Position numbers and translations under genes: made by a program. The notes under the pieces were generated by a model. That model saw nothing but the letters and a program-made list of their open reading frames with translations, did not search any database and was not told the DNA's origin. Source: Lentimicrobium sp. (GTDB lineage Bacteria > Bacteroidota > Bacteroidia > Bacteroidales > Lentimicrobiaceae). From it: a stretch of 57,143 nucleotides of DNA. Position 1 is the first letter of the stretch. The number at the start of each line of letters is the position of its first letter. This document shows, in pieces, positions 1 through 57,143 of the stretch. The stretch spans positions 1-57,143 of the forward strand of contig JAHYJC010000030.1 in the NCBI GenBank assembly GCA_019429275.1, written 5' to 3'.

Positions 1-124
1 GGAAAACAGAATACCAGTTAACACTTTTCTAACAAACCGCCGTATACCGAACGGTACGTACGGTGGTGTGAGAGGTCGGAAAATAAAACAGGAGGAAAAC
101 TGTTTTATTTTCCTCCTACTCGAT
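1..124 (+). mobile_element. 3' end of a group II (class C) intron, domains V and VI
   Basis: Domain V is the hairpin at about 37-66: CCGCCGTATACC, a GAAC loop, then GGTACGTACGGTGG. Its catalytic triad reads CGC (38-40), the form typical of class C introns, where other classes have AGC. Domain VI follows as a perfect 14-bp stem (78-91 with 100-113) and an 8-nt loop. The conserved tail CCTACTCGAT puts the 3' splice site near 124. The motifs match my memory of the Oceanobacillus iheyensis class C intron. The rest of the intron, including any reverse transcriptase, lies outside the window. A short frame at 3-32 ending in TAA could be the last codons of such a protein, but this is too short to call. 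Confidence 0.85.
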
Positions 125-195
125 TTTAAAAATCTCCTAGACTGATAAGTTTTTTGAACATTTGGAGTTCTCCGGTAGTTTAACGATTTATTGCG

Positions 196-203
196 TTACT
201 TTG
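196..203 (+). promoter_or_regulatory. Candidate -7 box of purD
   Basis: TTACTTTG lies 20 nt before the purD start and matches the Bacteroidota TAnnTTTG box at all but one position. No TTTG lies at the right distance for a -33 box. It sits between the intron end and purD, so purD would have its own promoter. Confidence 0.35.
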
Positions 204-223
204 CACACAAAAATACTGCAATC

Positions 224-1519
224 ATGAATGTATTAATATTGGGATCAGGGGGACGCGAGCATGCGCTGGCCTGGAAAATCTCACAAAGCCCTTTGTTAGA
301 TCAGCTATTTATTGCGCCCGGTAATGCCGGCACAGCAACCATTGGAACCAATATGCCCGTTAATTCCAATAATTTTGAAGGCATCAAAAATCTGGTACTT
401 CAAAAAGGAATAGAACTGGTTGTGGTTGGTCCCGAAGAGCCCTTGGTAAACGGTATCAGTGATTTCTTTAGGCATGATGAGCAATTGTCTGAAATACCTG
501 TTATCGGGCCATCACGACAGGGGGCTCAGCTAGAAGGAAGTAAGGATTTTGCCAAAGTATTTATGCTTAAAAATGGAATTCCAACCGCTGCCTATCACAC
601 CTTTACAGCTTCAGAAATTGATGCAGCCCGCTTATATCTGAGCAATCTGAAACCTCCTTTTGTATTAAAGGCTGATGGCCTTGCTGCCGGAAAAGGTGTA
701 GTTATCTGCAATACTCTGGCTGAAGCAGAAGCTGAACTTGAGGATATGATGGTTAAATTAAGGTTTGGTAAAGCTTCTGAAAAAGTAATTATTGAAGAAT
801 TTCTTGAAGGTATTGAGCTTTCGGTGTTTGTTATAACCGATGGTCATAGCTGGAAAATGCTGCCAGTAGCTAAAGACTATAAGCGAATCGGCGATTTTGA
901 TTCTGGCCCGAATACTGGTGGAATGGGTGCCGTTTCTCCAGTGCCTTTTGCCAGTAAAGAACTTATGGACAAGATTGTTGAGCGAATCATTCAGCCAACA
1001 ATCGATGGATTAAAGATTGAAAATATTGATTATAAAGGATTTATATTTTTTGGAATCATGAGTGTCAATGGCGACCCATTTGTTATCGAATACAATGTGC
1101 GTTTGGGTGATCCTGAATCTGAAGTTATTATTCCCAGAATAAATTCTGATTTGCTGGAGATTATGCTTTCTTTAAATCAGGGAACTCTCAGAAATTATAC
1201 AATAGATGCAGATGAACGGGTTGCGCTTGCTGTGATGTTGGTTTCTGCCGGTTATCCGGGTGATTATCCCAAAGGCCTTGAAATTACTTCACTTGATAAG
1301 GTAAGTGAAAGCCTTTTGTTCCATGCAGGAACTACTATCGATAAATCTGATGATACCGTTGTTACTTCCGGTGGAAGAGTAATTGCAGTTACCAGTATGG
1401 CAGAAACCATTACTGAAGCGCGCAAACTAAGTTACAAATCTGCAAATCAGATTGACTTTCTGGGTAAAACTTTCCGCACAGATATTGGCCTTGATCTCAT
1501 GAACAAAGATGATTTTTAA
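224..1519 (+). CDS. purD: Phosphoribosylamine--glycine ligase
   Basis: PurD joins 5-phosphoribosylamine and glycine with ATP to give glycinamide ribonucleotide, the second step of de novo purine synthesis in the cytoplasm. The 431-residue protein begins with the GARS N-domain (GSGGREHA at residues 7-14, GPEEPL at 69-74). The ATP-grasp core follows (LKADGLAAGKG near 148-158, NVRLGDPE near 285), then the GARS C-domain. The length is normal for the family. I chose the ATG at 224 because the protein then opens directly on the conserved Rossmann strand MNVLILGSGG; the in-frame start at 191 would add 11 non-conserved residues and overlap the promoter box. The last 11 bases overlap the next gene, so the two are probably co-translated. 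Confidence 0.97.
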   Translation: MNVLILGSGGREHALAWKISQSPLLDQLFIAPGNAGTATIGTNMPVNSNNFEGIKNLVLQKGIELVVVGPEEPLVNGISDFFRHDEQLSEIPVIGPSRQGAQLEGSKDFAKVFMLKNGIPTAAYHTFTASEIDAARLYLSNLKPPFVLKADGLAAGKGVVICNTLAEAEAELEDMMVKLRFGKASEKVIIEEFLEGIELSVFVITDGHSWKMLPVAKDYKRIGDFDSGPNTGGMGAVSPVPFASKELMDKIVERIIQPTIDGLKIENIDYKGFIFFGIMSVNGDPFVIEYNVRLGDPESEVIIPRINSDLLEIMLSLNQGTLRNYTIDADERVALAVMLVSAGYPGDYPKGLEITSLDKVSESLLFHAGTTIDKSDDTVVTSGGRVIAVTSMAETITEARKLSYKSANQIDFLGKTFRTDIGLDLMNKDDF

Positions 1520-2489
1520 AAAAATTTCAGAGGCAGGTATTTTTATTCAATCGGTTTTGTTACTGGCTGTGATGGCTTTGCTTTTATTTACTCCTTCAGC
1601 CGATTTGAGTTTTAATTATAACAGCTTCAACTCTATTCCTTTATTCGATGCATTTAAAAGCATTATTTTACCTGATAATTTACTTTCAAAATTATCAGAA
1701 ATTGTAATCTTTGTAATCATTGGATATCTCTTCAATCTGTTGGCCATTAAAAATGAACTGATACCTAAAAAAAGTATCTTTATTTTATTGATATTTGTAT
1801 TGTTCCTGCTAATAGCAGACAGTATTTCCGGGAATTTTGTGACTCCCGTTGTGACACTGCTGCTGCTCAATTCGCTTTACAATGTCATTAGAATGTTTTC
1901 TGAGCAGAATGCATATTCCAGGGTTATGAATGCTGCCATTAGTGTATCCATTGCCTCTTTATTGTATCCTCAGTCAGTCATTTTTATCATTTTTATATGG
2001 TTGAGTTTTTTTACCCTTCGCATCAGCTCCTGGAGGGAATGGGTTATTTCAATTGTCGGGCTGTTGACCCCGTACTTTTATTTTGCAGTTTACCTGTTTT
2101 TAACTGACAAATTACCTTTAGCCTATGCGGGTTACAAACAGTTTTTTATGATCTACCAAATCAATTTCAACGGCTTTGGATTTTGGGAAGTGATGGCTTT
2201 AATTTTGCCTTTAATTATGTTAATGCTTTCAATCCCGGTTTTTGTATCCGATGCAAGCGAAAGGGTAATAGCAATCAGAAAAAAAATGTGGCTCATGCTA
2301 AACTTTTTATGGATTGGCATCATAGTTTTTATCATTTCAGGGAAAACAGGAGGTGTATGGCTGCCCGCATTGTTTATTCCAATTGCCCTGATTTTTGCAC
2401 ATAGAATTGTAACCAAACGCAAATCCTGGTCATTGGACTTCCTGATGATATTATTTATCTGTCTGGTGGTTCTTTTAAGGATAGGATAA
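1509..2489 (+). CDS. DUF6427-like integral membrane protein
   Basis: This 326-residue protein is almost entirely hydrophobic, with about eight to nine predicted membrane helices starting at residue 14 and short charged loops (RKK, TKRKS) between them. It resembles the Bacteroidota-restricted DUF6427 family, whose function is unknown. It overlaps purD by 11 bp and is followed 4 bp later by rnhB, so it is an internal gene of a purD-rnhB transcription unit. No catalytic motif is visible. The family assignment is from memory of sequence character and gene neighbourhood, so moderately sure; that it is a real polytopic membrane protein is very likely. Confidence 0.8.
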
Positions 2490-2493
2490 TAAA

Positions 2494-3093
2494 ATGCTTA
2501 AACCCAATTATCAGGATAATGGCTTGACAGAAGCCGGTTGCGACGAAGCCGGCCGCGGTTGTCTGGCCGGACCTGTTTTTGCTTCTGTAGTCATTCTGCC
2601 TCCGGGTTACACGAATCCGTTGCTTAACGATTCCAAAAAATTATCAGCCAGACAAAGAGACCTGCTCAGAATACAAATTGAAAAAGATGCCTTGCAATGG
2701 CAGGTTGCTCAGGTGAGTCCTCAAATTATTGATAAAATAAACATTCTCAATGCTTCAATTCTGGCCATGCATCTTGCCATAGATCCGCTATTTCCAAAAC
2801 CTGATTTGTTGTTGATTGATGGCAACAGATTCAAGCCTTACAATGGAATTGATCACAAGTGTATTGTTAAAGGAGATGGCATTTATATGTCCATAGCTGC
2901 GGCTTCGATTCTTGCCAAAACGCACAGAGATGAGTTTATGAAAAACCTGCATCAGGATTTTCGGGCATACGGTTGGGATAGAAATATGGGATATCCAACA
3001 AAAATGCACAGGAATGCTATTCAAAAATATGGAATAACACCATGGCACAGAATTACCTTTCGCATTAGTGAACAACTCAGCCTTGAGCTTTAA
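2494..3093 (+). CDS. rnhB: Ribonuclease HII
   Basis: RnhB cleaves the RNA strand of RNA/DNA hybrids and starts removal of single ribonucleotides built into DNA. The 199-residue protein shows the family signature GCDEAGRG at residues 15-22, which carries the first two metal-binding acids (D17, E18). The LLIDGN strand supplies D109, and [12 protein letters not shown] follows further on. Length and motif order are those of a complete bacterial type 2 RNase H. It is the third gene of the purD operon and converges on the outer-membrane protein gene on the other strand, 43 bp away. Confidence 0.96.
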
Positions 3094-3136
3094 AAACTTT
3101 CAAAAAATTGGAAAACACTTCCCGGCAAGGAATGAA

Positions 3137-4021
3137 TTACTGGGCAAAAGAAACCAGGTCGCGGAAACAGAGTTTTACGAAAATATTGAACTGAGGGTAA
3201 AATCCATTGTAAGCTTCGAGATTTATTTTTTTATAATAGACTGCTATACCCGGCTCAATAGCAACTGCCGGACTGAATTCGAATCTCCCGCCAAGGGTGC
3301 CGAAAATGCCGAAACCAATACCGCCCTGCCTGAATTCATAGGTTTGCTGAGCAGCCCCGGGAATGTAAGTTTGACCACTTGAATATCTGTTGACCATATT
3401 GAAAGGTTTATCCTCTATCCTGAGCACCGATTCCTTGACAAGTGTATTGTTCATGTTAATTCCACCGCCAATGATAAACCGTGAAACCGGATTATTTCCA
3501 AACGCATGGCTGTAGCCGAGATCAACCATATTGCGCTCCTCAATGCCAATAACGGGATAAAGCCTGATGTCGGGCTCGGCAAGATAATCTATCGGAGGGT
3601 CAACTTCAAATGAGATAAAATCTTTGGCAGTGAGTTTTGCATAATGAAACTGAAGGTAAAACCCTGAGCGACAATTTATAGCGTATTTTACAAACAACCC
3701 GAAGCTGAATGCCGGATTGTACTTCATTTTTTCGGGATATTCCCTGATAAATATGGTATCATAAGCCCCAACCCGTTGGTATATTTCATCATACCAGTAT
3801 TTATTTTTGAGAATATAGTTGGCATTGTTTTCATTTTCAGGTTTGCCTGAATAAAAACCGGCTGTTCCGTTTCCGGGAATGTAAAAACCGGCAATGCCAC
3901 CATATTCAATCCCACTACGTTTGAGACATTCTTCAGGGTCAGAATAAAAATTGTTCTGGGCTAAAAGTATAACCGGACCGAATAATAAAAGCAAAAATCC
4001 AATATTTATTTTCTTAATCAT
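3137..4021 (-). CDS. Putative outer-membrane beta-barrel protein, unrecognised family
   Basis: The 294-residue product begins with a clear signal peptide (MIKKINIGFLLLLFGPVILLAQ, cleaved near residue 22) and is rich in aromatic residues and glycine in alternating short strands. Examples are AFSFGLFVKYAI, FYLQFHYAKL, SRFIIGGGI and IGFGIFGTLGGRFEF. That is the look of a small outer-membrane barrel of the OmpA/PorT-like size class. The last stretch, YPQFNIFVKLCFRDL, ends like a closing barrel strand, although the usual C-terminal aromatic residue is not the last one. No family is recognised. It is a single gene, convergent with rnhB. Confidence 0.7.
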   Translation of the reverse strand: MIKKINIGFLLLLFGPVILLAQNNFYSDPEECLKRSGIEYGGIAGFYIPGNGTAGFYSGKPENENNANYILKNKYWYDEIYQRVGAYDTIFIREYPEKMKYNPAFSFGLFVKYAINCRSGFYLQFHYAKLTAKDFISFEVDPPIDYLAEPDIRLYPVIGIEERNMVDLGYSHAFGNNPVSRFIIGGGINMNNTLVKESVLRIEDKPFNMVNRYSSGQTYIPGAAQQTYEFRQGGIGFGIFGTLGGRFEFSPAVAIEPGIAVYYKKINLEAYNGFYPQFNIFVKLCFRDLVSFAQ

Positions 4022-4174
4022 GTTACCGGTTCATTTTTCATCTTCAAACCTACATATTTTTTTTTGATTAATTAATTTTTGGCCTGAAATAAAAATCTTC
4101 TGATATTGAAATACAAAGTCAAAAAGCTGCAGGATTCTTTTCAACAATTGATTGTTGAATAGTTGAATGATTTG

Positions 4175-4208
4175 TTTGCCTTTCTTAGTATTTTAACTTA
4201 TATATTTG
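4175..4208 (+). promoter_or_regulatory. Bacteroidota-type promoter of the 917-residue protein gene
   Basis: TTTG (4175-4178), a 22-nt spacer and a perfect -7 box TATATTTG (4201-4208). The start codon at 4221 is only 12 nt further, so the leader would be very short. Confidence 0.55.
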
Positions 4209-4220
4209 AGAATCTGAAGC

Positions 4221-6974
4221 ATGAATATGAAAAAGAAACTTTATCTACCGGTTATTGTCCTGCTTGCTGTCATTGCGCTGATCTTTGTTTTAAGGTCAGC
4301 TTATTCATACTACAACTTTCTGAAACAACCAGTTTTGCCGATAACCCATGCAATACCTGAACAATCAATAATTGTTTTAAAGTCAGGTTCGGTTACAGAA
4401 TTTATCGGGAAGTCGAGGGCTTCGGGATTTGGTGATGTATTGCAGGCAATTGGTGGCCGATACGCTTACTATGATCTGGCTTCAGTGGTCGATTCATTAT
4501 CACAGCACGATGTACTTTTTCAGGATATTTTCGATAACAATGAATTTGTTATTTCTGTTTTGCCTGACCTGGAAGGGGATCCTGAAATTCTGTTTACAAT
4601 AAAAACCAGGTTAAAAAACATCCGTTCACTCCAAAAGAGTATCATTTCGGCATTGAAGGATAAAAATATATACACATCTGTGGTTGAGAAAAATTTCTCA
4701 GGAATTTATCAATTGACCCGGGACCAGGATACGGTCTGGTATTATCTGGACAAAGGTATATTTACACTTGGGTTTAATCCTGAAACAGTTAATCAATCCT
4801 TGATGGCAATCGAGGATAAAAAATCACTCGCAGAAAATAAGACTTTTGCCCGCCTGAATGCATTTTCTGGTAAGAAGGTAGATGCAGTGCTGTTTATCAG
4901 AAACGATCAGTTGTATGCAAATGCTCTGAGGCGAAGGTCAGGGAAAGAGTTGGTTTTAAGTAATTTCTTCCACTCCTGGAGTGCGCTGGATTTATCTATT
5001 AGCAAAGAAAAGGTATTGCTAAGTGGATTCACACAGGCTGATAAAGAAAACTGGCTTGTAAATCAATCACCGGCCAATAATGATTTTATCGGCAAAATAT
5101 CTTCGGGATTTTCAGCAGTTTACTCAATGTCGATTAACGACATGGATCAATTTCTAATCGATAAGAAAATTGGCGACACACTTAAACTGGTCAGTAAGGA
5201 TAAAAGATCTCAGTTTTCTTCTGTGAATGTTTTCAGAATAAACGAAAATTTGAAATCATGGATTGGAAATGAAATTTGCATTGTTACCGATGTAAAACAT
5301 GGTGACAAAAAAGATCCGCTGGTTTTGATTGAGAGTACCAACCCTGATATTGTAAGAGAATCACTTCGTCCGTTTATTAATTCTTCAGCCAATCCTTTAC
5401 CGAAAATTAAAATCCGGGGCATTTTTGACCGTCTGTTTGGTGAAATGTTTGCATTCAACGATTCAGCATATTGTTTGATTGCTCCGGATTATTTCGCATT
5501 TTCTTCATCCTACCAGGTACTGGCTCAATATAGTGCTCAAACGAGGTCAGGTTCTGGAATTTCCAATACCCAGATACCCCTTGATTACCTGAATGATAAA
5601 AGCAACCTACTTGTCTATTTTTCTGCCGGAGATATGGATGCAAAGCTTAAATCAGGAATGGTGAAAGATTCTGAAAAAGGGTTGAAAAGCTGGACAGGTT
5701 TTCTTGATGCATGCAGGCACATTACACTGCAATACAGTGGTGGTGATAGCCTGATTTATACGCAGGGAAGCATTCTGTTTAATCCATCCACATTGGCGCA
5801 AGTCAATTTGCCTGTCGATAAATCCGCATCGGATGAATCAACAGCAATCATAACTCCCGATTCTGAGCCTGAAGAAAAGGAGACTGAAATTGAAGAAAAA
5901 ACCGAAACCAGGCAGGATGTAAAAGTAATACCGGCAGTAACCACCAACCGGCCCTTGGTATTGAGCGGACAAAAAGGCGGACAGAATGTAATAGCAATTG
6001 CTTATAATGATAAGTTAGTTCTGTTCAATGATGATGGAAAGATTGCATGGCAGTTTGGCACCAAAGGAAAACCCAATGGCGATGTATTTGAAATTGTCAA
6101 TCCTGAAAACGGAAAAAGAAACTATGTTATCATCACTGATTCGCACATTCACCTGATTGGCATCGATGGAAAGGAAGAAAAGAAATCGCCGGTTAAACTT
6201 CCTGAAGGAATTCAAGGGAAGGCGTCTTTATTCGATTATGACAAAAAACGCGATTACAGGTTGGTTTATCCCGGGAAAGATGGCAAAATCTATAATATTA
6301 CAATATCAGGTAAAGAGCTGCCCGACTGGAGCAAACCCAAAGTAAATTTTCCGGTAGATAAACCATTATTCATCAGAACTTCTGGCAAGGATTACCTCAT
6401 GTTCCTTTATGGAGGAGGGGAGCTTAAAATTACCGATAGAAGGGGCAAAGTGAGGATACCACTTGCTGATAATTTCAAAAAATCGTCGAATGCCGACGTT
6501 TTTGAGAACAAAACCAACAATAAAGGATTATTTCTTACTGCTTCTAAAGATGGCAAACTTCAATACATAAATGCTGATGGAAAAATTTCAACAAGCGATT
6601 TTGGTGATTTTGGATCTGATCCCTGGTTCGTTTATACTGATTTTGATAACGATAACTCATTGGATTTCATTTTTGCCGGGAAAGGGAAAATTGGTATTTA
6701 TTCCCGATTAAAAAAGGAACTTTCCGCTTATTCACAAAAAAACGCTGAATTCGGGAAGCCATTTGTCTATAAAACTTCAGGAGGCGCTACGTGGATAGCT
6801 TTCAGAGAAATCAATTCTGGCGATATAATTCTCTTCAAAAGCAAAAATGATAAACCAATGGTTTTGAAAATTAAAAGCGATGCAGATCCGGTATTTTTTA
6901 ACCCTGGAGGCCAGAAACCTGAACAATTGGTAACAATTAAAAACGGCAAGCCTTTTTTTACATCCATTAAATAA
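4221..6974 (+). CDS. Large membrane-anchored protein with a C-terminal propeller-like region
   Basis: The 917-residue product has a short basic N-terminus, one hydrophobic helix (about residues 6-26) and a long periplasmic part. Residues 30-560 resemble the DUF3352 type of Bacteroidota proteins. A low-complexity acidic linker follows (residues 545-575, EPEEKETEIEEKTE). The C-terminal third carries repeated blades of the form KDGKxxxINxxGK and DxDNDNSLDFIFAGKGK, as in PQQ- or FG-GAP-type beta-propellers. It is probably anchored in the inner membrane facing the periplasm, or is a lipid-free secreted protein. No catalytic site is seen and the role is unknown. It is a single gene with its own promoter and a strong terminator. 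Confidence 0.75.
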   Translation: MNMKKKLYLPVIVLLAVIALIFVLRSAYSYYNFLKQPVLPITHAIPEQSIIVLKSGSVTEFIGKSRASGFGDVLQAIGGRYAYYDLASVVDSLSQHDVLFQDIFDNNEFVISVLPDLEGDPEILFTIKTRLKNIRSLQKSIISALKDKNIYTSVVEKNFSGIYQLTRDQDTVWYYLDKGIFTLGFNPETVNQSLMAIEDKKSLAENKTFARLNAFSGKKVDAVLFIRNDQLYANALRRRSGKELVLSNFFHSWSALDLSISKEKVLLSGFTQADKENWLVNQSPANNDFIGKISSGFSAVYSMSINDMDQFLIDKKIGDTLKLVSKDKRSQFSSVNVFRINENLKSWIGNEICIVTDVKHGDKKDPLVLIESTNPDIVRESLRPFINSSANPLPKIKIRGIFDRLFGEMFAFNDSAYCLIAPDYFAFSSSYQVLAQYSAQTRSGSGISNTQIPLDYLNDKSNLLVYFSAGDMDAKLKSGMVKDSEKGLKSWTGFLDACRHITLQYSGGDSLIYTQGSILFNPSTLAQVNLPVDKSASDESTAIITPDSEPEEKETEIEEKTETRQDVKVIPAVTTNRPLVLSGQKGGQNVIAIAYNDKLVLFNDDGKIAWQFGTKGKPNGDVFEIVNPENGKRNYVIITDSHIHLIGIDGKEEKKSPVKLPEGIQGKASLFDYDKKRDYRLVYPGKDGKIYNITISGKELPDWSKPKVNFPVDKPLFIRTSGKDYLMFLYGGGELKITDRRGKVRIPLADNFKKSSNADVFENKTNNKGLFLTASKDGKLQYINADGKISTSDFGDFGSDPWFVYTDFDNDNSLDFIFAGKGKIGIYSRLKKELSAYSQKNAEFGKPFVYKTSGGATWIAFREINSGDIILFKSKNDKPMVLKIKSDADPVFFNPGGQKPEQLVTIKNGKPFFTSIK

Positions 6975-7003
6975 CAAAGCACCACGGTTGGTGGTGCTTT
7001 GTT
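6973..7003 (+). terminator. Intrinsic terminator after the 917-residue protein gene
   Basis: A perfect 13-bp inverted repeat (AACAAAGCACCAC at 6973-6985 and its complement at 6991-7003) encloses a GGTTG loop and begins inside the stop codon. The T run after the stem is short, and the symmetry allows it to act on both strands. Confidence 0.75.
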
Positions 7004-7165
7004 AAAACCATTTATTAACCAAATTATTAACCATAACACAACTAAGCTAGCCTGGGGATAATCATTCAGAATATGCCAGGACCCTGAACAATAAGGCTGC
7101 CGGGTTACATTATCTGATTGTTAATCCTGTTTCTTTTAAAAAGTAATACGAAAAATGAGTTTTTT

Positions 7166-8155
7166 TTATTTTTTTAGCTTAATCTTTGCACCAGCCTGAG
7201 GCTCATGGCCGGAAGGCATAGAATTTAACCTGTAAAGTGAATTGAGTTTTATCCCATAATATTGCGAAATGCTGCGCATGGTTTCACCTTCTGAAACCTT
7301 ATGATCGCTTTGTTTTGATTTGTTTTTTTTAGGAACAATATAAATTGCCTGTCCTTCTGTAATGGATTCTTTTTTCCCAAGTTCATTGTACTTCAGTATC
7401 TGAAATGCGTGTACACCAAAATCTTTTGAAATAGTGTAAATATCATCGCCATTTCTTGCAAACGTTAACTTACTTCCATTGTTGAGATAAACGTTACGGT
7501 TACCATCATAAACTTCGACAAATGTCAATTCGGTTGGTGTTAGTTTCAATCCCGTTGATGCAATTAATGATTGCTTTACTTCTTTTTTAGCCTTTGGTTT
7601 TTTATCTTTCTTTTCAGTAAGCAATTCCGGGTCAGGATTGTCATACAAAAAGAGTTCGTTTTCCTCTATTATCCTGATCAGAATTTCAGCGTACCTGGGA
7701 TTGGTTGCATATCCAGCACTTTTTAACCCATGCGCCCAGCCTTTATAATCACTTAAGTCGAGTTCAAATAATCCGGCATACCTAGGCCTGGAAGTCAGGA
7801 AATAGGAGTGATCGTCGAACGACTCTTCGGCAGAGGCATATTTTCTGAAACATTCGTTTTTTTCGTCATCGTCCATGGTGTAGGTCATGCCTGTCCATTC
7901 TTTATGGCATTTTATTCCAAAATGATTGTTGGCTTCAACAGCAAGGGCTGACTTTCCGGTACCTGACTCCAGAATACCCTGCGCCAAAGTAATGCTGGCT
8001 GGTATATGGTATTCTTTCATTTTGCGTACAGCTATTTCTCTGTATTGTTCAATATAATCTTTGTAAGCGAGTCTGGGTCCGGTTTGGGCTGAAGTGTTTC
8101 CGGAATACATGATAATCAGAAAAAATATTAGGCATAGGGGATATATTCTTTTCAT
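7166..8155 (-). CDS. Secreted N-acetylglucosaminidase (GH73-like) with LysM repeats
   Basis: The protein probably cuts peptidoglycan glycan strands in the periplasm or at the outer surface. From the ATG at 8155 (329 residues) it opens with a signal peptide (MKRIYPLCLIFFLIIMYSGNTSAQ). Then comes a glucosaminidase domain with the family core ITLAQGILESGTGKS, whose E is the expected general acid, and later NNHFGIKCH and YATNPRYAEIL. The C-terminal half has two LysM-like segments, DDIYTISKDFGVHAFQILKYN and HKVSEGETMRSISQYYG, which bind GlcNAc chains. An upstream in-frame ATG at 8176 would add seven residues before the signal peptide and is less likely. It lies alone between two plus-strand units. 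Confidence 0.9.
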   Translation of the reverse strand: MKRIYPLCLIFFLIIMYSGNTSAQTGPRLAYKDYIEQYREIAVRKMKEYHIPASITLAQGILESGTGKSALAVEANNHFGIKCHKEWTGMTYTMDDDEKNECFRKYASAEESFDDHSYFLTSRPRYAGLFELDLSDYKGWAHGLKSAGYATNPRYAEILIRIIEENELFLYDNPDPELLTEKKDKKPKAKKEVKQSLIASTGLKLTPTELTFVEVYDGNRNVYLNNGSKLTFARNGDDIYTISKDFGVHAFQILKYNELGKKESITEGQAIYIVPKKNKSKQSDHKVSEGETMRSISQYYGIKLNSLYRLNSMPSGHEPQAGAKIKLKK

Positions 8156-8423
8156 TAATGTAGTTTTTGAGCCCACAAAGATAATTAACCGGCTTAAACA
8201 AGCTCTGATCTTTTAGTACCGGTTTAATCTGATTATGTTTATCTATGCAACGATTGATTGTATAACAACAGGATTCGCCAATAAATATAATCTGAAAATA
8301 GTGTAACGCCCAACTCTTCAGTTTGTTATATGTTTGTACAACGGAACAACAAAATCAGGGCCTGTTCCATTAAAAATGTGTACTTTAGTACTCCGAATTT
8401 TTTATTTACAAAAATAATTTTTT

Positions 8424-9131
8424 ATGCCTGTACCTACCATTCTCATTGTTGAAGACCATGTAAAAATGGCTGACTCTATCAGCAAGGGGCTTGAGGAGAG
8501 TGGCTATAGCACTGAAATAGCCTACGATGGATTTATAGGAAAAAGACTCAGTGAAACCAAAAAATTTGATCTCATACTTTTAGATGTGAATCTGCCTTTA
8601 TTGAATGGTTATGAGCTTTGCGCCGATATCAGATTAAGAAATCCTGAAGTGCCTGTCATAATGCTCACAGCCATGGGAAATACCGAAGATAAGCTTATGG
8701 GCTTTGAACGTGGAGCTGATGATTATATCGTTAAACCTTTTGAGTTTATGGAACTGCTGGCCCGCATCAGGGCGTTGCTAAAGCGTTCGACAAACGAGAG
8801 AAAAGAACAAAAAATTTTACGGGTTGGCGATCTGGAAGTGAATCTTGACAGCAAAACTGTATATAGAGGAGAGGTAGCCATCGATTTGACAGCCAAGGAG
8901 TTTTCATTGCTTGAATATCTAATCCGCAATAAAGGCAAAGTTGTTTCTAAAGCCGATATAGCTGACAAAATCTGGAATATTAAGTTTGATACCGGAACCA
9001 ATGTGATTGAAGTGTATGTCAACTTCCTGAGAAAAAAAATCGATAAAAATTTTCATGTAAAACTCATACATACTCATATTGGCATGGGTTATGTTCTTAA
9101 AGATGTCTCTGAAAATGCAAATCAGAACTAA
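8424..9131 (+). CDS. OmpR-family response regulator
   Basis: The 235-residue protein is a DNA-binding response regulator paired with the kinase that follows. The receiver domain (residues 5-118) has the acidic pair E10/D11, the phosphorylated D54 (LLDVNLP), T82 and K104 (VKPF). The C-terminal winged helix (about 130-228) contains LTAKEFSLLEYLIRNKGKVVSKADI and ends with the GMGYVL wing typical of OmpR/PhoB. The last 17 bases overlap the kinase gene in another frame, indicating translational coupling. The target genes cannot be told from the sequence. Confidence 0.95.
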   Translation: MPVPTILIVEDHVKMADSISKGLEESGYSTEIAYDGFIGKRLSETKKFDLILLDVNLPLLNGYELCADIRLRNPEVPVIMLTAMGNTEDKLMGFERGADDYIVKPFEFMELLARIRALLKRSTNERKEQKILRVGDLEVNLDSKTVYRGEVAIDLTAKEFSLLEYLIRNKGKVVSKADIADKIWNIKFDTGTNVIEVYVNFLRKKIDKNFHVKLIHTHIGMGYVLKDVSENANQN

Positions 9132-10491
9132 GCTCACTCTTCAGTTTGCTATGATGGCAGGAAGCATTTTATTTGCTTTTTCTATATTAGTATATTCATT
9201 ATCAGCAAATTATAGAAAACAGGAATTTGAGGAGAGGTTAAAAGAGAAGGCAATCAATACTGCAAAATTGTTGATTGAAGTTAAGGAAGTTGACGATGAT
9301 CTGATGCGGATTATCGATAGTGCAAATTATAGTGCACTTGCCGATATTGAAGTTGTTGTTTTTGATTATTTTAAAAGAAGTAAAATATACACATCGGGTG
9401 TGAATTCTGGCATTGAATTCAGTGAACAGCTGTTGTCAGAAGTTATAAATAAGGGTGAATATGACTTTAAAACCGGTGAACGCGAAGCCGTAGGTCTACT
9501 ATATACAAATGGGTTGCGGCGTTTCGTAGTAATAGCCTCAGCATCTGACAGGTATGGTTTATCCAAGCTGAACAATCTGGCTATCATTATGATCATAGGA
9601 TTGATGGCTTCAATCGTTTTTACAGTTATTACTGGTTTGTTTTTTTCCAGACAGGCGCTAAAGCCCATTTCGGGTGTAGTAAACCGGGTTTCATCCATTT
9701 CTGCCAGCAGTTTGAGCAAGCGGCTCGATGAAGGAAATGGCACTGATGAAATTGCCAGGCTTGCTATCACTTTTAATGAAATGCTTGACAGAATTGAAAA
9801 AGCGTTTCAGATTCAAAAAAGTTTTGTTTCAAATGCTTCTCATGAATTGCGTACTCCTCTGGCTTCAATAACCAGCCAGATTGAAGTGGCATTGATTATG
9901 GACCGATCGTCCGATGAATATAAAAATGTGCTTGCTTCGTTACTTGACGATGCAAAAGGGTTGAAAATTCTTGCCAATAATTTACTTGAGATAGCCAGTG
10001 CTGAACAGGATATCAGTGCTCTGAAAATTGCACCGGTACGTTTGGATGAATTGTTGCTTCAGACTCAGGCTGAAATAAATGCTGTAAATCCGGAATACAT
10101 AATTGAGGCCGAAATCAATGATCATCTGGAGGATGACGGGCGTGAGCTAACCATTGAAGGCAACGAAAATCTGCTCAAATTGATTTTTGTAAATCTTATG
10201 GATAATGCCTGTAAATTCTCAGATGGGGGGCCGGTAAAAGCATCGCTTAGCTTCCTGAAAAATAATGTTACTATTTCTATTTCCGACCATGGAATTGGGA
10301 TAGATAAGGAAGATCTTGTACTGGTTTTTGATCCTTTTTACAGGGCTAAAAATGCAGTGAATCATAAGGGTCACGGGATCGGCCTTTCGCTGATTCAAAA
10401 AATTGTTAAACTTCACAAAGGGCAGATCAGAATTGATTCTCAACCCGGCAGAGGAACTACCGTTCAGGTTACATTACCATATACCTTATAA
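9115..10491 (+). CDS. Membrane sensor histidine kinase
   Basis: A 458-residue kinase with one membrane helix at about residues 8-30, a periplasmic sensor of about 120 residues with no recognised ligand domain, and a second helix at about 153-178. A HAMP linker (to about 230) follows. The dimerisation domain carries the phospho-accepting H243 in SNASHELRTPLA. The ATPase domain shows an N-box (NLMDNACKFSD), a G1 box (DHGIGI) and a G2 box (GHGIGLSL). The start at 9115 was chosen because the upstream in-frame start at 9079 adds 12 residues lying wholly inside the regulator gene, while MQIRTKLTLQF is a normal kinase opening. The signal sensed is unknown. Confidence 0.93.
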   Translation: MQIRTKLTLQFAMMAGSILFAFSILVYSLSANYRKQEFEERLKEKAINTAKLLIEVKEVDDDLMRIIDSANYSALADIEVVVFDYFKRSKIYTSGVNSGIEFSEQLLSEVINKGEYDFKTGEREAVGLLYTNGLRRFVVIASASDRYGLSKLNNLAIIMIIGLMASIVFTVITGLFFSRQALKPISGVVNRVSSISASSLSKRLDEGNGTDEIARLAITFNEMLDRIEKAFQIQKSFVSNASHELRTPLASITSQIEVALIMDRSSDEYKNVLASLLDDAKGLKILANNLLEIASAEQDISALKIAPVRLDELLLQTQAEINAVNPEYIIEAEINDHLEDDGRELTIEGNENLLKLIFVNLMDNACKFSDGGPVKASLSFLKNNVTISISDHGIGIDKEDLVLVFDPFYRAKNAVNHKGHGIGLSLIQKIVKLHKGQIRIDSQPGRGTTVQVTLPYTL

Positions 10492-10500
10492 ATATTTTAA

Positions 10501-11121
10501 ATGGATCTTATCAGGAAATATTTTCCCGACCTTTCTGCCAGTCAGCTCAGTAAGTTTGAGGCCATGAAGGGCCTTTATGAAGAATGGAATGCTGCAATTA
10601 ATGTTATATCGCGAAAAGACATGGAGCATCTTTATGAGCGGCATATTCTTCATGCACTTGGTATAGCTAAAGTGTTAAGGTTTTCGCCCGGTACCTCCAT
10701 TCTCGATGTTGGCACAGGAGGCGGCTTCCCGGGAATTCCGCTGGCTGTTTTGTTTCCGGAAGTTAACTTTCATCTTATAGATTCTATTGGGAAAAAAATT
10801 AAAGTTGTAAAAGCAGTTACTGAATCACTGGAGCTTTCCAATGTTACTTCTGCCCAGATCAGGGTGGAAGATGTTCCTGAGAAATTCGATTTTGTTGTGA
10901 GCCGGGCTGTGACAACCATGCCGGAATTTTTATACTGGGTGAGAAAAAACATTCTAAAAAGAAGACTCAATCCTCTTCATAATGGGATTCTTTATCTCAA
11001 GGGAGGTGACCTTACACAGGAATTAAACCGTACCCCTGGAAAAAATCAGATTTATCACCTTAGCCGCTATTTTAGTGAACCGTACTTTGAAACCAAGTCA
11101 GTTGTGCATCTATGGATATAA
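10501..11121 (+). CDS. rsmG: 16S rRNA (guanine527-N7)-methyltransferase
   Basis: RsmG (GidB) methylates G527 of 16S rRNA using S-adenosylmethionine. The 206-residue protein has the family's N-terminal helix region with WNAAINVISRKD and the cap HERHILH-like stretch (YERHILHAL). The SAM-binding glycine loop reads ILDVGTGGGFPGIPLA (about residues 68-83), followed by the acidic residue of the next strand in HLIDSIGKK. VVSRAVTTMPEFL is the post-methyltransferase strand. The length is normal. It starts 10 bp after the kinase gene and may share its transcript. Confidence 0.95.
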   Translation: MDLIRKYFPDLSASQLSKFEAMKGLYEEWNAAINVISRKDMEHLYERHILHALGIAKVLRFSPGTSILDVGTGGGFPGIPLAVLFPEVNFHLIDSIGKKIKVVKAVTESLELSNVTSAQIRVEDVPEKFDFVVSRAVTTMPEFLYWVRKNILKRRLNPLHNGILYLKGGDLTQELNRTPGKNQIYHLSRYFSEPYFETKSVVHLWI

Positions 11122-11384
11122 TTTTAGGGAAGGTTCTTTTATTGTTAATAATTCTTAAAATATTGATTCTCAATATATTGCTATCAAAATAAATGTGTTG
11201 ATTAAATGCTTCAGAATCAGCTTTTTGCAACATTTTATTTTCATTCCTGATGACAGAATTCCAGATTTACCGCATTGGAATCAGGTATTAAAAAGGCATT
11301 TTACTCTTTCGATTTGGCTAAAAGTCGTAATTTAGCCGGACAAGATTTTTTTACCGATTAATCACAAAAATAATAAATTCTACT

Positions 11385-12854
11385 ATGAGCAATCCAATCT
11401 TAACCCTTAAACCTGCGCAGGTTTGGAAACATTTTTACAGCTTAACACAAGTTCCACGTCCTTCGAAAAAGGAAGAGAAAATTATTGAATTCATGAAAAA
11501 CTTTGGTCATTCGCTGGGTCTTGAAACCTGGGTTGATGAAGTTGGAAACGTAATGATCAGAAAACCAGCTACTCCCGGGATGGAAGATCGAAAAGGCATT
11601 GTGCTTCAATCTCATCTTGATATGGTTCCACAGAAAAACAGTGATAAAGACCATGATTTTGAGAAAGATCCCATTGAGCCCATTATTGATGGAGATTGGG
11701 TTAGGGCCAATGGTACCACCCTGGGCGCTGATAACGGAATGGGTGTAGCTGCGATTATGGCTGTACTTGAAGATAAAACCCTGGAGCATGGACTTGTTGA
11801 GGCACTTTTTACCATTGATGAAGAAAGCGGAATGACGGGCGCCAATAATCTGCAGCCGAATGTTTTACATGGAGATATATTGCTTAATCTCGACTCGGAA
11901 GATGAAGGTGAATTGTACATCGGATGCGCCGGAGGCGTTGATGGAAACTTTGAATTTCCATTCACTAAAGTGCCTGTAGAACCCAATACGCTGGCATACC
12001 GGATTGATATAAGTGGATTGAAGGGTGGCCATTCCGGTCTTGATATTCCGCTTGGGCGCGGCAACTCAGTTAAAATTCTTGTCAGGCTTTTGTGGCATGG
12101 TGTACAAAAACACGGTTTGCGCCTGGCAAGTGTGGAAGCTGGTAATATGCGCAATGCCATTCCACGTGAAGGTCATGCAACAGTTACCATTCCTGTTTCG
12201 GAAAAAGAAAAATTTGAAAAGTGTATTCCTGATTTCAACAGAACCATAAAAGCAGAACTCTCGGTAACTGAACCCGGTTTGAAAATTGAAGCTAAGCCTG
12301 TTGCCTTGCCTGATTTTCTGATTGATGCTGATATTCAGAACCGCATGCTGCTTGCTGCTTATGGTTGCCCGAATGGCGTTATCAGGATGAGTGATGCTAT
12401 GGAAGGCTTGGTTGAAACTTCAACCAACCTGTCAATTCTTAAATCAGATGATAAGTCGGTTAAGGTAATTTGTTTACTCCGTAGCTCGGTCGATTCTGCC
12501 AAAAAAGATCTGACCCACATGATGGGAAGCATTTTTGAACTGGCAGGAGCCAAAGTTGAATTTGCCGGTGAATACCCGGGATGGAAACCCAACCCCGATT
12601 CAACAATACTTAAGTCAATGCAGCATGTCTATAATAACAGGTTTGGAAAAGTTCCTGAAATAAAAGCCATTCATGCCGGACTCGAGTGTGGAATTCTTGG
12701 AGCTGCTTATCCTGACTGGGATATGATATCGTTTGGTCCAACCATTCGTTTTCCTCATTCACCAGATGAAAAAGTAAATATCGCATCGGTTAATAAATTT
12801 TGGACTTTCCTTACCGAAACCCTGAAAAATGCACCTAAAAAGCCTCTGGCTTAA
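11385..12854 (+). CDS. pepD: Cytosolic beta-Ala-His (aminoacyl-histidine) dipeptidase
   Basis: PepD is a zinc dipeptidase of the M20 family with broad activity, including Xaa-His dipeptides. The 489-residue protein has the metal ligands in order: H in LQSHLDMV (about residue 78), D in LGADNGMGVAA (about 117) and the catalytic E pair in TIDEESGMTGA (about 147). SEDEGELYIGCAGG and KGGHSGLDIPLGRGN, the dimerisation-domain signature, follow, and the last ligand H is in FPHSPDEKV near the end. Length and motif set are those of full-length PepD. It is preceded by 263 nt with no gene and is probably expressed alone. Confidence 0.95.
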   Translation: MSNPILTLKPAQVWKHFYSLTQVPRPSKKEEKIIEFMKNFGHSLGLETWVDEVGNVMIRKPATPGMEDRKGIVLQSHLDMVPQKNSDKDHDFEKDPIEPIIDGDWVRANGTTLGADNGMGVAAIMAVLEDKTLEHGLVEALFTIDEESGMTGANNLQPNVLHGDILLNLDSEDEGELYIGCAGGVDGNFEFPFTKVPVEPNTLAYRIDISGLKGGHSGLDIPLGRGNSVKILVRLLWHGVQKHGLRLASVEAGNMRNAIPREGHATVTIPVSEKEKFEKCIPDFNRTIKAELSVTEPGLKIEAKPVALPDFLIDADIQNRMLLAAYGCPNGVIRMSDAMEGLVETSTNLSILKSDDKSVKVICLLRSSVDSAKKDLTHMMGSIFELAGAKVEFAGEYPGWKPNPDSTILKSMQHVYNNRFGKVPEIKAIHAGLECGILGAAYPDWDMISFGPTIRFPHSPDEKVNIASVNKFWTFLTETLKNAPKKPLA

Positions 12855-12939
12855 TAACTTCCAATCAGGGTTACATATAATTCACTATAATTCTGATAAT
12901 TAAAGGTAAAATCAATTAAGAAAAAAAAATGAGAAATTA

Positions 12940-12970
12940 TTTGTCTGCTTAAGAATAGTTTCTATCTTTG
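12940..12970 (+). promoter_or_regulatory. Strong Bacteroidota-type promoter of rpmH
   Basis: TTTG (12940-12943), a 19-nt spacer and a perfect -7 box TATCTTTG (12963-12970), 20 nt before the rpmH start. This is the cleanest two-box promoter in the window. Confidence 0.8.
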
Positions 12971-12990
12971 CAGTCCCAAATTTTACGACT

Positions 12991-13149
12991 ATGAGTAAGA
13001 GAACATTTCAGCCGTCACAGAGGAAAAGAAGAAACAAACACGGTTTTACAGAAAGAATGGCATCAGCAAATGGCCGCAGGATTCTTGCTGCCCGCAGAGC
13101 GAAAGGTAGAAAAAAACTGACAGTTTCTGACGAAGCCAAGCACAAATAA
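12991..13149 (+). CDS. rpmH: 50S ribosomal protein L34
   Basis: A 52-residue, very basic protein opening [19 protein letters not shown], with the L34 signature ([21 protein letters not shown]) in full. It is a structural component of the large ribosomal subunit near the exit tunnel. The gene is too short for most ORF cut-offs. It has its own strong promoter and a terminator hairpin 38 bp after the stop. No rnpA follows it here, unlike the classical rpmH-rnpA order. Confidence 0.97.
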
Positions 13150-13187
13150 TTTGATTAACAGCCTATTAAGGCTTTTAAATATAATGC

Positions 13188-13217
13188 AAAAGGAGGTAAT
13201 TTTTATTGCCTCCTTTT
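13188..13217 (+). terminator. Terminator after rpmH
   Basis: Thirteen-base arms (13188-13200 and 13205-13217, with one G-T pair) around a TTTT loop, followed by CTTATG. The stem is AAAAGGAGGTAAT paired with ATTGCCTCCTTTT. Confidence 0.7.
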
Positions 13218-13391
13218 CTTATGTTGTTTACTTACTTGCGTTTCAGTTATTACATATCAGCATTCCTTTATACTCCAGTGGATTCCTGATGAAGCGATTT
13301 TCGGAAGGGAGTAATTATAAACTGAAAATTACAGTTTTCGGCAAAAAGCACTAATTTCGCATTCCTAAACCCGAAATCCCAAAATCGAAAT

Positions 13392-13649
13392 ATGGGTCTT
13401 TTTCGTTTTATTATTATCGTTTTCCTGGTTTACATGATATTCAGGATATTATCCAGGTATATATTCCCTTGGTTGATAAGGTTTTCCCTGAAGCGTTTTC
13501 AGTCCCGTTTTTACAAACAGAATCCTAATCTTCGCCCTGAAAAACAAAAGAAGGAGGGGGAGATTACCATTAAAAAAGTTAAGAAGGAAGAAGATGGGAA
13601 AATTCCGGATGACTTTGGCGATTATGTTGATTATGAAGATGTTAAATAA
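13392..13649 (+). CDS. DUF4834-like small membrane protein
   Basis: An 85-residue protein with one hydrophobic N-terminal helix (residues 4-28), a basic stretch (RFSLKRFQSRFYKQNP) and an acidic, lysine-rich tail ending DDFGDYVDYEDVK. This layout matches the small DUF4834 family of Bacteroidota, whose function is not known. It is 23 bp upstream of the YfhO-like gene and likely co-transcribed with it. A near-match -7 box TAATTTCG lies at 13352-13359. Confidence 0.75.
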   Translation: MGLFRFIIIVFLVYMIFRILSRYIFPWLIRFSLKRFQSRFYKQNPNLRPEKQKKEGEITIKKVKKEEDGKIPDDFGDYVDYEDVK

Positions 13650-13672
13650 ATTGTTTACTTTTAAAGATAAAT

Positions 13673-16126
13673 ATGAAGAATCTTCGATTAAAACAATTTG
13701 TCCCACACATGGTGGTGGTTTTGATTTTTCTATTGGTCATACTAGCCTATTTCAGCCCATTACTCGAAGGCAAGCAACTCAGGCAAAGCGACATTACTCA
13801 ATGGAAGGGGATGTCGAAAGAGATAACTGATCATCGCGCAAAAACCGGAGAAGAAGCCTTATGGACGAATTCTATGTTCGGGGGGATGCCTGCCTATCAG
13901 ATATCAGTTCAATACAAGGGAAACCTGATCAGGTATATAGATGATATTTTTAAATTTGGTCTGCCACATCCTGCAAATCTGGTATTTATTTATTTTATTG
14001 GCTTTTTTATACTTCTCATGGTGATGAAGGTTGATCCGTGGCTTGCCCTGGCTGGAGCGCTGGCGTTTACCTTTTCTTCCTATTTTTTTATTATACTTGA
14101 GGCCGGCCACAACAGTAAAGCACATGCCATCGGTTATATGGCGCCTGTTCTGGCTGGCATACTGCTGGCTTACCGGGGAAAATACCTCGCGGGCAGCCTT
14201 CTTACCGCATTGTTCCTTGCTCTTGAACTTAAGGCAAACCATTTACAGATTACCTATTACCTTTTGCTGATGGTTTTGGTGCTCGGCATTTATGAACTTA
14301 TTGCTGCATTCAGAGCCAGAACCCTGCCTGAATTTGCCAAAACTACCGGACTTCTTATTGTGGCAGCTTTTTTTGCGTTATCTACCAACATAACCAGCCT
14401 TTGGGCAACCTGGGAATATGGAAAGGAGACCATCAGAGGCAAAAGTGAACTTACTGTAAATCCAGAGAACAGTACCAGCGGTTTGGATAAAGATTATGCT
14501 ACTCAATGGAGCTATGGCATTGGCGAAACTTTCTCACTGATGATTCCAAATGTTAAAGGAGGTGCCTCAGGGAGTCTCGGAAACAACCCGAAAGCACTTG
14601 AAAAAGCCGAAAGTGCTTACGCTCAGTCTTTGGCTGGAATGAATCATTATTGGGGAAATCAGCCATTTACCTCCGGACCGGTTTATGCCGGTGCCATCAT
14701 GGTTTTCCTATTTATACTTGGCCTCTTTATCCTCAAGGGAAATTTAAAGTGGTGGGTTCTGACCGTAACTATCCTGAGCATCATGCTATCATGGGGGAAG
14801 AATTTTATGCCACTAACTGATTTTTTCCTTCAATATGTCCCTGGTTACAATAAGTTCAGGGCTGTATCTATGATACTTGTAATCGCTGATCTGGCAATCC
14901 CCTTGCTGGGAATTCTGGCTTTAAAGGAGATTGTTGAAAAACCACAGTGGTTAAAGTACAATCAGAAATATTTGTTCATTTCATTGGGAATTACTGCAGG
15001 ACTGGCATTTGTATTTTATCTGATGCCACGCCTATTTTTCGATTTTCTGAGCGATTTTGAGCAATTATCTATTGCTGAGCAGCGGACTTCTCTTGAAACT
15101 TCTCAGGTTAGCCAGTTTGATGCATTGGTTTACAACCTTGAATTTGTAAGAATTTCGATTTTCAAAGCTGATGCCATTCGGAGCATGCTGTTTATATTAC
15201 TTTCCGGGACTTTATTGTGGCTTTACTCCCGATCAAAAATCAACCGACTGGCTGTTACGGCAGGCATAATAGTTCTTGTTGCAGCAGACATGATTCCTGT
15301 AGCACACAGATACCTGAACAACGATAATTTTGTAAGTAAGACAGTTTTAAAGAACCCTTACAAACCCACTGAAGCAAACAAGCTGATCCTGAAAGATCCC
15401 GATATGAATTTCAGGGTTTTCAATATGACTGTAAGCACTTTTCAGGAAGCCAGCACTTCCTATTTTCACAAAAGTATTGGTGGATATCACGGAGCTAAAC
15501 TTCGCAGATATCAGGAGTTGATTGATTACCATCTTTCAAAAAGTAATGAACAGGTGCTCAATATGCTGAACACCAGGTACTATATTGGCTTTGCGGAAAA
15601 CAGGCAACCTGCTGTTCAAATCAATATGGATGCGCTCGGACATGCCTGGTTTGTTGAAGAGTATGAAATGGTTGAAAATGCAGATCAGGAAATTGCTGCA
15701 TTGACAGCTTTTTTCCCTGAAAAAACTGCAATAGTTGACAATCGTTTTTCGGCTTCTGTTGAAGGATTTGTTCATCAGTTTGATAGTGCTGCAGCAATAG
15801 AATTAACAGAATATCAGCCAAATAAATTAAAATATAAATTTAATTCGGCAGTTGACCAGTTTACAGTTTTCTCCGAAATATATTATGATAAAGGCTGGAA
15901 TGCTTATCTGGATGGGAAAAAAGTACCTCATTTCAGGGTGAATTATTTGCTCAGAGCGATGATTGTTCCGGCAGGAAACCATGAAATTGAATTCCGTTTT
16001 GAGCCCAGGGTTTTTGCAGTAGGAGAGAAGGTCTCGTTTGCTGGCTCATTATTGCTGATCCTGATGCTGCTGGGTTTCGTAACCTCTGAAGTTTATAAAA
16101 AGTTTCGTACGGCAAAAGATCAGTAA
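13673..16126 (+). CDS. YfhO-like polytopic membrane protein
   Basis: The 817-residue protein has about twelve to thirteen membrane helices across residues 1-560 and again at 785-805, with a large soluble segment at 580-780. Family marks are an early extracytoplasmic loop (LEGKQLRQSDITQWKGMSKEI), the WTNSMFGGMPAYQ stretch, and the C-terminal YYDKGWNAYLDGKKVP near 740. These mark the bacterial YfhO family, GT-C-like proteins; related Gram-positive members are linked to glycosylation of lipoteichoic acid. It probably moves sugars or acts on lipid-linked glycans in the inner membrane. It is followed 6 bp later by a glycosyltransferase gene, which supports a glycan role. Confidence 0.85.
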   Translation: MKNLRLKQFVPHMVVVLIFLLVILAYFSPLLEGKQLRQSDITQWKGMSKEITDHRAKTGEEALWTNSMFGGMPAYQISVQYKGNLIRYIDDIFKFGLPHPANLVFIYFIGFFILLMVMKVDPWLALAGALAFTFSSYFFIILEAGHNSKAHAIGYMAPVLAGILLAYRGKYLAGSLLTALFLALELKANHLQITYYLLLMVLVLGIYELIAAFRARTLPEFAKTTGLLIVAAFFALSTNITSLWATWEYGKETIRGKSELTVNPENSTSGLDKDYATQWSYGIGETFSLMIPNVKGGASGSLGNNPKALEKAESAYAQSLAGMNHYWGNQPFTSGPVYAGAIMVFLFILGLFILKGNLKWWVLTVTILSIMLSWGKNFMPLTDFFLQYVPGYNKFRAVSMILVIADLAIPLLGILALKEIVEKPQWLKYNQKYLFISLGITAGLAFVFYLMPRLFFDFLSDFEQLSIAEQRTSLETSQVSQFDALVYNLEFVRISIFKADAIRSMLFILLSGTLLWLYSRSKINRLAVTAGIIVLVAADMIPVAHRYLNNDNFVSKTVLKNPYKPTEANKLILKDPDMNFRVFNMTVSTFQEASTSYFHKSIGGYHGAKLRRYQELIDYHLSKSNEQVLNMLNTRYYIGFAENRQPAVQINMDALGHAWFVEEYEMVENADQEIAALTAFFPEKTAIVDNRFSASVEGFVHQFDSAAAIELTEYQPNKLKYKFNSAVDQFTVFSEIYYDKGWNAYLDGKKVPHFRVNYLLRAMIVPAGNHEIEFRFEPRVFAVGEKVSFAGSLLLILMLLGFVTSEVYKKFRTAKDQ

Positions 16127-16132
16127 AAATAA

Positions 16133-17443
16133 ATGGACAAGCCTCTGCGCAAAGTTCTGATAATTACTTACTACTGGCCTCCAAGTGGAGGTGCGGGAGT
16201 TCAGCGCTGGCTCAAATTTGTAAAGTATCTGCGTAATTCCGGATGGGAACCTATTGTTTATACTCCCGAAAATCCTGAATTTCCGGCCATTGATGAAAGT
16301 CTTGCCAAAGATATTCCGGCAGGAATTGAGATACTAAGGACTCCCATCTGGGAGCCTTATCGCTTCTACAAGAAGTTTGTTGGAGCTGCAAAAAACGAAC
16401 GCATTAATACAGGATTTTTATCCGAAAAAAAACGTCCCGGCCTGGCTGAACAGTTTTCAATCTGGCTAAGAGGCAATTTTTTTATTCCTGATGCACGAAA
16501 ATTCTGGATTAAGCCCTCAGTAAAATTTCTTATAAATTATTTGAAAAATCATCCGGTTGATGTAATTGTGTCAACAGGCCCGCCACATTCCACGCACATG
16601 ATTGCGCTGGGTGTAAAACAAAAAACCGGTATTCCCTGGCTGGCTGATTTTCGCGATCCATGGACAAATATTGACTTTTACCACGACCTGATGCTAACGA
16701 GGTGGGCCAACCGGAAACACCATCGGCAAGAGCTGAATGTATTGAAAGAGGCTGATGAAGTTGTGGTAATAAGCCGTTCCATGAAAACCGATTTTATAAA
16801 GATTCTGGATCGTGAGTATTCTGTTATCACCAATGGATTTGATCAGGATGATATTTCGGGGATTGATGTTTTACCTGATATGAAATTTTCAATATCCCAT
16901 ATCGGAACTATGGTTAAATCCCGTAATCCTCTGGCTTTATGGAAGGCTTTGAGCAGTGAAGTAAAGCAAAATCCCGGGTTTGCATCTGATCTGGAAATAA
17001 AACTGGTTGGTAGTGTCGATTATTCGGTTTCCGCAAGTATCGAGAAATCAGGCCTTGCTGAATTTGTTAACAGAATACAATATGTTCCTCATAATGAAGT
17101 GGTTAAAATTCAACAGCAATCACAGGTGTTGTTGCTGATTATCAACGATACTCCGAATGCAAAAGTGATACTTCCCGGCAAATTTTTCGAATACATGGCT
17201 TCAAAACGGCCGATTCTATGCATTGGGCCGGCTGATGGCGATGCTGCTCTGCTAATTGCCGAAACTCAATCAGGATTTGTTGCTGGGAGTGATAATTATT
17301 CGCAGATACTGAAGGCTATACAAAATTTATACAATAGTTTTAAAACCGGGAAGCCGTCCATTTCCAGTCAGGGTATTGAAGCATATTCCAGAGAAGCGCT
17401 AACCCAAAGAATTTCTGCCAGGCTCAACGCAATTTCAAATTAA
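16133..17443 (+). CDS. GT4-family glycosyltransferase
   Basis: A 436-residue GT-B-fold transferase that probably adds a sugar from a nucleotide donor to a surface glycan on the cytoplasmic face. The N-domain opens with YYWPPSGGAGVQRWLKFVKYL, the acceptor-side glycine loop. DFRDPWTN (about residue 180) and VITNGF (about 233) mark the domain junction. The donor-side domain has VKSRNPLALWKAL and, near residue 345, PGKFFEYMASKRPILCIG, carrying the usual E-x7-E-like region. Donor and acceptor are unknown. It follows the YfhO-like gene by 6 bp and converges on gpsA, with only 3 bp between the stops. Confidence 0.9.
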   Translation: MDKPLRKVLIITYYWPPSGGAGVQRWLKFVKYLRNSGWEPIVYTPENPEFPAIDESLAKDIPAGIEILRTPIWEPYRFYKKFVGAAKNERINTGFLSEKKRPGLAEQFSIWLRGNFFIPDARKFWIKPSVKFLINYLKNHPVDVIVSTGPPHSTHMIALGVKQKTGIPWLADFRDPWTNIDFYHDLMLTRWANRKHHRQELNVLKEADEVVVISRSMKTDFIKILDREYSVITNGFDQDDISGIDVLPDMKFSISHIGTMVKSRNPLALWKALSSEVKQNPGFASDLEIKLVGSVDYSVSASIEKSGLAEFVNRIQYVPHNEVVKIQQQSQVLLLIINDTPNAKVILPGKFFEYMASKRPILCIGPADGDAALLIAETQSGFVAGSDNYSQILKAIQNLYNSFKTGKPSISSQGIEAYSREALTQRISARLNAISN

Positions 17444-17446
17444 TCA

Positions 17447-18454
17447 TTAAATATTTGAATCTGTTACAAGTGAATCATTATTCAAAAGATTGCCAATAAA
17501 GCGTTTAATATTGTAACCTCCTGAAAATATCTTAATTAGTTCGTTGAGCATAAAATAATCCGATTCGGGCACCTGCATGGCTTTCAGGCGTTCGCTGATG
17601 ATGCCGGCTGCTATGCGGCCTTCAAGTACAACTTTTCCAGAAATATCGTCAGTAAAAAACCCCTTACCAATAAGAAGACCCAGGGTTCGGTTGCGGCTAA
17701 GGTCATTCAGTGCTGTAAGTCCAAAATCTCCGATGCCACAATAGCGAAACATGGTTTCCTGTTTGCCGCCCAACCTCAGCAGAATATGTCGCATTTCGTT
17801 AAAAGCGCGGGTAAAGATCATAAACCTGAGATTTGGTGAGTCGAAATGAGCATCAACAATTCCAATGGTGATGGCGTAAATGTTCTTCAGGATACTCAAC
17901 ATTTCTACGCCAATTACATCTTTGGTAAAATCAATGTGGATGGTGGTTGACTCAAAAATCTGTTTCATCTGTAAGAAAACAGCCTCAGCATCAGCACCTA
18001 ATGTCATGGCGGTGGGCATTTGATTGATCAGCTCCCTGGCAAATGTTGGCCCTTTCAGTGTGCAGACCTGATTCGGAACCGTCTTTTTAAGGATGTCAAT
18101 AATGGTTTCATTGTTACTGCCAAATCCCTTAGCCAGATTTATCAGCAATGCATCAGGATTGAGGTATTCCTTAACAGAATTAACATAAGGCACCACAACG
18201 ACCGACGGAATGGCCAGAAAAACAATGTCCGATGACCTCAGCGTGCTGATATCCAAGGTCGCCCTGAGCCTCTGATGAAGCCTGATTTGAGGAAAGTACT
18301 GGGTATTGATCCCTTTTGAATTGATATCATCAACAACCTCCTTTTCAATGGAAAGTAACTGAATATTAAGATTTTCTTTAACTGCCAGCACATTTCCAAG
18401 GGCCGTTCCAATGGTACCGGCACCGGCGATGCAGATGTTTTGTTGTTTCGCCAT
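17447..18454 (-). CDS. gpsA: Glycerol-3-phosphate dehydrogenase [NAD(P)+]
   Basis: GpsA reduces dihydroxyacetone phosphate to sn-glycerol 3-phosphate, the backbone of phospholipids. The 335-residue protein has the Rossmann loop GAGTIGTALG at residues 10-19. IVFLAIPS and NLAKGF follow, with the substrate lysine region at GPTFARE. The C-terminal all-alpha domain has the catalytic lysine in LKNIYAI and NRTLGLLIGKG. The length is normal. Its start is within 130 bp of the divergent cytidylyltransferase start, with good -7 boxes facing both ways. Confidence 0.93.
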   Translation of the reverse strand: MAKQQNICIAGAGTIGTALGNVLAVKENLNIQLLSIEKEVVDDINSKGINTQYFPQIRLHQRLRATLDISTLRSSDIVFLAIPSVVVVPYVNSVKEYLNPDALLINLAKGFGSNNETIIDILKKTVPNQVCTLKGPTFARELINQMPTAMTLGADAEAVFLQMKQIFESTTIHIDFTKDVIGVEMLSILKNIYAITIGIVDAHFDSPNLRFMIFTRAFNEMRHILLRLGGKQETMFRYCGIGDFGLTALNDLSRNRTLGLLIGKGFFTDDISGKVVLEGRIAAGIISERLKAMQVPESDYFMLNELIKIFSGGYNIKRFIGNLLNNDSLVTDSNI

Positions 18455-18471
18455 TTTGTTAAATTATAATG

Positions 18472-18479
18472 CAAAGATA
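18472..18479 (-). promoter_or_regulatory. -7 box for gpsA
   Basis: The minus strand reads TATCTTTG, a perfect Bacteroidota -7 box 17 nt before the gpsA start. A TTG (18502-18504 on the complement) lies 22 nt upstream of it. Confidence 0.5.
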
Positions 18480-18544
18480 ACTAAACAATGGTTTTGTATT
18501 GCAATTGATAACAGGCAAGCATTCAATCGGCCTATAAATGTTGT

Positions 18545-18552
18545 TATCTTTG
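18545..18552 (+). promoter_or_regulatory. -7 box for the nonulosonic acid cassette
   Basis: TATCTTTG, a perfect -7 box 26 nt before the cytidylyltransferase start. No clear -33 TTTG was found at the usual spacing. Confidence 0.5.
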
Positions 18553-18578
18553 CATATTTAGTAATCCGTTTATAACCT

Positions 18579-19340
18579 ATGACTAAACAGCAGGCAGGTA
18601 TTATCATTCAGGCAAGAACCGGATCGTTAAGGCTTCCGGGAAAAATGACACTTCCTTTTTTTGAAGGCCTGAATCTGCTTGAATTGATGATCCGTAATTT
18701 TAACAAAATTGCAGGCGATATCCCTTTTGTGGTTGCCACAACAACATCGGTTAATGATGATATTATTATTGAAATATGCAGGCGAAATAAAGTACCTTTT
18801 TACAGAGGAGCAGAATCAGATGTACTTTCCAGGTTCACAGAAGCAGCCAAAGAATTTGGTTTTGAAACTGTAATCAGGGTTTGTGCCGATAATCCTTTTT
18901 TTGACCTTATTTCAACTCTGAAGCTTGTTTCAACAATCAAAGAAGAAGATGTGGATTATGTCGGCTATTCTCTTAATGGAATTCCTTCAATTAAAACCCA
19001 TATTGGACTATGGGGCGAAGCAGTGAAACTTTCTGGACTCGAAAAAGCAGCCAGCCTTACCCGGGAATCAGTTTACAGAGAACATGTCACAAACTTTGTG
19101 TATGGTAATCCTGATTTATTCAGGGTGATGTTGATTGATGCCCCATATAATCTTTGTAAACGGACAGATCTGAGGTTTACACTGGATACAAAGGAAGATT
19201 TTATGCTGCACCAGGAAATATACAGCAAATTTGCTGAATCTGGCGCTTGGGGAGATATTCCTGCGCTTATAAGTCTGGTTGATGAGAATCAATCATGCAA
19301 AATGATCATGCAGGAACAGATTATAAAGAACAGTAAATAA
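18579..19340 (+). CDS. SpsF-like cytidylyltransferase (CMP-nonulosonate synthetase candidate)
   Basis: The 253-residue protein has the nucleotidyltransferase opening IIIQARTGSLRLPGKMTL (residues 7-24), with the CTP-contacting R and K. VIRVCADNPFF follows near residue 106, its D taking the metal role, and YREHVT and RFTLDTKEDF come later. This is the SpsF/KdsB/NeuA-like cytidylyltransferase fold. As the first gene before a NeuB-type synthase and a phosphatase, it most likely activates the sugar acid made by them as the CMP form. It could instead be one of the looser SpsF-like proteins of unknown substrate. The next gene starts 20 bp later. Confidence 0.85.
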   Translation: MTKQQAGIIIQARTGSLRLPGKMTLPFFEGLNLLELMIRNFNKIAGDIPFVVATTTSVNDDIIIEICRRNKVPFYRGAESDVLSRFTEAAKEFGFETVIRVCADNPFFDLISTLKLVSTIKEEDVDYVGYSLNGIPSIKTHIGLWGEAVKLSGLEKAASLTRESVYREHVTNFVYGNPDLFRVMLIDAPYNLCKRTDLRFTLDTKEDFMLHQEIYSKFAESGAWGDIPALISLVDENQSCKMIMQEQIIKNSK

Positions 19341-19360
19341 TTTCACAGCAATTGTGTGAC

Positions 19361-20404
19361 ATGAAACATACTTACATAATTGGAGAAATCGGTCAAAACC
19401 ACAATGGTTCGGTTGAAATTGCCCTGCAATTAATTGATGCAGTGGCACAACCGGTAGTGGATAATTTGTTTGGTCGTGAGCTTTTGCCTATGGATGCTGT
19501 CAAACTCACCCGGCGCGATCTGAACGAAGAACTTTCGGCATCGGCAATGTTAAAACCTTACAATAGTCCTCATTCTTTCGGCAAAACCTATGGTGAGCAC
19601 CGGGCATTTCTTGAACTTGACGACAATCAGCATTTTGAAATTTACCGATATGCAAAATCAAAGGGCCTTGAATTTGTTGAAACTCTTTGTGCCAGGGGTT
19701 GCCTGAGTATGTTAAAGCTATTTCAACCCGACAGGTTGAAGGTGGCTTCGCGCGATCTGACCAACCATCTTTTACTTGATGCCATGGCCGAAACCAGGAT
19801 TCCACTGATACTTTCTACCGGAATGGGTGGGCCGGAGGAACTTGACAAAGCTCTCGATGTAATAACAAAGCACCACAATAATATCTCAATCTTACATTGT
19901 CTTTCGCAGTATCCGTCAGAGTACAGTAATATCAACCTGCACACAATCAGTTATTTAAAAAAGAATTATCCTGGTTATACGATTGGCTATTCCGATCATT
20001 CCATTGGAATTGTAATTCCCGCAGTAGCCGTGGCTTTGGGTGCTGAAATCATTGAAAAACACATCACGCTTGACAGAAATATGAAAGGTACTGACCACCA
20101 GGGTTCACTTGGAATTGATGGGATTTATCGTATGGTCAGAGATATCCGGAATGTTGAAATTTCGTTGGGTGAAGAGGAATTTTTTATCAGTGATGCAGTT
20201 AACGAAACACGCTATAAACTCGAACGTTCGGTGGCAACCCTTGATATTGTTAAGAAGGGCGAAGTTATCAGAGGGGAAATTCTGCATCTGTTAAGCCCCG
20301 GTAATGGTTTTAAATGGGAACAACGCGGAATGATTATCGGAAAAATTGCATCCACTGATATTCCTGCCAACGAAGTTATTTATCCTGAAATGCTGATGCC
20401 ATGA
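19361..20404 (+). CDS. NeuB-family nonulosonic acid synthase
   Basis: The enzyme condenses phosphoenolpyruvate with a six-carbon sugar or its phosphate to make a nine-carbon sialic-type acid. The 347-residue protein shows IIGEIGQNHNGS at the start, the barrel core with ILSTGMGG near residue 150 and HCLSQYPS. GYSDHSIGI and IIEKHITLDRNMKGTDHQGS complete the NeuB active-site signatures. A C-terminal SAF antifreeze-like domain (about 280-347, LLSPGNGFKWEQRGMIIGKI) covers the site in the dimer. The ATG at 19361 was chosen because the alternative at 19352 is TTG. The product could be KDN, Neu5Ac or another nonulosonate. KDN-type synthesis is favoured because a phosphatase gene follows and no epimerase or acetyltransferase is nearby. 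Confidence 0.9.
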   Translation: MKHTYIIGEIGQNHNGSVEIALQLIDAVAQPVVDNLFGRELLPMDAVKLTRRDLNEELSASAMLKPYNSPHSFGKTYGEHRAFLELDDNQHFEIYRYAKSKGLEFVETLCARGCLSMLKLFQPDRLKVASRDLTNHLLLDAMAETRIPLILSTGMGGPEELDKALDVITKHHNNISILHCLSQYPSEYSNINLHTISYLKKNYPGYTIGYSDHSIGIVIPAVAVALGAEIIEKHITLDRNMKGTDHQGSLGIDGIYRMVRDIRNVEISLGEEEFFISDAVNETRYKLERSVATLDIVKKGEVIRGEILHLLSPGNGFKWEQRGMIIGKIASTDIPANEVIYPEMLMP

Positions 20405-20922
20405 ATATAAAACTTGTGATTACAGATATAGATGGTGTATGGACCGATGGGGGCATGTACTACGACAATAACGGCAATGAATTTAAGAAGTTCAATACAT
20501 CCGACAGTGCCGGAGTGCTTATACTCAGGGGATTGAATATTCCACTGGCCATTATTACAGGAGAAGATGCCGAAATTGTAAAACGCCGGGCTGAGAAACT
20601 GAAAGTAGATTATCTGTTTATGGGCATTCGCAATAAGCTACTTGTAGCTAAAAATCTCTGTCATGATTTAGGGGTAAAACTTGAGGAAACAGCATTTATT
20701 GGTGATGATATCAATGATGTGCTTTTGCTGAGGGCTGCCGGGCTGAGTGCTACTCCGTCCAACGCTCCTGATTATGTCAGATCCGAAGCTCAATGGACAA
20801 TGACAAAAAAAGGCGGAGAAGGGGTTTTTAGAGAGTTTGTTGAAAGAATTGTAAACGAAATGGGCCTCTTTGAAAAATTCAAGACTGATTATTTTGACCG
20901 GATCAAAGGTTATAACGGATAA
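20401..20922 (+). CDS. KdsC-like HAD phosphatase, candidate nonulosonate 9-phosphate phosphatase
   Basis: The 173-residue protein is a compact HAD-type phosphatase without a cap domain. It has motif I TDIDGVWTDG (nucleophile D in DID, residues 8-10), motif II ITGED (about 53), and motifs III/IV FIGDDINDVLLL (about 100-111). It matches the KdsC family that removes phosphate from KDO-8-P. Overlapping the NeuB gene by 4 bp (ATGA), it more likely acts on the 9-phosphate made by that enzyme. The C-terminus runs 20 bp into the convergent glycosyltransferase gene. Confidence 0.88.
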   Translation: MNIKLVITDIDGVWTDGGMYYDNNGNEFKKFNTSDSAGVLILRGLNIPLAIITGEDAEIVKRRAEKLKVDYLFMGIRNKLLVAKNLCHDLGVKLEETAFIGDDINDVLLLRAAGLSATPSNAPDYVRSEAQWTMTKKGGEGVFREFVERIVNEMGLFEKFKTDYFDRIKGYNG

Positions 20923-22741
20923 AATCAATTATCCTTTCTGATGTGTTTCCATCAATTGAAAATGCATTTCTTCTGATAAATTTTTTTGTGGCATTTTCAT
21001 CAGGTGTTAGTTCGTTTGTCAGAATTTTTATAATCAGCACTTCCATTTCCTTTGAACCAACCGCTTTAAAAGCAACGCCCTGGCTGATGTATCCCTGAAT
21101 ATCCTGTTCAAGATGATCAAGAATGATGAGTGGCTTGTTGAAATATATTGCTTCTGATCCAACAGTAGAAAAGCAGGTGATTACAATTTTACAGGCCGCA
21201 ATTAACTGATACAAATCCATTCCAGATGTAACGGTATAATTCTTGCAGCCTGCTATTTTAGCAATTCTATGATAAAATTCCGGATATCCTGCTTCGGAAG
21301 GGTGAAGTTTAACTACCAGATGAAGATTTTTTATTTCTTTCACTGCATTGAACACGTCAAATGCGGCCCTCTCGCGCAATGAAGGATCCTGTTGCAATTG
21401 TGATGCAAAAACCACGATATCTTTCCCGGGTAAACCGAGCTGTTTGGTGAGGATTTCGCGACGCTCAAGGAGTAAAGGAATGATATCGGTGCGGGATTGT
21501 CCGGCCGTAAAAAGTCGGTCTGATGGATATCCGGAAATATTTCGCAGAAATTCCTTCCAGTAATCGCCCCAAACAATGGTTGAGTCGCAAATCAGGTTCC
21601 TGTTGATGTCATTTGCAGTGAAACGGTAAGCAGGATGCAGTTCATGAATGTTGCCGTGCTGTATGCCAATGGTGCGAATTTGGTTGCTTTTTGCGGCATC
21701 AAGAATTGCTTTAACAGCCGGACTGTTCTCATCGATGGTGGAAATAGATTTAAAATTTCCGAACTTAAAAAATCGTTTCCATGCCAGATTTTTGAACAGA
21801 TAAAACCGGCTTGCCTTATGAAAATCAAGCATCCTTTTAACCATCCATATCTCTTTTTCTGTGATTGATCCATCTAAAAGACTGAGAAGTTTATGCCTGA
21901 TTTCCCGATCGGCATGGCGAAAAATTTTCCAGATCTCAGGAGACATTGCAGCGCGAAGCAGAATATATTCGCCAAAAATCCTTTTCAGGTTTTTTCTGGG
22001 ATTGATAAGCATCCATTTTTTGATGGCAAATTTTTGTCCTCCGGAAAATTTCGGTTGTTCTATTTCATCAATGATCAAAAACTCTTTGTTGGCTTTGGCA
22101 AATACATAGGCCAGGTTATAATTTTCAGGTTCCGGCCTAAGAGTTTTGATGTTAAGACAGGGTTGCTTGGTGGCTCTGTCGATAAGCAGGTGTATCGATT
22201 CTGGATTATTAAAGGAATGAAAAAATCCGGATAAAAACCTTGCAAAAACAACCAGTGCATAACTTAGTTTTGACCAGAAACTTCCTGTTTTGCTTTGTGA
22301 CTTTGCCGAAAACCTGAATTCTACCTGTCCGTTAATTTTCTGAAGCATTGCAGTGTCAGGACCAGAGCTGTAGCAAATTACCTGTTCAAATCGTGATAAA
22401 AGATCTTTTATCAGCTCAATTTCATATGTCAGGTTACGCATGATAAAATAAATCCTGAACTTATGGTAATGCCAAAGGCTCATGCCATTGATTGTGAGAT
22501 TTTCAGAAATGGTGATTCCCTCATGTATAGTTTCTCCAAAACCAAGAAGGGCGTTCATTTCTTCAACATTGATCCTACGTTTGATGTCCGGATCCTGTTC
22601 TAAGGGCTGAAAATTCAATGATAATGATTCATGAGGGCTTGTGGAAAAGGCTGTCCATTCATTTCCTGAGTTCAGGGTTTCTGAAATCTCATTGACTTCA
22701 GATGCAGATATTGACCGGTTAATCAGAATGGCTCGCCTCAT
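20903..22741 (-). CDS. Large GT-B-like surface polysaccharide transferase, unassigned family
   Basis: A 612-residue cytoplasmic protein with an N-terminal half of no recognised family and a C-terminal half like the capsule- or CDP-glycerol-type transferases. TIGIQHGNIHELHP sits at about 395-408, VVFASQLQQDPSLRER opens the second Rossmann half, and HLVVKLHPSEAG lies near 490. CFSTVGSEAIYFNKPLIILD near 525-545 is the nucleotide-binding signature. Such proteins move CMP- or CDP-linked donors, including KDO and sialic acids. Its place between a CMP-nonulosonate cassette and a flippase makes it a candidate nonulosonate transferase. It overlaps the flippase gene by 4 bp and the HAD gene by 20 bp (convergent). 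Confidence 0.75.
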   Translation of the reverse strand: MRRAILINRSISASEVNEISETLNSGNEWTAFSTSPHESLSLNFQPLEQDPDIKRRINVEEMNALLGFGETIHEGITISENLTINGMSLWHYHKFRIYFIMRNLTYEIELIKDLLSRFEQVICYSSGPDTAMLQKINGQVEFRFSAKSQSKTGSFWSKLSYALVVFARFLSGFFHSFNNPESIHLLIDRATKQPCLNIKTLRPEPENYNLAYVFAKANKEFLIIDEIEQPKFSGGQKFAIKKWMLINPRKNLKRIFGEYILLRAAMSPEIWKIFRHADREIRHKLLSLLDGSITEKEIWMVKRMLDFHKASRFYLFKNLAWKRFFKFGNFKSISTIDENSPAVKAILDAAKSNQIRTIGIQHGNIHELHPAYRFTANDINRNLICDSTIVWGDYWKEFLRNISGYPSDRLFTAGQSRTDIIPLLLERREILTKQLGLPGKDIVVFASQLQQDPSLRERAAFDVFNAVKEIKNLHLVVKLHPSEAGYPEFYHRIAKIAGCKNYTVTSGMDLYQLIAACKIVITCFSTVGSEAIYFNKPLIILDHLEQDIQGYISQGVAFKAVGSKEMEVLIIKILTNELTPDENATKKFIRRNAFSIDGNTSERIIDFIRYNL

Positions 22742-24183
22742 ATGCGTTTTAGAAATCCGGAGATATCTCTCCTGTAAAGAATCAGCAGCGAAGTAATAAG
22801 TACAATAACTGATGCTGAAGCAGAAATATAAATGTTAAGGGAAAAAGTCTCCTTGATTATCTCAAAAATGATAACCAGGGTAACACATATAAGCGGACTG
22901 TAAAGCAATTTTGAAAGGTTCCATCGTATGGGTGATATTTTTCGAGAGTAAAAATAGGCACCCAATACCTGTAAAATGTCGGATACCATAATTGAAATAA
23001 CGGCTCCGTAAATAAAAAAATGTGGAATAAGCAGTAAATTAAGTATAATATTCACCGTAAGTGTTACCAGGTTCAGGTAAAGAAAAAACTGTGTTTTCTT
23101 TTGGTAATAAACTACAAATGAAAATATTATGTACTGTGTACGGGGAATATACCTTATAAAAATAAGCGCAATAAATGCTGAAGCCAGTTTAACATCTGTT
23201 TCATAAAATAGGGTAAGATAAAGCATCACAGGCAGAATAGCAATTGCTATAATTGCCTGAGATTGAGCCATAAGCATATTTGAAAGTGAACGGATATCAT
23301 CCTCACGTTTGGCAATGCCCTCCTTCATGTACCTGAAAATCTCAGGTTGTGTTGCACCTTGCATACCCTGCATAATAATCTGCATTCCGAGTGCAAAATT
23401 TACAGCTGTAAAATAAATTCCCAGGTCAGCAGGAAAGCGTTCCATAAAGTACTTATCGGCGAATGTAAGGCCCCATGTGAGTACTCCATACTGGAACAGT
23501 GGCCAGGCAAAGCGGTTCATAGAACCAAGAAGTACCCTGTCATATCTGAAGCCTGATGTGCGGTAGGAATAAGCCAGAACCCCAAGTGCAACTATACTGC
23601 TACCAACGGCACTTCCATAAACATATCCTAGGAAAGACATCTCGTAATAAAACAGCCCGATAAGCTGAAATGCAGTGCGAACGATTGCAGTGGCCAGGTT
23701 AACAATGATAAAAGCCCTGACTCTTTTTTCATTTCTGTATAGCGTTGCGGCTGAAATGTTTATTGATCGGTTAATGCCTGTAATTATTGCGGCAAATCCA
23801 TATACACTAAAGTTGCGCAAATTTTCCTGTGAAAACAGATTACCGATGTGATTTCTGAAAACAAAGGCCAGAATGAGCAGCAGAAACCCACGGAAAATAA
23901 TAGAGCTAAAAACCGAAGAAACCATGCTGTTGTAAGCTTTCCGGTCATCATTTACATCATAAAAAAAACGCGAGAGTGCGTTCCCCATCGAAAATAACGA
24001 AACTGTAAATGCCAATGAGGTAACCATTTCGGCCATGCCTATCTGGGCGAAGTCGGTGGCATTGAGTCGGTTGCTTCCTTCAATGATTGGCTGTATCAAA
24101 ACCTGAAGCACTGGAGGTACTGCTGCAACCGCTGTATATATCAACGAAAGTTTCAGATGTTCCTTAATATTTACAGTGCTCAT
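22738..24183 (-). CDS. Polysaccharide flippase (Wzx/MOP superfamily)
   Basis: The 481-residue protein has about twelve to fourteen membrane helices with the N-terminal pattern of lipid-linked oligosaccharide flippases. These move undecaprenyl-linked glycan units from the inner to the outer face of the cytoplasmic membrane. Charged residues inside helices (for example R in the RFFYDVNDDRKA loop and the E in YMKEGIAKRE) are typical. It is the first gene of a two-gene unit with the transferase. Its start lies 311 bp from the divergent sialidase-like gene, so the surface-glycan genes meet here. Confidence 0.88.
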   Translation of the reverse strand: MSTVNIKEHLKLSLIYTAVAAVPPVLQVLIQPIIEGSNRLNATDFAQIGMAEMVTSLAFTVSLFSMGNALSRFFYDVNDDRKAYNSMVSSVFSSIIFRGFLLLILAFVFRNHIGNLFSQENLRNFSVYGFAAIITGINRSINISAATLYRNEKRVRAFIIVNLATAIVRTAFQLIGLFYYEMSFLGYVYGSAVGSSIVALGVLAYSYRTSGFRYDRVLLGSMNRFAWPLFQYGVLTWGLTFADKYFMERFPADLGIYFTAVNFALGMQIIMQGMQGATQPEIFRYMKEGIAKREDDIRSLSNMLMAQSQAIIAIAILPVMLYLTLFYETDVKLASAFIALIFIRYIPRTQYIIFSFVVYYQKKTQFFLYLNLVTLTVNIILNLLLIPHFFIYGAVISIMVSDILQVLGAYFYSRKISPIRWNLSKLLYSPLICVTLVIIFEIIKETFSLNIYISASASVIVLITSLLILYRRDISGFLKRI

Positions 24184-24494
24184 CAGGTAATATTTACTGC
24201 AAAAATAGTTTATCGGAATTAAAAAGTGTCATTCCGATGTTTAATTGTTCTGAACTGAACAACTTTGCCTGATCTTTATCTTTAAGTTCAGGGAAAAAGC
24301 GGCATAAGTCCTAAGGGTATAGAATAGAAATTCAATTGATTATGTAAAAATGAAGATTCTTTCACTTCATTAAAAAAACTTTCTACCCGATTACACGATT
24401 TAATTCTGTTTTAATTTCAGAAGTCAAAAAATGTATGATTTTTGATTTTAAAAATGCGCAATTTTTATATGAATACATTTAACCTTTTTCCTGT
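24184..24494. other. Divergent intergenic region between flippase and sialidase-like genes
   Basis: No coding frame stands out in these 311 bases. For the flippase, the minus strand carries a perfect -7 box TATTTTTG (24200-24207), 17 nt before its start. Toward the sialidase-like gene there is only a weak TATCTTTA (about 24277-24284). The region near the sialidase start is AT-rich. Confidence 0.5.
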
Positions 24495-25886
24495 ATGTTA
24501 ACAACCAAAAGATTTTTTGCCCTTATCAACTTATCGGTTTTAATGTCAATTCCATTTTTGCTTATGGGACAAGTACAGATTTTCCCCAGCCTGGTAAGTG
24601 ATGATCATACGGCAGAAGGCTTTATGATAACTTTGCCGGATGGAAGCCTTCGCCATTTTTTCAGGTTAGATCCCGGAGAGAACGGCCACCATATTGGTAA
24701 TAATTCGCGTATTGTTCAACGGGCTTCTTCCGATCAGGGCTTTACCTGGACAGCTTTACATTCAGTTTATGAAGATGAATGGGACAACAGGAATGTTCAT
24801 GGAGGAGTGACTGAGGAGGGTCGTATAGTGTTGTTTTTCAGGCGATACAATGCAATAAACAGAAAAACTATTTCTACAAATTTTATCTATAGCATCGACT
24901 ATGGCGATACCTGGTCGGATATTCAAACCATTGCAACCGGACCTGCTGATAACCCGGGAACTCACAAAATGATCCATATTCCCGGCAAAGGTTACATGCA
25001 ATCGTTCTACACACCCTGGCTCTGTGAACTCCGATACAGTGATGATGGCACCAACTGGGATAAAGTTGGGTTCAGGTGGGATTTTAACGAGAGGAGAGAA
25101 ATCAAGATATCAGAAGCCTGCTTTTTAAATCTGGGTGAAGGAAAATTGATAGGACTGATGCGCGATGAATGGTTATCAAACTATTACCAGGTCATGTCAG
25201 CTGATAGTGGCACAACCTGGACAGAGCCTGTGAGGACAAACATTTCGATGCCATTTTTCACTCCATCTCCACAGCTTTTTTACGACTTTTTTACCAACAG
25301 AATATTTGTTATCGCAAATGACAGAAGGGGCTTAAGTGGCGGAAATTATGTGATGAATGATGCTGAATTTTATATCTATATGAATGATCCTGATGAAGCC
25401 TTTAATAACCCCAAATCCTATGTGCTTGCAGCCAGGTTCAACAGGCCATTCCCAAATTCGCACCATTTTTATGGTTATCCTACATATTCAAAGCTAGATG
25501 AGGGCAGATATCTCATTATGTTTACCGAATCCTATAAAAAAGAGAATGACAAGGAGCAGGCCGACTTTTATCAGTTTGAGCTGCTTACCAATTCATACAT
25601 GCCACTTGCAGATCAGGCCATTGTTAAAAGAACTGGCCCAAGGTTAAGAATTTTCCCTAATCCCATTGATCAGGTTTTTACAGCAGAGCTCAGCCAACTG
25701 GTACTTGGCGACAGAGTGACAATGGAAATTTACAATAATTCAGGACAACTTGTCTGGCAAAACGAAGAGGTAGGGTTCGATGGATTTAAACTGGATGTTG
25801 ATGTAAGCGATTATCCTTCGGGTGTTTATTATCTGAAGGTAATTTCAAACAATATGTCGGCAACTGAAACTATTGTGATTCAGTAA
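24495..25886 (+). CDS. Secreted sialidase-fold protein with T9SS sorting domain
   Basis: The 463-residue protein has a signal peptide (to about residue 25, LLMGQ) and a six-bladed sialidase-type propeller. The propeller carries Asp boxes SSDQGFTW (78-85), SIDYGDTW (133-140), SDDGTNW (about 180) and SADSGTTW (about 230). The C-terminal domain (about 375-463, from RIFPNP to GVYYLKV) is a type A T9SS sorting signal, so the enzyme is expected at the cell surface or outside. The RIP motif of classical sialidases is not evident, so substrate and activity are open. It may be another exo-glycosidase or lyase of this fold. It faces the nonulosonic acid locus. Confidence 0.85.
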   Translation: MLTTKRFFALINLSVLMSIPFLLMGQVQIFPSLVSDDHTAEGFMITLPDGSLRHFFRLDPGENGHHIGNNSRIVQRASSDQGFTWTALHSVYEDEWDNRNVHGGVTEEGRIVLFFRRYNAINRKTISTNFIYSIDYGDTWSDIQTIATGPADNPGTHKMIHIPGKGYMQSFYTPWLCELRYSDDGTNWDKVGFRWDFNERREIKISEACFLNLGEGKLIGLMRDEWLSNYYQVMSADSGTTWTEPVRTNISMPFFTPSPQLFYDFFTNRIFVIANDRRGLSGGNYVMNDAEFYIYMNDPDEAFNNPKSYVLAARFNRPFPNSHHFYGYPTYSKLDEGRYLIMFTESYKKENDKEQADFYQFELLTNSYMPLADQAIVKRTGPRLRIFPNPIDQVFTAELSQLVLGDRVTMEIYNNSGQLVWQNEEVGFDGFKLDVDVSDYPSGVYYLKVISNNMSATETIVIQ

Positions 25887-25917
25887 CATTAGCTAATTTT
25901 CGGATAAATTAATAAGG

Positions 25918-25945
25918 TATCGGTTTAAATGCCGATATCGGTTTT
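25918..25945 (+). terminator. Terminator after the sialidase-like gene
   Basis: TATCGG (25918-25923) pairs with CCGATA (25932-25937). TCGG and a T5 run follow (25941-25945). The stem is short, so this is a moderate call. Confidence 0.5.
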
Positions 25946-26012
25946 TCTATCAATCTGGTTTCAGGACTATTGCAGAATTCGGAGATAATATTCTACTGAT
26001 TTCAAAACTATT

Positions 26013-27017
26013 TCAAAAACCCGAAGCAGAGGTGTTGCCTGGCCCATCGGAAATATTTCCGTTTCTGTTATTTTTCCGTGCCACCGAAATGCTGGCATTC
26101 AGCTCAAAACCAATAAGTATGATGATGGCATTAAAATAAATCCACAGCATAAAAATAATCAGCGTGCCAATAGAACCATAGAGGGTGTTATACCGGGCGA
26201 AATTATTTACATAAAAGTTAAAGCCGACAGAGGCTGCAATAAAAAGGAGGGTTGTGATTGTAGAACCAGCTGAGATAAATCTGAACTTTAATTTGCGGCT
26301 TGGGGCAAAGTAGAATAAAACTGAGAAAGCAAAGAATAACAAACTCATAGTGATTATCCATTTTCCGGCGCTTAGCATAAATAAAGTGAGTTTATCGGTC
26401 AACAGATTATGTGTCTGCAGCCAGCTAAGTACCACTGGCCCCAAAGTTATCAGGGCAATAGCCACCACCACCAGCACAGAAAGCAGGAAAACAAGACCAA
26501 TTGCTACAAGACGTTGCCTGAAAGCTGAACGTGTTTCAATGGAATGATAGGTTTGATTAAAAGCTTCCATAAGGCTGGTTACACTATTGGTTGAGAAGTA
26601 CAAAGCCATCAGAAATCCAATAGAAAGTAAATTGCCCCGAGGCCGTTTGACTATGTCGAACAAAGTACCTTCAACGGTGCCATAAATTTGCTGTGGAATG
26701 AACTCTTCCATCAGGGCGAGCAGGCTATCCTGAAAGTTCTCAATCGGGATATAGGGTATAAGTGAAAAGAAGAACAGGATTGCAGGGAAAATGGCAAGAA
26801 AAAAATTGAACGAAAGTGCTGCCGCTCTGTTCGTTATGGCTCCTTTTTGAATTCCTTTAATAAAAAAGTTGGTCACATCAAAAAGAGGTACTCCATCAAA
26901 GCCCGGTAAAACCAACCGCTTAGACCAAATTAGAATTATCCTGACTGTGCGGCTTTTTAAAAAGCCTTTGTATAAACCAAGTGAATAGTTTACGATACGG
27001 TCAGATATTTTCTTCAT
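26013..27017 (-). CDS. YihY/BrkB-family inner-membrane protein
   Basis: The 334-residue protein has about six membrane helices and the family signature near the start of the domain: AAALSFNFFLAIFPAILFFFSL (about residues 62-83). GNLLSIGFLMALYFSTNS and LYGSIGTLIIFMLWIYFNAIIILIGFELNA near the end also fit. These are typical of the family once misnamed ribonuclease BN. The role is unknown, but it is widely conserved in the inner membrane. It overlaps the end of nadC by 17 bp and is probably translated with it. Confidence 0.9.
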   Translation of the reverse strand: MKKISDRIVNYSLGLYKGFLKSRTVRIILIWSKRLVLPGFDGVPLFDVTNFFIKGIQKGAITNRAAALSFNFFLAIFPAILFFFSLIPYIPIENFQDSLLALMEEFIPQQIYGTVEGTLFDIVKRPRGNLLSIGFLMALYFSTNSVTSLMEAFNQTYHSIETRSAFRQRLVAIGLVFLLSVLVVVAIALITLGPVVLSWLQTHNLLTDKLTLFMLSAGKWIITMSLLFFAFSVLFYFAPSRKLKFRFISAGSTITTLLFIAASVGFNFYVNNFARYNTLYGSIGTLIIFMLWIYFNAIIILIGFELNASISVARKNNRNGNISDGPGNTSASGF

Positions 27018-27861
27018 TGAAAAGATGTTGAAAAGCTTTTAAACTTAGGTCCAGGCTTTGAATGTGATGAGTCAACGCGCCCACGGAAATATAATTTACA
27101 CCTGTGGCTGCATATTCCCGAATGGTTTCAAGAGTAATGCCTCCTGATGCTTCGGTTTCAAATCTTTCATTAATAAGAATAACCGCGTCTTTGAGTTGTT
27201 CAGGTTTGAAATTGTCGAGCATAATGCGGTCAACTCCTCCTTTGTCAAGGACTTGTTGCAATTCTTCAAAGTTTCTGACTTCGATTTCTATCTGCAGGTT
27301 CAGTTTATTTTTAGTAAGATATTGATTAGCAGCATCGATAGCTTTTGATATTCCTCCGGCAAAATCAACATGGTTATCTTTGATCATTACCATATCGTAA
27401 AGGCCAAAGCGATGGTTGTAACCCCCTCCATGTCTTACGGCAAGCTTCTCAAGTTCGCGGAGCAGCGGGGTGGTTTTTCTGGTATCCAGGATTTTGGATT
27501 TTAATCCGGCAATTTCCTTAACATAGAGCGATGTTGTTGTGGCTATACCGCTCATTCTTTGCATAAAATTGAGTACCAGTCGTTCAGCCATCAGAATGGA
27601 GGCCGAAGGACCTTCAACGGTAAAAGCAATGTCACCTGCATGGATTTCGGCACCATCGGTTAAAAAGGGTTTAAAAACGATACGAGGATTTACTTTCTTA
27701 AAGACTTTTCGGGCAACCTCCATTCCCGAAAGTATTCCGTTTTGCTTAATCAGCAACCTGGCTTTACCCGTTTTGTTTTTGGGTATTGTTGATAATGTAG
27801 AGTGGTCACCGTTTCCGATGTCTTCGGTCAGTGCATTTTCAATAATGTCATCAATGGTCAT
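27001..27861 (-). CDS. nadC: Nicotinate-nucleotide pyrophosphorylase (carboxylating)
   Basis: NadC makes nicotinate mononucleotide from quinolinate and PRPP in NAD synthesis. The 286-residue protein has the N-terminal EDIGNGDHST (about residues 13-22), then ERLVLNFMQRMSGIAT and the DTRKTTPLLRELEKLAVRHGGG core (about 130-150), which binds quinolinate and the PRPP phosphates. MIKDNH, EIEVRNFEE, MLDNF and EASGGI complete the barrel. The length is normal. It lies 20 bp after the DUF4783-like gene and overlaps the BrkB gene, giving a three-gene unit. Confidence 0.96.
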   Translation of the reverse strand: MTIDDIIENALTEDIGNGDHSTLSTIPKNKTGKARLLIKQNGILSGMEVARKVFKKVNPRIVFKPFLTDGAEIHAGDIAFTVEGPSASILMAERLVLNFMQRMSGIATTTSLYVKEIAGLKSKILDTRKTTPLLRELEKLAVRHGGGYNHRFGLYDMVMIKDNHVDFAGGISKAIDAANQYLTKNKLNLQIEIEVRNFEELQQVLDKGGVDRIMLDNFKPEQLKDAVILINERFETEASGGITLETIREYAATGVNYISVGALTHHIQSLDLSLKAFQHLFNEENI

Positions 27862-27881
27862 GGAGAGGCTTTGCTGATAAC

Positions 27882-28292
27882 TTATTTTTCTTCAGTCTCA
27901 AACTTCAATTGATGGATCAGGGGTTTTCCACCAACGGTTTTTATCAGGTAATAGGTTCTGAAAGTCCGAATACCCGATTTATAAACACCTATTGCGTATT
28001 GTGATCCATCTTTAGACTGACCCTGATGATTCTCTTTGTATGAAGTAGGTGGATATTTTGTAAAAAAATTTCTTGTAATCATTTCTGCTTGTGCTTTACT
28101 GTAAGTACCCTCGGCATCGGGCGTACTAAGATCCAGGGTTTGATTAAAATGTATTCCAAGTTCTTTGGCATTGGCTGAACGGATTGCTGAAGCTATTTTT
28201 GTGGTTAGATCCTGCGCAAAGGTCTGATTATTAGCAAAAAAAAGTGCTAATGTCAGAAATATACAATAGATAAATTTTGATTTATTAATCAT
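27882..28292 (-). CDS. DUF4783-like secreted protein
   Basis: From the ATG at 28292 the 136-residue protein begins with a signal peptide (MINKSKFIYCIFLTLALFFA, cut after NNQTFAQ) and ends in the compact domain typical of DUF4783, including GTYSKAQAEMITRNFF and SQYAIGVYKSG. The fold resembles small NTF2-like or SnoaL domains. Function is unknown. The upstream start at 28325 would place charged residues before the signal peptide and is less likely. It is the first gene of the nadC-BrkB unit. A -7 box TATCTTTG lies on the minus strand at 28369-28376. Confidence 0.78.
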   Translation of the reverse strand: MINKSKFIYCIFLTLALFFANNQTFAQDLTTKIASAIRSANAKELGIHFNQTLDLSTPDAEGTYSKAQAEMITRNFFTKYPPTSYKENHQGQSKDGSQYAIGVYKSGIRTFRTYYLIKTVGGKPLIHQLKFETEEK

Positions 28293-28593
28293 TTTGAAAG
28301 TATTTTCAATTCTCAACAGAACCATTTCTGTTGACTAAAAGGTTACTAAAAATAATCAAAAACCGAACCAAAGATAAGAAATATGCTGACTAAATCATTG
28401 TGCTTTTGTGCTTTTAAATTTTCAAATTGCTATTCCTGTATTCTTTAAGGAAACAGATATTTCTTTGAATGGATCATTCGACGTCTCAATTTATCAATTG
28501 ACGGCTTCCCGGATCAGTTTGATCCAATAAAGTTATCAGATTTCATTTAAATCACCAAATTAAGAATGAGCTATATTTGCATCAAAAGTTGTT
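28293..28593. other. Divergent intergenic region with facing -7 boxes
   Basis: No gene is visible. The minus strand has a perfect -7 box TATCTTTG at 28369-28376 toward the DUF4783-like gene. The plus strand has TATATTTG at 28572-28579, 14 nt before rlmH. No clear -33 boxes were found. Confidence 0.5.
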
Positions 28594-29067
28594 ATGCGGA
28601 TTACACTTCTCGTCATAGGGAAAACCAATGCTCAGTGGTTAAATTCCGGTATCGGTATTTACACAAAACGTTTATTACATTACACTCGTTTTGAACAGGT
28701 TGAGATTATCACACCCAAACATTTCAAACAGCTTAATTCACAACAACTTAAAGAGGCTGAGGGAAAATTGCTCTTGAAATATCTTGAAGAGGCCGATCAG
28801 GTCATTCTGCTTGATGAGCGCGGGAAAAATTATACCTCAGAAGATTTTGCCGACTGGCTGCAGAAAATGATGAATGCCGGCACCCGACACCTGGTTTTCG
28901 CAGTAGGAGGTGCTTATGGTTTTTCTGATGAGGTTTATGCTGCAGCAAGTGGAAAGTTGTCGTTATCGGCTATGACATTCTCGCATCAGATGGTACGGCT
29001 CTTTTTTGCCGAACAATTGTACCGGGCATTTACCATTCTCCGTAATGAACCCTATCATAACTCTTAA
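28594..29067 (+). CDS. rlmH: 23S rRNA (pseudouridine1915-N3)-methyltransferase
   Basis: RlmH methylates pseudouridine 1915 of 23S rRNA in the assembled ribosome. The 157-residue SPOUT protein shows the trefoil-knot signature: [17 protein letters not shown] (about 71-87), [14 protein letters not shown] (about 108-121) and the C-terminal [23 protein letters not shown] ending NEPYHNS. Length and motifs fit the whole family. It is followed by rdgB 29 bp later, with the -7 box just before its start. Confidence 0.96.
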
Positions 29068-29096
29068 AGTTGCTGATCATTATTAGAAAAATATTT

Positions 29097-29681
29097 ATGA
29101 AAAATTTGGTTTTTGCCACAAACAACCGGCACAAGATTGACGAGGTAAATTCAATACTAACAGGTAGTTACAGAATTATTTCTTTGTCAGAGATCGGTTG
29201 TTTTGATGATATTCCGGAAACCAGTGAAACCATTGAAGGGAATGCACTGCAGAAAGCAAGGTATATATTTGAAAATTACCAACAGGATTGTTTTGCCGAT
29301 GATACCGGTTTGGAGGTGGATGCGTTACAGGGCCGTCCGGGGGTTTATTCAGCGCGCTATGCCGGCGAAGGCAGCAGTTATGATGATAATGTGGTTAAAC
29401 TCCTTGAAGAAATGAAGAGTCAGGCTAACCGCAATGCAAGGTTCAGGACGGTGATTGCCTGGATATCAGATGGCCGTGAATTGTTTTTTGAGGGTGTCAT
29501 TGATGGCGCCATAATTTACGAGAGAAGAGGCGCTTCCGGCTTCGGTTATGATCCCGTTTTTGTCCCTAACGGTTATGATCAGACTTTTGCTGAAATGCCC
29601 CCTCAACTTAAAAACAAGATCAGCCACAGGGCGCTGGCTGTGAAAAAACTGGTTGATGCGATTCTAAAGAAAGGGAAATAA
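29097..29681 (+). CDS. rdgB: Non-canonical purine NTP pyrophosphatase (RdgB/HAM1)
   Basis: The enzyme hydrolyses dITP, ITP and XTP to the monophosphate and keeps deaminated purines out of nucleic acids. The 194-residue protein has the N-terminal [12 protein letters not shown] (about 5-16), the active-site [23 protein letters not shown] (about 66-88) and the C-terminal [27 protein letters not shown]. The ATG at 29097 was chosen because the protein then starts [10 protein letters not shown]; the in-frame start at 29070 is not conserved in character. It is translated shortly after rlmH. Confidence 0.96.
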
Positions 29682-29689
29682 AACTGGAA

Positions 29690-30100
29690 TTAAAGTTCCA
29701 GATCTCCTTCGGCTTCAGGTTGATAAATAATTTCACTGATGCGAAGCTCGGCCAGTCCTACCGGCACTTTTATGGTAATTAAATCCCCTTTTCGGTAACC
29801 CAGCAGGGCAGTGGCTACCGGAGAAAATACAGAAATTTTATGCTCCGAAGGGTTTGCCTGACTCGGGTAAACAATCTGAACCTGCATGGTTTGGCTGGAG
29901 TTAACATATTTCATTTTGACAATCGAATTCATGGTTACCACGTCGGGTGGCATTTTTTCGGGAGGCAGGATTTTGGCACGGTCAAGCTCTTCCATCAATG
30001 GATTAAGGTTTATAGGTGCATTGATGCCTCCGCTCCGGGCATTATTAATTGCCGCACTTATGCGTGCATGATCCAGCGAACTGATTATGATTTCTTTCAT
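29690..30100 (-). CDS. rnk: Rnk-type GreA/GreB-like RNA polymerase-binding factor
   Basis: The 136-residue protein matches the length of E. coli Rnk. An N-terminal short helical part (residues 1-45) is followed by the FKBP-like GreA/GreB C-terminal domain, with IVYPSQANPSEHKISVFSPVATALLGYRKGDLI (about 79-111). Such proteins bind RNA polymerase and modulate elongation; the link to nucleoside diphosphate kinase levels is historical. It lies alone and converges on rdgB with 8 bp between the stops. A terminator-like hairpin stands 19 nt before its start, so expression may involve attenuation. Confidence 0.85.
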   Translation of the reverse strand: MKEIIISSLDHARISAAINNARSGGINAPINLNPLMEELDRAKILPPEKMPPDVVTMNSIVKMKYVNSSQTMQVQIVYPSQANPSEHKISVFSPVATALLGYRKGDLITIKVPVGLAELRISEIIYQPEAEGDLEL

Positions 30101-30119
30101 GATGATTTTTTTGAAATAA

Positions 30120-30142
30120 AAAAGCCGGGTGTAACCCGGCTT
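30120..30142 (-). terminator. Terminator-like hairpin in the rnk leader
   Basis: Arms AAAGCCGGGT (30120-30129) and ACCCGGCTTT (30133-30142) enclose a GTA loop. On the minus strand the stem is followed by TTTTTTATTT, a typical intrinsic terminator. It lies between the TonB receptor gene and rnk. A perfect -7 box TATCTTTG stands upstream on the minus strand (30225-30232), so the hairpin may be inside the rnk transcript. Confidence 0.75.
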
Positions 30143-30224
30143 TATGATATGGGCAGGGTTCTTTTAATTGAAAATTGTAAAGACAAATTGAAATTTATTC
30201 TTCATGCAATCTTGTCATTTTGTA

Positions 30225-30232
30225 CAAAGATA
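30225..30232 (-). promoter_or_regulatory. Candidate -7 box upstream of the rnk hairpin
   Basis: The minus strand reads TATCTTTG, with TTTCG (complement of 30251-30255) 18 nt upstream as a poor -33 box. Transcription from here would pass through the hairpin before rnk. Confidence 0.45.
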
Positions 30233-30366
30233 GGAAAAAAAGAAACTGGACGAAAATTCAGAGGTTCTTGCACAAACTTTTCTCAGGAAGTATTTTGTAA
30301 GCTTAATCTGCAATCAGTGGTAACCCGTTCGGTTGATTCTCCTTTAGTTATTTTGGTCGATCACTT

Positions 30367-32784
30367 TCAGAAATGCGCCCTCAGGGTAACGATGAAATTT
30401 CTGCCCGGAGCACTTATTCCTGAAGCAAAAGGCCGATAAAGTTTATCAGTAATGTTTTCAACACCGGTATTAAGTGTCAGAGTCCGGTTTATATACCAGG
30501 CTGCTTTAAAGTTGAGGGTCGCCCACGAAGGCACAAAAGGATTTCCGTTTTTATCTTTGGCATATGGCGTTGCATCAACTCTCTCCGAAAGGGGCAGGTC
30601 CTCAAATTCCATTCCTGCATTGTATTCGGTATAGAGGTCAAGCCGGAGTTTCTTCATTTCCCAGGTTACATGGGTGCTGCCGAATAGGGGCACGGCATGT
30701 CGTAAAGGGTAATATTTCAGACTGTCATCGCTCTGCTCCTTGCCGTTCTGATAGTTGAGAATGGTACGGAAGCCAAAACCATTTCCAAAACTTAACTTTA
30801 CACTACCCTGAATGCCGGTTACCCGAGCTTTGGTGATATTCTGAATGGCCTGAACCCTGCTTAACACTCCGTCGTAAATGATGCTGTCTGATCCGTTGTA
30901 ACTGAAATCACGTCGGGCGAGGGCGTTTTCGAGCAGGGTATAATATAAACTCAGGTCTGCTTTCAAAAATTCCCCATAGGTAAAGGCAGCTCCTGCTTCG
31001 GCATTCCAGGCATATTCAGGTTTTAGTCCGGCATTTGGAACCACAACTGAACCCGGTTCTGAATCAAAAACTTTTCCCAGATCATCGATATTTGGCGAAC
31101 GGAAACCAGAAGATAAGCTCCCGTAAATCTTCCAGTTTAAAACCGGGCTATAGGTAAGGCCTGCACTTCCATTTAAAGCACCATTTCCGAGTGATGCTCT
31201 GGTAAACGGAAATTGAAATAAGCTGGTGTCGAATTCGGCTTCCAGCGCAATATAACTGTATCGCAATCCGGCATTCATCACCATTTTTGGATTAAGATGA
31301 TATTTAGCATTTGTGTAAAGCGACCAGGATTGCCAGGTTGATCCATCAGGATACCGGGTGTTTACCGGCGAAATTTCACCATTGTCTATATTGGTCCTGT
31401 TTGCTTCTGAGCCTACCAGGTTATAAATTGCTTCACTCCCATAAAACAGCGTTAACCTGTCGTTAAGTTTTTTATCAAGATCGAAATTTGCAGAAAAGGC
31501 ATTTACGGTTTCATACTGATTTCGAAGTTTTTTGTTGTTCATTTTCCGGTCGTGCCGGCTCTCTCTGTACAATTGGTGGGCTGCAGTAATCCTCAATTGA
31601 TCAAAAATACCTCTGTCACTCCTCATTCGGGCAGAAATGCGGTTCATTATCCATTTCTGCGGGCCGTAATACCATTCGGCATTCACCAGTTTTCCGTCAT
31701 TTCCTGATAAATAGAGCCTGTCATACCGCGGAGCATCTGAGGTGGATGAATAGTAGAAACCATAATCAATGTCAAAATTTTCTTTTGGCCTGAACGCAAT
31801 TTTCTGAAGCAGATTCAGCTGGCTGTAGCCCGAATAGACCTGTTTTGCCGGATCATCATTTTCGACTTCAATGTCGATGCCATTTTCAGTTTTTTGGTAG
31901 TTAGGTCTCAAAAATGCTTCATTTCCTTTTGAACCGGCTTTGAGATCGTCGTAATCTGACCAGGAAAAACTCGTTACAAAAGCCCACTTTTTCATGCCGA
32001 TATTAAAATCGAGATGACCGGTTTTTTCATGATTGGCCGAAGAAAAACGTGTAAAAGCCTGGCCGTTTACCAAAGTATGTCCGTTTTGAGTAAACTTCGG
32101 ACTCAGCGTGTGAAAATCCATAACACCGCCAATGGCGTCGCTGCCATACATTACAGCGCCGGGGCCAAAAAGGATTTCATTGTTTTCGACAGAAGCAGCA
32201 TCAATCGAAATCACATTCTGCAGGTTGCCTGTTCTGAATATGGCATTATTCATTCTTACCCCATCTACAACCAGCATTACACGGTTGGTGGCAAAGCCGC
32301 GCAGTATAGGTGAGCCGCCGGCCAACTGGCTTTTCTGAATGTAGGCGTATCCGCCCACATTCAACAGGTCGGCTGCCGTTTGCGGATTTGCAAATGAAAT
32401 TTGTTGCATATTTATCTTTTCAACCCTGTGCGGAATCTCGCGTTCATTTTGCTCCCAACGGTTGGCCGAAATAACTACTTCATCCAGGGTAAATCGCGCA
32501 GTAGACAAATCAATAAAAAATTGCAGTTTTCCTGCTTCAGCAAATGATAATACTCTTCTTTGATACCCAATATGTCTGAAAACTATACTATCAGCATACT
32601 TAAATTCAGCGAAATTGGCCTGGCCGTGAATATTTGTGGTAACGGATGTGGCTGGTTTTTGAGAGATGATGGCAACATTGGCAATGGGTTGTCCGGTGGT
32701 TCTGTCAACAACAGTTATTTTCTGTGCGCTTACTATTATTTGAAGTGAACAAAAGACAAATACAAAGATTAACCTGAGTAGCAT
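30367..32784 (-). CDS. TonB-dependent outer-membrane receptor (heme/siderophore type)
   Basis: The 805-residue protein imports a bound ligand across the outer membrane using TonB energy. It has a signal peptide (to about residue 20), a carboxypeptidase-regulatory-like N-domain (about 22-95), and a TonB-box-like DEVVIS stretch (about 101-106). The plug domain (about 120-225) shows GGSPILRGFATNRVMLVVDGVRMNN and GAVMYGSDAIGGVM. A 22-strand barrel follows, ending in the aromatic GRNFIVTLRAHF. The plug signature is like the hemoglobin/transferrin receptor subgroup, but the ligand is not certain. No lipoprotein partner is beside it. A -7 box TAATTTTG (complement of 32845-32852) lies upstream. Confidence 0.9.
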   Translation of the reverse strand: MLLRLIFVFVFCSLQIIVSAQKITVVDRTTGQPIANVAIISQKPATSVTTNIHGQANFAEFKYADSIVFRHIGYQRRVLSFAEAGKLQFFIDLSTARFTLDEVVISANRWEQNEREIPHRVEKINMQQISFANPQTAADLLNVGGYAYIQKSQLAGGSPILRGFATNRVMLVVDGVRMNNAIFRTGNLQNVISIDAASVENNEILFGPGAVMYGSDAIGGVMDFHTLSPKFTQNGHTLVNGQAFTRFSSANHEKTGHLDFNIGMKKWAFVTSFSWSDYDDLKAGSKGNEAFLRPNYQKTENGIDIEVENDDPAKQVYSGYSQLNLLQKIAFRPKENFDIDYGFYYSSTSDAPRYDRLYLSGNDGKLVNAEWYYGPQKWIMNRISARMRSDRGIFDQLRITAAHQLYRESRHDRKMNNKKLRNQYETVNAFSANFDLDKKLNDRLTLFYGSEAIYNLVGSEANRTNIDNGEISPVNTRYPDGSTWQSWSLYTNAKYHLNPKMVMNAGLRYSYIALEAEFDTSLFQFPFTRASLGNGALNGSAGLTYSPVLNWKIYGSLSSGFRSPNIDDLGKVFDSEPGSVVVPNAGLKPEYAWNAEAGAAFTYGEFLKADLSLYYTLLENALARRDFSYNGSDSIIYDGVLSRVQAIQNITKARVTGIQGSVKLSFGNGFGFRTILNYQNGKEQSDDSLKYYPLRHAVPLFGSTHVTWEMKKLRLDLYTEYNAGMEFEDLPLSERVDATPYAKDKNGNPFVPSWATLNFKAAWYINRTLTLNTGVENITDKLYRPFASGISAPGRNFIVTLRAHF

Positions 32785-32844
32785 TCCTGAAAGGTGTAAA
32801 AAGAGTTGAACGAGATTGATTAAAAGTTGAAAATTTTAGGTTTG

Positions 32845-32852
32845 CAAAATTA
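32845..32852 (-). promoter_or_regulatory. -7 box for the TonB-dependent receptor
   Basis: The minus strand reads TAATTTTG 60 nt before the start, a perfect -7 box. A TTG (complement of 32875-32877) is 22 nt upstream. Confidence 0.5.
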
Positions 32853-33077
32853 CAAATTTAAAAGCCTTAATGGGCAACATATTTATCTGATCATTATTGT
32901 TTCAAGGAGTTTTCCGGAAATGAATCCCAAAAAAAATTGACCACAAAAACCTGGCCGGATATCAGGAATAAATTAAAAGTGATTGTCTGTTTTCAGGAAT
33001 TTCTGACTTACAATGCCGTTAAGCATCATAACTGCCTCTGGTAATCGTGTTTTTGCTTTGAAAGGACGTTATTATAA

Positions 33078-33998
33078 TTATTTAAGCTCAAAAAGATTCT
33101 CAATGGACAGGTACCTTTCTCCGGTATCGTAGTTAAATGTTAAAATTCTGGCACCTTTTGGAATTTCTGTTATTTTTTTTGCGACAGCAGCCAAGGAAGC
33201 TCCGGTCGAAATTCCAACAAAAATTCCTTCCTGCAACGCAATTTTTCGCGAAAATTCGAATGCCTCCTCTTTCCCGACCTTAATCACCCCATCTATTAAA
33301 TCACTTCTGAAAATCTGTGGAACAAATCCGGCACCAATTCCCTGAATTGGATGAGGTCCGGGTTCACCCCCGCTCAAAACAGGTGAAAGCTCCGGCTCAA
33401 CTGCAAATACTTTAAGGTTTGGGAACAGGGGTTTCAGCACCATCGCAACACCGGTTATATGTCCACCGGTTCCAACACCGGTTATGATATAGTCCAGTCC
33501 TTCGGGAAAATCAGTCAGTATTTCCTGTGCTGTTGTTTTCCGGTGTATTTCAACATTCGCCTGGTTGTTGAATTGTTGAGGCATCCATGCGTTAGGTGTG
33601 GCTTGCGCCAGTTCGTTAGCTCTTTCAATGGCTCCCTTCATCCCTTTTTCGCGGGATGTAAGTTCGAATTTTGCGCCATAAACCGACATTAGTTTTCGTC
33701 GTTCAATACTCATTGACTCCGGCATGACCAGAATCAACTTATAGCCTTTTACCGCAGCAACCATTGCAAGGCCAATTCCGGTGTTGCCTGATGTTGGTTC
33801 TATAATGGTGCTATCTTCAGTCAGAATACCCTTATTTTCAGCATCTTCGATCATAGCCAGAGCAATCCTGTCTTTAATACTGTTGCCCGGATTGCTCTTT
33901 TCCAATTTAATCCAGACCTCATGCGACCGGCCAAAAAGTTTATTGATTCTTACATGCGGCGTGTTGCCTATGATTTCTAGAATGTTGTTTGCTTTCAT
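33078..33998 (-). CDS. cysK: Cysteine synthase A (O-acetylserine sulfhydrylase)
   Basis: CysK makes L-cysteine from O-acetylserine and sulfide with pyridoxal phosphate. The 306-residue protein has the PLP lysine K42 in NPGNSIKDR, the substrate loop TSGNTG (69-74), [17 protein letters not shown] and [10 protein letters not shown], and the full-length C-terminal half. The next gene upstream is cysE, 13 bp away, so the two steps of cysteine synthesis are encoded together; CysE and CysK commonly form a regulatory complex. Confidence 0.96.
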
Positions 33999-34011
33999 AA
34001 TGTGGTAATTA

Positions 34012-34827
34012 TTAAATTACAAAATTCAGGGGTTCAGTAAATGTTGAATTGTTTTTAATAACGGTTTCGCTTCTGTGGAATACCAGCGAATTGGCCGGAA
34101 CTGATCTGGTGATCCAGACATTGCCTCCGATTACCGTATCATTTCCGATTACGGTTTTTCCACCAAGAATGGTAGCATTGGCATAAATAATAACCCTGTT
34201 GCCGATGGTCGGATGTCTTTTAGTTTCAGCACTTTCACGGGTTACACTCAAAGCGCCTAAAGTCACTCCCTGATAGATTATTACATCGTTTCCAATCTCA
34301 CAGGTTTCTCCTATTACCACACCGGTTCCATGGTCAATTAAAAACCTTTCCCCAATGGAAGCCCCTGGGTGAATGTCGATTCCTGTTTTACTGTGCGAAT
34401 ACTCTGACAACAGCCGCGGTATGATGGGCGCTTTCATTTTAAAAAGTTCATGGGCCAGCCGGTGAATTGAGATTGCAAAAAATCCGGGATAAGCGTAGAG
34501 AACTTCGTCGATCGAAGCGGCTGCCGGATCGGAATGGTAAAAGGCTTTCAGGTCATCTCTCAACAAAGCATGAATATGAGGCAACTTTTCAAAAAACGGC
34601 TCAATAAATACCTCTGCACTTACATTGCATTGATTCGTCTGATCAATAAAATCAGTCAATCTTTCCTTCAATTCAATCTCTTTATAGTTGAAGGTATTTT
34701 CGTCGCCATAGGCAGGGTGAATGCAGAAAAGCCATTCAAACAACTCATCAGCCCAACGAGACAGTAGTTTTCTATCGAATGAAATTTTCAGAAATCTGGC
34801 ATTATGTTCAAAAACCGGGTTTGGCAT
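34012..34827 (-). CDS. cysE: Serine O-acetyltransferase
   Basis: The enzyme acetylates L-serine with acetyl-CoA to give O-acetylserine. The 271-residue protein has the N-terminal helical domain and a left-handed beta-helix of hexapeptide repeats with [48 protein letters not shown] (about 145-195). This includes the catalytic DHG pair. It ends IKNNSTF..LNFVI; the C-terminal isoleucine resembles the tail that docks in the CysK active site. It precedes cysK by 13 bp in a two-gene unit. Confidence 0.95.
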
Positions 34828-35222
34828 ATTTTCAACTTCCTTTCTTTTATTTGTTTAATGATTTGATGAAAAGCAGGTACAAAAAAACCCTTCATCAGAG
34901 GAAAGGTTTTTACTTTTAGTTTCAATGTTTTAAATGTCTTTCAAAACTGCAAAGCAAAATTCTTCCTGTGTTTATCAGAAATACAGCAACACCAAGCCTT
35001 TTGGGTAAAGTTAGAGTTGTTTATATACTGATCAGTGATTGCAGCAGAATATATTTGAAGCTTTATTTCCAGCAAGAATGTTTTTTGCAGAATCAAATTA
35101 ATAAACATACATTAAGCAAACTTGTTCACTCGACTTGATTCTTGTTCAGTATATTGAGAGAATTTTTAAATGCATTCAAAAGCCGGATAAAACCAAAATT
35201 TCAAATGAGAGGGATCAGCGAT
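34828..35222. other. Intergenic region upstream of cysE
   Basis: No gene is visible in these 395 bases. An imperfect hairpin (34883-34892 with 34902-34911, one mismatch) with A and T runs is probably the terminator of the DUF2007-like gene on the minus strand. The stretch 34950-35200 holds no recognised element. A 68-codon plus-strand frame here lacks any family resemblance. Confidence 0.4.
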
Positions 35223-35477
35223 CTATTCCTCTTTCTTAAGATTGTTTTCAAACTCTGCTACAATCAGAATTGCCTTATAATAATTAATCTGATCAACCAC
35301 TACTTTTACAGAACCCACACCACCGGATGCTGTCCACCAGGGATTTAGGGTTCCAATAATTTCATCTTTCAAAAATGCTTCTATTTCTGCATCATCCAGA
35401 ATGCTTTTCAGCAATCCGGCCTGCCATGCGTTTCCCGAATAAATTACTACCGGCTCATTTTCGATATTTATGTTCAT
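35223..35477 (-). CDS. DUF2007-like putative signal-transducing protein
   Basis: An 84-residue soluble protein with VVIYSGNAWQAGLLKSILDDAEIEAFLKDE (about 11-40), the signature of the small DUF2007 family with a ferredoxin-like fold. The GTLNPWWTASGG turn and the KVVVDQINYYKAILIV strand fit the rest of the domain. The family is often called a putative signal transducer but its role is unproven. It is a single gene, with a likely terminator 340 nt downstream. Confidence 0.8.
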   Translation of the reverse strand: MNINIENEPVVIYSGNAWQAGLLKSILDDAEIEAFLKDEIIGTLNPWWTASGGVGSVKVVVDQINYYKAILIVAEFENNLKKEE

Positions 35478-35713
35478 GTTTATTTTCTTTAGTTGACTCC
35501 CAATGTGGTCGGAATCAGGTGGTCCCTTTTTTTCAGCCGATTCTGGTTATGAGTTTTCTCCAAAAATTATCTTCAAGGAAGGGGAGTTGGTCATTTCAAT
35601 GAGAATATAAAGAAATAAACAACATTCTTATCCGAGCCTCATAAGAGTTTGGATGCTCAACAGAAAATAAATCAAGTTAAATCAAAATGCACATCCATTG
35701 CAGATAATCTTAA

Positions 35714-36442
35714 TTAATTGATCAGATCTACCCGCCAATCGCCTTCTTCATAAATTTCAAACTCAAACCGCACCTGATGGGTTGCGGTGCGCAATTTATT
35801 GAAAGTAGTATAGCTTATTTTGAAGGTAACCGGAAATACAATGCCTTCGTAGCCAATAAGTGGTCCCAGGTTAACCTGATAACCACTATTTGCATTGATA
35901 AATAATTCGCTGATTCCCGAATTTGGTGAGCCGTTCTGGTAAAATCCGACCAAAACCCGCTTGTTGATGTCGCCGTATTTTCTGATGGTGTATCGTTCAA
36001 CACCGGTATTTGAAATGATCATGGGTTTTCTGACTACCGGGCCGGCATACCTGTCGTTAATCCACATGCCCACCGAAACTGTGTCATTCCCATTGAAAAA
36101 GAAGGAATAGGACCCCTCTCCATGTCTTTTTCCCTTTTCCCAGCTTCCATTGTAAACCTCTCCGGTTGACCAGGTGTAAATTCCTTTTCCGTGAGGAAGT
36201 CCCTTAATAAACTGACCTTCATAATGGTCAATGCCATTGGCAATTCCTTTGCCTGAAGCCAGGCCTTTTTTACATTTTCCTGTATAGGATCCATCAATTG
36301 AGGGCTTCAAAACACGACAGGTTTCCTGAGAAATTGCTTCCTGACACAGGAAACTGCTCAGCAGGAAAAGAATGGTAAACAGAGACTTTGTCAAAACTAT
36401 CTGGGTTTTAAGGTTGATTTTTTGTGTAGTAAAGTTAAACAT
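35714..36442 (-). CDS. Secreted protein with MORN repeats
   Basis: From the ATG at 36442 the protein is 242 residues long with a basic N-terminus, a signal peptide (LTKSLFTILFLLSSFLC, cleaved near EAISQ) and two to three MORN repeats (GSYTGKCKKGLASGKG, HYEGQFIKGLPHGKG, VYNGSWEKGKRHGEG). A C-terminal region with no recognised domain follows. MORN repeats bind phospholipids or act as spacers in other systems. The longer in-frame reading from 36568 would begin inside the terminator of the peptidase gene, so it is not used. Confidence 0.75.
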   Translation of the reverse strand: MFNFTTQKINLKTQIVLTKSLFTILFLLSSFLCQEAISQETCRVLKPSIDGSYTGKCKKGLASGKGIANGIDHYEGQFIKGLPHGKGIYTWSTGEVYNGSWEKGKRHGEGSYSFFFNGNDTVSVGMWINDRYAGPVVRKPMIISNTGVERYTIRKYGDINKRVLVGFYQNGSPNSGISELFINANSGYQVNLGPLIGYEGIVFPVTFKISYTTFNKLRTATHQVRFEFEIYEEGDWRVDLIN

Positions 36443-36558
36443 TTTTACAGCCATTTTGCAAGCCATGGCAATCTGTTTTTTTTGACTTATATTTTTTTTT
36501 GATAAAAATCCGAAAGGGCAAAATTGTTCCGGGTTTAGCCAGAAGAACTTTAATAAAA

Positions 36559-36594
36559 AAATCAGCACCTGCAGGCAACTACAGGTGCTGATTT
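36559..36594 (-). terminator. Terminator after the S9 peptidase gene
   Basis: A perfect 13-bp inverted repeat (36559-36571 with 36582-36594, arms AAATCAGCACCTG) around a 10-nt loop. On the minus strand it is followed by a run of seven T residues. Confidence 0.85.
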
Positions 36595-36630
36595 AAAAAT
36601 TTTCTGTTTCACAACGTTTTGCTTCTCAGG

Positions 36631-38660
36631 TTACTGTAATATCACTTTTTTCGGATCAACGGTAATTTCCTTTAATCTGGCTGCAACCTTAGGTTTCATG
36701 CTTTCCTGGTAACGTCCGCCAAGATGCTTTGACAGAAATTTCTCGACAGCAGCCAACATTGCTATATTGTTTACCGGATGAGCAAAACCATGTCCTTCAT
36801 CGGGAGCCACTATATACTCAACCGGGAAGCCTCGGTCGCGCAGTGCAACTACAATCTGAACAGACTCATGCTGTTTTACACGAGGGTCATTGGCACCCTG
36901 AACTACCATGAGCGGAGCGCTGATTTTACTTGCAGAAAACAAGGGAGACATTTTTTCGAGGTCGGCCTGACCTTCAGGTGTTGAAGGATCGCCCATGCGC
37001 TCATAAAAAATTTTTCTGATTGATTCCCAATAGGATGGTATTGAGTTAAGTAGTGTGATAAGGTTTGATGGTCCGACAATGGAAACGCCGCAAGCGTAAA
37101 CATCCGGCGTAAAAGCCAGGCCGGCCAGCGTGGCATATCCACCATAGGACCCACCCATAATGGCAACCTTTTTGGCATCCACTATTCCCTGATCAATCAG
37201 GTATTTTACTCCCCAGGTAATGTCATCCTGCATTTTACGTCCCCATTCTTTGTTTCCGGCATTGGTAAATTTTTTGCCATACCCGGTCGATCCCCTGAAG
37301 TTGGGATCAAGTACAGCATATCCACGGTTTGCCAGAAACTGTGCATAGGAATTGAATCCCCATCCCGAGCGGGCCCATGGGCCACCATGAGGCATGACCA
37401 CAAGAGGAAGGTTTTTTGCTTCTTTGCCTTTGGGGAGCGTCAGGTAGGCAGGAATCTTAAGTCCATCTGCCGATTTGTAACTTATGGCTTCCATTTTTGC
37501 CATGTGTTCAACAGGAATGGCCGGACGCGGAGTGTACTGATAAGTGAGTTTTTGAGTCTGGCGATCATAAAGGTATGATTTTCCCGGGTCTACATCGCTG
37601 TATGTTCCGATCAGCCAGAATCGCTCGTCTGCAGAAGATAGGGCAAAATAAGGTTCAACATCCTTATCCTTCGTTGCATTCTGATTATCTTGTAATCTCT
37701 TTCATAATCCTGAATCTTCCAGCGAATCTGCTCACGTTCGCTTTCATAGGTTGTATAAATAATTTCACGGGTAACTTCTGAGAAGATCACACTCCCCAGA
37801 TCAACCCTGTAATCGGGATCTTCTTCGACAAATTCTTCCTTCAGTGTTTCGGGATCAAGCAAAATCAACTGGCTGCGGTCAACTTTTTCTCCTTTGTTTG
37901 TGTGAATATAAACCCTGGAATTATTTTTGTCGAATGCAAGCGGATATGCTGTTTCAAAAACCGAGGAGGAATAAATCGGGGTAAATCCATTATCATCAAC
38001 ACGAAGAATTTCGTTGCTCCCGTCAGAATTTGATCGGGTTGCTAGTCTTAATTTGTCATCCCAATCGAAAATCCATCCGGTAATGCGGTCATTTTCTGAG
38101 TTTTGCCTGATTAAGGTGTGTTCACCTGTTGATAATTTCATTTTATAAAGGTCATGCCATGCTTTGTCGCGATCATTTAAACCAATGTAAATGGCATCGG
38201 GATCGGTTCGGGGTAAAGCATAAATCTGTACCCTGACACCTTTGAGGTTGGTAAGGTCACGGTTTGGTGGAACTTCGCTTCCACGCAGAGGTTTTTCGGT
38301 TGGATTTACAGCGTAAATATTGAAATTTTCATCACCACCCTTGTCCTGGGCATACAAAATGAATTTTCCATCTCTTGACCAGAAATAATTGCGGACTGGC
38401 CGCTCAGTATCTGCAGTGAGAGGGCGGGCTGATTCAAAAGGCTCATCAATCGTTTTGACCCAAATATTCATTACGCCTTTGTAAGGCTTTATGAAAGAAA
38501 TCATCGATCCGTCAGGAGATAACTGACCCCCTGCAATTTCAGGATTATCGAAAAAAAGTTCCCTGTCGATGAGAGGAGGGAGCCCATCGTTTTGGGCAGA
38601 GGTTAAACTCCCTAAAGTAACCATTAGCATTGAAATCATCAGCAATCTGATTGTTTTCAT
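36631..38660 (-). pseudogene. S9 prolyl oligopeptidase-family peptidase, frameshifted
   Basis: Two adjacent frames together make one secreted S9-type serine peptidase of about 675 residues. The first (37611-38660) has a signal peptide and the beta-propeller with LSPDGSMISF and WSRDGKFILYAQD. The second (36631 to about 37700) has the alpha/beta-hydrolase catalytic domain with [10 protein letters not shown] (catalytic Ser), VQGANDPRV (Asp) and DEGHGFAHP (His). The break lies near 37690-37703. The first frame runs on for some 20 unrelated residues and stops, while the second, after [14 protein letters not shown], resumes exactly where homologues continue ([17 protein letters not shown]). One base inserted near the break would restore the frame. 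It is either a recent mutation or an assembly error; all other parts look intact. Confidence 0.85.
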
Positions 38661-38895
38661 AAATGTTTGATTTTTTAATGAATTGTACAGAGATTAATAA
38701 CAATAATAACTCATCCCTGTTTTTACAAAGTGGAGATTTATATATTTTTTATCCGACCAGAATCAGGTCTGAAAATCAAAAAAATTCAAAAAATAACACA
38801 CCCTGAAAAGGAAAAGGATACAAACCACGCAGATTCAAGTCACTAAACACCAAAAAATCAGGAAGGATTATATCACAATAGCTATCATATTGTAT

Positions 38896-40098
38896 TTAAA
38901 CCCTTTCGATAGCCAAGGCGATGCCCTGACCAACACCAATACACATGGTGCAAAGGGCTTTGCCGAGTTGATTACGCTGAAGCTGATGCACTGCTGTTGT
39001 AACTAATCGGGCTCCACTCATGCCAAGCGGATGCCCGATGGCAATGGCTCCACCCTGTGGATTTATCCTCGGATCATCGTCGGCAATTTTCAGCAGCCGG
39101 GTGCAGGCCAACGACTGGGCTGCGAATGCCTCATTAAGTTCAATGATGTCAAAATCTTTCAGTGATAATCCTGTTAATGTCAGCAATTTTTCTGTAGCCG
39201 TTACAGGTCCAATACCCATGATTCTCGGTGGTACTCCCGCACTCTGCATGGCAATAATCCTGGCCAGGGGTTTGAGGTTAAATGCTTTAACGGCTTCTGC
39301 AGAGGCAACGATCAGTGCAGCAGCACCATCATTTACTCCCGAAGCATTGGCTGCGGTAATGGTACCTTCGGGCCGCGTAATAACTTTAAGTGTAGCCAGT
39401 TTTTCAAGTGGTGTGAGCCGTGGAAATTCATCGGCGCTGAAAATCATCGGATCTGACTTTGGAACCGGAATCGGAACCGGAATTATTTCAGCATCAAGCC
39501 ATCCCTTCTCTTTGGCTTCTTTGGTTTTCAGCTGACTGCGATAGGCGAAAAAGTCCTGATCTTCTCGGCTGATTTTGTATTCCTGTGCCAGGTTTTCGGC
39601 GGTTTCAATCATTGAATCTACACCATAGAGCTGCTGCATTCTTTTATTTACAAACCGCCAGCCAATCGTAGTATCGTAAATTTCGGTTTGACGGGCAAAT
39701 GCTTCTGTTGCCTTACCCATCACGAAAGGGGCACGGCTCATGCTTTCCACTCCACCGGCAATAATCAGGTGGGCTTCGCCGGCTTTGATGGCGCGCGAAG
39801 CAGCTCCAACGGCTTCCATACCTGATCCGCAAAGGCGGTTAACTGTTACACCGGGAACTGTGTGAGGTAAACCGGCAAGCAGCAAAGCCATACGCGCCAC
39901 GTTGCGGTTATCTTCGCCGGCCTGGTTGGCACATCCGTAAATAACATCATCGATGTGTGAAGGATCAATTCCCGGATTACGTTCCAGAATATTTTTCATG
40001 GGGATAGCCGCAAGATCGTCAGTCCTGACAGAGGCAAGAGATCCCCCGTAACGTCCAATAGGTGTGCGTATTGCATCGCAAATAAATACTTCTTTCAT
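38896..40098 (-). CDS. pcaF: 3-oxoadipyl-CoA thiolase-like acyltransferase
   Basis: The 400-residue thiolase has the active-site C90 in VNRLCGSGMEA, H356 in IAIGHPLGMSG and C386 in CTMCIGVGQG. Beyond the general family it carries the marks of 3-oxoadipyl-CoA thiolases (PcaF/PaaJ): YGCANQAGEDNRNVARMALLLAGLP at 54-78 and DTTIGWRFVN near 147. These enzymes split 3-oxoadipyl-CoA with CoA into succinyl-CoA and acetyl-CoA. It is the last gene of a five-gene minus-strand operon, 40 bp after the aminotransferase. A plain acetoacetyl-CoA thiolase is possible, but the signature argues otherwise. Transcript end signals are not obvious downstream. Confidence 0.85.
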   Translation of the reverse strand: MKEVFICDAIRTPIGRYGGSLASVRTDDLAAIPMKNILERNPGIDPSHIDDVIYGCANQAGEDNRNVARMALLLAGLPHTVPGVTVNRLCGSGMEAVGAASRAIKAGEAHLIIAGGVESMSRAPFVMGKATEAFARQTEIYDTTIGWRFVNKRMQQLYGVDSMIETAENLAQEYKISREDQDFFAYRSQLKTKEAKEKGWLDAEIIPVPIPVPKSDPMIFSADEFPRLTPLEKLATLKVITRPEGTITAANASGVNDGAAALIVASAEAVKAFNLKPLARIIAMQSAGVPPRIMGIGPVTATEKLLTLTGLSLKDFDIIELNEAFAAQSLACTRLLKIADDDPRINPQGGAIAIGHPLGMSGARLVTTAVHQLQRNQLGKALCTMCIGVGQGIALAIERV

Positions 40099-40138
40099 AG
40101 AAGCGGGATTTTAATGGTTAACCGTAATGTAAAAAAAC

Positions 40139-41482
40139 TTAAGCCGATAGATAGGGTTTGATAAACCTGAAACTATTCAGCATGGCTTCGCTCAGCATAT
40201 CAATTTCCTTTTGCGTGATGACGGTTGACAGCACGCACGAACAGGAATTGATAATGATGATGTTTTCTTCGTACATTTTATCGAGGAAGAGGTTGATCAC
40301 TTTTTTTCTGGCAGCATCTTCATAGCTTTCGCGGAAGTTTGTCGGGGCAACCTCACGGAAATGTATTTTAAACATAGAACCTTTACCGGTGATGCTCAAA
40401 GGAATATCTGCAAGTTTTCCGGCTTCCTTTATCTGTTTAATGGCAATCTGTGAATTGTGATTCAGTTTGTCCAAGGCTTCTCTGTCAAGCAATTCCATTG
40501 CTACTTTGCCCGCTGTCATTGATACAGGATTTGCCGAAAAAGTACCGGAAAGTGCAAATCTGTAGTCGTTACCACTGGGATCGAGAATGTTCATAATTTC
40601 TTTGTTGCCTGCAAGACCACCAATAGGAAAGCCTCCACCAATGATTTTTCCAAGTGATGTAAGATCAGGTTTGACATTATAATTACTTTGAGCTCCTTCA
40701 TATGCAACCCTGAAACAGATGACTTCATCAAAACAGAGCAGGGCATTATTTTGCCGGGTCCAGTTGTAAACGGCTTCCACAAATTCAGGAGTTGCCTGCA
40801 CCATACCAATGCGGTGAGGCACCGGATCAATAATGACACAAGCCAGGTGAGCAGCATGCCGGTTCAGGATATTAATGGTACGCTCAATATCGTTGTATGG
40901 AAAAATTACTACGTTATCGAGCACCTCCTTTGGAGTTCCCTGCACATGTGCAACACTGTTCGGGCTGTCGATATCGCCCCAGTTGGCCGGTGAGGCACTC
41001 TGGCTTACCTCGGCAGTGTCGAAACTGCCATGATACCCGCCTTCAGCTTTGGCAATCTTTGGCTTTCCGGTATATGCGCGTGCTGCTTTGATCATAGCCA
41101 TAACAGCTTCGGTTCCTGAGTTCATGAAACGGATTTTGTCAAACCCGGGGACACGGTTACATAACAAGCTGGCATGTTCTATTTCAATTTCTGTTGCCAG
41201 GGTATAGGCTGTTCCTTTTTTGATCTGGTTGCAAACAGCTTCAACAATTTTCGGATGGGCATGGCCATGGATCAGAGAGGCAATGTTATTGGCAAAATCA
41301 ACTTTTTTTACTCCGTTAATATCAGTTATATAACAGCCTGAAGCTTCCGACACGTAAAAGGGGTGAGGCTTATGGAAAACAACATTGCGGCTGATGCCTC
41401 CAGGCATTACCTCACAGGCGGTTTTATAAAGTTCTTCTTCCGTTGCTTCTGTTTTCATCTTATAATCTTGGTTGCTCGACAT
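40139..41482 (-). CDS. Class III aminotransferase, candidate beta-amino acid (3-aminoadipate) transaminase
   Basis: The 447-residue PLP enzyme belongs to the class III fold near glutamate-1-semialdehyde aminomutase. It has the GTE motif (123-125), D252 in LCFDEV and the PLP lysine K279 in SLGKIIGGGFPIG. The N-terminal PGGISRNVVFHKPHPFYV (27-44) is the stretch that in beta-phenylalanine-type transaminases supplies an arginine (here R32) for the substrate carboxylate. It sits in the operon with an aminomutase before it and a 3-oxoacid CoA-transferase beside it. I therefore infer that it turns the beta-amino acid made by the mutase into a 3-oxo acid. GSA aminomutase proper is unlikely, because no heme-pathway gene is near. 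It starts 28 bp after the CoA-transferase gene. Confidence 0.8.
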   Translation of the reverse strand: MSSNQDYKMKTEATEEELYKTACEVMPGGISRNVVFHKPHPFYVSEASGCYITDINGVKKVDFANNIASLIHGHAHPKIVEAVCNQIKKGTAYTLATEIEIEHASLLCNRVPGFDKIRFMNSGTEAVMAMIKAARAYTGKPKIAKAEGGYHGSFDTAEVSQSASPANWGDIDSPNSVAHVQGTPKEVLDNVVIFPYNDIERTINILNRHAAHLACVIIDPVPHRIGMVQATPEFVEAVYNWTRQNNALLCFDEVICFRVAYEGAQSNYNVKPDLTSLGKIIGGGFPIGGLAGNKEIMNILDPSGNDYRFALSGTFSANPVSMTAGKVAMELLDREALDKLNHNSQIAIKQIKEAGKLADIPLSITGKGSMFKIHFREVAPTNFRESYEDAARKKVINLFLDKMYEENIIIINSCSCVLSTVITQKEIDMLSEAMLNSFRFIKPYLSA

Positions 41483-41510
41483 GATATTTGTGATTTTGTA
41501 TTCGGTGAGT

Positions 41511-42161
41511 TTAGTATTGTTTCAGTTCGGCTTCGGTACAGCTTTTCAAATAATCAAAATCAATTTCGGGAGCCATTTCCCTGACATACAGCCCTGTATC
41601 TTTGACATCAATCACGGCGTAATCGGTGTAAATGTGGCTGACTACGCCTTTTCCGGTAAGTGGATAAGAGCAGTGTTTTACAATTTTCGGTTCACCATTT
41701 TTGGTAAGATGCTGGGTAAATATAATGATGGTTTTAACCCCCTGCACCAGATCCATGGCTCCGCCTACGGCAGGTATGGCGCCCGGCTCGCCGGTTGACC
41801 AGTTGGCGAGATCACCGTTTTCTGATACCTGAAAAGCACCCAGCACGCAGATATCGATATGTCCGCCCCGAATCATGGCAAAGCTGTCGGCATGGTGAAA
41901 AAAGCAGGCTCCTTTAATTGCAGTCACAGGTTTTTTGCCGGCGTTAATGAGTTCATCATCTTCATTTTCTTTGACAGGAGAGGGGCCAACCCCCAGCAAG
42001 CCGTTTTCGGTATGAAAAATAACTTCCCTGTCATGGGGAATGTAATTGGCTACAAGTTCCGGCAGCCCGATACCAAGGTTCACGTAAGCTCCGTTTGGGA
42101 TGTGGCCGGCTATTTTCTGAGCCATTTCCTCACGGTTCCATCCTTTTCTTATTTCTACCAT
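41511..42161 (-). CDS. pcaJ: 3-oxoadipate CoA-transferase-like subunit B
   Basis: The 216-residue subunit carries the catalytic glutamate in FHTENGLLGVGP (about residue 52), the residue that forms the CoA thioester intermediate in type I CoA-transferases. NLGIGLPELVANY, INAGKKPVTAIKGACFFHHADSF and FQVSENGDLANWSTG follow the sequence of PcaJ-type 3-oxoadipate CoA-transferases closely; SCOT-type ones are less similar from memory. The enzyme would move CoA from succinyl-CoA to a 3-oxoacid. Its start overlaps the subunit A gene by 7 bp, so the two are made in equal amounts. Confidence 0.88.
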   Translation of the reverse strand: MVEIRKGWNREEMAQKIAGHIPNGAYVNLGIGLPELVANYIPHDREVIFHTENGLLGVGPSPVKENEDDELINAGKKPVTAIKGACFFHHADSFAMIRGGHIDICVLGAFQVSENGDLANWSTGEPGAIPAVGGAMDLVQGVKTIIIFTQHLTKNGEPKIVKHCSYPLTGKGVVSHIYTDYAVIDVKDTGLYVREMAPEIDFDYLKSCTEAELKQY

Positions 42162-42868
42162 GGGTACCTCCTGTTCTCACTGATCAGTTGATTTTCGCTG
42201 ACCGGATTGGTAATTTCTACTACTTTTTTTACAAAAATTCCTGGTGTGATCACGATTTCGGGATCAATGCCGCCAAGCTCCACGATTTCAGCAGCCTGAA
42301 CAATGGCCGATTTGGCTGCCATACACATTATCGGACCAAAATTGCGGGCTGTTTTATTGAATAGCAGATTTCCGTAACGGTCTGCAATTTTACATTTAAC
42401 CAGTGCAAAATCGGCTTTCAGACCATATTCCATCACATAGGGTTTTCCGTTGAAAAGCCGGATCTCTTTGCCTTCGGCAAGCGGCGTGTTGACCGAAGTA
42501 GGGGTAAAGAATGCCGGAATTCCGGCACCTCCGGCCCTGATGCGTTCAGCAAGAGTGCCCTGGGGAACCAATTCCAGTTCAATTTCACCTTTGCGGTAAA
42601 GCTCAGGAAACACAACAGAATTTGCTGTCCTCGGAAACGAACAGATCATTTTCCGGACCTGTTTGTTTTCAATCAGTGCGGCAAGGCCAATGTGACCGTT
42701 GCCGGTATTGTTGCTCACCACGGTCAGGTTACGGGCTCCCTGATCTATCAGGGCATGAATGAGTTCAATGGGGCTTCCGGCTTCTCCGAAACCACTGATC
42801 ATGATGGTGGCTCCGTCAAAAATATCAGCCACAGCTTCTGAAGCTGTTTTTGCTATCTTGTTGATCAT
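42155..42868 (-). CDS. pcaI: 3-oxoadipate CoA-transferase-like subunit A
   Basis: The 237-residue subunit has the glycine-rich SGFGEAGSPIELIHAL (25-40), VVSNNTGNGHIGLAALIENKQVRKMICSFPRTANS (50-84), LELVPQGTLAERIRAGGAGIPAFFTPT and NFGPIMCMAAK. This agrees with PcaI almost stretch by stretch. It pairs with the overlapping subunit B gene to make a type I CoA-transferase. The gene begins 20 bp after the aminomutase gene, in the same operon. That a 3-oxoadipate enzyme sits directly behind an amino acid mutase is the main clue to the proposed pathway. Confidence 0.88.
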   Translation of the reverse strand: MINKIAKTASEAVADIFDGATIMISGFGEAGSPIELIHALIDQGARNLTVVSNNTGNGHIGLAALIENKQVRKMICSFPRTANSVVFPELYRKGEIELELVPQGTLAERIRAGGAGIPAFFTPTSVNTPLAEGKEIRLFNGKPYVMEYGLKADFALVKCKIADRYGNLLFNKTARNFGPIMCMAAKSAIVQAAEIVELGGIDPEIVITPGIFVKKVVEITNPVSENQLISENRRYPW

Positions 42869-42888
42869 AATAATGAATTATTTTCAGA

Positions 42889-44472
42889 CTATTTTTTTCG
42901 GGATGTCACAATGGATTTTTCTAAATGGTTCTCGATCTGATTAAGCTCATCTTCATAAAAATGCTGGTCGGCACCATAAGGTTTCAGATTTGCCATTGTG
43001 TTTTCTTGTTCATCATATTTAACAAGTATTACCTTATCCATCCATTCCATGTTCCTGGCTTCATTAAATTTCAGGGCGAAAAGTTTCTCTCCGTTATGTT
43101 CAAGGGTTCCCAGCATAGAAATTTTTCCGGCCGATGAGGTCATGGTAATGTACCTCGACGGGCGGTTAATGGATGCCAGTGAACGGTAAACCTTGCTGAA
43201 TACTTCATTGATTTTTGCCAGCGGTTGGGTGAAATAATGATGCTCTCCGGTTGGACGGGCACAGTACATGGAGTGGAATCCCACGCCAAGCATGGCGAAC
43301 AGGTTGCCAAGATCAATCCAGTTTTGGGCAGAGCGGTCAACATCTACTTCGCCATTTTCATTGGAAAACAGACTGATGTGATTCATTATTGGGCTCTGGC
43401 TCTTTACCGTAACCCCATTGGCTTTAAGTCGTCGGATGGCTGCAATGGTGCTGGGATTCATCAACTCGCGCGGCGTAGAAAAATGCGACATAAACACCAA
43501 CTGAATTCCGTTTTCGTATAGCTTTTTGAATAAACTGAGCATTTTGTTGTACGAAGGCATGATGATCAGCTCCGGGTTAAAGGTCAGTACTCGGGTTCCC
43601 AGACGTATGGTTTTGATATGGCCAAGTGCCGGATCTTCAATAATGGGTGTGATGTATTCTTCGAAACGGTCGGCACTGATATATCCGGCATCACCACCTG
43701 TAATCAGCACATCGCTGACTTCTTTATGTTGTTTCAGGTATTCATGAACCTGGTAGATATCCTTCTGTACAAACATGTCCTCATCACCGCGCACCTGTGC
43801 ATGACGGAAACAGTAGTTGCAGAATGCAAAACAATTCTGGGTCTGTATGTCGAAAATTAACTGGCACTGAGGATATTTATGCTGACTTCCTTCAACTACC
43901 TCGGCTTCTCCGTCTGAATTGATAAAAGTAGGCTTATTAATTTGTTGTTTGCCGTCATGAGGGTTGGTTTCCTTCATGTAATCCTTTACTATCTGTTGCT
44001 TTTCCTCTTCAGTTGAGGCACTCAGAAAGGCTTTTGCCACGTCGGGCCTTATCATTCCCGGCTGAGGGAAAACCAACTGAAAAACCGAATCTTTCTTAAA
44101 ATTTGACCAGTTGATGGTGTTCAAAACATGTTTGGTAGCCATAAACCGGTAAATATGAATGAACAATTCACGCTCCTCAAGGTGGCCAATGTGTATGCCG
44201 TTGGATTCCAGAATTTCGTTGATCTCCCTGAAGCCTTTCAGCCCGATGTATTGTTTTTTATCGTTAAAATGAAACTCCTCTTTTTCCTTCAATCCCGAAT
44301 GTTGGGGAAAAGTTGTATGCACGCGGCTCAAAACTCCTACCGGAAGAAGATTCTCATTGTGGATAATGGCTTTGGTTTCATCAGAATAATGGAAACGGTT
44401 CATCAGGTTTTCTACATCAGCTTTGCTGAAAAGTACTTTTTCAGGTGCGACTGTCATCGTGTTGTTGTTCAT
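42889..44472 (-). CDS. KamA-family radical SAM 2,3-aminomutase, candidate 2-aminoadipate aminomutase
   Basis: The 527-residue protein belongs to the PLP- and radical-SAM-dependent aminomutases. It has the CxxxCxxC iron-sulfur motif at C214, C218 and C221 (CFAFCNYC), R223 at the place that binds the substrate carboxylate, LITGGDAGY (256-264) for SAM, and the PLP lysine K450 in SSAGK. By count from that lysine, the two aspartates that hold the lysine side chain in Clostridium lysine 2,3-aminomutase (D293, D330) are missing. The nearby residues are A405/R406 and T443. The substrate side chain is thus probably not an amine; a carboxylate fits better. About 89 extra N-terminal residues precede the core. 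Context suggests 2-aminoadipate; glutamate or lysine are alternatives. Confidence 0.85.
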   Translation of the reverse strand: MNNNTMTVAPEKVLFSKADVENLMNRFHYSDETKAIIHNENLLPVGVLSRVHTTFPQHSGLKEKEEFHFNDKKQYIGLKGFREINEILESNGIHIGHLEERELFIHIYRFMATKHVLNTINWSNFKKDSVFQLVFPQPGMIRPDVAKAFLSASTEEEKQQIVKDYMKETNPHDGKQQINKPTFINSDGEAEVVEGSQHKYPQCQLIFDIQTQNCFAFCNYCFRHAQVRGDEDMFVQKDIYQVHEYLKQHKEVSDVLITGGDAGYISADRFEEYITPIIEDPALGHIKTIRLGTRVLTFNPELIIMPSYNKMLSLFKKLYENGIQLVFMSHFSTPRELMNPSTIAAIRRLKANGVTVKSQSPIMNHISLFSNENGEVDVDRSAQNWIDLGNLFAMLGVGFHSMYCARPTGEHHYFTQPLAKINEVFSKVYRSLASINRPSRYITMTSSAGKISMLGTLEHNGEKLFALKFNEARNMEWMDKVILVKYDEQENTMANLKPYGADQHFYEDELNQIENHLEKSIVTSRKK

Positions 44473-45084
44473 TTCGGGTAATTTTTATTTGAATTTTTAT
44501 GTTGATGTTTGTTTTTTTGAAGAATTGCCTTCCTTACAGATCAGGGTTCGTTAATGCGTAAAATTTTATTTTTTAATCTGATAAGGTGTGGAAATTAGTT
44601 ATGAATTTTTCTGTCAGAGGGTTTGGGTTGCCAGAAAAAGTGTGAAACGCATTTGATTTCTTAAAGTCCTCTATCAAGTCTGAAAGCCGGAATCTGTCAT
44701 CAAGGGATGAAAGGTAATTGCCTGGTCCTGTGTTGTTTGAGATTAAGGTGCAGGAGCTGAACCTTGTAATTAAAACTGTTGAATTCTTTAACATAATGCT
44801 ACGCCATTCAGGCTGTGAAAGTAAACAAAGACTTTGATTTAAAACCCTAAATCTGATTATTTTTTTTCAGGTCTATCCGGTAGTTCAACCTGGCAAACCA
44901 GAAGTTAGTTTTTGTTAAGTTCCCGCAATTTTCATTGACCATCTTCTCTTCCTGATTCCTTTTGTTTTCCTACTTTTGCCCTGAACTGCAAAATCCAACA
45001 ACAGCACCCTTCAGGTTATTTGTCGGGAATATTTGATTGCTTCAATGCCTGATGCACCTGATGACTTCTAAATTATTTTCAGCC
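44473..45084. other. Divergent region between the aminomutase operon and the PatB-like gene
   Basis: About 610 bases with no convincing gene. A minus-strand frame of 73 codons (44573-44794) has no recognised features. Toward the PatB-like gene there is a perfect -7 box TACTTTTG (44971-44978), 106 nt before its start. No -7 box was found for the aminomutase operon. No riboswitch fold was recognised by eye. Confidence 0.45.
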
Positions 45085-46278
45085 ATGCCATACAATTTTG
45101 ACCAGATCACTCCCAGAAGCAACACAAATAGTGTAAAATATGACCTTAGAAAATTAATGTTTGGGAAAGAGGATATCCTACCTATGTGGGTTGCGGATAT
45201 GGATTTTAGAACCCCTGATTTTGTGATGAATGCCATCAGAAAAAGGGCGGAGCATGAAATTCTGGGTTATACCATTCGTTCCGATTCATACTTTACTGCC
45301 CTCATAGATTGGCTGCTCAGTCGTCATCAATGGGAAGTCAGAAAGGAATGGATAGCTTTTTCGCCGGGAATTGTTCCTGCGCTGAACTTGCTGGTTTTAG
45401 GATTAACGAAGAGGCGCGACCGCATCATCATTCAGCCTCCGGTTTATTTTCCGTTTTTCAACGCTGTAAAAGATCACGGGCGAAAATTGGTTTTCAACAA
45501 CCTGATTTTAAAGGATGGCCGATATTTCATGGATTTTCAATTGCTCGAAAAGCAATGCCGCGAAGGTGCCGCCATGCTGATTTTGTGTAATCCTCACAAT
45601 CCCGGAGGTACCGCCTGGACAAGAGATGAGCTGGAAACCATGGCCGGCATTTGCCTGAAATACAATGTGCTGATGGTTTCCGATGAAATTCATGGCGATC
45701 TTGTAAACATCGGATTTAAACATACTGTACTAGCAGCCATTTCTCCCGAGATTGCCATGCAAACCATCACACTTACCGCTCCAAGCAAGACGTTTAACCT
45801 TGCGGGAATGTCAACGGCTTCAGTCATTACGGCCAATGAAAAATTGATGAAAAAGTACAAAAGGGTCATAGGAACCCTGCACATGGATATGGGAAATATT
45901 TTCGGTAATGTAGCTGCAGAAGCGGCATACCTATACGGCGATCAGTGGCTTGGTGAACTGCTTGATTATCTGCATGGGAATATAAACTTTCTGATAAAAT
46001 TTGCCAATGAAAACCTGCCGCAGGTTGAAGTCATGTATCCGGAAGCTACCTATATGGCCTGGCTCAATTTCGGGAAAACCGGCATGAATGATGAACAACT
46101 TATGAAATTCGTGGTCGATTATGCCGGGCTTGGCTTAAACGCCGGTAAGCAATTCGGGCCCGGTGGTGAGGGCTTTATGCGGCTGAATTTTGCCTGCCCA
46201 CGTTCATTGCTTGAAAAGGCTCTTATGCAATTGAAAGGCGCACTGTTAGTCTTCGAACAGGGAGCCAGCAAGCTTTAA
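45085..46278 (+). CDS. PatB/MalY-type PLP C-S lyase (cystathionine beta-lyase-like)
   Basis: The 397-residue protein is a fold-type I PLP enzyme of the MalY/PatB group, which splits carbon-sulfur bonds of cystathionine or cysteine conjugates. It shows LPMWVADMDFRTPDFV (about 31-46), SPGIVPALN, CNPHNPGGTAW (about 173-183) and VSDEIHGDL. The PLP lysine is in SKTFNLAGM (about 233), and GGEGFMRLNFACP lies near the end. I chose the ATG at 45085; the in-frame start at 45037 adds 16 residues not typical for the family. The divergent aminomutase operon lies upstream. It may recycle sulfur, but a link to cysK is only distant. Confidence 0.9.
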   Translation: MPYNFDQITPRSNTNSVKYDLRKLMFGKEDILPMWVADMDFRTPDFVMNAIRKRAEHEILGYTIRSDSYFTALIDWLLSRHQWEVRKEWIAFSPGIVPALNLLVLGLTKRRDRIIIQPPVYFPFFNAVKDHGRKLVFNNLILKDGRYFMDFQLLEKQCREGAAMLILCNPHNPGGTAWTRDELETMAGICLKYNVLMVSDEIHGDLVNIGFKHTVLAAISPEIAMQTITLTAPSKTFNLAGMSTASVITANEKLMKKYKRVIGTLHMDMGNIFGNVAAEAAYLYGDQWLGELLDYLHGNINFLIKFANENLPQVEVMYPEATYMAWLNFGKTGMNDEQLMKFVVDYAGLGLNAGKQFGPGGEGFMRLNFACPRSLLEKALMQLKGALLVFEQGASKL

Positions 46279-46341
46279 AAAATTCCTTTTCGGTATAGAA
46301 TCTGATTTTCAGGCGATAAGAAATTGCTTTTAAAATTTTTT

Positions 46342-47052
46342 TTACCTCATGTTGTGAAATACATTGATCACATCTTCGTCGTCATCCATGCGTTCCAGCA
46401 ATTTATCCACATCGGCCTGTTCTTCAGGAGTCAGTGATTTGGTATCGTTTGGGATGCGTTCGAAGGCAAAGTTTTTGATCTCAAAATGATTCTCTTCAAG
46501 GTATTTCTGGATGGGTCCAAAGTTTGTAAATTCAGCATAAATGTGAATCTCTCCTTCATCCACAAAAACTTCTTCAACTCCATAATCAATCATTTCCAGC
46601 TCAAGATCTTCAATCTCTACGCCCTCTTTCATGGCAACCCTGAATGAACATTTGCGTTCAAACATAAAATCGAGCATACCCATGGTACCCAGGCTTCCGC
46701 CATTGTGGGTGAAGTAGCTGCGCACATTGCCAACTGTGCGGGTAGGATTATCGGTGGCAGTTTCAACAACCACGGCAATACCATGGGGGCCGTAACCTTC
46801 GTAAACCACTTCCTTGTAATCTGTGGAATCTTTTGAAATAGCCCTTTTTATCGCCCTTTCAACATTCTCCTTGGGCATATTTTCACTCCGGGCATTATGA
46901 ATCAGCAGTCGAAGCCTGGGATTCAGGTCAGGATCCGGTCCACCGGACTTTACCGCCATTTCAATATCCTTGCCGAGGCGGGTAAATACCCTAGCCATAT
47001 TTCCCCAGCGTTTCATTTTTCGTGCTTTCCGGAATTCAAATGCTCTTCCCAT
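46342..47052 (-). CDS. YebC/PmpR-family regulator (TACO1-like)
   Basis: The 236-residue protein has the family opening MGRAFEFRKARKMKRWGNMARVFTRLGKDI, then NIPRLR-like ARSENMPKENVERAIKRA, YEGYGPHGIAVVVE and NPTRTVGNVRSYFTHNGGSLG. The acidic C-terminus follows. Such proteins act as transcription regulators or help translation past proline stretches. The ATG at 47052 gives the conserved start; the frame is open upstream to 47166, but those 38 residues are not conserved in character. It lies alone between the amylase and the PatB-like gene. Confidence 0.93.
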   Translation of the reverse strand: MGRAFEFRKARKMKRWGNMARVFTRLGKDIEMAVKSGGPDPDLNPRLRLLIHNARSENMPKENVERAIKRAISKDSTDYKEVVYEGYGPHGIAVVVETATDNPTRTVGNVRSYFTHNGGSLGTMGMLDFMFERKCSFRVAMKEGVEIEDLELEMIDYGVEEVFVDEGEIHIYAEFTNFGPIQKYLEENHFEIKNFAFERIPNDTKSLTPEEQADVDKLLERMDDDEDVINVFHNMR

Positions 47053-47166
47053 AGTTTGAATATTGTCTGATTTAAGTCGATATTTCGGCGGCAAATTTAC
47101 TACGAAATTCCAGGATATTCGGAAGAAGTTAAGTTGATTCTCCTGGTTATTAATTCTTTGTAGCAC

Positions 47167-49986
47167 CTACTGTAAAAGTATCCTGAAGGTTTTTACCTGT
47201 TTTTCTGATTTTACTGTCATCAGATATAATCCGCATTGTTTGATATTGAAAGATTCAGGATTTAAAATAATGGTATGTTCTCCTGGTGTCAGCAGGCCTT
47301 TATTTAAACTTCCCATTAAACGGCCTGCCAGATCATAAATATCGATTTCAATACGAGAAGTATTCTTTAGAAAAATGGGTAAATTGACATTTGATGAAGA
47401 AGGGTTAGGATAGGGCGATCTGATTATTTCAATACCGGTGCTTTCAATGTCTATGCCCAGTCCGGTTTCGGGTTTGGCAAGCCTCACATTTGTATATAGC
47501 CGGTATTCGCCCGGTCGGAGTTCTAGGGTCTCGGTCAAAGAGGTGACATTCAATGAATCGCCGGTGAAATATTCGTACCATTTACCGGTTTGTGTGAAGC
47601 CTGGCGTCATTGAACCGCTGGTTACATTAAAATTGCCGATAACCACTACATTCATTTCAGCATGCCTGAGTACAATATTTTTCATGTATCCCGCAAAGGA
47701 AGTAGTGAAGTCAGTTGTTTTAAATACTTCATGTTGCTGGCGAAGTTTAATCATGGACGAAACAACATTTTTTAAAGTCCTTCGCCTGTAATCCTGAGTA
47801 TAATCCCACCTAACAGGTTTCTCACCAGTTCTGCCATTGAAGTTTATCGAATAATCATAACCCAGTTCACCAAATTGCCAGAGCATTTTTGGACCTGGTA
47901 TGGCATAGAGGAATACATTGGCCAACTGAACACGCTCAAGTGCAATGGTAGTATCTCTGACACGATATTCAGGGTTTGTCATAACTCCATCTTTTAAGAC
48001 CTGGTACATAATTCGCTCTTCATCATGACTTTCCATGTATGAAATAAGGTTCGGATCGTTCCATTCTCTGGCTTTGTAGGATGCCCATGAGAAATTATTG
48101 CCTGAAGAAACTCCGCGTGCGGCTTTCGCAAATTCATCACTCATTTTTCCCCAGATCATCATACCATAATTGGCCAGCACTTTTTCTTCAGAATTTTCGG
48201 CAAAATGCTCCAGAATCACATAAGCATCATCTTTAACCGACCAGATGGTATCGGCGATTGCTTTCCAGATTGCAATACGTGATGCATCATAAAGTCCCCA
48301 TGCATTGGTGTTGTTCAGGGTGTTTTTTTGTGTAAAACCTTTCGAAAGATCGAAACGATAACCATCAATTTTATAATTTTCAATCCAGAATCTGACCACC
48401 CGGTTTACAAAAGCTTTTGTATCGGGGCTTTCATGATTGAAATCAAATCCGACATTATAGTCATGTTTTGGAATAGGATTAAACCATGGATTATTCTCGG
48501 CAGGCCTGTTGTTGGTTGCATCCCAATAAAGCATTACCATAGGAGAGGTTCCAAAGGAATGGTTTAAAACCATATCCATGATAACTGCGATGCCTTCCTT
48601 GTGACATTCATCGATAAAGCGTTTAAGATCGTTCTCAGGTCCGTAGTATTTGTCGGGTGCGAAATAATAATTCGGGTTGTAGCCCCAGCTCGAATTTCCT
48701 TCAAACTCGTTGAATGGCATCAGCCCTATGGCATTTATTCCAATACGTTTAAGATATCCGAGGGTATCAATGAGGGTTTGGTAATCGTGTTTTGCAACAA
48801 AATCTCTTACCAGTAGTTCATATATAACAAGGTCTGATTTACTGGGCGACTGAAACTGGGGGACATCCCATTCATAGCTGGGTTTTTCAGTTTGTAAAAC
48901 AGTGGCAATGCCCTGTGTTTTGGTTGCCGGATAAGGCAGTATGCCCGGATAAGTTGATTGGCTGATGAATTTATCGTTCCAGGGGTCGGAAACCTTTTCA
49001 GCGTAAGGGTCGCCAATCCTTATAATTCCATCCACTAAATACTGAAAGATATATTCCTGGCCGGGAACAAGATCATCAATCTGAATCCATAAGTGATTTC
49101 CATCAGGGCTTTTGTACATATAACCATCATCAGTAAGTTGCCAATTATTAAAATCTCCAATGACAAAGGCAAATTCTTTTTCTGGTGCATACAAACTCAG
49201 GATAACAGAAGTTTCGCTTATGTAATTTATACCATCGATAATACCGGTTGGCTGGCTCAGTGTTATGACGGGTTGCCTTACATAATAATAAAATGAGTCA
49301 ACCGCTGTTTCAGTTTGATTTTTCGCCAGAATTCTGACATCCTGACGACCAGGTAACTGAGCAGTTAAGGTGTCGGTAAGAAGGTTTCCGGCTACAGATT
49401 TAACAAGAATATCGTTTTCATACAAAAATAATGAATCTGCTAAGTTTGCCAGAGCATGAATCAGGATTAGATCTTGAGGTAGCACCAGTATTTCGTTGGT
49501 GGAAGGAGCTTCAAATCTGACGAATAATCCTGCCGGATAAACATCTGCAAAAATATCTCCTCCTGTTTCAGTTTTTCCTTCAATCCATTGGTTGTTTACC
49601 TGAGTGGCACTCCGGAAAACAAATGCCAACTGCAGAATTTGTTCGTTGGAAGGGACTGAATAATATTGCCGTATCGTCGGACTAATGGTAAGTTTGTAAA
49701 GATCGGTGCCAATTTTTTCGAGTAGGGTTGCAGGTGTGTTTTGACCCCAATTTGTTTTTACATGACGCCAGTTAGAGGGTCCGGTGCTGGAATCGGTTAA
49801 GACTCCTGTGTGTGCATAAACATCTCCTGTATATCCAGCAAGGCCTCCATTTCCCTGGGTTGCATCAAAAATAATTTCAGTAAGGTCATTTTCTGAAGGG
49901 AACGGAGGATTTGTAACGATAAGCTGCGCCTGAACAGTGATGTATGTGATAGAGATCAGTAGAATCAGAAGGGGTTTTTTGAACAT
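47167..49986 (-). CDS. Secreted GH13 alpha-amylase-family enzyme with T9SS sorting domain
   Basis: The 939-residue protein probably hydrolyses alpha-glucans outside the cell. It has a signal peptide (to about residue 20), an N-terminal all-beta region of no recognised family (22-245), and an early-set/CBM48-like domain around 265-335 (FVIGDFNNW). The GH13 barrel follows with MDMVLNH (about 470), the nucleophile D546 in DGYRFDLSKG, the acid E593 in VILEH and D655 in ESHDEE. The C-terminal domain (about 850-939, SPYPNPSSSN to the end) is a T9SS type A sorting signal. A -7 box TATTTTTG (complement of 50022-50029) lies 36 nt upstream. Confidence 0.93.
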   Translation of the reverse strand: MFKKPLLILLISITYITVQAQLIVTNPPFPSENDLTEIIFDATQGNGGLAGYTGDVYAHTGVLTDSSTGPSNWRHVKTNWGQNTPATLLEKIGTDLYKLTISPTIRQYYSVPSNEQILQLAFVFRSATQVNNQWIEGKTETGGDIFADVYPAGLFVRFEAPSTNEILVLPQDLILIHALANLADSLFLYENDILVKSVAGNLLTDTLTAQLPGRQDVRILAKNQTETAVDSFYYYVRQPVITLSQPTGIIDGINYISETSVILSLYAPEKEFAFVIGDFNNWQLTDDGYMYKSPDGNHLWIQIDDLVPGQEYIFQYLVDGIIRIGDPYAEKVSDPWNDKFISQSTYPGILPYPATKTQGIATVLQTEKPSYEWDVPQFQSPSKSDLVIYELLVRDFVAKHDYQTLIDTLGYLKRIGINAIGLMPFNEFEGNSSWGYNPNYYFAPDKYYGPENDLKRFIDECHKEGIAVIMDMVLNHSFGTSPMVMLYWDATNNRPAENNPWFNPIPKHDYNVGFDFNHESPDTKAFVNRVVRFWIENYKIDGYRFDLSKGFTQKNTLNNTNAWGLYDASRIAIWKAIADTIWSVKDDAYVILEHFAENSEEKVLANYGMMIWGKMSDEFAKAARGVSSGNNFSWASYKAREWNDPNLISYMESHDEERIMYQVLKDGVMTNPEYRVRDTTIALERVQLANVFLYAIPGPKMLWQFGELGYDYSINFNGRTGEKPVRWDYTQDYRRRTLKNVVSSMIKLRQQHEVFKTTDFTTSFAGYMKNIVLRHAEMNVVVIGNFNVTSGSMTPGFTQTGKWYEYFTGDSLNVTSLTETLELRPGEYRLYTNVRLAKPETGLGIDIESTGIEIIRSPYPNPSSSNVNLPIFLKNTSRIEIDIYDLAGRLMGSLNKGLLTPGEHTIILNPESFNIKQCGLYLMTVKSEKQVKTFRILLQ

Positions 49987-50357
49987 GATGCTATTTTGAA
50001 CAAGACATTAATTATAATCTACAAAAATAGCAAAAAAAACACCAAAACTTGTCGTTATGGTTATCGAAGGAAAATTGAAAAGATCCGTAACCGCTATATA
50101 CAAACAACTGCGAGTTTTTATAAAAAAGTGTCAATGGTTTGAAAATATGGCATTTAACTGTTGTAAGGCTATTTGTTAATTTATATAATAAAGAAACGTT
50201 ATCTGATAATCAAACATAAGTTTCAGGAATCTGTTTACAGGTAAAGTTTTGATAATTTTGGCGATCTGATAACAAAGTGTAAAAAATACCTGTATTTTTG
50301 TGTCACCAGAGCAGAACAGCTCAATAAACCGCAATATAAATTTTAATAGTTTTAACC
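49987..50357. other. Divergent intergenic region of GH13 and universal stress protein genes
   Basis: No gene is visible in 371 bases. Perfect -7 boxes face both ways: TATTTTTG on the minus strand (50022-50029) for the amylase and TATTTTTG on the plus strand (50293-50300) for the stress protein. The middle part (50060-50280) is AT-rich with no recognised element. Confidence 0.5.
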
Positions 50358-51200
50358 ATGGATGCAACAATGAAAGAAATTATTCTTGTTCCGACTGATT
50401 TTTCTGAAGTTTGTGCCAATGCAGCCAATCAGGCAGCAGAGGCTGCTTTAATGCTTGGCCACAAAGTAACCCTGTTGCATGTAATCAACAATGATACGAA
50501 GGCTTTTCTGCGAAATGAAAAACTTGCTTCGAAATCGATAGAAGCAAAACTCACTGAAATTGCAAATGATCTTAAAACTAAGTATGGTATTGATGTAGAT
50601 ACAATTACCCGCGAAGGAAGTATTTTTACTGAGATTGGCGAAGTTGCCAAGGATTTGAAGGTGAATATGATTTTTCTTGGAACTCATGGTAAAGTCGGGC
50701 TTCAGCATCTGACCGGAAGTTATGCCCTTAAGGTTGTTACATCTTCACCGGCTCCGACCATAGTTGTCCAGAAACGTCCATTCAAGCATGGTTATAAAAG
50801 CATCGTACTTCCGATAACCAGTGAAGCAGGTCCATTGGAAAAGACACGCTGGGCTGTTTATGTAGCAAAGAAATTCGGAGCCACCATCCACATATACCTG
50901 ATCGGAGAAGCCAACGAAGCAGTTTATCAGGCCTCAAAGCAAATTGCAGGTTATTTTGCCAAGAATAATGTTGCTTTTACAGAACGTACATCAGAAAAAA
51001 GTTCAAATTTTTCCAAACAGGTTTTGGATTATTCTACAACAATTAATGCAGACCTGATTATGATCATGACAGATCCTGATAAAGGATTAACATCTTATTT
51101 ATTAGGCCGTTATGATGAAGATATTATATTTAATGTTTCTCAAATTCCGGTAATGTGTATAAATCCCAGAAGGTTCAATTACGAAATACTGGGACTTTAA
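50358..51200 (+). CDS. Universal stress protein with two UspA domains
   Basis: The 280-residue protein contains two tandem UspA folds. The first (residues 5-138) has ILVPTDFSEVCANAANQA at its start and FLGTHGKVGLQHLTGSYALKVVTSSPAPTIVVQ with a G-x2-G-x9-G-type nucleotide-binding loop. The second (about 145-275) is degenerate, with IMTDPDKGLTSYLLGRYDEDIIFNVSQIPVMCI. Such proteins bind ATP or sense stress, but the partner here is unknown. It is a single gene with a terminator following. The start could also be the second methionine, four codons on. Confidence 0.92.
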   Translation: MDATMKEIILVPTDFSEVCANAANQAAEAALMLGHKVTLLHVINNDTKAFLRNEKLASKSIEAKLTEIANDLKTKYGIDVDTITREGSIFTEIGEVAKDLKVNMIFLGTHGKVGLQHLTGSYALKVVTSSPAPTIVVQKRPFKHGYKSIVLPITSEAGPLEKTRWAVYVAKKFGATIHIYLIGEANEAVYQASKQIAGYFAKNNVAFTERTSEKSSNFSKQVLDYSTTINADLIMIMTDPDKGLTSYLLGRYDEDIIFNVSQIPVMCINPRRFNYEILGL

Positions 51201-51218
51201 TCCGGAGAGTAACGATTG

Positions 51219-51250
51219 AAAGCCCCTGCTATGGCCGGGGCTTTTTTATA
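51219..51250 (+). terminator. Terminator after the universal stress protein gene
   Basis: AAAGCCCC (51219-51226) pairs with GGGGCTTT (51237-51244) over a 10-nt loop and is followed by further T residues (CTTTTTTATA). Confidence 0.8.
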
Positions 51251-51325
51251 ATTTCAAACCAGGGATTCGCATTTTTCTGAACAATTCTCTTTTTTAACTG
51301 TGATTACAAAGCTATCTAAATCCGG

Positions 51326-51928
51326 ATGATGAACCTGAGAAATCTATCTGACTTTATCATTGAAAAGATGAAGCGTGAGCTTCCTGAAACTGTGGTATAT
51401 CACAGCACAGAGCATACGCTCGATGTTTATGAGGCTGCTTTAAGACTTGCAAAACTTGAAGGACTTGGAGAGGACGATACAAATCGTTTGAGAGCTGCAG
51501 CATTGCTTCATGATTCAGGCATTACCGTGAGCTTTGATAATCATGAGGATCATTCTGTTAAGATTGCTGAGCAGTATCTGCCTTCATTTGGTTTTTCGAT
51601 TGAGGATATTGCAATCATCAAAGGCATGATCCTGGCAACCAAACTTCCCCAAAATGCATCCACCCTCCTTGAAAAAGTGCTTTGTGATGCTGATCTTGAT
51701 TACCTGGGACGGGCTGATTTTTTTGTTATTGCTCAAAAACTCAGACTTGAATGGGAATATGCAGGAAATAAAATAGACCTCAATGAATGGTATTTTTTGC
51801 AATTGAATTTTTTTAAAAATCACGCCTACCAAACCCGATCAGCATTTCAGCTTCGTAACGAAAGAAAAATTCAGAACCTCCAGGAAATTGAAAATTTATG
51901 CACGAAGGGTTGTACTCAGAAAGTCTGA
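51326..51928 (+). CDS. HD-domain phosphohydrolase-like protein
   Basis: A 200-residue protein with HSTEHTLDVYEAA (about 26-38, the first metal histidine), AALLHDSGI (about 58-66, the HD pair), and CDADLDYLGRADF (about 119-131). The motif order is that of a metal-dependent HD phosphohydrolase. The substrate, perhaps a nucleotide or a signalling compound, cannot be told. ATG codons at 51326 and 51329 are both possible. It is followed by ligA 42 bp later. Confidence 0.85.
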   Translation: MMNLRNLSDFIIEKMKRELPETVVYHSTEHTLDVYEAALRLAKLEGLGEDDTNRLRAAALLHDSGITVSFDNHEDHSVKIAEQYLPSFGFSIEDIAIIKGMILATKLPQNASTLLEKVLCDADLDYLGRADFFVIAQKLRLEWEYAGNKIDLNEWYFLQLNFFKNHAYQTRSAFQLRNERKIQNLQEIENLCTKGCTQKV

Positions 51929-51943
51929 GAATATATTTTTTAA

Positions 51944-54031
<2,088 letters not shown>

Positions 54032-54037
54032 ATTTTC

Positions 54038-54750
54038 TCAGATTTTGCTAATTTTACTTGCACCGCTCAGATCGGTTTCCACAATTTCAGGATTTCCGGC
54101 ATAGGAAATTTTTGAAGCACCACTGGCTTTAATAATTAGTTTTTCGGTTGTATATACAGTAATTTTAGAAGCACCGCTACATTCAATCTCGCAGGACCGT
54201 GAAAGGAAATTCACAGCATCAACTTTACAGGCTCCACTGGCTTCAATTTCGAGTTCAGGTGCATTTCCGGTGAGATGAATGGATTAAGCTCCACTAAGTT
54301 CACAACTCACGCTGTTTGCTGAAAGGTTAAGCCTAGTTTTTGAGCTTCCACTTGTTCAATTTCAAGTTTATTCAATTTCATGGCATTGATACCTTTGATG
54401 TCGACAGCACCGCTTAATTCCAGCTCATCGAGATTTACAAAGGTGAGATTGATTGTAATAGAGCCAGTTTTCAAGTTGAATAGACCCCGGCCGGCCCTTA
54501 TGATCAGGATGCCATTTTTTACTTCTGTAATGACCTTCTCCATTACATTGCCGTCAGCCTCAATCATCAGTTTTTCGGTATTGCCTTGAGTTAATATCAC
54601 TTTAAATGCCCCGCTAACCTGTAATTTCTTGAAAACGGACACTCTTCTTTCCTGAATACCAGCTTTAGTGGTTACTGAAATGAATAATAACAGGCCAAAT
54701 AAAATTATTAACTTTTGAATTGTCCGGGCGATATTTGTTTTTGTTGCCAT
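54038..54750 (-). pseudogene. Decayed DUF2807 (head GIN domain) adhesin-like gene
   Basis: The intact part (54307-54750) has a signal peptide and the start of a DUF2807 domain with VFKKLQVSGAFKVILTQGN and the repeated LSGA turns of this right-handed beta-helix-like family. Near 54355 the frame shifts: after LNKLEIE the homologous reading SGSSKTRLNLSANSVSCELSGA continues in another frame. Near 54285 that frame meets a TAA in SGA-stop-SIHLTG, where a serine (TCA) is expected. The rest (ASGACKVDAV, CSGASKITVY, ASGASKISYAGN, LSGASKISKI) reads cleanly to a TGA at 54038-54040. Two separate lesions make true gene decay more likely than a sequencing error. Confidence 0.85.
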
Positions 54751-54850
54751 TTTTTGTATTTTTTCACTAATTTAAGTACACTGTAATTATTTTGCAACTT
54801 ATGTAATACTTGGAATTTAAACTTAATTTTGAAAACTTTTCCCTTGATTT

Positions 54851-55834
54851 ATGCCATACGCTTCAAATGTCAGAAATTCCCTGCCGGTTTACTACCTTTT
54901 TGCCGTTCTTTCCATGTTGTTTTGGGGGTTGACTTTCGTGTGGTTTACCATTGCTGTGAAATATTATGAACCAATAACCATCATCTTTATAAGGCTTGTG
55001 CTATCATCAGCACTCTTATTCTCTTATATGTATGTTTTTAGGAAGAATGAGCCAATACAGAAATCAGATTTCAAATGGTTTGCACTTCTTACTATAAGTC
55101 AGCCATTTATGTATTTTTTGGGCGAAAGCTTTGGGCTTAAGTTTGTTTCGCCTACCATTTCATCTGCCATCATTGCAACAATCCCTTTATTTGCTTCGAT
55201 TGCTGCTGTTTTGTTTGTCAGGGAGAAAGCAGGTTGGTTGACCTGGATTGGCATCCTGGTTTCGATTATTGGCATTATTTTTATGCTCGTAAACCGTGAC
55301 TTTAGCCTGACCGCATCACCAAAAGGAGTAGCGCTTTTACTTCTGGCAGTATTTTCGGCTGTGGTTTACTCGGCTTTGGTCAAACGATTGACGCATAAGT
55401 ACTCAGCATTGACGATAATTTCGTATCAGAATTTATTGGGTGCATTTTATTTTCTTCCCTTATTTTTAATTTTTGATTTCAAACATTTTATACAGGTAAT
55501 TCCAAATCGGGAACTGGTTTTGGCTATTCTTCAACTTGCATTTTTTGGTTCCTGCCTGGCCTACCTTTTCTTTATTATGGCTGTGGCAAAACTTGGAATG
55601 GTTAAAACAAACATCTTTTCAAACCTGATACCTGTGTTTACAGCAATTTTTGCTTATTTTGTCATTCATGAAATTTTTACTGCTCAGAAAGTTGTTGGAG
55701 TGATGCTGGTGGTTTCAGGAATTATGGTTTCTCAATTACAGACAGTGTTTCAATTGATTAAACGAGAACATAATAAAATTCAATTGATTAAACGAGAACA
55801 TAATAAAAACAGAATTAATAAAACGGAAATATGA
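54851..55834 (+). CDS. DMT-superfamily (EamA) permease
   Basis: The 327-residue protein has about ten membrane helices in two EamA halves (10-148, 158-302), with FWGLTFVW in the first helix, SPTISSAIIATIPLFASI, and FSNLIPVFTAIFAYFVIHEIF near the end. Such proteins export amino acids or other metabolites; the substrate is not known. The tail carries a perfect 30-base tandem duplication (55749-55778 and 55779-55808) adding ten residues (QLIKREHNK twice). It overlaps the next gene by 4 bp (ATGA), so it is coupled to saccharopine dehydrogenase. Confidence 0.9.
   Translation: MPYASNVRNSLPVYYLFAVLSMLFWGLTFVWFTIAVKYYEPITIIFIRLVLSSALLFSYMYVFRKNEPIQKSDFKWFALLTISQPFMYFLGESFGLKFVSPTISSAIIATIPLFASIAAVLFVREKAGWLTWIGILVSIIGIIFMLVNRDFSLTASPKGVALLLLAVFSAVVYSALVKRLTHKYSALTIISYQNLLGAFYFLPLFLIFDFKHFIQVIPNRELVLAILQLAFFGSCLAYLFFIMAVAKLGMVKTNIFSNLIPVFTAIFAYFVIHEIFTAQKVVGVMLVVSGIMVSQLQTVFQLIKREHNKIQLIKREHNKNRINKTEI
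55749..55808 (+). repeat. Perfect 30-bp tandem duplication in the permease C-terminus
   Basis: Two identical 30-nt units (55749-55778, 55779-55808) starting TTCAATTGATTAAACGAG. The repeat is in frame and lengthens the charged tail by ten residues. The gene stays open and keeps its 4-bp overlap with the next gene. Confidence 0.9.
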
Positions 55835-56970
55835 AAATACTCGTTCTGGGAGCTGGCCTTGTGGGTGGCCCAATGGCAATAGATCTTGCAAAAGACGGAG
55901 AATTTGATGTTACAGTTGCTGACATTAGTAGTGATGCGCTTTCGAAACTTGAAGGAAAGCCAGGTATTGAAACTGTCCGCGCCGATCTGGATAAAACCGA
56001 AACCATTAATTTCCTTTGCGATGGGAAGGATTTGGTGATCAGCGCTGTGCCTGGTTTTATGGGTTTTCGTACGGTTGAGCGTTTGATCGGTTGCGGAAAA
56101 AATGTAGTTGATATTGCATTTTTCCCTCAGGATATGTTTGCGCTTGATCAAAAAGCCAAAGACAGTAATGTAACTGTAATCTGCGATATTGGTGTTGCTC
56201 CCGGTATGAGTAATGTATTGATCGGATATGGTGCAAGCATGCTCGACACCCTTGAAAAAGGCATTACCTATGTTGGAGGATTGCCCGTGGTAAGAACCTG
56301 GCCTTATGAATACAAAGCGGTTTTTTCGCCCATCGATGTTATCGAAGAATACACCCGCCCTGCCCGTTACATCGATGGTGGCAGAATGGTGGTTCGTGAG
56401 GCCTTATCAGACCCTGAATTGCTCGATTTTCCCGGCGTTGGAACACTCGAAGCATTCAATAGCGATGGATTGCGAACGCTGGCTACTACCATCAAGGGCG
56501 ACTATATGATTGAAAAAACGCTTCGCTACAAAGGTCATATCGAAAAAATAGCAGTGCTGCGCGATACCGGTTTCTTCGACAAGGAGCCGATTAATATCAA
56601 TGGTGTGATGATTAGCCCGCTGGAGTTTACTTCGAAGTTACTTTTCCCGAAATGGAAACTCGAAAAAGGGGAAGAAGATCTGACCATCATGCAGGTGATT
56701 GTTGAAGGCCTCAAGGATGACATCAGGCAGCGCTATACCTGGAATCTTCTTGACCGTTATAACCCTGAAACCGGTGTTCATTCCATGGCCCGCACTACAG
56801 GCTATACTGCTACCATGGCTGCCAGAATGCTTGCACAGGGGCTTTATACACACAAAGGTGTTTCTGCGCCGGAATTTCTGGGCAAAGACCCGAAGATTGT
56901 CAGCTTTTTACTGGAAGGCCTGCGAAGAAGGGGAGTAGTTTACAAGGAAGAGCATGAGGTTTTGGAATAA
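55831..56970 (+). CDS. Saccharopine dehydrogenase-family protein (glutamate-forming, LYS9-like)
   Basis: The 379-residue protein starts with a Rossmann loop GAGLVGGP (7-14) and has an early VVDIAFFPQDMF and the core CDIGVAPGMSNVLIGYGA (about 112-129). GGLPVVRTWPYEYK (about 151-164) and the C-terminal MARTTGYTATMAARML are typical of LYS9-like saccharopine dehydrogenases. These form 2-aminoadipate semialdehyde and glutamate from saccharopine. The related carboxynorspermidine dehydrogenase cannot be fully excluded. It is translationally coupled to a DMT permease and followed by a terminator into which a group II intron has inserted. It may feed the aminoadipate operon 11 kb away. Confidence 0.85.
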   Translation: MKILVLGAGLVGGPMAIDLAKDGEFDVTVADISSDALSKLEGKPGIETVRADLDKTETINFLCDGKDLVISAVPGFMGFRTVERLIGCGKNVVDIAFFPQDMFALDQKAKDSNVTVICDIGVAPGMSNVLIGYGASMLDTLEKGITYVGGLPVVRTWPYEYKAVFSPIDVIEEYTRPARYIDGGRMVVREALSDPELLDFPGVGTLEAFNSDGLRTLATTIKGDYMIEKTLRYKGHIEKIAVLRDTGFFDKEPININGVMISPLEFTSKLLFPKWKLEKGEEDLTIMQVIVEGLKDDIRQRYTWNLLDRYNPETGVHSMARTTGYTATMAARMLAQGLYTHKGVSAPEFLGKDPKIVSFLLEGLRRRGVVYKEEHEVLE

Positions 56971-56988
56971 TATCCTGATCATAAATAT

Positions 56989-57018
56989 AAAAAAGCCCGG
57001 ATAAAGGGCTTTTTTATT
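56989..57018 (+). terminator. Terminator that is the insertion target of a group II intron
   Basis: AAAAAAGCCC (56989-56998) pairs with GGGCTTTTTT (57006-57015) over a GGATAAA loop. The intron's GTGCG starts right after the T tract (57019), as class C introns do at terminator stems. Confidence 0.88.
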
Positions 57019-57143
57019 GTGCGTCAGGCATGTATATCAGCTATAGGGTGCAAGTCCCGAACACGCTTCACAGTAAGGAGTGTTAGCCAAGAGCAAGGGT
57101 GTCCATCGCGAGATGGAATCTGAAGGAAGCTGGCGGCAAAAGT
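57019..57143 (+). mobile_element. 5' end of a group II (class C) intron, start of domain I
   Basis: The fragment starts with the consensus GTGCG (57019-57023). It then carries conserved domain I stretches: CTATAGGGTGCAAGTCCCGA, GGAGTGTTAGCC, CAAGGGTGTCCATCGCGAG and GGAATCTGAAGGAAGCTGG with the GCGGCAAA loop. These are the familiar marks of a bacterial class C intron. The window ends inside domain I, so the encoded reverse transcriptase is not seen. Orientation is the same as the saccharopine dehydrogenase gene. Confidence 0.88.

Follow-up and report, generated by a model that had tools for sequence, protein, structure and literature searches.

A conserved five-gene operon of Lentimicrobium and other bacteria proposed to degrade 2-aminoadipate, derived from lysine, via 3-oxoadipate

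We propose that the products of a five-gene operon of Lentimicrobium sp. carry out the lower half of lysine catabolism, from 2-aminoadipate onward, by a pathway that proceeds via 3-oxoadipate, and we assign this reading a probability of roughly 0.8. The radical-SAM enzyme would move the amino group of 2-aminoadipate from C2 to C3, and the resulting 3-aminoadipate would be converted to 3-oxoadipate by the class III aminotransferase. A two-subunit CoA-transferase would then transfer CoA from succinyl-CoA onto 3-oxoadipate, yielding 3-oxoadipyl-CoA, which the PcaF-type thiolase would cleave to succinyl-CoA and acetyl-CoA. The net conversion would be 2-aminoadipate, a 2-oxo acid, and CoA to an amino acid, succinate, and acetyl-CoA, with no need for decarboxylation, an acyl-CoA dehydrogenase, or O2. 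Upstream, the conversion of lysine to 2-aminoadipate would begin differently in different organisms, with lysine-ketoglutarate reductase (LKR) plus saccharopine dehydrogenase (SDH), with lysine 6-aminotransferase, or with a lysine dehydrogenase, and would be completed by L-piperidine-6-carboxylate (aminoadipate-semialdehyde) dehydrogenase (P6CDH). The broader claim, that an L-2-aminoadipate 2,3-aminomutase joins lysine breakdown to the end of the beta-ketoadipate pathway in a previously undescribed, multi-phylum route free of O2, acyl-CoA dehydrogenation, and CO2 loss, also seems probable, if somewhat less so. A literature search, narrowly phrased in part and made mostly outside subscription journals, returned no such pathway, which falls short of proving its absence. 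What can be read from the sequences is the gene content and order, the families of the thiolase, CoA-transferase, and P6CDH, the loss of lysine-binding residues, and the physical linkage of the genes.

An ORF check confirmed five minus-strand open reading frames in the window, i.e., the whole stretch of 57,143 nucleotides analyzed (Table 1). The recomputed intergenic gaps along the operon were 20, -7, 28, and 40 bp, the 7-bp overlap being that between the adjacent genes for CoA-transferase subunits A and B. Coordinates and family models bear out the five closely spaced genes exactly as described in an earlier note on this DNA, and the operon is real and more than a chance association. No riboswitch was found in the window, where the sole Rfam matches were group II intron pieces at the ends, and promoter and terminator scans of the operon region gave results at chance level only.

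Table 1. Features of the operon and of one further gene in the window
Feature	Position	Strand	Length	Family models
Radical-SAM/PLP aminomutase, distinct KamA-like family; proposed L-2-aminoadipate 2,3-aminomutase	42889..44472	-	527 aa	
3-Oxoacid CoA-transferase subunit A, PcaI-like; proposed succinyl-CoA:3-oxoadipate CoA-transferase	42155..42868	-	237 aa	TIGR02429
3-Oxoacid CoA-transferase subunit B, PcaJ/ScoB family	41511..42161	-	216 aa	TIGR02428
Class III PLP aminotransferase, HemL/beta-transaminase branch; proposed 3-aminoadipate transaminase	40139..41482	-	447 aa	PF00202
3-Oxoadipyl-CoA thiolase, PcaF/PaaJ type	38896..40098	-	400 aa	TIGR02430, NF006551
Saccharopine-dehydrogenase-family protein resembling lysine 6-dehydrogenase; outside the operon	55831..56970	+		PF16653, PF03435

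The same five-gene order, which the note had suggested seeking in other genomes, is conserved across phyla. A single scan with the aminomutase as the query yielded 45 loci, in records ranging from Bacteroidales to proteobacterial, Ignavibacteriae, Krumholzibacteriia, and Sumerlaeota ones, and the full order KamA-CoaA-CoaB-AT-thiolase was kept in 34 of them. Subunit A of the CoA-transferase lay downstream of the aminomutase on the same strand in all 45 loci, at a distance of 12 to 507 bases. Five of the 11 loci without the full order were ended by a contig edge (L002, L003, L013, L023, and L045) and six were variants: four had no thiolase in reach (L009, L031, L034, and L035), this aminotransferase was absent from one (L033), and a different aminotransferase, placed after the thiolase, was present in another (L036).

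The thiolase exceeded the cutoffs of the PcaF equivalog TIGR02430 (673.4 bits; cutoff, 597) and of NF006551 (684.6 bits; cutoff, 605). A third 3-oxoadipyl-CoA thiolase model, NF006001, was missed (512.9 bits; cutoff, 622); this model represents another sub-branch. The thiolases of four other loci (L043, L027, L012, and L037) scored 653 to 682 bits against TIGR02430, passed NF006551, and missed NF006001 with 505 to 553 bits. In a tree containing 20 operon thiolases, drawn from 21 of the 45 loci and the window, these did not form one clade but shared a branch (support, 98/91) with six PcaF rows and one Streptomyces thiolase, set apart from the acetoacetyl-CoA thiolases. The first solved relative was 8gqh ("Thiolase"), followed by the beta-ketoadipyl-CoA thiolases 6pca and 6pcb.

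Both CoA-transferase subunits passed their models: subunit A scored 357.5 bits against TIGR02429 (pcaI/scoA; cutoff, 128.5) and subunit B 300.1 bits against TIGR02428 (pcaJ/scoB; cutoff, 243.55). Subunit A was 56 to 63% identical to six subunits adjoining pcaF, pca, or cat genes, 67% identical to a Tistrella subunit, and 40 to 50% identical to four others. The identities of subunit B overlapped, with 51 to 60% for PcaJ-type and 49 to 54% for other subunits. Trees were built from 22 operon rows per subunit (21 of the 45 loci and the window); rows labeled as acetoacetate type were named from neighbors annotated as acetyl-CoA C-acetyltransferase, and an unannotated Escherichia coli row is presumably AtoD. 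For subunit A, the operon rows grouped with PcaI and Tistrella at moderate support (91/92). For subunit B, PcaJ and Tistrella were split from the operon rows and the others (82/92), with an unresolved base. Subunit A thus appears, with moderate confidence, to be closer to PcaI, and the kinship of subunit B, which does not side with PcaJ, is undecided. In the comparison with PcaIJ, PcaF, and acetoacetate enzymes that the note had put forward as a check, the thiolase thus groups with PcaF and subunit A lies, at moderate support, nearer PcaI; the adverse outcome, a placement among acetoacetate enzymes, was not obtained for these two proteins.

The best model for the aminomutase was TIGR00238 ("KamA family radical SAM"; 79.5 bits; cutoff, 199.2). 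Because this score and that against PF04055 (Radical_SAM; 22.3 bits; cutoff, 29.5) are below the cutoffs, we regard the enzyme as a divergent KamA relative. Its scores were also far below the cutoffs for all named KamA subfamilies, among them lysine 2,3-aminomutase (TIGR03820; 74.2 bits; cutoff, 525.4) and glutamate 2,3-aminomutase (TIGR04368; 65.2 bits; cutoff, 650). By its residues it belongs to the radical-SAM PLP aminomutases (KamA superfamily). R134, assigned to the alpha-carboxylate, and the PLP lysine K337 (LAM numbering) were retained in all 44 operon rows, which represent the window and 43 of the 45 loci (L044 and L045 were too partial, and only the larger piece of L040 was used). The cysteines of the CX3CX2C cluster motif were present in 44, 43, and 44 of the 44 rows, the single gap being an unread letter. 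D293 and D330, which bind the lysine side chain in LAM and were both present in all 14 reference rows (15 less L168, which had been read on the wrong strand; 7 of these, L176 to L182, are under the TIGR03820 cutoff), were replaced by Arg and by Thr or Ser, respectively, in 44 of 44 operon rows. The positions of R134 and of the cluster cysteines agree with structure 2a5h. The operon aminomutases formed their own clade (support, 100/99). Arg at the D293 position was also seen in further KamA-like proteins, functionally uncharacterized ones, so that it indicates "not lysine" rather than "aminoadipate"; the proposed substrate of the enzyme would be 2-aminoadipate. A second KamA relative of the Lentimicrobium genome, on another contig (C27), was 34% identical, and none of the other operon genes occurred within the 17 kb examined around it.

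The aminotransferase matched PF00202 (206 bits; cutoff, 30.5), and its best NCBIfam model was HemL (TIGR00713) at 356.8 bits, below the cutoff of 527.3. Its solved relatives were 6k8h, ForI, GSAM, a beta-transaminase, and a beta-phenylalanine aminotransferase. We infer 3-aminoadipate as its substrate.

The operon was contiguous with P6CDH in 3 of the 45 loci, which belong to separate lineages. The orders were KamA-CoaA-CoaB-AT-Thio-P6CDH-SDH in L043, P6CDH-KamA-CoaA-CoaB-AT-Thio together with a PF16653 lysine-dehydrogenase-like gene in L040, and KamA-CoaA-CoaB-AT-P6CDH in L031. All of these P6CDH proteins exceeded the cutoff of 730 of the equivalog NF050084 (804.1, 804.1, and 758.3 bits, respectively), as did that of Lentimicrobium (786.5 bits), the genome of which also carries adjacent LKR and SDH genes. 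Linkage of the operon to LKR in two further genomes (G159 and G169), suggested by coordinates, was rejected, the genes being on different contigs. Within the window, the best solved match of the protein encoded at 55831..56970 was 3abi (PH1688; 201 bits), which we take to be a lysine dehydrogenase, and this protein may offer another way of converting lysine to aminoadipate semialdehyde.

Co-occurrence with the saccharopine route, another check proposed beforehand, held in part. In the order sample, close-type LKR was present in 9 of 10 operon genomes versus 32 of 138 others (P = 3.8e-5); co-occurrence tests of this kind are inflated by relatedness, and the close-type threshold (385 bits or more) was chosen after the scores were seen. 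The contiguity in three loci likewise agrees with such a link, whereas P6CDH alone was not enriched in this sample (4 of 10 versus 34 of 138; P = 0.23). LKR or P6CDH was present in 36 of the 45 operon genomes, a set that overlaps the order sample (G043/G153, G027/G158, and G105/G173 are the same places) and is not independent of it. Two further genomes carried an L-lysine 6-transaminase over the cutoff, and one had only a PF16653 match of 65 bits. None of the lysine-entry enzymes sought was found in the remaining six (G149, G150, G174, G182, G185, and G186; the PF16653 search omitted G149 and G150), one of which, G174, is Shewanella corallii DSM 21332 and not a metagenome-assembled genome.

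Most of the computational checks that the note had proposed turned out favorably, and gene order, linkage, and the PcaF-type thiolase lend support to the chain from 2-aminoadipate through 3-aminoadipate, 3-oxoadipate, and its CoA ester to thiolysis. The earlier note went too far, however, in calling it the only chain that uses all five genes, as one starting from glutamate does so too. This main rival would run through 3-aminoglutarate, 3-oxoglutarate, and 3-oxoglutaryl-CoA to malonyl-CoA and acetyl-CoA. Glutamate, too, would be compatible with an Arg in the pocket for the side chain, glutamate 2,3-aminomutases exist (TIGR04368), and the operon genomes in which no lysine-entry enzyme was found would be explained. 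We nevertheless consider it improbable, given the 65.2 bits of the aminomutase against a cutoff of 650, thiolases that pass the equivalog for C6 3-oxoadipyl-CoA, and the contiguity of the operon with P6CDH, SDH, and lysine-dehydrogenase-like genes. Lysine or beta-lysine as the substrate, with the operon serving a modified form of the established 3,5-diaminohexanoate fermentation, would agree with the KamA-superfamily motifs and the nearby lysine-linked genes. The replacement of both lysine-binding Asp residues in all 44 rows, the low TIGR03820 score (74.2 versus 525.4 bits), and a thiolase type that fits a C6 dicarboxylate make it very unlikely. The canonical lysine fermentation was ruled out because no lysine 2,3-aminomutase over the TIGR03820 cutoff was found in the Lentimicrobium genome (best score, 105 versus 525).

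Two other readings retain 2-aminoadipate and alter its origin or fate. The operon might degrade 2-aminoadipate that is external or stems from oxidized protein lysine, with lysine genes only loosely tied to it; although the six genomes without a detected entry route and the lack of P6CDH enrichment speak for this, direct linkage to SDH, P6CDH, and a lysine-dehydrogenase-like gene in L043 and L040 and the LKR enrichment leave it little credence. Least likely of all, the chemistry could run in reverse, condensing succinyl-CoA and acetyl-CoA and aminating the product to 2-aminoadipate, e.g., as a lysine precursor. CoA-transferases and transaminases are reversible, and fungal LKR and SDH can work in the lysine-forming direction. 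Thiolases, however, favor thiolytic cleavage, the operon-linked P6CDH is an oxidizing enzyme, and the Lentimicrobium genome encodes a protein of the DapD family (NF008808, above its cutoff), which belongs to the diaminopimelate route to lysine. We infer for the proposed 2-aminoadipate pathway a degradative direction, with flux from lysine.

If true, the proposal would enlarge the set of pathways known for a major amino acid and extend radical-SAM aminomutases to a new reaction, and the 2-aminoadipate exit in such bacteria would become directly testable with one purified enzyme. It would also correct database readings, the best models being those of a KamA relative, a glutamate-1-semialdehyde-aminomutase relative, a 3-oxoacid CoA-transferase, and a 3-oxoadipyl-CoA thiolase; the operon genes could wrongly pass for aromatic degradation. 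A means by which uncultured Bacteroidota without a recognized glutaryl-CoA route use lysine would be suggested, and the delivery of all six carbons as succinate and acetyl-CoA would suit fermenters. A possible application is the production of adipate-type chemicals from lysine.

Compared with known systems, the proposed route would share its upper half (LKR, SDH, and P6CDH in the Lentimicrobium genome) with the saccharopine pathway to glutaryl-CoA. The latter continues by C2 transamination, 2-oxoadipate dehydrogenase, and glutaryl-CoA dehydrogenase, whereas the operon would use 2,3-aminomutation and 3-oxoadipate. Acyl-CoA dehydrogenases were located at three places in the Lentimicrobium genome, which is 96% complete, and glutaryl-CoA dehydrogenase was not recognized in the two that were compared with the PDB: short-chain types matched best, and the first glutaryl-CoA dehydrogenase scored far lower (259 versus 400 and 233 versus 408 bits). 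The route through HglS (DUF1338, 2-oxoadipate dioxygenase/decarboxylase) also exits from the aminoadipate level; HglS acts on 2-oxoadipate and uses O2. Its gene is absent from the operon, and on Tistrella pTM2 it adjoins P6CDH and the plasmid CoA-transferase closest to that of the operon. The 3,5-diaminohexanoate fermentation likewise has a radical-SAM PLP 2,3-aminomutase entry and a CoA-dependent cleavage exit, but its lysine 2,3-aminomutase has the substrate-binding Asp pair that is replaced in the operon enzyme. Glutamate 2,3-aminomutase belongs to the same superfamily and resembles the operon enzyme in its acidic side-chain substrate, as proposed here, yet the operon enzyme scores 65 bits against a model cutoff of 650. 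With the lower beta-ketoadipate pathway (PcaIJ and PcaF), the last two steps would be the same and the enzymes are related. In that pathway, 3-oxoadipate, a compound familiar chiefly from aromatic degradation, arises from ring cleavage, whereas here it would come from an amino acid without oxygen or CO2 loss, and the genes for the CoA-transferase and thiolase are joined instead to those for an aminomutase and a transaminase.

The five minus-strand genes described in the earlier note were recovered on recomputation with exactly the same coordinates (window positions 38896 to 44472) and gaps. NCBIfam and Pfam identified a divergent KamA-like radical-SAM protein (the operon aminomutase, KamA), CoA-transferase subunits of the PcaI/ScoA and PcaJ/ScoB types (CoaA and CoaB), and a class III aminotransferase (AT) scoring under the HemL cut-off. 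The window thiolase exceeded two of three NCBIfam cut-offs for 3-oxoadipyl-CoA thiolase. The window corresponds to contig C46 in a genome of 4.19 Mb (96% complete), and the closest fetched loci were L042 (a Bacteroidetes record) and L001 (a Lentimicrobium record). Rfam detected group II intron pieces at both window ends; a group II intron present in repeated copies is therefore the probable cause of the contig breaks.

A single scan, using the aminomutase as the query, yielded 45 loci. The five-gene order, for which the earlier note suggested a genome search, recurs: KamA-CoaA-CoaB-AT-thiolase was complete in 34 loci; the other 11 comprised 5 truncated by contig ends and 6 variants. According to record titles, 31 loci belong to Bacteroidota and the remaining 14 are labeled Ignavibacteriae, Krumholzibacteriia, Sumerlaeota, Verrucomicrobiia, Desulfuromonadales, or alpha-, beta-, or gammaproteobacteria (including Shewanella corallii); the source records are mostly MAGs, and individual labels may be wrong. 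This wide spread of an intact order suggests that the genes travel and function as one unit. The transaminase step seems replaceable, since L036 carries another HemL-like aminotransferase (31% identical) downstream of the thiolase and L033 contains no homologue of the operon aminotransferase within the cluster. Regulators beside the operon vary with lineage. One family occurs in 10 of the 45 loci, all Bacteroidota by title, and its single scanned member is of the HTH-cupin type. A LysR-type protein adjoins the operon in Shewanella and, by reading only, in L022, L033 to L036, and L040.

Features outside the operon, with coordinates in the window or in the named locus
Feature	Location	Strand	Remark
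RF00029	window 35-124	+	Rfam, left contig end
group-II-D1D4-3, first 42 positions	window 57102-57143	+	Rfam, right contig end
EamA-type transporter and lysine-dehydrogenase-like gene	window 54851-56970	+	PF16653, 3abi match
Second KamA relative	L068:7626-8963 (own genome, C27)		446-aa frame
Regulator of the family with an HTH-cupin member	L029:9372-9926	+	family in nine further loci
LysR-type regulator	L027:8820-9689	-	Shewanella, scanned

The aminomutase scored 74 bits against the lysine 2,3-aminomutase model (cut-off, 525) and 65 bits against the glutamate 2,3-aminomutase model (cut-off, 650). The window copy was aligned with those of 43 of the 45 loci. All 44 rows retained the alpha-carboxylate arginine (R134, lysine 2,3-aminomutase numbering) and the PLP lysine (K337), and the cluster cysteines were retained throughout except for one unread letter. 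The D293 position was Arg in all 44 rows and the D330 position was Thr in 31 and Ser in 13, versus Asp at both in 14/14 reference rows. In the solved lysine 2,3-aminomutase, D293 and D330 bind the side chain of lysine. Their replacement speaks against lysine and favors a substrate with an acidic side chain, without separating 2-aminoadipate from glutamate. The same Arg is found in other KamA-like proteins outside the operon family; the operon aminomutases formed a separate clade (100/99, with 7 of our rows in the tree). A second KamA relative of the same genome, 34% identical, also has this Arg and lacks operon partners nearby. Proteins like it adjoin polyketide or adenylation genes on actinobacterial plasmids (L218 and L219).

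Thiolases of the window, L043, L027, L012, and L037 all passed TIGR02430 and NF006551, and none of the five reached NF006001. Trees were built with plasmid-borne references whose identities derive from annotation and neighboring genes. The operon thiolases grouped with PcaF, away from acetoacetyl-CoA thiolases (98/91). Two of them, from the alphaproteobacterial operons L033 and L038, were nested within a branch of pca-cluster PcaF rows, a placement that looks as if the gene had been swapped between operon and pca cluster. Subunit A shared 56 to 63% identity with six subunits adjoining pcaF, pca, or cat genes, with which it also grouped (91/92), versus 40 to 50% with four others. For subunit B, identities overlapped (51 to 60% for PcaJ-type, 49 to 54% for others), and in the tree, whose base was unresolved, PcaJ and Tistrella separated (82/92) from a set comprising our rows and the other subunits. 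The PcaIJ/PcaF affinity claimed earlier was supported for the thiolase and moderately for subunit A; subunit B allowed no decision. The top-ranked plasmid relative of the operon CoA-transferase (67%) is from Tistrella mobilis pTM2 (L183). It lies with P6CDH (L-piperidine-6-carboxylate, or aminoadipate-semialdehyde, dehydrogenase), a regulator, and HglS, a 2-oxoadipate dioxygenase/decarboxylase, in a stretch lacking aminomutase and thiolase, and may therefore serve a different lysine exit.

Genes for entry from lysine are present in the host genome. Lysine-ketoglutarate reductase (LKR), which among solved structures is closest to alpha-aminoadipic semialdehyde synthase (274 bits), adjoins a saccharopine dehydrogenase (SDH) carrying PF16653. 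An ALDH7-type dehydrogenase exceeds the P6CDH cut-off (786 versus 730), its best named solved matches being antiquitin, alpha-aminoadipic semialdehyde dehydrogenase, and Pcd. The window also encodes a lysine-dehydrogenase-like protein, whose gene is overlapped by that of the EamA-type transporter by 4 bp; the pair may represent another lysine module. Three loci have the operon in contact with lysine-entry genes on the same strand: KamA-CoaA-CoaB-AT-Thio-P6CDH-SDH (L043), P6CDH-KamA-CoaA-CoaB-AT-Thio followed by a PF16653 protein (L040; best solved match 3abi, 63.7 bits; KamA split in two pieces), and KamA-CoaA-CoaB-AT-P6CDH (L031). All three P6CDHs passed NF050084. With P6CDH placed randomly among about 3,500 genes, a rough estimate predicts fewer than one case within five genes across 45 loci. 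The upper genes also form clusters of their own at other places in operon genomes, namely LKR-SDH-P6CDH (L149) and P6CDH-LKR (L148).

Co-occurrence was evaluated in 148 Bacteroidales genomes (requested completeness, at least 90%), where an aminomutase above 700 bits defined the 10 operon genomes; another 29 held only distant KamA relatives below 250 bits. With kinship ignored throughout, LKR was enriched in operon genomes, both as the close type (9/10 versus 32/138; P = 3.8e-5) and as any LKR at E <= 1e-20 (10/10 versus 71/138; P = 0.0018), whereas P6CDH was not significantly so (4/10 versus 34/138; P = 0.23). The expected association stood for the reductase but not for the semialdehyde dehydrogenase. 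Pooling close LKR or P6CDH gave 10/10 versus 52/138 (P = 1e-4). In this sample, G043, G106, G131, G028, G078, and G064 have LKR but no ALDH7-type P6CDH at E <= 1e-100.

Among the 45 operon genomes, LKR was found in 30 (close type in 25) and P6CDH in 29; both were absent from nine. Two of these nine, G177 and G184, have an L-lysine 6-transaminase over the cut-off, and G181 has a PF16653 match of unsure meaning. No lysine-entry route was found in the other six, G149 (1.8 Mb), G150 (1.7 Mb), G182, G185, G186, and G174, of which the last four were covered by the PF16653 check; G174 is the non-MAG genome of S. corallii. In G192, P6CDH and an L-lysine 6-transaminase over the cut-off lie about 1.1 kb apart on one strand, and in G183 P6CDH adjoins a PF16653 protein. 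Since LKR, L-lysine 6-transaminase, and PF16653 entries occur in different operon genomes, the same lower operon is, judging by gene content, paired with several distinct predicted entries to the aminoadipate level.

In the proposed route, known enzymes would convert lysine via aminoadipate semialdehyde to 2-aminoadipate, which the aminomutase is predicted to convert to 3-aminoadipate. The aminotransferase, given its HemL-like and beta-transaminase relatives, would then form 3-oxoadipate. The CoA-transferase, by its family, would presumably yield 3-oxoadipyl-CoA, which the PcaF-type thiolase would cleave to succinyl-CoA and acetyl-CoA; this succinyl-CoA could supply the CoA-transferase. Such a route would proceed without carbon loss, O2, or a need for glutaryl-CoA dehydrogenase. 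The host genome has three acyl-CoA dehydrogenase places, and the two compared with solved structures matched short-chain types best. A full-text search of part of the literature found no paper linking 2-aminoadipate, an aminomutase, and 3-oxoadipate. The parts of the pathway are of known kinds, while the pathway itself and the proposed mutase activity seem to be new.
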